Part shown: positions 1 to 33,175 of the stretch, piece after piece | Position numbering within the stretch: the stretch's first letter is position 1 | Layout of the letters: every line of letters begins with the position of its first letter | Assembly (NCBI GenBank): GCA_003130875.1 | Contig: QEXY01000162.1 | Span: 1 to 33,175, forward strand | Length of the DNA stretch: 33,175 nt | Origin: Ardenticatenia bacterium | GTDB taxonomy: Bacteria; Chloroflexota; Anaerolineae; 4572-78; NAK82 | Direction of reading: 5' to 3' | Made by a program: the position numbers and the translations under genes | The notes under the pieces: model-generated | Told to the model about the DNA's origin: nothing | What the model saw: only the letters and a program-made list of their open reading frames with translations | Database searches by the model: none

Positions 1-1226
1 AGGTTGACCAAGGTGGTCTTGCCGCTTCCACTCGCGCCGACGAGAGCAACTCTCCCGCCAGTGGGAATGTGAAAAGTGATGCCGTCCAGCGCAGGCGGTG
101 CATCGGGTGTATAGCGGAAACACAGGGTTTCCACCTCTAAACTGTAGTCAGCAGGCTGAGGTGAGATGGTAACGACATCCTGAACGGTTGGAGTAGCGTC
201 GATGATCTCGAACAGTCGCCGCGCCGCGGCCAGGTTGTTTTCCAGCTGCTGGAACGCGCCCGGCAGGGGCGCCACCGCCTCGAAGCTGGCCAACGTGGCC
301 AGAAGCAACACCGCCAAGCTCACCCCGTCCAGACGGCCTTCGCGCACCAGCGGAACTGCGACGACCAACAGAGCAGCGGCCGCCAGGTTGGCAAGCAATC
401 CCCCCAAAGCATCGTTCAGGGCGGCGAGGCGCATGATATGTGCTTGGATTTGAATGAGGTGTGCGTTCAGTTGCCTAATTCGGACAATCTGTTCCGATGC
501 CCGATTAAAAGCGAGCAGATCCGCCATTCCCTGGATGGTGTCCACCAGCGCAGCGGCGAGTGACGCGCGCGCGCCTGCCTGCTGATGTTCGGGGGCGTGG
601 CTGAGCAGGCGCGTTGCAATCGGTAGTGCGGCACCGGTTGCCAACAAAAAGGCGAACACTAGGGCGGCAGCTGGCGCATCGTAGCGGGCGATGAACCCTC
701 CGATCAACACCGTGCACAGGATGGCGATCCCGGGTGGTGCCAACACGCGCAAGTAGAAATGCTCCAGTGTCTCAACGTCAGAGACAATGCGACTGAGCAG
801 GTCACCACTGCGATAGTGCAGCAAGCGAGCCGGCGCCAGCGGTTCTAGCGCCCGGTAGAACCAGACGCGCAGGTGTGCCAGCAGGCGTAGTGTCACTTGG
901 TGTGACAGATAGCGCTCCAGATAGCGCAACACACCCCGCGCGATGCCGAAGAAACGCACTCCTACAATTGCCACCTGCAATGCGGCCAGGGGTGGATGAT
1001 ATGCCGCGCTGGCGATCAGGTGCGCTGCAGTGGCCATCAGACCAATGCTGCTGGCAATGGTGGCAAAGCCAGCTAGTAACGCAAGCCCTGTGCGCGGTGC
1101 GTACGGCTTGACCAGCTGCACCAGGCGCCAGAACACCCCTGGCACTGCAGCAACGCTATCCGCGCTGCTTCCCGGTAGCGATTCTGTAAACCCTTCTTCC
1201 TGGTAAGGACTCCTCATACTCCTCAT
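1..1226 (-). CDS. cydC: Thiol reductant ABC exporter subunit CydC (3' end beyond window)
   Basis: The reverse strand reads open from an ATG at 1226 to the window edge, giving the first 408 residues of a fused ABC exporter half. The transmembrane domain includes a segment GVRFFGIARGVLRYLERY, a strong CydC hallmark. Near the window edge the nucleotide-binding domain begins, with Walker A GASGSGKTT; the signature and Walker B motifs lie outside. The ATG overlaps the cydD stop codon in an ATGA arrangement, so translation is probably coupled. A second in-frame ATG lies at 1217. CydDC heterodimers export cysteine and glutathione and are needed to assemble cytochrome bd and c-type cytochromes in other bacteria. 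No cydAB genes are in view. Identity is strong from homology by eye; the transported substrate is inferred from the family. Confidence 0.9.
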   Translation of the reverse strand, partial: MRSMRSPYQEEGFTESLPGSSADSVAAVPGVFWRLVQLVKPYAPRTGLALLAGFATIASSIGLMATAAHLIASAAYHPPLAALQVAIVGVRFFGIARGVLRYLERYLSHQVTLRLLAHLRVWFYRALEPLAPARLLHYRSGDLLSRIVSDVETLEHFYLRVLAPPGIAILCTVLIGGFIARYDAPAAALVFAFLLATGAALPIATRLLSHAPEHQQAGARASLAAALVDTIQGMADLLAFNRASEQIVRIRQLNAHLIQIQAHIMRLAALNDALGGLLANLAAAALLVVAVPLVREGRLDGVSLAVLLLATLASFEAVAPLPGAFQQLENNLAAARRLFEIIDATPTVQDVVTISPQPADYSLEVETLCFRYTPDAPPALDGITFHIPTGGRVALVGASGSGKTTLVN

Positions 1227-3001
1227 GCTGTCATCTGCATCGGGCCGTAGGCGGTGGCCAGCTGGTAATACAGTCCCCGACGTTCCGTTAGTTCGTGATG
1301 CCGGCCATGTTCGACAATGCGCCCTTCTGAGAGTACCCAAATCACGTCGGCATCTTGCGTGGTGGTCAGACGGTGGGCGATTACCAGTACAGTGCGTCCG
1401 CGCATCAGCTGGGCGATGCTCGCTTGCAACAGTTCTTCGTGGTGTGCATCCAGGCTGGAAGTGGCCTCGTCCAGGATGAGCAGCGGGGTGTTCTTGAGAA
1501 AAGCACGCGCAATGGCGATGCGCTGTGCCTGACCACCGCTCAGACGAGCGCCGCGTTCACCGATCAGGGTGTCGTATCCATGGGGCAGTTCCTGGATGAA
1601 GGTGTCGGCGTGTGCCAAGCACGCTGCGGCGATCACCTCTTCCATGCTCGCATCCGGCCGTCCCAGACGGATGTTGTCCGCTATCGAGGCATTCAGGAGA
1701 TAGGGCTGTTGGGGCACCCAGGCCACTTGCGTACGCCACCAGGTGGGATCTAATGAGGTCAGAGGCACGTCTCCCACATAAATGCTGCCCTGGTGAGGTT
1801 CGATGAAGCGCAATAGCAGTTGCACAAGGGTGCTCTTGCCGCTGCCACTCGGCCCCACCAATGCCGTCTTCTCTCCGGGCAGCAGGTCCAAAGAGACTCC
1901 GCGCAGCGCTGGCCGTGTGCCATCCTCATAGGCGAAGTGGACATTTACAAAACGGATAGGAACGCTCCCTATGGATGGAAGCACCTTCCTACGGGGCGCC
2001 GGAACAGGGGACAATATGGGAGGAGGCGTTTCCGCTTGCGGCACAGTATGGGGTGTTTCCAGCACTTGATAGATGCGCTGTGCGGCGGTGGCGCCGGCAA
2101 CACCGGCGTGAAAGCGGGCACCCAAGGTGCGCAACGGCATGTAGAACTCGGGCGCCAGCAAGAGCACGAAGAAAGCTTGTTGGAAGCTCAAGCCGCCGTA
2201 CAGCAGACGCAAGCCGACTTCCACTGCGATGATGGCCGTGCCCAAGGTGGCGAGCATCTCGAGCATTAATGCGGATAGAAAGGTGACGCGCAGGACAGCC
2301 ATAGTGCGTCGACGATATGCATCGCTGATGCGCGCGATCGTCTCGGTCTGCTCCGCGCTCCGTCCTAGCACCTTGAGGGTGATAAGCCCCTGCAACACAT
2401 CCAGAAAGTGGGCACCCAGATAGCGCAGTGCGCGCCACTGTCGTCGTGTGAGCTGTTCCGCCTGGCTGCCGATGAGCACCATGAAAAATGGGATGAGCGG
2501 CGCGGTGACCGCCATAAGAATGCCGGAGAGGGGATCAAGTGGGGTGATCAGTAGCAAGAAGGTGAGGGGCACCAGCAGTGCATTGAGCAATTGGGGCAAG
2601 TATTGGCCGAAGTAAGCATCAAGCGCCTCGATACCTTCCAGCGCGGTGGTGACAAGTTCTCCGCTGCGTTCTCCTTGGGCGTAAGCTGGACCCAAGGTGA
2701 CCAGCTGCGCGGCGAAACGGACACGCAAGTCGCGTTTGATCACACCGGCCAGACGCTGCGCCGCCACCTGACTACTCCACACCAGAGCACTGCGCGCCGC
2801 CGCGCATGTGACGAAGGCGACCAGCCCAGCTGTCACATCGTGTAGCGTGGCACCTTCCAGAAACACCTGTGCCACCACCCGGCTGAGTGCCCAAGCTTGT
2901 CCTACCAGCAACACGCCTGCCAACCAACAGCATAGCACCACAGCCAACAAAGACGGTGTAGCTTGGCGCGTCTCGCGCAACAGCCGCCGATCGAGGTTCA
3001 T
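1223..3001 (-). CDS. cydD: Thiol reductant ABC exporter subunit CydD
   Basis: This 592-residue protein has an N-terminal six-helix exporter domain (about 15-310) and a C-terminal ATPase domain. Walker A GPSGSGKS is at 383-390, LSGGQ signature at 487-491, Walker B LLILDE at 507-512 and the switch histidine in IAHRL near 543. The stretch LLAPEFYMPLRTLGARFHAG (281-300) at the end of the membrane domain is typical of CydD rather than of general lipid exporters. It would pair with CydC, encoded immediately downstream with a 4-base overlap. A purine-rich AAGGGG lies about 12 bases before the ATG. The 93 bases upstream show no convincing promoter, so it may be read through from the two genes before it. 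All catalytic motifs are intact. Confidence 0.93.
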   Translation of the reverse strand: MNLDRRLLRETRQATPSLLAVVLCCWLAGVLLVGQAWALSRVVAQVFLEGATLHDVTAGLVAFVTCAAARSALVWSSQVAAQRLAGVIKRDLRVRFAAQLVTLGPAYAQGERSGELVTTALEGIEALDAYFGQYLPQLLNALLVPLTFLLLITPLDPLSGILMAVTAPLIPFFMVLIGSQAEQLTRRQWRALRYLGAHFLDVLQGLITLKVLGRSAEQTETIARISDAYRRRTMAVLRVTFLSALMLEMLATLGTAIIAVEVGLRLLYGGLSFQQAFFVLLLAPEFYMPLRTLGARFHAGVAGATAAQRIYQVLETPHTVPQAETPPPILSPVPAPRRKVLPSIGSVPIRFVNVHFAYEDGTRPALRGVSLDLLPGEKTALVGPSGSGKSTLVQLLLRFIEPHQGSIYVGDVPLTSLDPTWWRTQVAWVPQQPYLLNASIADNIRLGRPDASMEEVIAAACLAHADTFIQELPHGYDTLIGERGARLSGGQAQRIAIARAFLKNTPLLILDEATSSLDAHHEELLQASIAQLMRGRTVLVIAHRLTTTQDADVIWVLSEGRIVEHGRHHELTERRGLYYQLATAYGPMQMTA

Positions 3002-3080
3002 AACCGAATGAACCCCTTATCGCGTGAGAATCGACTGTCCATCGTGGGTGTGTAATTTCGTGCCGCCAGCCAAGAACGCC

Positions 3081-3094
3081 TAGAACCCGTTCTA
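3081..3094. repeat. Short perfect palindrome after the toroid gene
   Basis: TAGAAC, a CC spacer and GTTCTA form a perfect 6-bp inverted repeat that directly abuts the stop codon of the minus-strand toroid gene (stop at 3095-3097). There is no T run after it on the minus strand, so it is not a classical terminator. It could be an operator for cydDC or a short mRNA hairpin. Confidence 0.35.
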
Positions 3095-4114
3095 CTATTC
3101 GGTGTCGCGCGCCATGATATGGCTGGCGATCAGTCCTAGCCACAAGGTGTATTCGGCAGTCACATCGAAGTCAACACTGTCCAACGAGACAGCCGCTGGT
3201 ATGCCTCTGATCTTGGCCAAGATCCAGTGGCCGTCCGCCTCCTGGTGACCCATAATATAACGTGCTACTCGCAGCGCTATTTCGCGGTAGCGTGTCTCAC
3301 CGGTGATGCGGTAGAGCATGGCGCAACCCCATGCTGCTTTGCCACTGGAAGGCCCCTCCCACGGATTGACACAACGTTCCAATAGAGCACAGTAGGCTTC
3401 GGCAGCGGTGCGATAGCGCGTCTGGTCGCTCGCTTGGTGGAGCAGGACGAGGAAGGCCAATGGCAATCCGAGCGCATACCAACACTGGTCAGGAGCGTGC
3501 AAATCGATCACCCGCCACCAACGCACCTCCGACTCAGACGCCGCTGTATCCAGTACTCCGTCGGGTGTCAGGGCGGTGTAGAAGTAATTGGAAGTGATAC
3601 GCTGTCGTTCCAGGATGTCGATCAGGTATTCGCCAGCGCGACGCGCTGCCTCGAGATGTCCAGAGACCAGGCAAGCGACACCAGCCGCCGCAGTAGAGAT
3701 AGTGTCCGTGCCACCGGGTGTGCCTGGTGGTGTTAGGGTCGAGAAGAAGCCTCCGCTGCGTGCATCTTGTTGCGCTGCCAAGAAGCGCGCCGCCGGCATA
3801 GCGATCTCATAGCGCCCCACCGCCATGCTGCCGATAACAAAGTAGGCGTTGATATAAAGATAGTGAGCCACCTGGTGGATGAGAGCCGTGCGTGGCACGA
3901 AGTCGCCGTCCGGGGTCATATAACGCTCGCGTGCGTGGTTGAGCAGGCGATGTGTCGCCGTCGGCTGGCCGGTCAGGGTAAAAGCCCAACTGCCCTTGTA
4001 GAAAGCACCCAGCTGCGGCTCGAGCAGGTTTTCCCAACTGCCATCCGGGCGCTGATGTCGCAGCAGCCACGTGCTGCCGGTCAGTGCACATTCCCAACAC
4101 TGTTTTGCTTCCAT
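3095..4114 (-). CDS. Alpha/alpha-toroid protein with QW-like motifs, function unknown
   Basis: A 339-residue soluble protein with no signal peptide or membrane segment. It contains repeated short motifs resembling the QW motifs of squalene cyclases and prenyltransferase-type toroids: RPDGSW near residue 24, SGGFF near 120 and EADGHW near 300. Between them are amphipathic helices rich in Ala, Leu and Arg, as in an (alpha/alpha)6 barrel. It lacks the DXDD motif of a squalene-hopene cyclase, so terpene cyclisation is unlikely; a glycan-processing or binding role as in six-hairpin glycosidases is equally possible. An AAGGAG Shine-Dalgarno sequence sits 9 bases before the ATG. It follows the tandem hydrolase gene by 45 bases on the same strand, so the two are probably one transcript. 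Fold assignment is inferred from motifs only. Confidence 0.75.
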   Translation of the reverse strand: MEAKQCWECALTGSTWLLRHQRPDGSWENLLEPQLGAFYKGSWAFTLTGQPTATHRLLNHARERYMTPDGDFVPRTALIHQVAHYLYINAYFVIGSMAVGRYEIAMPAARFLAAQQDARSGGFFSTLTPPGTPGGTDTISTAAAGVACLVSGHLEAARRAGEYLIDILERQRITSNYFYTALTPDGVLDTAASESEVRWWRVIDLHAPDQCWYALGLPLAFLVLLHQASDQTRYRTAAEAYCALLERCVNPWEGPSSGKAAWGCAMLYRITGETRYREIALRVARYIMGHQEADGHWILAKIRGIPAAVSLDSVDFDVTAEYTLWLGLIASHIMARDTE

Positions 4115-4159
4115 TCTAGCGCTCCTTATGCGTAGCTTTTATGAAACGTTGCAATTCTT

Positions 4160-6367
4160 CTATGCTGCTAAGCTGCTCAGCTGCTCCTTCAGCCAGGAAG
4201 ACAGAACGCTTGCCGGTGTACCTGCTGGTGTGGTCTGCACCTGCCAGGTGTGCGGACGGGCGAAAACCTGAGCATATACATGCCGTGGCCATTCCAACTT
4301 GGCCATATGCGTCGATTCTGTCAATGGCGCGCGCATTCCATCTACAGGGTCAGCGATCAGCAAGGCACGCGGTGCGATGAGGGCCATCACCTGAGGCAGG
4401 TCGCAATGGTGGAGCGCGTCGAAGAGATAAGCGCTCGGTGGGAAACCGGGCCGCTCCACGATCAAGTCATGGTAAGAAATGGGTGTCTCCCACAGAGCAG
4501 CTGCGGCCAGCCGCTCGTCCAGCGCGGCGGCATGGAGGCACCACAGGCCTCCTAATCCGCGCCCTAGGCATCCGATGCGTCCCTTATCGATTTGCACCCC
4601 GATGTAGATGCGTCGCCACAGATAGTCCACTGCGCGCAACACATCCCATACGCGCTGACCGAAGAGAGGGCGGTCGCTCATCAGTGCGTTGGTGGCCGCT
4701 TCGAAATCGCTGGCGGCCGTCTCACCCACTCCGCGCACATCTACTGCCAACACGGCTAGTCCCGCTTGCAGCAAAGCATCCACAATGCCGGTCTCTATGC
4801 CAACTTGCTTGCCCCACTCGTCCACGTAGATCACTGTCGGAAAATGGCGTTGCCACTCTGCCGGCGCCAGGAACACGGCGGGCAGTTCGATGCCGGGCTC
4901 GCTTTCGAAGACCACCCGCTCGGCGAACAAGCCGTCATAGAGCACCTGGTTATATGTGCGATCCTTGACCAAGGGATGCCCTGTTGGCATACGGCCCAGC
5001 AGAGCTCGTGTGCGCGACAGCAGCTCGACACGCTGCGCTGGCCAGGTGGCTGCATCGGGCAACGCGGGCATGGGCAACTCTGTGGCAATGTGCTGCGTCA
5101 GCCGGGTGATGGCAGCACCACACGATGGCGAGTGACCAGAAGGAAAACACCAGCCCGGATTCTCACGCGGATACTCGTCGCGATGACGCAGGATGGGTAA
5201 ATCGTCGCGCTCCGGCGGTGCAATGTAGGTCAGAGCCGAGGGATAGGGGGTCGGCAAGAGGTCGCACCTCCGTTCCGGTGAGGGTTCTCCATTTCCCTTG
5301 CCCTGTAACCAACGCATCATCCAGCCGTACATCGCCTCGCGCATCGGTTGGGTGTAGCCATGCTCATCATCCACCTCGACCAGCTGCACATTTTGCTCAG
5401 CCTCCCAGAAGCGATAAAGCGCTTGGAGGCGTTGGTACACCACGCGTGTCCCAGCGATGGGGAACATCCAGTCGTGCTGCGCCGCGATCAGGCAGAGCGG
5501 CTTGGGAGCGAACAGGCCAACAATGTCGCTCATCTCGGCGTAGGCCATCACCTCCGGCACCTGATTGCACAGATCAACCCCATCCTCCCAATTGCGGTCG
5601 CGCTCGGCAGTCATCATCTGGTAAAAAGTGGTGACAAAGCAGACCGGTACACTGACCCCAATGCGCGCGTCCAGGGCACTCGTGTAGAAGGTGTTCAGCC
5701 CCCCGCCAGATGCGCCGGTCATCCCAACGCGTGCCTTGTCCACATCAGGGCGGGAGAGGAGGTAATCCAACGCGCGCATGCTCTCCCAGACCATCAGTCC
5801 GGCCTGGCTCACCCCCACCAGTAAGGGTTCCAGGTGTCCGTGTTCCATCCAGTCGCCCAGGCGCTCACCTTGACCGATGGGATCGTAAACCAACACGACA
5901 AAGCCCCGCAGTGCCAGGTTGGCGCAACACACTTGGATGTCGGGTTCCAACTTGCCGTTTTCCATCCAATGACCCGGCGCGAAGAGCACCGCGGGTGCTG
6001 GCGTGCGCAGATCATCGGGGATGTAGACGTGCGCAGCCACCCACAAGTCGGGCAGCGTCTCATAAATCACTTTCTCAATGGAGTAACCAATGCGCGAAAG
6101 GGTGCCCACCACCTGTGCGCTCAGGAGGGTTCGGTGGGGTTCCAGTCGATCCAAACCCAGTGAGCGGCGTAAGCGGGCTGTGACTTCGGCAGCGCGCGTC
6201 AACCAGTCCGCTCGCGACTTGGGAGAGGGCAGTTGCGTGGCGAGTCGGGCGGCATATGCTTGGATAAAGTCCAGTAGCATAGCATTACCAGGGAGTGAAT
6301 GATCAATGCCCCACCAGGCCAGGCGCTGCCGGAGTGGAGCACGGGCTATGGGATTTGCATCGTTCAT
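4160..6367 (-). CDS. Tandem alpha/beta hydrolase (AXE1/dienelactone-hydrolase-like), second domain inactive
   Basis: This protein of about 735 residues holds two alpha/beta hydrolase domains in tandem. Numbered from the GTG one codon upstream of the chosen ATG, domain 1 (about 75-355) has the nucleophile elbow GASGGG with Ser221, a candidate acid at Asp300 (QHDWMFP) and a candidate His337 (DDEHGY). Domain 2 (about 440-735) has the same layout, VDVRGVGE then CLGRGLGG at 601-608, but glycine 605 stands where the serine should be, so it should not act as a serine hydrolase. Overall pattern resembles acetyl xylan esterase/acyl peptidase relatives, and an ester substrate is inferred only. There is no signal peptide, pointing to the cytoplasm. 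It heads a likely operon with the toroid protein. ATG at 6367 is preceded by an in-frame GTG; no strong Shine-Dalgarno is visible. Confidence 0.85.
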   Translation of the reverse strand: MNDANPIARAPLRQRLAWWGIDHSLPGNAMLLDFIQAYAARLATQLPSPKSRADWLTRAAEVTARLRRSLGLDRLEPHRTLLSAQVVGTLSRIGYSIEKVIYETLPDLWVAAHVYIPDDLRTPAPAVLFAPGHWMENGKLEPDIQVCCANLALRGFVVLVYDPIGQGERLGDWMEHGHLEPLLVGVSQAGLMVWESMRALDYLLSRPDVDKARVGMTGASGGGLNTFYTSALDARIGVSVPVCFVTTFYQMMTAERDRNWEDGVDLCNQVPEVMAYAEMSDIVGLFAPKPLCLIAAQHDWMFPIAGTRVVYQRLQALYRFWEAEQNVQLVEVDDEHGYTQPMREAMYGWMMRWLQGKGNGEPSPERRCDLLPTPYPSALTYIAPPERDDLPILRHRDEYPRENPGWCFPSGHSPSCGAAITRLTQHIATELPMPALPDAATWPAQRVELLSRTRALLGRMPTGHPLVKDRTYNQVLYDGLFAERVVFESEPGIELPAVFLAPAEWQRHFPTVIYVDEWGKQVGIETGIVDALLQAGLAVLAVDVRGVGETAASDFEAATNALMSDRPLFGQRVWDVLRAVDYLWRRIYIGVQIDKGRIGCLGRGLGGLWCLHAAALDERLAAAALWETPISYHDLIVERPGFPPSAYLFDALHHCDLPQVMALIAPRALLIADPVDGMRAPLTESTHMAKLEWPRHVYAQVFARPHTWQVQTTPAGTPASVLSSWLKEQLSSLAA

Positions 6368-6531
6368 CACACTTTACCGAAAAACCAACGGGATTACAGT
6401 GACGGCAGTAATACGCGTAAGTTGGATGGTGCTTTCGTACTATATCCTGCCAGACCCTGTATGCCAAGTCAAGGATATGTGCCAAATGGGGTTGGAACAA
6501 GGTCCGCCTGAATACACGTCGGCGAGGCATG

Positions 6532-6554
6532 GTACTGTCCGACTTCGGACCATA
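6532..6554. repeat. Imperfect palindrome in the divergent intergenic region
   Basis: The 352-bp gap 6368-6719 separates two divergent genes. Besides the promoter at 6616-6644 it holds an interrupted inverted repeat: GTA, CT, GTCCGA, then CT, then TCGGAC, CA, TAC, so 9 of 11 positions pair. The perfect core is GTCCGA/TCGGAC. It could be an operator for the adjacent MerR-like regulator or a hairpin in a leader of the minus-strand operon. The rest of the gap shows nothing I recognise. Confidence 0.4.
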
Positions 6555-6615
6555 CATCCGGGTCTGTTCTGAGCAGGTTCCCCAAACCAATTTCAAACCT
6601 TTCCCAGCAGCGAGC

Positions 6616-6644
6616 TTGCAAATATGCTGAAACTCATGTACAAT
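6616..6644 (+). promoter_or_regulatory. Sigma-70-type promoter of the MerR-like regulator
   Basis: TTGCAA (-35) and TACAAT (-10, 5 of 6 matches to TATAAT) are separated by exactly 17 bp. The predicted start near 6651 gives a leader of about 70 nt before the ATG at 6720. Confidence 0.6.
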
Positions 6645-6719
6645 TTGCGATATGTTATCCAAATCGTGATGCTCTGACATAAATGAGGAATCTACATCGT
6701 CTGAGTGAGGAGGTATTGC

Positions 6720-7361
6720 ATGCCGGGAAAGGGATCAGGTCTCACGCCTAGTGTGAAATGGTTGTCTCTGCAAGATGCCAGTCGTATGCTGGGTGTCCAC
6801 CCCTCTACCCTGCGTCAATGGGCTGATGCTGGCAAAATCCACACGGTGCGCACTCCAGGTGGACACCGCCGCTTTGCTGAAACCGACGTGCGCGCTCTGC
6901 TGGAGCCGGAGCCGCTCGAACCGGCAGGGATTCAATTGTTGGTGCAAAGCGCATTGGGGCGTGCTCGCCTTGAGGTGAGCGGCGGCAAGATCAGTGAGCA
7001 GAGTTGGTACAAGCGCTTTGATGAAACCGACAAGGCAGAGCATCGTGAGCTGGGTCGCAAGCTACTTTCCTTGGTGATGCAATATCTTGCCCAGCCGGGT
7101 GATCGCCAGAGCGTCCTTGATGAAGCGCGTGCGTTGGGACGCGCTTATGGCGAACGCTCTATGGCGCGCAACCTGCGCATCACCGAATCGGTGAGTGCAT
7201 TCCTCTACTTCCAGGATTTCTTGATGGACGGCGTGCGCCAAATGGCCAAAACAGTGGGCCAAAGCGCGAATGTCGACTTGGTGGCCGCATACCAGCAAAT
7301 CGGTCAGTTCACCAATGAGGTACTGCTGGCCATGCTCGAGGTCTACGAAAAAGCAATGTAA
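6720..7361 (+). CDS. MerR-type DNA-binding domain fused to RsbRD-like helical sensor domain
   Basis: A 213-residue regulator. Residues 14-62 form an excisionase/MerR-type winged helix (WLSLQDASRMLGVHPSTLRQ, then TPGGHRRF), the recognition region of MerR proteins. Residues 75-213 are all-helical and resemble the RsbRD N-terminal (PF14361-type) or globin-like sensor domain seen in stressosome proteins. No cysteines suited to metal sensing are present, so it is not a classical metal-responsive MerR. The ATG at 6720 is chosen because GAGGAGG lies 6 bases upstream; an in-frame GTG at 6705 would place that Shine-Dalgarno inside the gene. The ADH homologue begins 11 bases downstream, so this is probably a co-transcribed local regulator. 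Signal and targets are unknown. Confidence 0.85.
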   Translation: MPGKGSGLTPSVKWLSLQDASRMLGVHPSTLRQWADAGKIHTVRTPGGHRRFAETDVRALLEPEPLEPAGIQLLVQSALGRARLEVSGGKISEQSWYKRFDETDKAEHRELGRKLLSLVMQYLAQPGDRQSVLDEARALGRAYGERSMARNLRITESVSAFLYFQDFLMDGVRQMAKTVGQSANVDLVAAYQQIGQFTNEVLLAMLEVYEKAM

Positions 7362-7372
7362 GTGTCCAGTTC

Positions 7373-8527
7373 ATGCCCTTTACTCTCTACATTCCCACAC
7401 AGGTGGTCTTTGGACAGTCAGTGCGCAACAGCCTGGCGGCTTGGTTGCGCACTGCATCGAAGCTGTGTGTCTTGCTCGTCAGCGATCCGTTCCTCATCGA
7501 GTTGCCGTGGGCAAGACAGATATGCTCTGACCTGGAAGCTTCCGGTTGCAGGTTGACTCAATATACTCGTGTCAGCAGCAATCCTGACGTCCAGGAAGTT
7601 CACCAGGGGTTGCAGCAGGCGCGCGAGGAAGGTGTTCAAGCTATTGTAGCGCTGGGAGGCGGTAGTGTCATCGATGCTGCCAAAGCAATCGCTATGCTGC
7701 TGACAAACGGGGACAATTACACAGACTATCTCAGTGGCAATCGCCGCGTTCAGCGTCGCAGCTGTTTTCTGGTGGCGATTCCGACGACAGCGGGCACGGG
7801 CAGTGAGGTGACACGTTCTTGTTCTATCCTGGACAGTGCAAGTGCGACCTACAAAGTGGTCTCCAGCCCTTTGATGTTTCCCCACATGGCGTGGATCGAC
7901 CCGACGCTTACCCTCTCATTACCACCCTCGCTCACGGCAGCCACTGGCATCACGGTTATGATCCAGGCGTTAGAGGCTTATCTGGCTCGTCGCGCAAACC
8001 CCTTTGTAGATCCTTTGGCCATCGCTGCCATCCAGACGGTGTGGCAGCATCTGCCGCGCGCACTGGCGGATGGCCACGACATCACCGCTCGTCAGGCAAT
8101 GATGTTGGCTGCTTTATGGGCCGGGTGGTGTCGCGATCAGTGCGGTGGGGGACTAGTAGATGCGCTTTCCGTGCCTTTGAGATTGCATCTTCGTTTGCAC
8201 AGTGGGATCGCGGGTGCGCTGACGCTACCCCACGTGCTACGCGTTAATCTACCTGCTATCCCATCCGCCAGACGACAGCATCTCAGCAACGCGCTTGGAT
8301 TGGCCACAGACGCCTCGGACGAACAGCTGGTGGAACGAATCGCCCAGTTTATCCAATACCTGGGGTTACCCCTGCGCCTCAAAGACCTGGACACCGCCGT
8401 CATCGATTACGACTGGCATCGCTTTGCCGATGAGGTGATGCAGCAAACAGAAAGCATCACGAACAATCCTCGCGCTGTCTCCTTCGAGGATTGCCGCGGC
8501 ATCCTCGCAGCGATCCTATCCGGCTAA
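7373..8527 (+). CDS. Iron-containing alcohol dehydrogenase homologue lacking most metal ligands
   Basis: A 384-residue member of the group III (Fe-ADH) family. The nucleotide-binding half is normal: GGGSVIDAAKAIA (95-107) and PTTAGTGSEVT (137-147). The metal site is not. In the family, Asp and His of the D-A-L-x-H motif, the His of AHPLG and the His of PHG bind iron or zinc. Here these positions read Thr194, Gln198, Val267 and His276, so only one ligand survives. A metal-dependent hydride transfer is therefore doubtful; a different reaction, a nucleotide-binding or regulatory role, or a metal-free reductase are open options. The reading frame is uninterrupted and conserved elsewhere, arguing against a decaying pseudogene. 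It sits 11 bases after the MerR-like regulator and before lysine 2,3-aminomutase. No strong Shine-Dalgarno precedes the ATG. Confidence 0.88.
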   Translation: MPFTLYIPTQVVFGQSVRNSLAAWLRTASKLCVLLVSDPFLIELPWARQICSDLEASGCRLTQYTRVSSNPDVQEVHQGLQQAREEGVQAIVALGGGSVIDAAKAIAMLLTNGDNYTDYLSGNRRVQRRSCFLVAIPTTAGTGSEVTRSCSILDSASATYKVVSSPLMFPHMAWIDPTLTLSLPPSLTAATGITVMIQALEAYLARRANPFVDPLAIAAIQTVWQHLPRALADGHDITARQAMMLAALWAGWCRDQCGGGLVDALSVPLRLHLRLHSGIAGALTLPHVLRVNLPAIPSARRQHLSNALGLATDASDEQLVERIAQFIQYLGLPLRLKDLDTAVIDYDWHRFADEVMQQTESITNNPRAVSFEDCRGILAAILSG

Positions 8528-8580
8528 ATCTCGTTTCTGGCAGCGACAAGACAAGGAGCGATTCCTCTCCGGGCGTCGTA

Positions 8581-8609
8581 TTGCTTCCTTGCCCCGCCCG
8601 ATATACACT
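8581..8609 (+). promoter_or_regulatory. Promoter upstream of kamA
   Basis: TTGCTT, 17 bp, then TACACT, the same form as the pgeF promoter. The predicted start near 8616 leaves a leader of about 55 nt before the kamA ATG, suggesting kamA can be expressed apart from the ADH homologue. Confidence 0.5.
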
Positions 8610-8671
8610 TTCTAGTGTTGGCGTGCAAGCAGCCACATCCTTTTAAGATGGCAAGGTGACGAATAAAAAAG

Positions 8672-10093
8672 ATGGATAATAATAGCATTAATAGCATGCG
8701 CAAGTTCAGCCGCGAATGGAAGGCATCACGCACTCTGCGCCCTGCTATCTGGGCGCATGTGCCCGATGAACAATGGTACGATTGGCGCTGGCAACTCAGC
8801 CATCGTCTCAATACGCTAGAGGAGTTGCAACGCTTGATTCGCTTGACCCCCGAAGAGATAGAGGGCATTGCAGCGCATCGCTTTCGTCTCGACATCACGC
8901 CTTATTTCGCCTCTTTGATCGATCCGGATGATCCGCTCTGTCCTGTGCGCCAGCAAGTGATCCCTAAGGGACGGGAGCTGGCTGCATTCACCGCTATGAC
9001 AGTTGATGCGCTGGCCGAGGATGCCCACTCTCCAGTGCCTGGACTGGTGCATCGCTATCCGGATCGCGTCTTGATGCTGGTGACGACTCATTGTGCGAGC
9101 TATTGTCGTTATTGTACACGCAGCCGCTTGGTGGGCGATTTGCACGCCACCTTCGGTCCTCAAGACTATGAGGCCCAGATCGACTACATCCGGCGCACGC
9201 CTCAGGTGCGTGATGTGCTCCTCTCCGGCGGTGATCCGCTCACGCTCAGCTCGCGAGTGCTGGAGAGCTTGTTGGCTCGCCTGCGGGACATCCCCCACGT
9301 TGAGGTGATTCGCATCGGCACCCGTGTTCCGGTCTTTCTGCCAATGCGCATCGACGACGCGCTTTTGCAAATGATACGCCGTTACCACCCGATCTGGGTA
9401 AACATCCACGTCAATCATCCACGCGAGATCACCCCCGAGCTATGCGCTGCCTGTGAGCGAATGGCCGACGCCGGCATTCCGCTGGGCAATCAGAGTGTGT
9501 TGCTGGCTGGCATCAACGATTCGGTGCACATTCAGCGCCAGCTGGTGCATGAGTTAGTGCAGATGCGTGTGCGTCCTTACTATCTTTATCAGTGCGACCT
9601 AGTGCCGGGGGCCGGGCACTTTCGCACTCCCGTCAGCAAAGGTATCGAAATTATCGAGGGCTTGCGTGGGCACACCTCGGGCTTCGCAGTGCCTCAGTAT
9701 ATGATTGATGTGCCAGGTGGTGGTGGCAAGGTGCCGGTAGGACCCAACTACGTACTCTCGCAATCCCCTGGACGCGTGATCTTGCGCAATTTTGAGGGCT
9801 ACATCGCCACCTACACCGAGCCGCTGGACTATGACCCGACACGCATTCAGCATCTGGAAGCACAGGTGATGCGCCGTCCGGAACCGGGTCAGGAAGGTCT
9901 GGTGAGTCTGTTGGAAGGCCGTCAGATTGCCATCAAGCCGCAGGGGTTCGATGCCCTGCATCGACGAGGACGCACCACAGAGCATCGCCTGAGCGCCAAT
10001 GCGCAAAAGTGGCGGCCCTTTGGAATCGATACGGAGAAGAGACCTGCCAAAGAGCCCGACAGCGAGGAAGCTACCGTCGACAGTTCTGCGTAG
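8672..10093 (+). CDS. kamA: L-lysine 2,3-aminomutase (radical SAM, PLP)
   Basis: This 473-residue enzyme converts L-lysine to L-beta-lysine using a 4Fe-4S cluster, S-adenosylmethionine and pyridoxal phosphate. The cluster motif is Cys141-x3-Cys145-x2-Cys148 (CASYCRYC). The SGGDPL motif follows at 185-190. The PLP lysine is Lys353 in DVPGGGGKVP. Asp309 (QCDL) and Asp346 (ID before PGGGGK) keep the exact spacing to that lysine seen for Asp293 and Asp330 of the clostridial enzyme, which bind the substrate epsilon-amino group. Glutamate 2,3-aminomutases carry other residues there, so lysine is the likely substrate. The C-terminus is about 50 residues longer than the clostridial enzyme and charged. 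An alternative ATG lies at 8696. No acetyltransferase (ablB) or beta-lysine fermentation genes flank it, so the fate of beta-lysine is not shown. Confidence 0.92.
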   Translation: MDNNSINSMRKFSREWKASRTLRPAIWAHVPDEQWYDWRWQLSHRLNTLEELQRLIRLTPEEIEGIAAHRFRLDITPYFASLIDPDDPLCPVRQQVIPKGRELAAFTAMTVDALAEDAHSPVPGLVHRYPDRVLMLVTTHCASYCRYCTRSRLVGDLHATFGPQDYEAQIDYIRRTPQVRDVLLSGGDPLTLSSRVLESLLARLRDIPHVEVIRIGTRVPVFLPMRIDDALLQMIRRYHPIWVNIHVNHPREITPELCAACERMADAGIPLGNQSVLLAGINDSVHIQRQLVHELVQMRVRPYYLYQCDLVPGAGHFRTPVSKGIEIIEGLRGHTSGFAVPQYMIDVPGGGGKVPVGPNYVLSQSPGRVILRNFEGYIATYTEPLDYDPTRIQHLEAQVMRRPEPGQEGLVSLLEGRQIAIKPQGFDALHRRGRTTEHRLSANAQKWRPFGIDTEKRPAKEPDSEEATVDSSA

Positions 10094-10108
10094 GGGATTT
10101 CGTCAGAA

Positions 10109-10132
10109 GCATTGCCGGTTATTCGGCAACGC
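10109..10132 (+). terminator. Hairpin after kamA, possible terminator
   Basis: GCATTGCCG and CGGCAACGC pair at 8 of 9 positions around a GTTATT loop, 16 bases after the kamA stop. A T-tract is lacking, so intrinsic termination is uncertain; it may mark the 3' end of the kamA transcript. Confidence 0.35.
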
Positions 10133-10225
10133 TTCGGTTACATGCGTGATCGGACCGCGAAGGAATGCTCGCCGCTCGTCTATTTGAGATATCGCTGGTA
10201 CGCGACAGCGAAGAGGTCTGTGACA

Positions 10226-12616
10226 ATGCCGATTGCGAGCCGTTTTGCCCCGATCGTGTTTCTGGTCCTGCTGCCGTTGCTGGTCTTCTGGCGGCTAATA
10301 TTTGCCGGCGAGGTGCTCTACTGGGGGGTGCCGCTCACCCAGTTTTACCCCTGGCACACCTTGATCAACCAGGCGCTGGCGGCTGGTCACCTTCCCCTAT
10401 GGACTGACCTATTGGGCAATGGCGCGCCATTGTTGGCCAATCATCAGACCGCTTTCTTCTACCCGCCCAATCTGCTGCTGCGTCTGCTGCCGGTAGAACA
10501 CGCTCTGGGCTACCTGGTGGTGCTTCACATCATCGGTGCCGGTCTGGCAGCCTGGATATGGGGACGCGCGCTGCACCTGGATAACCTGGGATGCAGCGTG
10601 TTGGCCCTCAGCTATGCGCTGGGCGGTTACGTGGTGGGACGCACCCAGTTTATCACCATGGTGGCAGCCTATGCCTGGTTGCCGTTCCTGTTGGCATTGA
10701 CTGAACGTTTGGCAAAGCGACAGAGTGCCCTGGATATTGTGTGGTTGGGCGGCGCCCTTGGTATGCAGTTTCTGGCTGGACACGCGCAGACTTGGTTCTA
10801 TGGTGTGGTGTTGCTCCTCTTGTACGTGATTTATCGTACGCGTCGTGTGCGTCCCCTGTTTATGATGCTCCTTGCAGTCAGCGTGGCACTGGCTTTGGCA
10901 GCTGTGCAGGTGTTGCCTACGGCAGAACTGACGTTATACTCGCAACGTACGAATGGCGTCGACCGAGATCTCGCGATGATGTATTCTTACTGGCCCTGGC
11001 GTCTGCTCACGTTGTTGGCGCCTGATCTGTATGGCAATCCGGCGTTGGGCAATTACGCCGGCTATGCGAATTACTGGGAGGATCATGCCTACATAGGGGT
11101 GTTGCCCTTGCTCCTTGCGCTGCTGGCGATGTTGCGTTGGGGACGTCATCGTTGGATGCAGTTCCGCGGCCAGATGGAGCCGGTAAGCGTCCTGGAGAGA
11201 TGGGATGCTGGTGCCCCACAGCCCTTCTTCGCGGCGCTCGTCGTGGTGGCCATTGTGTTGGCGATGGGCAATCACACTCCAATATATCCGCTCCTCTTTC
11301 AGTATGTGCCAGGCTTTAACTTCTTCCAGGCGCCAGCGCGGCTGATGCTATGGTTTGCCATCGGTGCCAGCACGCTGGCTGGCATCGGTATTCATCGTTT
11401 TCGGCTGAGCTATCGCGTGCAATACGGAGCGCGATTGACGCTCGCCGGCGCCCTGGCGGCATTTGTGGTGGCCTGGGTGGCCGGACGCGGCGGTTTGGCA
11501 TCGTCTCTAGTGTATACCCCTGCCCTGGAGCGGATGGCCATCTTATTGGTATTGGCGTGCGCCGTATTGCTATTGCGCGGACGTGCGTCAAACGATTCTG
11601 ATGCACGTGTGGCCAGGTCTCCCCTGCCGCATCCGGTCTGGCAGGTGCTGGTCGTCATATTGGTCGGAGCCGACCTGGCAATCGCTGCCGCGCCCCTCAC
11701 GCCTACGATCTCAGCCGAACTCTACCGAATGACCAATCCTGTTACGGCGGTGTTAAACTCGAGCGTGCCAGCACGTCTCCACGTGGATGCTGCATATCAG
11801 TACGAGCTCATGTTCAATCGATATTTCACCTTCAAGCGGTTTGGTCGCGCCGATTTGCACTATTGGCAGTCGTTGCGCACTAGCTTGCTCCCCAATCTGA
11901 ATGCGGTGGATGGCATCGCTTGCACCGGCAACAATGACCCTCTGGTTGTGGGACGCTGGCGCAATCTCTTGGAACACCTCCGGGCAGACTCACCATCCAC
12001 AACCGAGCGCTTGCTTCAGCTCATGAATGTGGGGTTCGTGCTGACCAGAAAACCGCTTCCTGGCTGGCAAGCGATGGGCAGTATTCCTCATCTCCATCGA
12101 CTGCCTGCGCCATGGCCGCGTGCCTGGTTAGTGGAACATAGTCAGGTTGTCCATGATGCCCAGCAGGTGCTCGCTCAAGTGATCGAGCCCGGATTTGATC
12201 TGCGTGCGAGCGTCTTGCTGGAATCGCCACTTCCCCTGCCGACCGTGCCCGATTCCCTGGGGGCGATACAAAACGCTACGCTTGCTTCATCGTTCGATCC
12301 TCCATCACTCTCCTTGCACGAGGAGTTCAACCGGCGTACAATACGAGTGACGACAACACGGCCGGCTTATCTGGTGTTGGCTTATACCTACTACCCAGGT
12401 TGGCATGCAACGGTCGATGGTCAGACCGTGACAGTTGCGCGTGCTAATTACGCCTTTATGGCACTCCCGCTCTCAGAGGGTTCCCACGAGGTGGTGTTGC
12501 AATATCGGCCTTCTTCTGTATTATGGGGAGCGTGCATTAGCGGCTTGACCATTTGCATGTTGACGGGGGTCATAGCCTACCAGGCACGCTACGGACAGAA
12601 TTTCGTCTTATCATAG
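10226..12616 (+). CDS. YfhO-family polytopic membrane protein (putative GT-C-type glycosyltransferase)
   Basis: About 796 residues with roughly a dozen hydrophobic helices in the first 480 residues and a soluble C-terminal part followed by a last membrane segment. The early loop (YWGVPLTQFYPWHTL, then GNGAPLLANHQTAFFYPPN) is the signature of YfhO-like proteins (PF09586), a GT-C-like group linked to glycosylation of teichoic acids or other surface polymers. The C-terminal beta-rich region (YPGWHATVDGQ) also fits the family. I chose the ATG at 10226: AAGAGG lies 9 bases upstream and the first membrane helix follows at once. An in-frame TTG at 10112 would add 38 polar residues inside a hairpin. 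It precedes three further membrane-glycosylation genes, but a promoter between them suggests separate control. Donor and acceptor are unknown. Confidence 0.85.
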   Translation: MPIASRFAPIVFLVLLPLLVFWRLIFAGEVLYWGVPLTQFYPWHTLINQALAAGHLPLWTDLLGNGAPLLANHQTAFFYPPNLLLRLLPVEHALGYLVVLHIIGAGLAAWIWGRALHLDNLGCSVLALSYALGGYVVGRTQFITMVAAYAWLPFLLALTERLAKRQSALDIVWLGGALGMQFLAGHAQTWFYGVVLLLLYVIYRTRRVRPLFMMLLAVSVALALAAVQVLPTAELTLYSQRTNGVDRDLAMMYSYWPWRLLTLLAPDLYGNPALGNYAGYANYWEDHAYIGVLPLLLALLAMLRWGRHRWMQFRGQMEPVSVLERWDAGAPQPFFAALVVVAIVLAMGNHTPIYPLLFQYVPGFNFFQAPARLMLWFAIGASTLAGIGIHRFRLSYRVQYGARLTLAGALAAFVVAWVAGRGGLASSLVYTPALERMAILLVLACAVLLLRGRASNDSDARVARSPLPHPVWQVLVVILVGADLAIAAAPLTPTISAELYRMTNPVTAVLNSSVPARLHVDAAYQYELMFNRYFTFKRFGRADLHYWQSLRTSLLPNLNAVDGIACTGNNDPLVVGRWRNLLEHLRADSPSTTERLLQLMNVGFVLTRKPLPGWQAMGSIPHLHRLPAPWPRAWLVEHSQVVHDAQQVLAQVIEPGFDLRASVLLESPLPLPTVPDSLGAIQNATLASSFDPPSLSLHEEFNRRTIRVTTTRPAYLVLAYTYYPGWHATVDGQTVTVARANYAFMALPLSEGSHEVVLQYRPSSVLWGACISGLTICMLTGVIAYQARYGQNFVLS

Positions 12617-12620
12617 AGCT

Positions 12621-12635
12621 CAAGGTGACACCTTG
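12621..12635. repeat. Short perfect hairpin between the YfhO-like and Dpm1-like genes
   Basis: CAAGGT, a GAC loop and ACCTTG form a 6-bp stem four bases after the upstream stop codon. It overlaps the -35 element of the next promoter. No T-run follows, so it could be either a weak terminator or an operator. Confidence 0.35.
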
Positions 12636-12661
12636 GTATTCAGGCGCCGGAACAATACATT
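12633..12661 (+). promoter_or_regulatory. Promoter of the Dpm1-like glycosyltransferase operon
   Basis: TTGGTA, 17 bp, then TACATT. The predicted start near 12668 gives a leader of about 59 nt before the ATG at 12727. Confidence 0.45.
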
Positions 12662-12726
12662 CTGCATAGAGTAGGGAACCTCGTCCATAAGCTTGTCAGC
12701 TCGATAAACCGAGGCATCAAAGTTGC

Positions 12727-13506
12727 ATGGACATAGCCATCATCGTTCCAACATATAATGAACGCGAAAACTTAGAAGCGCTGGTGACCCAGCTGCTGGC
12801 GCTTGATCTAGATGTGGAAATCATTGTAGTGGATGACAATTCGCCTGATGGCACGGGCCAATTGGCTGATGAGCTGGCACGACGTGATGCGCGGATACAC
12901 GTCATCCACCGCACCGGCAAGCTGGGGTTAGGCACCGCCTATATCGCTGGGTTCAAATACGCCCTGGCACGCGGGGCGGAGCGTATCATGACCATGGATG
13001 CCGACTTCTCACATCATCCGCGTTATGTGCCGGCTGTGGTGGCTTTGACCGAACGCTATGACGTCGGAATCGGTTCGCGTTATGTCCCCGGTGGTGGTGT
13101 CAGTGAGACGTGGGGGATGCATCGTCGCTGGCTGAGTCGCGGTGCAAACTTCTTTGCGCGCACGTTGCTCGGGCTCAAGGCACACGATTGCACGGCCGGT
13201 TTTCGCTGTTATCGGCGTGAAGTGCTCCAGAGCCTCGAGCTGGATCGCATCTTCTCGAATGGATATTCCTTTCTCATCGAGCTGATGTTCCGCTGCCAGC
13301 GGTTAGGATATACCTTCGGCGAGACACCTATCCTCTTTGAGAACCGCCGCCAGGGCAGCTCGAAAATCTCGCAGGCGGAGATTTATAAGGCTATGCTGAC
13401 CGTATTGCGTTTGGGAGTCAGCCGGTTGCTTTTTTGGCGCCCTGCCGAGCGGTATGGCAAACGTGCGCCGGGTACGCAGAGCGGATGCCGTTCGCCCATT
13501 GCCTGA
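12727..13506 (+). CDS. Polyprenyl-phosphate mannosyltransferase (Dpm1-like GT2)
   Basis: A 259-residue GT2 enzyme of the dolichyl-phosphate mannose synthase type. The N-terminal IIVPTYNERENL, the nucleotide-binding DDNSPDGT (36-43) and the metal-binding DAD (91-93) are intact, as are GSRYVPGG and HDCTAGFRCYRR further on. It would transfer a sugar, probably mannose from GDP-mannose, onto a polyprenyl phosphate at the inner membrane face. There is no C-terminal membrane anchor, so it is the soluble, Dpm1-like form. The next gene begins 9 bases after its stop and encodes a GT-C-like protein that could use the lipid-linked sugar on the outer face. The exact sugar is inferred from family. Confidence 0.88.
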   Translation: MDIAIIVPTYNERENLEALVTQLLALDLDVEIIVVDDNSPDGTGQLADELARRDARIHVIHRTGKLGLGTAYIAGFKYALARGAERIMTMDADFSHHPRYVPAVVALTERYDVGIGSRYVPGGGVSETWGMHRRWLSRGANFFARTLLGLKAHDCTAGFRCYRREVLQSLELDRIFSNGYSFLIELMFRCQRLGYTFGETPILFENRRQGSSKISQAEIYKAMLTVLRLGVSRLLFWRPAERYGKRAPGTQSGCRSPIA

Positions 13507-13515
13507 GGCTCTCCG

Positions 13516-14754
13516 ATGCGCTCCGCCCGGCCGCTGCGTCTCGCGCCTATATGGTGGACGCTGCTGGTTTTCATCAGTGCGCGACTGATGATCTTGATGG
13601 TCTGGCCTGCGGAGCAGCTGACCCACTACAGCGATTATCACCTTTTCTTCCGACTGGCGGCACTCTCTGAGACAGGGCACTGGCCGTTTATACATTATTG
13701 GTCGGAATATCCTCCACTGTTTCCGCTTTTGCTCAATATCCCCCTCTACTGGCTGAGTGGTGGCGTTTTCAAGAACTATGTCATGCTGTTAGGGATCACA
13801 CTCCTTGCCTGTGAAGCAGGTTGTCTTTATCTCCTCTACTCTCTCGCCCGTGCAGGTTATGGCCAGGCGCGGGCATTGCGTAGGGCTTGGATGTATGCAG
13901 CATTGTATGTGCCCGTCTTTATCTGGTTGGGCACTTTCGAAGCCCTTGTCTCCCTGCTTGTGCTGGGCGGTATATGGGCGTTGCTGCACAAACGTGATGG
14001 CTTGGCTGGCCTGTGCATCGGCCTCGGTGCGATGACCAAGTTGTGGCCTTTGGGCCTGTTGTTGCTCGCCTGGCGCGCAAGAGGATGGCATTCTCTGTGG
14101 AGATCCGGGCTGGTTGCCTTATCGGTTTGCCTGGTCTTCTTGGCGCCGTTGTACGTGCTCAGTCCGGAATTCACGCTCGCTTCGCTGCAAGCACAGGCGA
14201 GCAAGTCGTCCTGGCAGACGGTGTGGGCACTGCTGGATGGTAACTTGAGCAACACAGGCAATTTCGGCCCACTGATCGAACGGTTTTCACCGGAACGTGC
14301 CCTCTCGCCCCTCCACCGTCCTTCCCGCCTCCCCTCCGGACTGACCCTGCTCCCGTTTGCGGCAATCGCCTTGTTCGTATTGACGCGTCCGCCAAGGCAA
14401 CGCGCTGCGCGTGACATACCGATCACCGCCGGACTGCTCTTAGTGCTTTTCTTTCTTTGGTCGAAGGGATGGAGTCCGCAGTGGCAGCTGGTTGCCATCC
14501 CTCTGCTGTTGCTTGCCCTGCCGTGGGAGCGGGCTGTGCTGTTTATTATCGTGCTGGGGCTGATCAACGCACTGGAGTGGCCGGTGATCCTGTCACGCGG
14601 CCTCATCCAATTGTTGCCGATCACCATCGGGCTGCGTACGCTCTTGTTGGTTGTGCTTACGTGGGAATTGTATCGACAGCTGGTATCCCCGCTACATAGA
14701 GCAAAGCCCTTGGTTGTGCAGACGGCCAACATAGAGACCGAGGTGGGAGATTGA
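13516..14754 (+). CDS. GT87-like polytopic membrane glycosyltransferase
   Basis: A 412-residue membrane protein with about ten hydrophobic helices. The first outer loop carries DYHLFF and HYWSEYPPLFPLLL, the acidic/aromatic arrangement seen in the GT87/DUF2029 group of polyprenyl-phosphate-mannose-dependent mannosyltransferases, and AMTKLWPLGLLLLA is typical of the same group. It is expected to move a sugar from a polyprenyl-phosphate carrier onto a glycan or protein outside the membrane. It is tightly packed between the Dpm1-like gene (9-bp gap) and the next membrane protein (4-bp gap), so all three are probably one transcript. No Shine-Dalgarno is obvious; translational coupling is likely. 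Substrate unknown. Confidence 0.78.
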   Translation: MRSARPLRLAPIWWTLLVFISARLMILMVWPAEQLTHYSDYHLFFRLAALSETGHWPFIHYWSEYPPLFPLLLNIPLYWLSGGVFKNYVMLLGITLLACEAGCLYLLYSLARAGYGQARALRRAWMYAALYVPVFIWLGTFEALVSLLVLGGIWALLHKRDGLAGLCIGLGAMTKLWPLGLLLLAWRARGWHSLWRSGLVALSVCLVFLAPLYVLSPEFTLASLQAQASKSSWQTVWALLDGNLSNTGNFGPLIERFSPERALSPLHRPSRLPSGLTLLPFAAIALFVLTRPPRQRAARDIPITAGLLLVLFFLWSKGWSPQWQLVAIPLLLLALPWERAVLFIIVLGLINALEWPVILSRGLIQLLPITIGLRTLLLVVLTWELYRQLVSPLHRAKPLVVQTANIETEVGD

Positions 14755-14758
14755 CGCG

Positions 14759-16276
14759 ATGTCGACCGGTTCAGCTCCTTTGTCGTTGACGCGTGTGCTC
14801 AGCATACTTGTCTTTATCGCCATTTTCACCATGGCCGTGCGCATGCCTGCCGATACTGATACGTGGTGGCATCTGGCGAGTGGACGCTACATTATTGAGC
14901 ACCGCACTATCCCTTCGACCGATCCCTTTTCGCATACCCGTCAAGGAGAACTGTGGATCGATCACGGTTGGTTGGCTCAGCTCTTCTGGTATGCGCTGTA
15001 TGACCTGGGGAGTTGGCAGTTGCTGGCATTGGGTGTAGCCGCTTTGGTGACCTTCGCGTGGTGGTTGATGTGGCGTCAGTGCGAAGGCAACGTCTATGTA
15101 CGTGCCATCGTCGTGATATGGGGTGCCATCACCTCTTCAGTCATCTGGGCAGCCCGCCCTCAGCTGATCTCGTTCTTGCTGGCGGCACTGGTGAGCTATC
15201 TACTGCAACGCTACAAGCGCGGCAACGGTCGATTGTTACCGTGGATGCCGCTGGTGGTGATAGTGTGGGCGAATATGCATGGCGGCTATGCAATTGCTTT
15301 TATCCTGATGGGCTGCTACCTCATAGGAGAGCTGCTCAACCGCCTGACTATGCACCACGAAGATATCATCCTTTCTCCGAGGCAACTGAGGCACTTGGTG
15401 TGGGTGATACTCCTGAGTTTTGGGGTTGTGGTGCTCAATCCCTATACATGGCATATGTGGCTCTATCCCTTTCGCACCGTTGGCATCGGGGTGTTGCGTG
15501 AGTTCATCCAGGAATGGCAGTCACCCGATTTCCACCAAGTGTGGCAGCAGCCGTTCTTGTTGCTGCTCGTGGGAATACTACTGGCTTTGGGACGTGCGGG
15601 TCGCCGTGCCGACTTCAGCGACCTAACTCTACTAGCGGTGTGGACCGTGGCCGCTCTGTTGGCTGGACGCAATATGGCGCTTTTCGCCCTGTTCAGCGCG
15701 CCGGTCGCGACCCGTTATGCCAGTCTAGCGCTCGAACGCCAGCTGGAAGATTGGCGCACATTGCCTCACATGCAACGTCTTCTGAATGCGCTGATGCGTC
15801 CGGTGACATCTGGCCAGTTCCAAACCGTACTGCATGGGACGTTCTTGGTGCTTGTCGCCCTGGCGGCGGCGCTGAAAATTTACCTGGCGTTGCAACCAAC
15901 TGTGCTACAAAAAGCTATGCGGGAGACGTTGCCGGTAGATGCCGTATCAGTCCTACTTGCCCAGAGGCCGGCCGGGGCCTTGTTCAATAGCTACAATTGG
16001 GGTGGCTACTTAATTTTCACTCTCTGGCCGGACTATCTTGTCTTTGTGGACGGTCGCACCGATTTGTATGATGATGCGCTGTTGCGTCAGTACCTGGCGA
16101 TCTCCAGCGCGACTGGAGACTGGCAAGAAGGATTGGCACGTTACAACATTCGCATTGTGCTCGTTGAGGCGGAGAGCGTGTTAGCCCGCTTCCTGCGCCA
16201 TGAGCCCGGCTGGCGGGAGGTGTTTCGCGACCAGGTAGCGACGCTCTTGGTACGCGAAACAGCTGCCGGCGAGTGA
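14759..16276 (+). CDS. Polytopic membrane protein, GT-C-like, function unknown
   Basis: A 505-residue protein with roughly eleven membrane helices and a soluble C-terminal domain of about 110 residues (FNSYNWGGYLIF, then FVDGRTDLYDD). After the first helix it has DTDTWWHLASGRYI, whose paired aspartates recall the catalytic acidic motif in the first outer loop of GT-C enzymes such as the PMT family. Sequences of this kind are common in Chloroflexota and Planctomycetota as uncharacterised proteins. The gene starts 4 bases after the GT87-like stop. The last codons and the TGA lie inside a long perfect hairpin (16260-16291). A glycosyltransferase role is inferred from topology and neighbours only. 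Confidence 0.75.
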   Translation: MSTGSAPLSLTRVLSILVFIAIFTMAVRMPADTDTWWHLASGRYIIEHRTIPSTDPFSHTRQGELWIDHGWLAQLFWYALYDLGSWQLLALGVAALVTFAWWLMWRQCEGNVYVRAIVVIWGAITSSVIWAARPQLISFLLAALVSYLLQRYKRGNGRLLPWMPLVVIVWANMHGGYAIAFILMGCYLIGELLNRLTMHHEDIILSPRQLRHLVWVILLSFGVVVLNPYTWHMWLYPFRTVGIGVLREFIQEWQSPDFHQVWQQPFLLLLVGILLALGRAGRRADFSDLTLLAVWTVAALLAGRNMALFALFSAPVATRYASLALERQLEDWRTLPHMQRLLNALMRPVTSGQFQTVLHGTFLVLVALAAALKIYLALQPTVLQKAMRETLPVDAVSVLLAQRPAGALFNSYNWGGYLIFTLWPDYLVFVDGRTDLYDDALLRQYLAISSATGDWQEGLARYNIRIVLVEAESVLARFLRHEPGWREVFRDQVATLLVRETAAGE

Positions 16277-16291
16277 TTCCGCCGGCAGCTG
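16260..16291. terminator. Perfect 12-bp GC-rich hairpin between convergent genes
   Basis: CAGCTGCCGGCG at 16260-16271 and its exact complement at 16280-16291 flank an 8-base loop that contains the TGA of the membrane protein gene. The dps-like gene converges from the right and ends at 16323. On the minus strand the stem is followed by TTT. Position between convergent genes and stem strength favour a bidirectional terminator, although the T-tract is minimal. Confidence 0.6.
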
Positions 16292-16322
16292 CGCGACGTA
16301 TCCGGTGAGGGCGATCTTCCGC

Positions 16323-16877
16323 TTACGTCAGGAAGCGCGAAACGTGCGGGGAATGCCCTTGCCGCCGCACGCCACCGTGTCCGGAAGGGCCTTCACCCAG
16401 GAACTCAGCGAACCACGATTCGTGCTCGACCTCCTCGTGCAGGATGGCCAATGCCAGATCATAGGTGCGATGGTCCTTTCCGGCTGTCATATTGCAAATT
16501 TCGGTGTAGCCCTTGACGGCGCAACGTTCGGCATTGACCAGCACCTTAAGCATCGCCTGAATGTCGGTCGGATCCTCGGGCAGATAGGCGGGCTTGCAGG
16601 CGGAGATGTCGTGGAACTCGTTCATATTACGCGGCAACTTGCCACCCAGCTCATAGATGCGCGGCACCAGGGCCTCGAAGTGATTGCGGTCCTCAATGCG
16701 CGCATCCTCGGCGATTGCCTTCAGCCCTTCTCCCTGCAGTCCGATCAAGTTGACGCGCAGGATCGTGTAGTAGTAATACGTGGTCAACTCAGCGGAAGCG
16801 TTGCGGATGAGCAGATCCAACAACTTGTCGACATCCACACCAGCCTTTTCTACCATCTCTCTTGCTACCTGTGCCAT
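16323..16877 (-). CDS. Dps-like (DPSL/thioferritin-type) ferritin
   Basis: A 184-residue ferritin-fold protein resembling the Dps-like proteins of Sulfolobus and other thermophiles. Candidate di-iron ligands are Glu30, Glu62, His66, Glu117, Glu149 and His152 within IEDRNHFEAL and HEEVEHESWF. Cys119 and Cys128 (AERCAVKGYTEIC) and Cys94 match the conserved cysteines near the iron site that define the DPSL group. Such shells oxidise and store iron using hydrogen peroxide, protecting DNA. The last 24 residues form a Gly/His-rich tail that ordinary family members lack. A strong AGGAGG precedes the ATG. The perR-like gene lies upstream on the same strand, 209 bases away. That gap is AT-rich on its perR side but shows no convincing promoter or copy of the perR operator. 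Confidence 0.88.
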   Translation of the reverse strand: MAQVAREMVEKAGVDVDKLLDLLIRNASAELTTYYYYTILRVNLIGLQGEGLKAIAEDARIEDRNHFEALVPRIYELGGKLPRNMNEFHDISACKPAYLPEDPTDIQAMLKVLVNAERCAVKGYTEICNMTAGKDHRTYDLALAILHEEVEHESWFAEFLGEGPSGHGGVRRQGHSPHVSRFLT

Positions 16878-17086
16878 TGTGATATCCTCCTGTTCTTCGC
16901 TAAACTAAGACTGAATTCCGTTCCCGAGCGGGCTAACTGAACCCCTCTTGCGAGATACTCATACAACCTGGACATTTTCCTTTGTACGTATCTGGATCAT
17001 GCTGCTGTTTCACCCTCTTTTTTCATCTCTGTAGATGTCCTTTATCAACAGAAAATCATTTGCAAAAGAATTCGAAAAAGAATTTT

Positions 17087-17527
17087 TTACTCGGCTGCCT
17101 GACAGGCGGGGCAGATGCCATAAATGTCGAAACGATGACTCACCAGTTGATAGCCGGCGCGCAGCGCAATCTGTCGCGGCAGATTTTCCAACTCCGATTG
17201 CTCGGGATCTTGGATCGTGCCACAGCGCAAACATATCAGATGGGTGTGTGGATAGGGCCGATTGCCGTCATAACGATTGCTGCGATCGCGGAATTCCAGT
17301 TCGAGCACTTCGTTCATCTCCTTTAGCATGGCGATCATTTTGTAAACGGTAGCCAGGCTGGTAGTGGGGAACTGGACGCGCAGCTGTTCATAGATGTCCT
17401 CGGCGCTGGGGTGGTTCTCGCTGCTTGTCAGGATGCGCAGGATGGCAAGTCGCTGCGGTGTGATGCGACAGCCGTATTCACGCAACCGCTCCACCAATTG
17501 TTCCAACCTCTTCTCCGAATCGGCCAC
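17087..17527 (-). CDS. perR: Fur-family peroxide-responsive repressor (PerR-type)
   Basis: A 146-residue Fur-family repressor: winged helix (about 10-80) then a metal-binding dimerisation domain. Structural zinc is held by Cys99/Cys102 and Cys139/Cys142. Regulatory-site residues match Bacillus PerR: His39, Asp87, His94, His96 and Asp107. The last is decisive, since it falls five residues after the second cysteine as Asp104 does in PerR, whereas Fur has glutamate there. It should therefore bind Fe2+ or Mn2+ and release DNA when a histidine is oxidised by peroxide. The start is GTG. Upstream lie a near-consensus promoter and an inverted repeat over its transcription start, implying autorepression. 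The Dps-like gene downstream is a natural target. Confidence 0.88.
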   Translation of the reverse strand: MADSEKRLEQLVERLREYGCRITPQRLAILRILTSSENHPSAEDIYEQLRVQFPTTSLATVYKMIAMLKEMNEVLELEFRDRSNRYDGNRPYPHTHLICLRCGTIQDPEQSELENLPRQIALRAGYQLVSHRFDIYGICPACQAAE

Positions 17528-17545
17528 TCTGTTGATATTTGCTCC

Positions 17546-17568
17546 TAATAGATATCTACTATCTAATA
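17546..17568. promoter_or_regulatory. Inverted-repeat operator overlapping the perR promoter
   Basis: TAATAGATA and TATCTAATA are inverted repeats (8 of 9 positions) around a 5-bp centre TCTAC. The repeat overlaps the -10 box and the predicted start of the perR promoter and ends 19 bases before the GTG. AT-rich palindromes of this size and place are typical Fur/PerR boxes; autoregulation is inferred. Confidence 0.6.
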
Positions 17569-17594
17569 ATAAAGCTTCTTTTCTGCCCTGTCAA
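17566..17594 (-). promoter_or_regulatory. Near-consensus perR promoter
   Basis: On the minus strand a perfect TTGACA is followed after 17 bp by TATTAT (5 of 6). The predicted start is near 17559, in the middle of the inverted repeat. This is the best sigma-70 match in the window. Confidence 0.75.
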
Positions 17595-17676
17595 GGAGGT
17601 TTTCAGACAATTTCCAGTTGCTTCTAGGAAAAATGTATCGTGGGGTATCCCATCAATGGGGCACTCAAAGGGTTGT

Positions 17677-17705
17677 TTGCTCGGCACCTCCCTTTGTGTT
17701 ACACT
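17677..17705 (+). promoter_or_regulatory. pgeF promoter giving a nearly leaderless mRNA
   Basis: TTGCTC, 17 bp, then TACACT. The -10 ends only 11 bases before the ATG at 17717, so the predicted leader is about 5 nt and there is no Shine-Dalgarno, consistent with leaderless initiation. Confidence 0.5.
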
Positions 17706-17716
17706 GTCCCCCGACT

Positions 17717-18532
17717 ATGTCACCCAGATCAACTGGATGTTTCCGTTTCACTCAGCTGGGCGATCTCCCAGCTTACCAGTTTGAGGCTTGGCAGAGCCAG
17801 CCACACCTGGTGCACGCTATCTTCACCCGTCACGGTGGGGTCAGCCGGCCGCCCTATGCGACATTGAACCTCAGCCGTGCAGTGGGGGATGATCCATCGG
17901 CTGTAGAACATAATCATGCCCGTATATACCAGGCGCTGGACATTTCACGCTCACAAACGGTACAGTGTCACCTGATGCACAGCTCTGTTGTACATGTAGT
18001 CACAGTGCAAGCAGCCGAACCCCGATTGGCTCCGGCGGATGGTCTGGTCACCGCGCAGCCTGGGGTTATGTTGAGTATGCGTTTTGCTGATTGTGTGCCC
18101 ATCCTCCTTCATGATCCGCAACGCAGGGCGGTTGGATTGGTGCACGCTGGCTGGCGCGGCACATTGCAGAATGTGGCTGCCGCAGCGGTACGTGCCATGA
18201 CCGAGAATCTGGGTTGTGCCGCTCGCGATATCACTGCTTTGATCGGCCCTTCCATCGGGCCGTGTTGCTACGAAGTAGGGACGGAGGTGATTCAATCTTT
18301 CACCACAGCCCTGCCCGAAATGGCTTCGTCGCTGTTGCGTCGAGATGGTCCTCGCGTCTATCTAGACTTGTGGCGGGCTAATCGTCAACAACTGTTGGCT
18401 GCCGGTGTGGGACAGGTGTATAACATGGAACTATGCACTGCCTGTCGTCGTGACCTTTTCTTCTCACATCGCGGCGACGGTGGACGTACTGGTCGCTTTG
18501 GGATTGTAATCGGATATCGAATCGGAAGATGA
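17717..18532 (+). CDS. pgeF: Peptidoglycan editing factor / laccase-domain protein (YfiH, LACC1 family)
   Basis: About 271 residues of the YfiH/DUF152 family. Zinc-site residues are visible: a histidine at 85 or 88 (QCHLMH, replacing the usual QVHG), Cys126 in ADCVP and His143 in LVHAGWRGT. GPSIGPCCYEVG and the C-terminal CTACRRDLFFSHR are also family hallmarks. Relatives act as purine nucleoside phosphorylase/adenosine deaminase enzymes and, in E. coli, stop misincorporation of serine into peptidoglycan. The older annotation as polyphenol oxidase is doubtful. The ATG at 17717 is chosen because homology begins shortly after it and a promoter lies just upstream; an in-frame start at 17618 would add 33 unrelated residues. 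It heads the yggS-proC-yggT-yggU cluster. Confidence 0.88.
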   Translation: MSPRSTGCFRFTQLGDLPAYQFEAWQSQPHLVHAIFTRHGGVSRPPYATLNLSRAVGDDPSAVEHNHARIYQALDISRSQTVQCHLMHSSVVHVVTVQAAEPRLAPADGLVTAQPGVMLSMRFADCVPILLHDPQRRAVGLVHAGWRGTLQNVAAAAVRAMTENLGCAARDITALIGPSIGPCCYEVGTEVIQSFTTALPEMASSLLRRDGPRVYLDLWRANRQQLLAAGVGQVYNMELCTACRRDLFFSHRGDGGRTGRFGIVIGYRIGR

Positions 18533-18547
18533 CCGGACAGAGCTACA

Positions 18548-18578
18548 TCATATGCGCAAGCATATCGATATCATATGA
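18548..18578. repeat. Nested AT-rich palindromes around the yggS start
   Basis: TCATATG at the left and CATATGA at the right form 7-bp inverted ends, with ATATCGATAT (a 10-bp palindrome) between them. The yggS ATG at 18575 lies inside the right arm and no Shine-Dalgarno is visible. It might hold a binding site or fold at the initiation region. Confidence 0.35.
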
Positions 18579-19381
18579 ACGAAGGATTTAGCTTCCCTGA
18601 GCAAGTCACTTCCGCTGCAGTGGATACATCCGAGGAAAGGTTGCGCGATCTCGCCATCAACCTGGAGCGCGTACGGACACGCATTGCGACTGCGGCACAG
18701 CGTGTTGGACGTTCGCCCCAAGAGGTCATCCTGGTAGCCGTCACCAAGATGCAACCCTTGGCGACACTGCTGGCAGCCTATCGCCTCGGTGTCCGCCATT
18801 TCGGTGAGAATCGTGTTGAGGAAGGCATCCCGAAAATGCATGCCCTTGTGGATGCGCTAGGTGAAATTACCAACCCAGACGAACGTCCCATCTGGCACAT
18901 GATCGGACATATCCAGCATCGCAAGACGACCCAGGCGGTGCATTTTGATATGATCCACTCCCTGGACAGCTTGCGCTTGGCAGAACGTCTGGAAGCTCGT
19001 GCTGCGGCGCTGGAGCGCGTGATACCGGTTTTGTTGGAGTGCAATGTGTCAGGTGAAGCCAGCAAATATGGCTTTCTGCTGGTGGACTGGCAAGGCGATC
19101 GTGAGGTGCGCGCCGAGTTCATCCAGACAGTGCGTACGATCAGTTGTCTCTCGCATCTCAAACTTCAAGGCCTGATGACGATGGCGCCCATTGTCTCCGA
19201 AGCGGAACTGGCCCGACCGGTTTTCGCCTCGCTGCGCGCATTGCGCGAACTGTTACGAGAGGAGCTGCCCGATATCGACTGGCAGCATCTTTCTATGGGA
19301 ATGACCGATGATTTTGAGGTCGCAATCGAAGAGGGAGCCACAATGGTGCGTATCGGACGTGCTATTTTCGGTGAACGCTGA
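18575..19381 (+). CDS. yggS: YggS/PLPBP-family pyridoxal phosphate homeostasis protein
   Basis: A 268-residue protein of the alanine-racemase-N-like YggS/PROSC family. The PLP lysine is Lys58 in VTKMQP. HFGENRVEEG, the IGHIQ motif (usually IGxLQxNK), and the C-terminal LSMGMTDDFEVAIEEGATMV and RIGRAIFGER complete the family pattern. These proteins have no known enzyme activity; they bind PLP and keep B6 and amino-acid pools in balance. The N-terminus is about 20 residues longer than usual. The gene lies 42 bases after pgeF and 20 before proC, the common yggS-proC-yggT arrangement near division genes in many bacteria. No division genes are in view. Confidence 0.92.
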   Translation: MNEGFSFPEQVTSAAVDTSEERLRDLAINLERVRTRIATAAQRVGRSPQEVILVAVTKMQPLATLLAAYRLGVRHFGENRVEEGIPKMHALVDALGEITNPDERPIWHMIGHIQHRKTTQAVHFDMIHSLDSLRLAERLEARAAALERVIPVLLECNVSGEASKYGFLLVDWQGDREVRAEFIQTVRTISCLSHLKLQGLMTMAPIVSEAELARPVFASLRALRELLREELPDIDWQHLSMGMTDDFEVAIEEGATMVRIGRAIFGER

Positions 19382-19401
19382 CAGGGTGATGGGAAAAGCC
19401 A

Positions 19402-20235
19402 ATGCTCCAGGATATTAAGATCAGCTTTATCGGCAGCGGTGTGATGGCCGAGGCAATGATCAAAGGATTGCTGGATCAGCAGCTCCTGCCAGTCCAGAAC
19501 ATCATGGCGAGCGATGTGCGCCCTGAGCGCGGCGAGGAACTCATCGCACAGTATAATGTACAGGCCACGCAGGACAATCGCCGCGCTGCCGCTTTCGGTG
19601 ATGTGGTGATCCTCGCAGTCAAGCCGCAGGTGATCGGAGAAGTGTTAGCGGAGTTAGATGGAGGAGTCATCCGTCCTGACGCTCTGGTGATCTCCATCGT
19701 CGCTGGTGTGACGATTGCGCGATTGCTCAAGGGATTGCAACACCCGGCTATTGTGCGGGTGATGCCCAACACGCCAGCACAAGTGGGTATGGGTATGTCG
19801 GTATGGACGGCTACGCCCGGCACCAGCGAACAGCAGCGTGCACAGACCAAAACCATTTTGGGCGCTTTGGGCGAGGAACTGTACGTCAATCATGAGGACT
19901 ATCTGGACATGGCCACCGCTCTTTCGGGCACCGGCCCGGCTTACGTTTTCCTGTTTATGGAAGCGTTGATCGATGCTGGCGTTCATATGGGATTCTCACG
20001 ACGTGTGGCCGAGCAGCTCGTATTACAGACGATGCGGGGTTCCGTGGAGTTTGCACGTCGTTCGCGTCTGCACCCGGCCGTGTTGCGCAATATGGTCACC
20101 TCGCCAGGTGGCACATCCGCGGAGGCGCTCTACCAGCTTGAAAAAGGAGGCTTGCGCACGGTGATCTCCAAGGCAGTGTGGGCGGCGTACCAAAAATCGA
20201 AATACTTGGGGAGCCTTGGTAATGACAGCGAATGA
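19402..20235 (+). CDS. proC: Pyrroline-5-carboxylate reductase
   Basis: A 277-residue enzyme for the last step of proline synthesis, NAD(P)H-dependent reduction of pyrroline-5-carboxylate. The Rossmann motif IGSGVMAEAMIKGLL is at the N-terminus. VMPNTPAQVGMGMSVW, ALSGTGPAYVFLFMEALIDA and VTSPGGTSAEALYQLEKGG are the family signature blocks, and length is normal. A weak GGGA lies before the ATG. It is followed by yggT with a 14-base overlap, so the two are translationally linked. Confidence 0.95.
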   Translation: MLQDIKISFIGSGVMAEAMIKGLLDQQLLPVQNIMASDVRPERGEELIAQYNVQATQDNRRAAAFGDVVILAVKPQVIGEVLAELDGGVIRPDALVISIVAGVTIARLLKGLQHPAIVRVMPNTPAQVGMGMSVWTATPGTSEQQRAQTKTILGALGEELYVNHEDYLDMATALSGTGPAYVFLFMEALIDAGVHMGFSRRVAEQLVLQTMRGSVEFARRSRLHPAVLRNMVTSPGGTSAEALYQLEKGGLRTVISKAVWAAYQKSKYLGSLGNDSE

Positions 20236-20518
20236 TCTCGGCCAGTTCCTCATTGTGTTAGTCAATCTTCTATTCCAGCTGGCCTCCCTCGCCATTCTCG
20301 CACGGGTCATCCTCTCGTGGTTGCCAGCGGTCGGGATGCGCATTGATGTGTACCATCCAGCGATCCGCCTGTTGCACCAGATGACCGATCCATTGTTGGA
20401 ACCGTTGCGCCGTTTCACCACCTTTGGCGCGATGGACTTCAGTCCCATCGTTGCTTTGATTTTGCTGGAAGTGGTGCGTCGCTTGTTAGAAAGCCTCCTA
20501 CTGCGAGGTATGGCATAA
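20222..20518 (+). CDS. yggT: YggT family membrane protein
   Basis: A 98-residue protein with two hydrophobic helices separated by a loop carrying VILSWLPAVGMRIDVYHPAI, then MTDPLLEPLRRF, both typical of YggT. The ATG at 20222 is chosen because GGGGAG lies about 8 bases upstream; an in-frame TTG at 20216 is less likely. The start lies within the end of proC. In other bacteria YggT-like proteins are linked to osmotic stress, cell division or photosystem assembly; the role here is unknown. Confidence 0.88.
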   Translation: MTANDLGQFLIVLVNLLFQLASLAILARVILSWLPAVGMRIDVYHPAIRLLHQMTDPLLEPLRRFTTFGAMDFSPIVALILLEVVRRLLESLLLRGMA

Positions 20519-20574
20519 GGCGGACCGCCTTATGAGTCCTGAGGAGAGCTCAATTCAAAGGAGAAAAGGGGATC

Positions 20575-20913
20575 ATGCGCAAGATCGAGTTCAAAATCCG
20601 TGAAGCGCACGGAGGAGCTGCCTTTCCCGTCCATGTGACGCCCCGCTCAGATAGAGACGAAATCAGCGGGTGGCATGCCGATATGCTCAGGGTTCGGTTG
20701 ACGGTAGCTCCGGTGGAAGGAGCGGCCAATGAAGCGCTGACGCGATTGTTGGCCAAGTGTCTAGGTGTGCCCAGACGCGATATCGAGATCATCAAGGGGG
20801 GTGTGTCGCGCAATAAGCTCGTGTGCGTCGTGGGATTGTCGCCGCGCGAGGTGGAGGAACGCATCGCTAGCTTCATTCAAGACAAGGATATATCCGACAG
20901 TGGCTCATTATGA
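20575..20913 (+). CDS. yggU: UPF0235/DUF167 protein (YggU)
   Basis: A 112-residue soluble protein. VHVTPRSDRDEISGWHADML, VAPVEGAANEALTRLLAKCL and a following GVSRNKLV match the small UPF0235 family, which commonly sits next to yggT. AAGGAG lies 14 bases and GGGG 4-7 bases before the ATG. Function is not known in any organism beyond the structure of an alpha/beta fold. The C-terminal tail after about residue 100 is not conserved. Confidence 0.9.
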   Translation: MRKIEFKIREAHGGAAFPVHVTPRSDRDEISGWHADMLRVRLTVAPVEGAANEALTRLLAKCLGVPRRDIEIIKGGVSRNKLVCVVGLSPREVEERIASFIQDKDISDSGSL

Positions 20914-20931
20914 GAGCGGAGAAGAAAGGTG

Positions 20932-21384
20932 ATGAAACGCTGCCTGTTTGCGGCGATGCTCTTGGCTGTACCGGTTATCATCTTCAGTGGATGTTGGGTC
21001 GAGAAGTATCCTCCGGTTCGTCTCGCCACCCGGATTGCTGGGGAAGTGCAGCGCGCGCGTGCCACTGCCACAGCAGCGGCACGTTTGGTTGCCATGGCTG
21101 AGACATTGCCTGCCGAAATCGACCCCGAGGCACGTGCCGCGGTGCAGCTGGCTATCGAGGATTTAGTGCAACGCGCGGCAGTGACGCGCAGCGCCGTCCA
21201 CGTGCTCCGCGCTCAGGCGGTCGAGTGGCCGGACACCAGCTTGGGTTGTCCAAAGGAAGGGATGATGTATGCCCAGGTCATCACTCCTGGCTTTCTCATT
21301 CTCCTCTCAGCAGAGGGGAGAGTGTACGAGTATCACACAGACCGGGGCCATTATGCAGTGCTGTGTATGCCTTCAGAGGAATGA
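20932..21384 (+). CDS. Putative lipoprotein with a WPDTSLGCP-type C-terminal domain
   Basis: About 150 residues. The N-terminus (KR, then a hydrophobic stretch) ends in FSGC, a plausible lipobox with the lipidated cysteine near residue 21. A helical Ala/Arg-rich region follows (about 30-95). The C-terminal 50 residues contain VEWPDTSLGCPKEGMMYAQV and TPGFLILL, then YEYHTD, a small domain seen in many Chloroflexota and cyanobacterial secreted proteins of unknown role. The ATG at 20932 has GGAG 10 bases upstream; a GTG at 20929 is an alternative. It is the last gene of the pgeF cluster; the cluster's own neighbour lspA could process it. Confidence 0.75.
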   Translation: MKRCLFAAMLLAVPVIIFSGCWVEKYPPVRLATRIAGEVQRARATATAAARLVAMAETLPAEIDPEARAAVQLAIEDLVQRAAVTRSAVHVLRAQAVEWPDTSLGCPKEGMMYAQVITPGFLILLSAEGRVYEYHTDRGHYAVLCMPSEE

Positions 21385-21395
21385 GCAACAGCTTA

Positions 21396-21417
21396 TCGGC
21401 AAGGGGTTTCGTGCCGA
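21396..21417. terminator. Hairpin between convergent genes
   Basis: TCGGCA and TGCCGA form a perfect 6-bp stem around a 10-base loop in the 49-bp gap between two convergent genes. No T-tract is present on either strand, so a terminator role is inferred from position. Confidence 0.35.
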
Positions 21418-21433
21418 CGGAGGGTTGTTCGCT

Positions 21434-22135
21434 CTACAGGACGTGGAGAATACGGCCGCAATTATTGCAGAAAACCAATTCAGATCCTAAGCTCGCTTGT
21501 TGTATCTGGTGAAGTGGCGGTGCCACATGGCATCCCTGACAGAGGCCATTCTTCACTCCCGCCACGGCACGTCCTCCCTTGCGTGCGCGCAAGCGCTCGT
21601 AGACCTCAAGGTCGCTATCCGCTAGTGTGGAACATAAGAAGTGACGATATTCTTGCAACTCACCACGACGTTCCTCAAGGCGCTTCCTTTCGGCGAACAG
21701 CTTAGCCTGCTTGGATTGCCATTCTTCTGTCATACGTGCAAGCATAGCGCGTGCCTCTGCCAATTGTGCTTCTGCCTCCTCTTCTGCCTCCATTGCCTCA
21801 AGCAAGCTCTCCTCCTTCTTCTCGCGCCAGCGCTTGAGCGCCGCAACGTCGTTTTGGAGACTCGTCAGTTCTTTCGGATTGGTCACACGCCCACTGTAGA
21901 GCTTCTGTTCGTCCGCCTCAATACGCTGGGTGAGGCTGCGCACCTCGAGGTCCAAGTCTTTGGTCTGGGCATGACAGGCATGGAGCTTCGCTTCCGCCTC
22001 GCTGGCACGTTGACGCGCGCGTTGGAGTGCGTTGTCCTCAGCTAGCTGGGCAGCAATCTGTTCCAACCGCTGGGTGATTTCTTCCAGCTCCAGGTCCGTC
22101 TGTTGCAAGTCATATAACATTTGTGTGCGGCCCAT
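21434..22135 (-). CDS. Coiled-coil protein with C-terminal C4 zinc ribbon (CdsZ-like)
   Basis: About 233 residues. Residues 5-175 are a long heptad-rich coiled coil, broken by SGRVTNPKELTSLQNDV, the conserved hinge of the family. The C-terminus has CQGC and CNNC pairs that would hold one zinc ion (PF02591-type ribbon). Members are widespread, act in the cytoplasm and have been tied to nucleic-acid or ribosome/flagellar processes, with no settled role. The ATG at 22135 is chosen because GAAGGAG lies 8 bases upstream; an in-frame TTG two codons earlier would crowd it. It has its own strong promoter at 22185-22213. Confidence 0.85.
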   Translation of the reverse strand: MGRTQMLYDLQQTDLELEEITQRLEQIAAQLAEDNALQRARQRASEAEAKLHACHAQTKDLDLEVRSLTQRIEADEQKLYSGRVTNPKELTSLQNDVAALKRWREKKEESLLEAMEAEEEAEAQLAEARAMLARMTEEWQSKQAKLFAERKRLEERRGELQEYRHFLCSTLADSDLEVYERLRARKGGRAVAGVKNGLCQGCHVAPPLHQIQQASLGSELVFCNNCGRILHVL

Positions 22136-22184
22136 GACCAACTCTCCTTCAACGGCACCGTCGGGCGGGCATTCCCTTCAGCCC

Positions 22185-22213
22185 ATTATATAGGGAGGCA
22201 AAGGGACTGACAA
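22185..22213 (-). promoter_or_regulatory. Near-consensus promoter of the zinc-ribbon gene
   Basis: On the minus strand TTGTCA (5 of 6) and TATAAT (6 of 6) are 17 bp apart. The predicted start near 22178 gives a 43-nt leader before the ATG at 22135. Confidence 0.75.
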
Positions 22214-22215
22214 CC

Positions 22216-22305
22216 GAGGGTGTTCAAGAAGCCCCTGGACCGCTCAAATTCCCCTAGGAGGGTAAGGCAACCAAGAGGATATCTTGGAAATTTTTCAACA
22301 CCCTC
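22216..22305. repeat. 90-bp element with 12-bp terminal inverted repeats and nested hairpins
   Basis: GAGGGTGTTCAA at 22216-22227 and its complement at 22294-22305 match at 11 of 12 positions. Inside lie CCAAGA/TCTTGG around a 5-base loop (22271-22287) and a CCCT/AGGG mini-stem (22252-22262). The element fills the space between the FGGY kinase stop and the -35 box of the next promoter. It may be a small MITE-like remnant or a structured 3' RNA element; no flanking target duplication is visible. Confidence 0.5.
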
Positions 22306-22322
22306 TGGGAATTCTTTTGTCA

Positions 22323-23879
22323 TTATGATGTGGGCGGTGCCGGGAGCTCGGCGAGCTGATGAAACACTCCATCCCAATCTTTCAGCAGCGAGGCATACAG
22401 CGCAACAAAGGGTTGATAAAATGCATGGTACTCTGCACGTGGTTCAATGCGCGCTGTCTCTTCTACGAAGCGGCGGGCGGTTGTTTTCAAATCGTCAAAC
22501 ACACCGACAGCATATCCGGCCAGGATCGCGGCACCCTGCACGGCATACTCCTGGCGGTTCAACCGCACATATGGAACGCCCAACACGTCAGCTTTGATTT
22601 GATTCCAAAGCGAACTAACTGCGCCACCACCGATCACGCGCACTTCTTTGAAGTGCAAGTCGGGCAATAGCGATTTCTCGATCCCCATATAGGTGGCATA
22701 CTCGAAAGCAACCGCTTCGAGCATAGCGCGGTAGAGATGGGCTTTGGTGTGGCTCCAGGTGAAACCCAGCCATAAGCCACGCAAGTCAGGACGGCTGGGG
22801 CACACACTCCCGCCCAGGTGGGGCAGGAAAATGAGCGAATCACAACCGGCAGGAACCTGGGATGCCATCTCGTCTAATAGCGCGTAGGCACTTTTGCCTT
22901 GTTGCGTTGCTTGCTCCTTTTCTTTCCGTGCGAGTTCGTCACGGAACCAGCGTAAATTCAGCCCGCCTCCGTTGATGTACCCCAAAGCATACCACAGGTC
23001 TGGAGGCACCAGATGGGCGGTGAATAACGTCTTGTGTTGTACATCGGGCACATATCGGTCGGTGCATATCGAAAAGACGGAAGCAGTGCCCGCTACGTCT
23101 AGGGAGATGCCCGGTTCCACCATTGCGGCGCCTAGGAGTCCGGCCGCCTGGTCACCGCATCCCGCTGCAATGGGAGTGCCGGCAAGCAGACCACAATCGC
23201 GCGCCGCCTCTTCAGTCACCCGACCGATAATTTCCCACGGGGAGACAATCCGCGGCAGCTTTTTCAATGGCACGTTGAAGAGGGTGAGCAGCTCGGCATC
23301 CCACGTGCATTTAACCGTGTCGCAGAATGAGGCGAAGTTCAGATGGGTGTAATCGATGTAAGCGTCGTCACCCTTGAGGCCAGCCATACGCCCGGCAGTA
23401 TAACACACCGGCACCACAAATTTGTGCACACGGGCGAACACTTCAGGGCGCTCATGCTTCCACCACAGGATTTTCGGTCCGTGGCAATAGCTGGGCGGGC
23501 CTCCAGTGCGCTCGATGATGAGATCGGTATAAGGCTTCATCAGCTCAATATAGGGCTTGCAGCGGGTGTCCAGCCACGAGTCGTAGGGGGTGGGGGTGTT
23601 CCAGTCTGCGTCGATGGTGCCTACGCCGGCCATTTGTCCGTCAAAGGCGATGGCGGCCACATCACGCGGGTGGACACCGCTCTTTTCAAGGCACTCCCGT
23701 ATGGTGCGCATCGCGGCGGCATAGAAATCGTTCGGATCCTGCTCCACCCAACCCGGACGCGGGTAATAGAGCGTCGACTCTTCATAGGCACTGGCAAGCA
23801 GGTCACCGGATGCGTCGAAGATAGCTGCCTTGGTGCCAGTAGTGCCCAGATCGACCCCGATCAAATATGGTTTCTGCAT
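22323..23879 (-). CDS. FGGY-family carbohydrate kinase, xylulokinase-like
   Basis: A 518-residue sugar kinase with both actin-like ATPase halves: GVDLGTTGTKAAIFD (8-22) and the later SLDVAGTASVFSIC and INGGGLNLRWFRDEL blocks. The catalytic base should be Asp243 in GCGDQAAGLLGAA. Xylulokinases carry QMHG in the sugar-binding loop; here it reads QMAG (82-85), so the histidine that contacts xylulose is replaced by alanine. The phosphorylated sugar is therefore uncertain, and the name xylulokinase should be used with care. The ATG at 23879 has AAAGGAG 8 bases upstream; an in-frame start at 23945 would bury that site. No isomerase or sugar transporter lies nearby. Confidence 0.88.
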   Translation of the reverse strand: MQKPYLIGVDLGTTGTKAAIFDASGDLLASAYEESTLYYPRPGWVEQDPNDFYAAAMRTIRECLEKSGVHPRDVAAIAFDGQMAGVGTIDADWNTPTPYDSWLDTRCKPYIELMKPYTDLIIERTGGPPSYCHGPKILWWKHERPEVFARVHKFVVPVCYTAGRMAGLKGDDAYIDYTHLNFASFCDTVKCTWDAELLTLFNVPLKKLPRIVSPWEIIGRVTEEAARDCGLLAGTPIAAGCGDQAAGLLGAAMVEPGISLDVAGTASVFSICTDRYVPDVQHKTLFTAHLVPPDLWYALGYINGGGLNLRWFRDELARKEKEQATQQGKSAYALLDEMASQVPAGCDSLIFLPHLGGSVCPSRPDLRGLWLGFTWSHTKAHLYRAMLEAVAFEYATYMGIEKSLLPDLHFKEVRVIGGGAVSSLWNQIKADVLGVPYVRLNRQEYAVQGAAILAGYAVGVFDDLKTTARRFVEETARIEPRAEYHAFYQPFVALYASLLKDWDGVFHQLAELPAPPTS

Positions 23880-23924
23880 CGCTTGAACTCCTTTGTCATT
23901 TTGGACGTACTGTATCTGGCGTTC

Positions 23925-23950
23925 CCTCGGCGAGCGACGGTGCACCGAGG
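23925..23950 (-). terminator. Hairpin between rluD and the FGGY kinase
   Basis: CCTCGG and CCGAGG pair around a 14-base loop, 40 bases after the rluD stop on the minus strand. No T-run follows, so this is at most a weak terminator. Confidence 0.25.
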
Positions 23951-23989
23951 AGTACGGCTACTTTGAGCATTCAGGGCAATCTTTCGCGA

Positions 23990-24958
23990 TCATTCTCCCA
24001 AAAGCTGCGCGATTTCCTTGTTGTCTACGGAATAACGCCGTGCTAAGGCATCCAGCACGGCGCGCAAATCGGCGGGCAAAGGGGCTTTCAACGAGAGACG
24101 AATCCCTGAAGGGTGTTCAAACGAGAGCTGCCATGCGTGTAGGAACTGGCGTGGCATCGCCACTTGCTCGCGCCGACGCCCGTATACTCGGTCGCCGGCT
24201 ACTGGTATGCCCAGCCAGGCTAAGTGGACGCGAATCTGGTGCGTGCGCCCTGTCTCCGGGCTGACACGCAGCAACGTATAATCCCCCAGCGACGCCATCT
24301 GTTGATAAGCGGTGCGTGCGGCACGACCTCCTGAAATGATGGCCATGCGTTGGCGGTGATGCGGGTCACGTCCTACGGGGGCTTCGATGATCCCTTGGGG
24401 CGTTGGGGGACGACCGTACACCAGAGCCAAGTAGGTTTTCTGGACGCGGTGCTGCTTAAACTGTGCGCGCAGGTGCTCCAGTGCCCGTTCGGTCTTGGCA
24501 ACAATGAGTAGACCGGAGGTATCCCGATCCAGGCGGTGAACGATCCCAGGACGGTTCGATTCGTCGGTTGCTAAAGTGGGACAATACGCCAGTAAAGCGT
24601 TCACCAGGGTATCGTGCGAATGGCCCGCCCCGGGATGCACCACCAGGCCAGCCGGCTTGGCAATCACGAGCAGCGCGTCATCTTCGTAGACGATGTCCAA
24701 TGGGAAGGGCTGTGCCTCAAGCGGTGTTTCGGATGGGGACGGCGGAATGCGCAGGGTGACCTGCATGCCCGCTTCAACGAACATACCCGGCTTGGTCGGT
24801 TTGTCATTCACGGTGACCAGGCCGGCGCGGATCAGTTGCTGGATGCGCGAACGCGATAGCTCGGGCAACACTCGGGCCAGGTGACGATCGAGCCGTTCCC
24901 CTGATCGGTCGATCTTCAGCTGGATCACTTGGTGGTCCTGCAACAAAGGAGACACCAC
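23990..24958 (-). CDS. rluD: 23S rRNA pseudouridine synthase, RluD family
   Basis: A 322-residue RluA/RluD-type pseudouridine synthase. An N-terminal S4 RNA-binding domain (SRSRIQQLIRAGLVTVNDKP, about 36-54) precedes the catalytic domain with HRLDRDTSGLLIVAK; Asp144 is the catalytic aspartate. KPAGLVVHPG and GRTHQIRVHL are also intact. It modifies uridines in helix 69 of 23S rRNA in the E. coli relative. The gene starts with GTG (24958 or the next GTG at 24955) and no Shine-Dalgarno is visible. It lies 26 bases after a small hypothetical gene and behind lspA; lspA-rluD is a common bacterial pair. Confidence 0.93.
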   Translation of the reverse strand: MVSPLLQDHQVIQLKIDRSGERLDRHLARVLPELSRSRIQQLIRAGLVTVNDKPTKPGMFVEAGMQVTLRIPPSPSETPLEAQPFPLDIVYEDDALLVIAKPAGLVVHPGAGHSHDTLVNALLAYCPTLATDESNRPGIVHRLDRDTSGLLIVAKTERALEHLRAQFKQHRVQKTYLALVYGRPPTPQGIIEAPVGRDPHHRQRMAIISGGRAARTAYQQMASLGDYTLLRVSPETGRTHQIRVHLAWLGIPVAGDRVYGRRREQVAMPRQFLHAWQLSFEHPSGIRLSLKAPLPADLRAVLDALARRYSVDNKEIAQLLGE

Positions 24959-24984
24959 CGCATCAGCAGAGTGTTAAGACATCG

Positions 24985-25284
24985 CTATGGTCGGTGACGG
25001 GTCTTCTCGTCCAAACGGTGCAGTCCCGCTACGCGGGTTAAAGCATAGCGAGCGACACTCGATTGGCTGCCACCGGCGTTACGATAGACCTTTTGGCGCT
25101 GCACCAGATGGTGAACGAGGAGCAGACAGCGCAAACGGGAAATCCCAGAAGCCGACTGTGCGCGCAGCCAACGGCCCAGAAACGCCGCACGTGTCCCATA
25201 ATGTTTCCAACTATGACGTGCCAGCGCCATCACAGCATCAAGCAGGCCGAAAGCCGCCGCATCTGAACTAGATTGATCGTTCAC
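24985..25284 (-). CDS. Small hypothetical protein between lspA and rluD
   Basis: A 99-residue reading frame starting with GTG in a GTGA overlap with the lspA stop codon, which suggests translational coupling. Composition is basic (many Arg, His), with an Ala/Leu-rich helical first half (LLDAVMALARHSW) and no membrane segment. Codon choice resembles the neighbours. I recognise no family. It could be a lineage-specific gene or an overlapping frame kept by chance. Confidence 0.5.
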   Translation of the reverse strand: MNDQSSSDAAAFGLLDAVMALARHSWKHYGTRAAFLGRWLRAQSASGISRLRCLLLVHHLVQRQKVYRNAGGSQSSVARYALTRVAGLHRLDEKTRHRP

Positions 25285-25841
25285 GAACGTACCTCCTCAT
25301 CCACCCGTGCGCGCTCGCTTTGCGCTTTTGCCCGTTCCATGCGCCAGAGCTGGTATATAATTAACAGCACCCCCACAGTGATGGATGCGTCGGCGAGGTT
25401 GAAGACGGGCCAGAAGCTGATATCGATGAAGTCGATCACATAGCCGAAGCGCAAGCGATCGATCAGATTGCCTATTGCGCCCCCCAGTTGCAGTCCCAGA
25501 CTGACCCGGATTAGCCAGTCTTCAGCCGGCAGCCGACGATAATAGAGCACAATCGCGATGACCACGATGATCGCAATGAGGATGAAGAAGCTGCCTTGAT
25601 TGGGAAAGAGTCCGAAAGCTGCACCGCTGTTGGTGATGTGGGTGATGCGAAAGATCTCCGCTGCCTCACCTGACCATGGACTCCACCAATGCCCTTCGGG
25701 CAGCCATGCCACCACCCAAGCTTTGCTGAGCTGATCCAGGCTGACCACGACGGCCACGATGCCCGCTAATACCAGGAAGGGCAGTGAGTCCTTTACCCAC
25801 CGGGCACGCGATGTGGACGCTCCATTTCTATGTCCCCCCAT
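25281..25841 (-). CDS. lspA: Lipoprotein signal peptidase (signal peptidase II)
   Basis: About 186 residues with four membrane helices. The aspartyl-protease motifs are GNLIDRLRFGYVIDFID and FNLADASI, giving catalytic Asp137 and Asp151; NSGAAFGLF is also conserved. It cleaves the signal peptide of prolipoproteins after diacylglyceryl transfer, and would process the lipoprotein encoded at 20932-21384. The N-terminus has a polar stretch of about 18 residues before the first helix. I chose the ATG at 25841, which lies 13 bases after a good -10 box; starts up to 25901 are in frame but would lie at or upstream of that promoter. No Shine-Dalgarno is present, in line with a nearly leaderless message. 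Confidence 0.92.
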   Translation of the reverse strand: MGGHRNGASTSRARWVKDSLPFLVLAGIVAVVVSLDQLSKAWVVAWLPEGHWWSPWSGEAAEIFRITHITNSGAAFGLFPNQGSFFILIAIIVVIAIVLYYRRLPAEDWLIRVSLGLQLGGAIGNLIDRLRFGYVIDFIDISFWPVFNLADASITVGVLLIIYQLWRMERAKAQSERARVDEEVRS

Positions 25842-25854
25842 CGTCACGCCACAC

Positions 25855-25883
25855 ATTGTAATACACGTGCACACCAGGTGCAA
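25855..25883 (-). promoter_or_regulatory. lspA promoter giving a nearly leaderless mRNA
   Basis: TTGCAC, 17 bp, then TACAAT (5 of 6) on the minus strand. The predicted start near 25848 leaves about 7 nt before the ATG at 25841. Confidence 0.55.
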
Positions 25884-25975
25884 AGAGACGCGAAGGAGCA
25901 CTACCTACACCTACGCTCTTACCACTCTGTTCGAGCTGCGACCTTAGGAAGCAGCACGAAAAATCTCTCACTGTG

Positions 25976-26021
25976 GAGATCGCAGAGAACGCAGGGTCTT
26001 TTTCATATTCTCTGCAATCTC
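25976..26021. repeat. Inverted repeat with 14-bp arms invading the 3' end of cofC
   Basis: GAGATCGCAGAGAA at 25976-25989 and TTCTCTGCAATCTC at 26008-26021 are inverted (13 of 14; the mismatch is a G-U pair in RNA). The right arm encodes the last residues of CofC. On the minus strand a short ATCTC/GAGA stem with TTTTT follows (about 25962-25980) and could act as a terminator. The text resembles dispersed intergenic repeats built on CTCTGCG words that I recall from other genomes; that resemblance is from memory. Confidence 0.55.
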
Positions 26022-26647
26022 GATGGACTCTGCGGCGAGACAAAGCGTTCACAGAACGCATCCCAATCTTCTGGTGTGTCCAAGTCGAACGCCAGGCCAG
26101 GAGTGTGCACGATGACCGGTTGGATGCCCATCGCCTGCGCGCTAGCGACATGGCGGGCAAAACTCGCCGCTCCAAACTGAAATGGGATGAGCAGCGGCGG
26201 CCGCATCAGCAATGCGTTTGTGCCGGTGCCATGCTGACACGGCGCAATCACTACCGCGGGCGCGTCCACCGTCGTATGCAACAACGCGCGCACATCCTTA
26301 TCATTGAGGAAGGGCAAATCGATTGGCAGAATCAAAGTTCCCGCGATGCCACGCGTGAGGACGAACTGACTCGCTTGGATGAGCGCTGCGTTCAGATCAT
26401 GGCCTTCTTCTTCGATGGGCAAGCCTCCATACTGTATTGCGTCTTTCAGCACTTGAGGGTCACGACTGACCACCACGAGGCAGGAGAGATGGCGTCGCAC
26501 CAGGTGCAGGGTGCGCCGGAGCAGCCAGCGGCTCAGCCGGATGCGCTGTTCTAAGCTGAGACAGTTCGCCAAGCGCGTTTTGGCCTGGTGATAGGGCTTG
26601 CACGGGATAATACAGGCGATGGCATCCGAACAATGCAACGCATTCAT
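26003..26647 (-). CDS. cofC: 2-phospho-L-lactate guanylyltransferase (F420 biosynthesis)
   Basis: A 214-residue nucleotidyltransferase. The N-terminal ACIIPCKPYHQAKTRLANCL, ILPIDLPFL, and the C-terminal HGTGTNALLMRPP with FGAASFARH are diagnostic of CofC/FbiD. It activates 2-phospholactate, phosphoenolpyruvate or 3-phosphoglycerate with GTP; which one is used differs between archaea, actinobacteria and proteobacteria and cannot be read here. The ATG overlaps the cofD stop as ATGA, so the pair is translationally coupled. The last residues (SRLQRI) come from an inverted repeat and are probably not part of the conserved fold. cofE and cofG/cofH are not in the window. Confidence 0.92.
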   Translation of the reverse strand: MNALHCSDAIACIIPCKPYHQAKTRLANCLSLEQRIRLSRWLLRRTLHLVRRHLSCLVVVSRDPQVLKDAIQYGGLPIEEEGHDLNAALIQASQFVLTRGIAGTLILPIDLPFLNDKDVRALLHTTVDAPAVVIAPCQHGTGTNALLMRPPLLIPFQFGAASFARHVASAQAMGIQPVIVHTPGLAFDLDTPEDWDAFCERFVSPQSPSRLQRI

Positions 26648-27651
26648 CTTTGCTGCAAGGCGAATTGCAGGGTCTCACGTGCCAGACGTACCCGGTCCGT
26701 CTCATCGTGCATGACAATGTCCGTCACCAGGAGACGGATGCTCATCTGAGTAGAGATTGTGATCGCGCAGTCGGCATCCTGATGGTCCAGCACAAAACCG
26801 GTGAGCAGATCACGATAATGTGCCGCGACTGTCACCGGCGAGACTTCCAAATTCAATTCCCGCATCATCTTGGCGGCTGGCCCTTTGAGCGCTTGTCCTG
26901 CCACGATGGGAGAGATAGCGATGCGTGGTGCGCGCACCGCGCTGAGGATGCGGCGCATCGCTGGCATCGCCAGGATGGGATCTAAGCTGACAAAAGGGTT
27001 CGAAGGGCCAAATAGGATCACATCAGCGCCGCGCAGGGCACTGACCACAGCCGATGTAGGATGTGCCTGTTCGATACCCTCAAAGCGGATGGCACAGACA
27101 CGTGGTTGCCATGCATAGCGCACAAAGTACTCCTGGAATGCCAGCTCGCCCTCGTCCGTGAGCACGCGCGTGCGTACTGGGACATCACTCATCGGCAACA
27201 AGGTCTGACGTACACCCAATAACAGGCACAGCTGTTGCGTGACCCAGGTGAGCGGGAACCCCTCGCGCAACCATTGGGTGCGCAACAGATGGGTGGCCAG
27301 GTCACGGTCACCCAGGCAAAACCAGGTAGGGGCTTCGTAGCGTGCCAACATAGCCAGCGCGTTCCAGGTGTCGTCCTTGACGCCCCAGCCGGTCTCAGGG
27401 TTCACCAGGCCGGCAAGGGTGTACATCACCGTGTCCAGATCGGGTGAGATGTACAATCCCAGATGTTCGAAATCATCGGCAGTGTTGATCACGAAGGTCA
27501 GCCGTTCAGGGGGCAGCAGCTGGGCCAGTCCGGACGCCAGCTTGGCGCCGCCGACCCCGCCCAGCAACGCTACCACGTTGACCGGGGGAATGGCATCGGG
27601 GTCACTGGGTACCGCCGGATTAGCGGCTTCACCGTATGTCATAGTGTTCAT
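26644..27651 (-). CDS. cofD: 2-phospho-L-lactate transferase (F420 biosynthesis)
   Basis: A 335-residue CofD/FbiA. ALLGGVGGAKLASGL (about 28-42), NTADDFEHLGLYISPDLDTV, WFCLGDRDLATHLLR and FGPSNPFVSLDPIL are the conserved blocks that bind the GDP-activated donor and the flavin precursor Fo. It joins the phospho-organic acid moiety to Fo, producing F420-0 or its dehydro form. Residues 1-24 form a poorly conserved extension, so translation could begin later, for example at Met4. A promoter (27691-27719) lies about 40 bases upstream, and the ATG also overlaps the stop of a small upstream reading frame. Together with cofC this shows that the organism very probably makes F420. Confidence 0.93.
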   Translation of the reverse strand: MNTMTYGEAANPAVPSDPDAIPPVNVVALLGGVGGAKLASGLAQLLPPERLTFVINTADDFEHLGLYISPDLDTVMYTLAGLVNPETGWGVKDDTWNALAMLARYEAPTWFCLGDRDLATHLLRTQWLREGFPLTWVTQQLCLLLGVRQTLLPMSDVPVRTRVLTDEGELAFQEYFVRYAWQPRVCAIRFEGIEQAHPTSAVVSALRGADVILFGPSNPFVSLDPILAMPAMRRILSAVRAPRIAISPIVAGQALKGPAAKMMRELNLEVSPVTVAAHYRDLLTGFVLDHQDADCAITISTQMSIRLLVTDIVMHDETDRVRLARETLQFALQQR

Positions 27652-27938
27652 AGAGTGGCGCTTGTATCCGTTGGGGTTGGATCGGTGCGTAGTGTACTGC
27701 GGGTATAGGGAATATCCAAGTGCCTGGCTGTCTGACGCAACGCTACCCCACTATGTGACCTTTGGGCCAAATGAACCGCGCCGGCGTGCAAGCCGTAGGT
27801 GTCTACTAAAGAAGACGAGGCTTCACTGATGGCGGAGAGATGCTCGAACTTTGAGATGATCAAACGGTTGCCGTTACAGGCAAATGGTGTTTCCAGATAG
27901 GTGTTGTCTGCCGGCCCGTTCTGCCAGCTCATCGCCAA
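27648..27938 (-). CDS. Doubtful small reading frame upstream of cofD
   Basis: The 403-bp gap 27652-28054 holds no recognised gene. One frame of 96 codons (TTG at 27938, or ATG at 27932) ends in TGA overlapping the cofD ATG. Its product (with DTYGLHAGAVHLAQRSHSGV) matches no family I know. A promoter for cofD lies inside it, and no Shine-Dalgarno supports its start. A second fragment just upstream (27942-28054) reads HGALWVYREALSKIREL before a stop. Both may be remnants of a decayed gene or simply non-coding. Confidence 0.3.
   Translation of the reverse strand: MAMSWQNGPADNTYLETPFACNGNRLIISKFEHLSAISEASSSLVDTYGLHAGAVHLAQRSHSGVALRQTARHLDIPYTRSTLRTDPTPTDTSATL
27691..27719 (-). promoter_or_regulatory. 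Promoter of cofD-cofC
   Basis: TTGGAT, 17 bp, then TACACT on the minus strand. The predicted start near 27684 gives a leader of about 33 nt before the cofD ATG. Confidence 0.5.
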
Positions 27939-28054
27939 CAGTTAGCACAGTTCCCGGATTTTTGAGAGGGCTTCGCGATAAACCCACAACGCACCGTGAC
28001 TGTCTTCCACGCCGATGTCGGTCGGCTGCTCAGATTGTAAATTGTGGTGCCTCT

Positions 28055-30373
28055 CTAACGGCTCCAGGAGATACGTTCCTCTAACCAACCACGTGAGGAG
28101 AGGAGCTCGGCGCCCACAATCCCATCCGGTGAGCCTTGCATCGTGAACAGTTTGCGCTGGTTGCTTCCATCTGGGTTCATAGCCCAGATGCCCCACGTTC
28201 CGTCGCGGTCTGATACGAAGGCGATCGTGCTGCCATCTGGAGACCAAGTGGGCAACCCGTCGTTGGCCGAGTTGTTGGTCAAGCGCACAATGTTCTGACC
28301 ATCGCTGTTCATGATGTAGATCTCGTAGTTGCCGGCCCCTTCTCGGGTGAGAGACATAAACGCAATTTTGCTCCCATCGGGTGAGGGCGCTGGCGCTGTG
28401 TCGCTGGTGTTGTCGGTGATTTTGGTGGCGCCCACGCCCTCTGCGCTGACCAGGAACAAGCCACATGCGCCCTCTACTGTACAGCCTTTGTACACGATTC
28501 GCCCATCGGGAAAGACACTGGCGTACTCCGCGATGAGCCCCAATCCGGACTCTTGATTATTCGTCTGATTTACCCGGAACATCCGTGGCACGCGATCTCC
28601 CTCGCGACGTGAGGTGAACACCAACGTGATCGAGCTGGGCTCCCAATAGGGTAGGGCATCTTCGATATAGTTCGTCAGCAGGCCACTTCTACCGCCACCA
28701 ATAGTGAGGAACGCCAATCCTCGGCCGCTGGAATCCCAGCTCTTATAGGCCAGCAGATCACCACCTGGGTTTAGGCAGGGCTGACTGGCGTTATAAGCTA
28801 TCAGCTGGGGTTCACCACCTTGAAGGTCTCTTATATAAATGTCATAACTGCCCATTTGCCCCTGAAGCATTCGGTCAGGCACGAAGACAGGGTAGGCGAT
28901 TTTGCCACTCAACACCGGTTCTGCCGGTCTCGGAGTTGGTCTGGGCGCTCGGGTAGCAGTCAACGTGGGCGGGATCATCTCGGTGCTAGCCTCGGTGGGC
29001 AGCGCAGCTACCTCAGCAGCTGGAGTGGATGTCGTCGTGGCTGCTGTTGTGACAGTGGTTCCTGCAGCCGGGATGGTGGCGGCAATACCGCTGCCCGGAG
29101 GCACATAGCCGCCGACCGGGATGATAAGTTGTTGGCCGATCTGGAGTCGGGTGGGATCCTCTATCCCGTTGGCCGCCTGCAGGTCTCGCACGCTCACCCC
29201 ATACCGGGCAGCAATGGCCAGCAATGTATCACCGGATTGCACCACGTGGATCACAGGGGTAGGCGTTGGCGTAGGAACAGGTGTTTGAGCTTCAGTAGAG
29301 GCTTCCGTGAGGGTGGGCGTCCTCGTCGCTGTAGGCGAAGTGATGACACTCTCAAACGCTACAGAACTGGTGGGTGTTCCGGCGGCTTCGGTCGCGCGTG
29401 CCTGTGACGCTGTGAAACGTATGCTATCGAACATCTTCTGGAAGGTGGGTGCCTCACGACTCCAGTCAGCGCTGGGTGCCGCGGCCACAACAGTGTAGGC
29501 CGTATTATTGTACACCGTAGCCGCTACATAAGCGGTCATATCTCCTACGTTTTCGGTGGGGGTCAGCTTGACTTGGCTGATGGCCCACTCGATCCCGTTG
29601 ACGGCGCGTGTCCCCGTCTCACTGGAGCTTGGGTCAATCGGCAAGCTGGCGACAATACGGTTAAGAACGCTTGAGGGAGTATCTATAATGCCGCCGCCTT
29701 CGACTTGTACCATAAAGGAGGCGAATCTAAGAACTGGCTGATCCCCCAGCGAGCTGCTCAATCCTTCCTCATCAGGTGATAATACGACCTGTCGTTCCGT
29801 CTCTTTGGCTTGCCACGTACTCGGATATTGAAGCGTGAAGCCAAAAGTGCTGTTGGAATATGTCTGTAGGATCAGTTGCGTTGGGGTAGGCTCAAGAGTG
29901 GGTGTTGCGCTGGGTGTAGGGGCTAGAGTGGGAGTCGCGACCGGCACTGCCAAGGCAAGCGTTGGTGTAGGGGCCTGGCTCACCCGTACCCCGCTGTTCT
30001 GTAAGATGTTGGCCAGTAGTACGATCAGAAGAGCGAGGACGACCAACAGGAGAAATCCGGCACATCCGGTGTACAACCAGCGGGGCACCCAACCGGAGCT
30101 TGTGTCCTCGCGGAGCCCAGACCAGCGCGAAACTGCCTCTGGGATGCCACGTCCCTGGTGCTTGGTCATAGGAAGTGGGGTTTCTTGAACCCACTCTACC
30201 CCATTGTAGCGATACCATTTGCCGCTCTGGGCGCCGATGGTCCAGTAGTAGCCTTGTTCGTCCCGGATCTGCAGCCCTTCGATCTCTTCCTGGAACTCTT
30301 CTTCGCTGATCTTTCCAGCGTCGAAGTCGGCACGCAGTTGCTTATAACGCTCTAATAGCTCTTGAAAGTCCAT
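28055..30373 (-). CDS. SHOCT-like / membrane anchor / LysM / TolB-type beta-propeller protein
   Basis: About 772 residues with a composite architecture. Residues 1-36 (LLERYKQLRADFDAGKISEEEF) resemble a SHOCT oligomerisation module; 40-65 carry YYWTIGAQSGKWYRYNG, common in Chloroflexota. One membrane helix spans about 104-125, followed by a Thr/Pro-rich linker, a PsbP/LpqN-like beta domain (about 168-322), a second Thr/Pro linker and a LysM domain (376-419) that should bind peptidoglycan. A third linker leads to PD40/TolB-type propeller blades (488-772; DGSKIAFMS, SPDGSTIAFVSDRDG). The N-terminus is cytoplasmic and the rest extracellular. The ATG at 30373 fits the SHOCT-like start; AGGAGA is 13 bases away. 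A role as an envelope-anchored scaffold or sensor is inference. Confidence 0.82.
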   Translation of the reverse strand: MDFQELLERYKQLRADFDAGKISEEEFQEEIEGLQIRDEQGYYWTIGAQSGKWYRYNGVEWVQETPLPMTKHQGRGIPEAVSRWSGLREDTSSGWVPRWLYTGCAGFLLLVVLALLIVLLANILQNSGVRVSQAPTPTLALAVPVATPTLAPTPSATPTLEPTPTQLILQTYSNSTFGFTLQYPSTWQAKETERQVVLSPDEEGLSSSLGDQPVLRFASFMVQVEGGGIIDTPSSVLNRIVASLPIDPSSSETGTRAVNGIEWAISQVKLTPTENVGDMTAYVAATVYNNTAYTVVAAAPSADWSREAPTFQKMFDSIRFTASQARATEAAGTPTSSVAFESVITSPTATRTPTLTEASTEAQTPVPTPTPTPVIHVVQSGDTLLAIAARYGVSVRDLQAANGIEDPTRLQIGQQLIIPVGGYVPPGSGIAATIPAAGTTVTTAATTTSTPAAEVAALPTEASTEMIPPTLTATRAPRPTPRPAEPVLSGKIAYPVFVPDRMLQGQMGSYDIYIRDLQGGEPQLIAYNASQPCLNPGGDLLAYKSWDSSGRGLAFLTIGGGRSGLLTNYIEDALPYWEPSSITLVFTSRREGDRVPRMFRVNQTNNQESGLGLIAEYASVFPDGRIVYKGCTVEGACGLFLVSAEGVGATKITDNTSDTAPAPSPDGSKIAFMSLTREGAGNYEIYIMNSDGQNIVRLTNNSANDGLPTWSPDGSTIAFVSDRDGTWGIWAMNPDGSNQRKLFTMQGSPDGIVGAELLSSRGWLEERISWSR

Positions 30374-30406
30374 AGCTTGTGCGCATCTCCTTGTGTCCAG
30401 GCGAGG

Positions 30407-30435
30407 ATTATGTCCTGCCTGACCTTCCCGACCAA
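30407..30435 (-). promoter_or_regulatory. Candidate promoter of the LysM/propeller gene
   Basis: TTGGTC, 17 bp, then CATAAT (5 of 6) on the minus strand, about 35 nt upstream of the ATG at 30373. The remaining part of the divergent gap up to 30596 shows a TATAAC box on the plus strand but no matching -35 for wzm. Confidence 0.4.
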
Positions 30436-30596
30436 CAGTATACCGCAATAACGCTGACAGAGCCAAACAAAAGCCGTTCCATCGCGCAATCTTGCCTTTT
30501 TGGGCGACTGAGTCCATTATAACATATTGCTATGCACTGGTAGCCTAGCGGCAAGAGATTGCCAACGCGCTGACCACAAGGAGAGGAACAACCGCT

Positions 30597-31508
30597 GTGA
30601 CCCTGATCGAGCGCAAAGGCTCGCAAACCATCATTGTGGCCGACGCGGAGCTGTCGGTCACCCAAAAGCCACTGCACGTGGCACGCGCTGTGTTCTCCTA
30701 TCTGGGCGAGTTGTGGTGTTATCGTGAGTTGCTTCTCACCCTCGTGATGCGCGATTTGAAAGTGCGCTACCGCAACTCCGTGCTCGGCATCTTGTGGTCG
30801 TTGGGCAATCCTCTGCTGATGATGGCTGTGTTCACCATCGTATTCACCGTTATGACGCCCTCTAATATAGAGAAGTTCCCCATATTTGTCCTATGCGGTC
30901 TTCTGCCATGGAATTTCTTTTCGGCCTCGGTGATCGGAAGCATCCGCAGCGTTGTGGACAATGCACCACTTATTCGTAAGGTGTACTTTCCGCGTGAGGT
31001 CTTGCCGCTCTCGGTCGTGTTATCCAACCTGGTCAATTTCCTGATCGCGCTGACCGTATTGTTTGCCTTCATTCTGGCCTTTCAGATGCCAATCACGCTA
31101 TGGGCGTTCCTGTTGCCTGTGGTTATCATCGTTCAGGTTATCTTCACATGTGGGGTGGCGTTGATCCTGGCGACCGTGAACGTCTTCTACCGGGATACTC
31201 AGGTGATTATGGAAGTGGCCATGTTGGCCTGGTTCTTCCTGACACCGATCTTCTATCCGATCGATATCCTGCCGCGCAGCTATCATCTGGGAGATCTCAC
31301 GATTGACGTGTGGCGCTGGATGTACATGCTGAATCCGATGGCGTCTCTGATCGCCACTTACCGTGTAATCCTCTACGGCAATGGTTTTGGCGGTGCACCG
31401 CCAGCGCTTGACTTTTTCGGCCGGACGACGGTCACAGCACTGGGTGTATTTATCCTCGGTATGCTGATATTCTTCCGATACAAACGGCTATTTGGGGAAG
31501 AAGTATAG
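30597..31508 (+). CDS. wzm: ABC-2 type polysaccharide export permease (Wzm)
   Basis: A 303-residue permease with six membrane helices. LVMRDLKVRYRNSVLGILWS on the cytoplasmic side and PLIRKVYFPREVLPLS in the loop are the standard ABC-2/TagG/Wzm motifs, as is FYRDTQVIMEV. It would export a lipid-linked O-antigen-like glycan across the inner membrane with the ATPase encoded 43 bases downstream. The start is GTG at 30597 with AAGGAGAGG 10-13 bases upstream. It opens a plus-strand surface-polysaccharide locus that continues past the window. Confidence 0.92.
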   Translation: MTLIERKGSQTIIVADAELSVTQKPLHVARAVFSYLGELWCYRELLLTLVMRDLKVRYRNSVLGILWSLGNPLLMMAVFTIVFTVMTPSNIEKFPIFVLCGLLPWNFFSASVIGSIRSVVDNAPLIRKVYFPREVLPLSVVLSNLVNFLIALTVLFAFILAFQMPITLWAFLLPVVIIVQVIFTCGVALILATVNVFYRDTQVIMEVAMLAWFFLTPIFYPIDILPRSYHLGDLTIDVWRWMYMLNPMASLIATYRVILYGNGFGGAPPALDFFGRTTVTALGVFILGMLIFFRYKRLFGEEV

Positions 31509-31551
31509 TTCTCCGTGGGCACGACGGTTTGGAAATGGGGATAGGAAGGCA

Positions 31552-32760
31552 GTGAGTACAGCTATTCAATTTGAACACGTCTCCAGGCGTTTTGTTTTGC
31601 ATCATCACCGCGCCCGTTCCTTTCAAGAGTTGGTGATCCGAATGTTACAGGGTCAGGGTAATGGGCGGCGGGAGGTTTTCTGGGCGCTATCCGATGTGAG
31701 CTTTGAAGTCAAGAAAGGTGAGATGGTGGCCTTGGTGGGTGCCAACGGCGCCGGTAAGAGCACGGTGCTAAAGCTCATCTCGCGCATTATCGATCCCACC
31801 TCAGGGCGTATTATTGTCAACGGCCGGGTGGGTGCGCTGCTCGAGCTGGGCACCGGATTTCATCCGGATTTGACGGGCCGCGAAAACATCTATCTCAATG
31901 GCGCCATCCTGGGTCTGCGCCGCGATGAGATAACGCGCCGGCTGGATGACATCATTGCTTTTGCCGAGATGGAACGTTTCATCGACGTGCCGGTCAAGCA
32001 TTATTCATCCGGAATGTACGTCCGGTTGGGGTTTTCGGTGGCCGTGCATGTGGAGCCCGAGATCCTCTTAGTGGATGAGGTGTTGGCGGTGGGTGATGCT
32101 GCGTTCCAACGTCGTTGCCTGGAACGCATTGACCAGATGCGCGCAAATGGCACGACGATTGTGTTCGTATCACATGACTTGAACGCAGTCCGTCGACTGT
32201 GTCAACGTGCTATCTGGTTGGAGAAAGGATGTATCGTAGCAGACGGTTCTCCTGAAGCTGTTGTGGGTGAATATGCCACTCAGTCCTATGCTGCGAGTGC
32301 AGCATTAGCGGCGCGTCGCGAGCTCTGTCGGCACGGCACGGGTGAGGTGACCATCGAGGAGGTGCGATTCCTGGACGGTGAGGGGCGCTTGCGCGACTTC
32401 TTCAGCACTGGCGAGTCCTTCACGATTGAGATGCGATATCGGGCACACAAGGTGATTGAGCGGCCCGTGTTTGGCATTGCCATTCATCGCTCGGATGGGG
32501 TACACGTCACTGGGCCGAACACACAATTCGCCCAATATGAGATTCCGATGGTCCGTGGGGAAGGTGTGGTGCGTTATACCGTGCCGTTTTTACCCTTGTT
32601 AGAGGGGACGTATTATGTGTCGGTTTCCTCACATGATAGGGACAGTATATGCATGTACGATTACCATGACCGCCTTTACCCATTCTGTGTGCTTTCTGGA
32701 GCGGAAGAGCGATATGGGTTAGTTACATTGCGAGGGGTATGGTCGTGGAAAGAGGAGTAA
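31552..32760 (+). CDS. wzt: Polysaccharide export ABC ATPase with C-terminal carbohydrate-binding domain (Wzt)
   Basis: A 402-residue ATPase: Walker A GANGAGKS (63-70), the Wzt-type signature YSSGM (151-155) in place of LSGGQ, Walker B ILLVDE (171-176) and switch His208 in VSHDL. Residues from about 255 form a beta-sandwich (Wzt_C type), which in E. coli O8/O9a recognises the finished glycan end cap before export. The chosen GTG at 31552 has AGGAAGG directly upstream; an earlier in-frame start at 31492 lies inside wzm and adds 20 unrelated residues. The presence of the C-terminal domain suggests that chain length is set by a capping modification made by genes further right. Confidence 0.92.
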   Translation: MSTAIQFEHVSRRFVLHHHRARSFQELVIRMLQGQGNGRREVFWALSDVSFEVKKGEMVALVGANGAGKSTVLKLISRIIDPTSGRIIVNGRVGALLELGTGFHPDLTGRENIYLNGAILGLRRDEITRRLDDIIAFAEMERFIDVPVKHYSSGMYVRLGFSVAVHVEPEILLVDEVLAVGDAAFQRRCLERIDQMRANGTTIVFVSHDLNAVRRLCQRAIWLEKGCIVADGSPEAVVGEYATQSYAASAALAARRELCRHGTGEVTIEEVRFLDGEGRLRDFFSTGESFTIEMRYRAHKVIERPVFGIAIHRSDGVHVTGPNTQFAQYEIPMVRGEGVVRYTVPFLPLLEGTYYVSVSSHDRDSICMYDYHDRLYPFCVLSGAEERYGLVTLRGVWSWKEE

Positions 32761-32803
32761 GAAAGCCTGTTAATCAACATTTTTGATTCCGCTGCAAACC
32801 GCA

Positions 32804-33175
32804 ATGCGGGTGCTGATCTTTAGTTCTGATATTCTGCCATATCCAGGTTTGCCCACTGTGGGCTCAGGGCTACGCAGCTGGGGACTGGGCCAGGCGCTGA
32901 AGAATCGAGGGCACGAGGTCGTCTTTTCGATGCCTCGTGCTGTGTTACGCGGACGGAAAGGGTTGATCCCTCGTGAGGTTGCCACTCTGACATGGCAGTG
33001 GCACAATATGCATGAAATAGTGCAAGATGTTGATCCGGATATCGTGATTGTTTGCAACTGGCCGCTATTAGACCTAATGGACGCGGAGAAGTTAGAGGTG
33101 CCCATTGTCCTCGATCAGGCCGGCCCGCACCTGTTGGAACGTGAATTTCAAGGATTCGGCAGGCAGGAAAACAAT
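32804..33175 (+). CDS. GT4-like glycosyltransferase, N-terminal part (runs off window)
   Basis: An open frame of 124 codons from ATG at 32804 to the window edge. MRVLIFSSDILPYPGLPTVG, then SGLRSWGLGQALKNRGHEV, is the typical N-terminal Rossmann half of a GT-B glycosyltransferase (family GT4), with the glycine-rich acceptor loop followed by a helix. DVDPDIVIVCNW and VPIVLDQAG fit the next strands. The catalytic C-terminal half is outside. No Shine-Dalgarno is visible; an AT-rich 6-bp hairpin (32772-32788) lies between wzt and the ATG. It probably builds the glycan exported by Wzm/Wzt. Confidence 0.8.
   Translation, partial: MRVLIFSSDILPYPGLPTVGSGLRSWGLGQALKNRGHEVVFSMPRAVLRGRKGLIPREVATLTWQWHNMHEIVQDVDPDIVIVCNWPLLDLMDAEKLEVPIVLDQAGPHLLEREFQGFGRQENN

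Follow-up and report, generated by a model that had tools for sequence, protein, structure and literature searches.

What has become of an alcohol dehydrogenase that keeps its cofactor-binding motifs and loses its metal site? The question is raised by a gene in the window, which is the whole 33,175-nucleotide stretch of DNA analyzed here, from a Chloroflexota genome of 3.49 Mb in 195 contigs. A first-pass annotation had described the product as an iron-dependent alcohol dehydrogenase (Fe-ADH) family protein deprived of three of its four metal ligands, and had proposed a changed reaction or a sensing role rather than decay. The open reading frame is complete and its frame intact:

7373–8527, forward strand: ligand-less Fe-ADH family gene, 384 residues and a stop codon, assigned by Pfam and by fold match

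The protein matches the Pfam profiles for both the N-terminal and the C-terminal domain of Fe-ADHs, PF00465 (149.7 bits, cut-off 31.3) and PF25137 (103.6 bits, cut-off 27), and its closest solved relatives by sequence are the methanol dehydrogenases of B. methanolicus and ADH2 of Z. mobilis, with FucO somewhat further. The AlphaFold2 model, built from a 19-sequence input that includes Fe-ADH sequences from viral contigs, has a pLDDT of 92.4 and a pTM of 0.92 (three sequences alone gave a pLDDT of 45.5). When superimposed onto FucO, the model matches with a Z score of 52.6 and a deviation of 1.9 Å over 372 residues; the predicted fold is that of a complete Fe-ADH.

The nucleotide-binding motifs are intact, as had been noted at first reading; two of them lie as follows:

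7655–7675, forward strand: cofactor motif GGGSVID, residues 95–101, intact
7784–7807, forward strand: cofactor motif TTAGTGSE, residues 138–145, intact

These correspond to the dinucleotide motifs GGGSxxD and TTxGTGSE; Gly95–Ser98, Ile100, and Asp101 are invariant in the intact relatives and retained in all three congeners (the window's species, G002, and G001). Asp38 is also unchanged. Judging by its motif, it is the likely equivalent of human position 81, where Asp goes with NAD rather than NADP (PMC5125639). The protein would bind NAD(H).

The Fe-ADH metal is held by Asp, His, His, and His, which are Asp242, His246, His330, and His357 in human ADHFE1 (PMC5125639). We mapped these positions by alignment to Z. 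mobilis ADH2 (PDB 3owo), which is gap-free between residues 122 and 295 and gives the replacements D194T, H198Q, H263D, and H277S:

7952–7954, forward strand: Thr194 at metal ligand 1 (Asp); T/T/T in the genus
7964–7966, forward strand: Gln198 at metal ligand 2 (His); Q/Q/Q in the genus
8159–8161, forward strand: Asp263 at metal ligand 3 (His); D/E/D in the genus
8201–8203, forward strand: Ser277 at metal ligand 4 (His); S/N/N in the genus

By this alignment all four canonical ligands are lost. The ligand loss described in the first-pass annotation is therefore real and goes further than it claimed, four of four instead of three. Its placement of Thr194 and Gln198 agrees with D194 and H198 of ADH2, and its other two positions do not hold. 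Val267, taken for the third ligand, faces H267 of ADH2, the position of the FucO His267 that does not bind iron according to the crystal structure (PMC5125639), and the true column holds Asp263. His276, taken for a retained fourth ligand, faces P276 and lies one residue before the ligand column, which is occupied by Ser277. The gap-free alignment and the literature (PMC5125639) together rule out Val267 and His276 as ligand positions. Since Thr194, Gln198, Asp263, and Ser277 replace Asp-His-His-His, we class the protein on sequence as an Fe-ADH family homologue and not as an iron-dependent ADH. With the group III enzymes (cd08551; Z. mobilis ADH2, E. coli FucO, B. methanolicus Mdh) it shares the fold (Z of about 52 over about 370 residues), the motifs, and 27–32% identity, and it differs from them in having all four ligands and the otherwise invariant Lys160 replaced.

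An orthologue search, which the first-pass annotation had called for, recovered the same ligand losses in two congeneric species: G002 (82% identity) and G001 (71%) carry T, Q, E or D, and N in the ligand columns. G006 (54% identity), which belongs to the same family but a different genus, reads S, H, Q, H in these columns, so that two ligands are lost. Searches at the level of order, class, and phylum brought up 22 more members of the subfamily, every one with D, H, H, H, and a phylum-wide sample of 400 genomes contained no further ligand-less member, its one other match (G116) being intact. Intact members such as G021, G022, and G024 share the subfamily, 49% identity, and an LHxLHHG-type segment with the window protein; unlike it, they keep the four ligands, have metabolic neighbors, often aldehyde dehydrogenases of the betaine or phenylacetaldehyde type, and have no regulator beside them. 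In a tree built with the ligand columns masked, the losing clade (G006 and the genus) has a support of 100/99 and the genus 100/100, and the clade is nested among intact members within a subfamily supported at 100/99. In the simplest history, Asp194 and His263 would have been lost on the common stem, and then His198 and His277 on the stem of the genus. The losing clade consists of four genomes, all of them fragmented assemblies (90 to 550 contigs), G006 being 71% complete.

Could such a pattern come from decay or from sequencing error? The ADH-like protein does diverge faster than its neighbor KamA and much faster than the regulator, with identities between the window and its congeners of 71–82% for the ADH-like protein and 93–95% for the regulator. 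Nevertheless, the frames are intact and the same losses recur in the assemblies of three species, with Nei-Gojobori dN/dS values of 0.089 (window and G002) and 0.080 (window and G001, with a high dS of 2.6); these values of about 0.08–0.09 are rough, and synonymous sites are saturated in the third congener pair. Purifying selection acts on the gene. Moreover, equally long branches elsewhere in the subfamily retain all ligands, one of them with 0.94 changes per column, so that rapid divergence by itself does not explain the losses. Sequence error or early pseudogene decay is accordingly ruled out for practical purposes, with barely any probability left to it: the erasure of the metal site is a conserved one. 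The first-pass preference for a function over decay was well founded, given the purifying selection, the losses shared by congeners, and their stepwise order.

Among 33 columns that are nearly invariant in intact members and outgroups, five have changed in all three congeners, and these are the four ligands and Lys160; the probability of finding all four ligands among five changed columns by chance is about 1.2e-4 (hypergeometric). The Lys160 replacement and a new cysteine pair lie as follows:

7850–7852, forward strand: Tyr160 in place of a superfamily-invariant Lys; Y/Y/S in the congeners, N in G006
8129–8143, forward strand: C253-R-D-Q-C257, a new cysteine pair common to the three congeners

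Ala253 is invariant in the 22 intact relatives, and Cys253 and Cys257 arose on the branch of the genus, which also changed positions 254 (R/H) and 259 (G), those mutated in the FucO F254I and L259V structures. The changes at 254 and 259 and the gain of the two cysteines suggest a remodeled pocket in the genus. Single-ligand changes are already documented in Fe-ADH subfamilies; here, a clade lacking all four ligands, a two-ligand intermediate, and 22 intact relatives provide a staged record of metal-site loss under selection.

The gene lies closely behind a gene for a helix-turn-helix (HTH) protein:

6616–6644, forward strand: promoter-like TTGCAA-17-TACAAT, 5' of the regulator, recognizable in three congeners
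6705–7361, forward strand: HTH regulator (PF12728, PF00376), with a likely start at ATG 6720 behind AGGAGG

The regulator combines a BldC/MerR-type DNA-binding domain with a C-terminal part that has no Pfam match, and its AGGAGG-ATG start is conserved in three congeners; promoter-like matches are only slightly more numerous in the region than in shuffles. In the three congeners the regulator and the ADH-like gene are separated by 11, 12, and 15 bp; G006 has a wider gap of about 136 bp. The regulator adjoins the ADH-like gene in all four losing members, so that the regulator side of the neighborhood remarked upon in the first-pass annotation holds across the two genera of the clade; at the loci of intact relatives, most of them with only 1.5 kb flanks, tblastn found no regulator. 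This arrangement suggests co-transcription, with the ADH-like gene in second place in a bicistron. The regulator is older than the pairing. Its family is widespread in the class, being present in 43 of 100 genomes. The gene that follows it in G004 is unrelated and convergently oriented, and in G003 and G005 it is flanked by recF and a macrodomain gene with no ADH, on contigs that end soon after it. None of G003 (only 63% complete), G004, and G005 has a close ADH homologue. Members of the regulator family stand beside recF and a macrodomain gene in three sister genera (L074–L076).

On the other side lies the aminomutase gene:

8672–10093, forward strand: KamA-type radical SAM lysine 2,3-aminomutase (TIGR03820, 529.3 bits, cut-off 525.4)

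This neighbor, cited in the first-pass annotation, is present throughout the genus and is not linked in G006 or other genomes: kamA adjoins the ADH-like gene in the genus only and is located elsewhere in G006 and other relatives, which weakens a functional tie. The aminomutase linkage is younger than that with the regulator, and kamA is probably not part of the unit formed by the regulator and the ADH-like gene. In the segment 8672–14754, the genes for KamA, a YfhO-like membrane protein, a GT2, and a GT87 form a block that the three congeners have in common and that stands behind the ADH-like gene in this genus alone. On the reverse strand, 4160–6370 encodes a single chain of 736 residues in which two regions (about residues 100–345 and 527–629) resemble alpha/beta-hydrolases. 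Many intact relatives adjoin genes for an aldehyde dehydrogenase, an amidohydrolase, an SDR, or an FAD-oxidase, and these usual metabolic neighbors are absent beside the genes of the losing clade.

A changed reaction and a sensing role, the two options of the first-pass annotation, both stand as alternatives to decay, and the choice between them is close. We lean slightly toward the second, because the regulator is the only neighbor common to the whole losing clade and the usual metabolic neighbors are gone. The protein would be a retired Fe-ADH that kept its fold, its dinucleotide motifs, and the NAD-type Asp38 while its four ligands and Lys160 were replaced under selection; metal-dependent alcohol or aldehyde chemistry has very probably gone. 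Made together with the HTH regulator, it would bind NAD(H) as a pseudoenzyme and modulate the regulator according to the redox state or a bound small molecule. To this reading, an NAD(H)-binding pseudoenzyme without metal chemistry that modulates its co-transcribed regulator, we give a probability of about 0.4. The combination of lost catalytic-site residues and purifying selection by which pseudoenzymes are recognized is found here, and both contact with the regulator and sensing are what we infer from the locus. That an Fe-ADH turned into such a partner in stages, with the linkage and two losses on the stem and two more losses in the genus, is a more tentative proposal. Against a partner role, the regulator occurs in G004 without an ADH-like gene and thus does not need the protein, the much faster divergence of the ADH-like protein counts in the same direction, and adjacency in four genomes is not equal to physical interaction. 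Metal-free Fe-ADH relatives, such as maleylacetate reductase, can moreover be active enzymes (PMC5125639).

This last point leads to a metal-independent NAD(P)H reductase, nearly as likely as the regulator partner, in which hydride would pass from the cofactor without a bound metal and the remodeled pocket (Thr194, Gln198, Asp/Glu263, Arg/His254, Gly259, and Cys253/Cys257) would take another substrate. Maleylacetate reductases (cd08177; GraC, PDB 3w5s) offer an analogy: they share the Fe-ADH fold and are reported to function metal-free after a change of the Asp ligand to Asn or Arg, hydride transfer without bound metal having been proposed (PMC5125639), whereas the window protein has Thr there. 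The fold search also matched their structures (3w5s, Z 43.5; 3hl0, Z 41.8), the cofactor motifs are intact, and the residues that replaced the ligands are polar and for the most part constant within the genus, as one would expect of a working pocket. On the other hand, the invariant Lys160 is lost too and no metabolic partner gene is conserved, kamA being linked in the genus only. Sequence scores rule out maleylacetate reductase as the closest subfamily, since its solved members reach about 50–67 bits, compared with 175 for methanol dehydrogenase, and ADH2 and FucO also stand far above them. A new metal site formed by Cys253/Cys257, Asp/Glu263, and the retained His272/His276 seems improbable. 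All three congeners have Cys253, Cys257, His272, and His276, the two cysteines appear on the genus branch, and position 263 is always acidic. That position varies between Asp and Glu, however, and among intact relatives with a normal site His276 never varies and His272 is frequent.

For the regulator-partner role, ErcA/YiaY of Pseudomonas provides a loose precedent, an Fe-ADH that takes part in regulation together with a co-cistronic kinase (PMC12997753). The likeness lies in a two-gene module of an Fe-ADH family protein and a regulatory protein; YiaY differs in being described as Fe2+-dependent and in its pairing with a histidine kinase rather than an HTH protein. The ErcA model NF041833 is the top NCBIfam model for the window protein, at 226 bits, far below the equivalog cut-off of 550; an adjacent regulatory gene is present, but of a different kind. 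In the open-access literature we found no report of a comparable Fe-ADH pseudoenzyme, which is not proof of absence. Whether an ADH scaffold can act as the cofactor sensor of a transcription regulator becomes testable here, and the question of mechanism is shared with ErcA/YiaY.

The host genome has two PF00465 matches in all, and neither that search nor the tree revealed an intact copy of the subfamily in it. The second Fe-ADH (G000:C71:66525-67403, L001) falls outside the subfamily. At metal ligand 2 it has Gln in place of His, and many L001-like proteins of related genomes agree with it (pattern D, Q, H, H; motif TASTGLDALTQ), a separate and widespread variation of the metal site. Fe-ADH-like proteins of about 260–290 residues are also encoded on IMG/VR viral contigs of about 18–30 kb (L116, L120, L121, and L123). 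They lack the N-terminal 60 residues or so, L118, L124, and L125 look similar to them, and the four aligned proteins (L116, L120, L121, and L123) all carry Gln at ligand 2.
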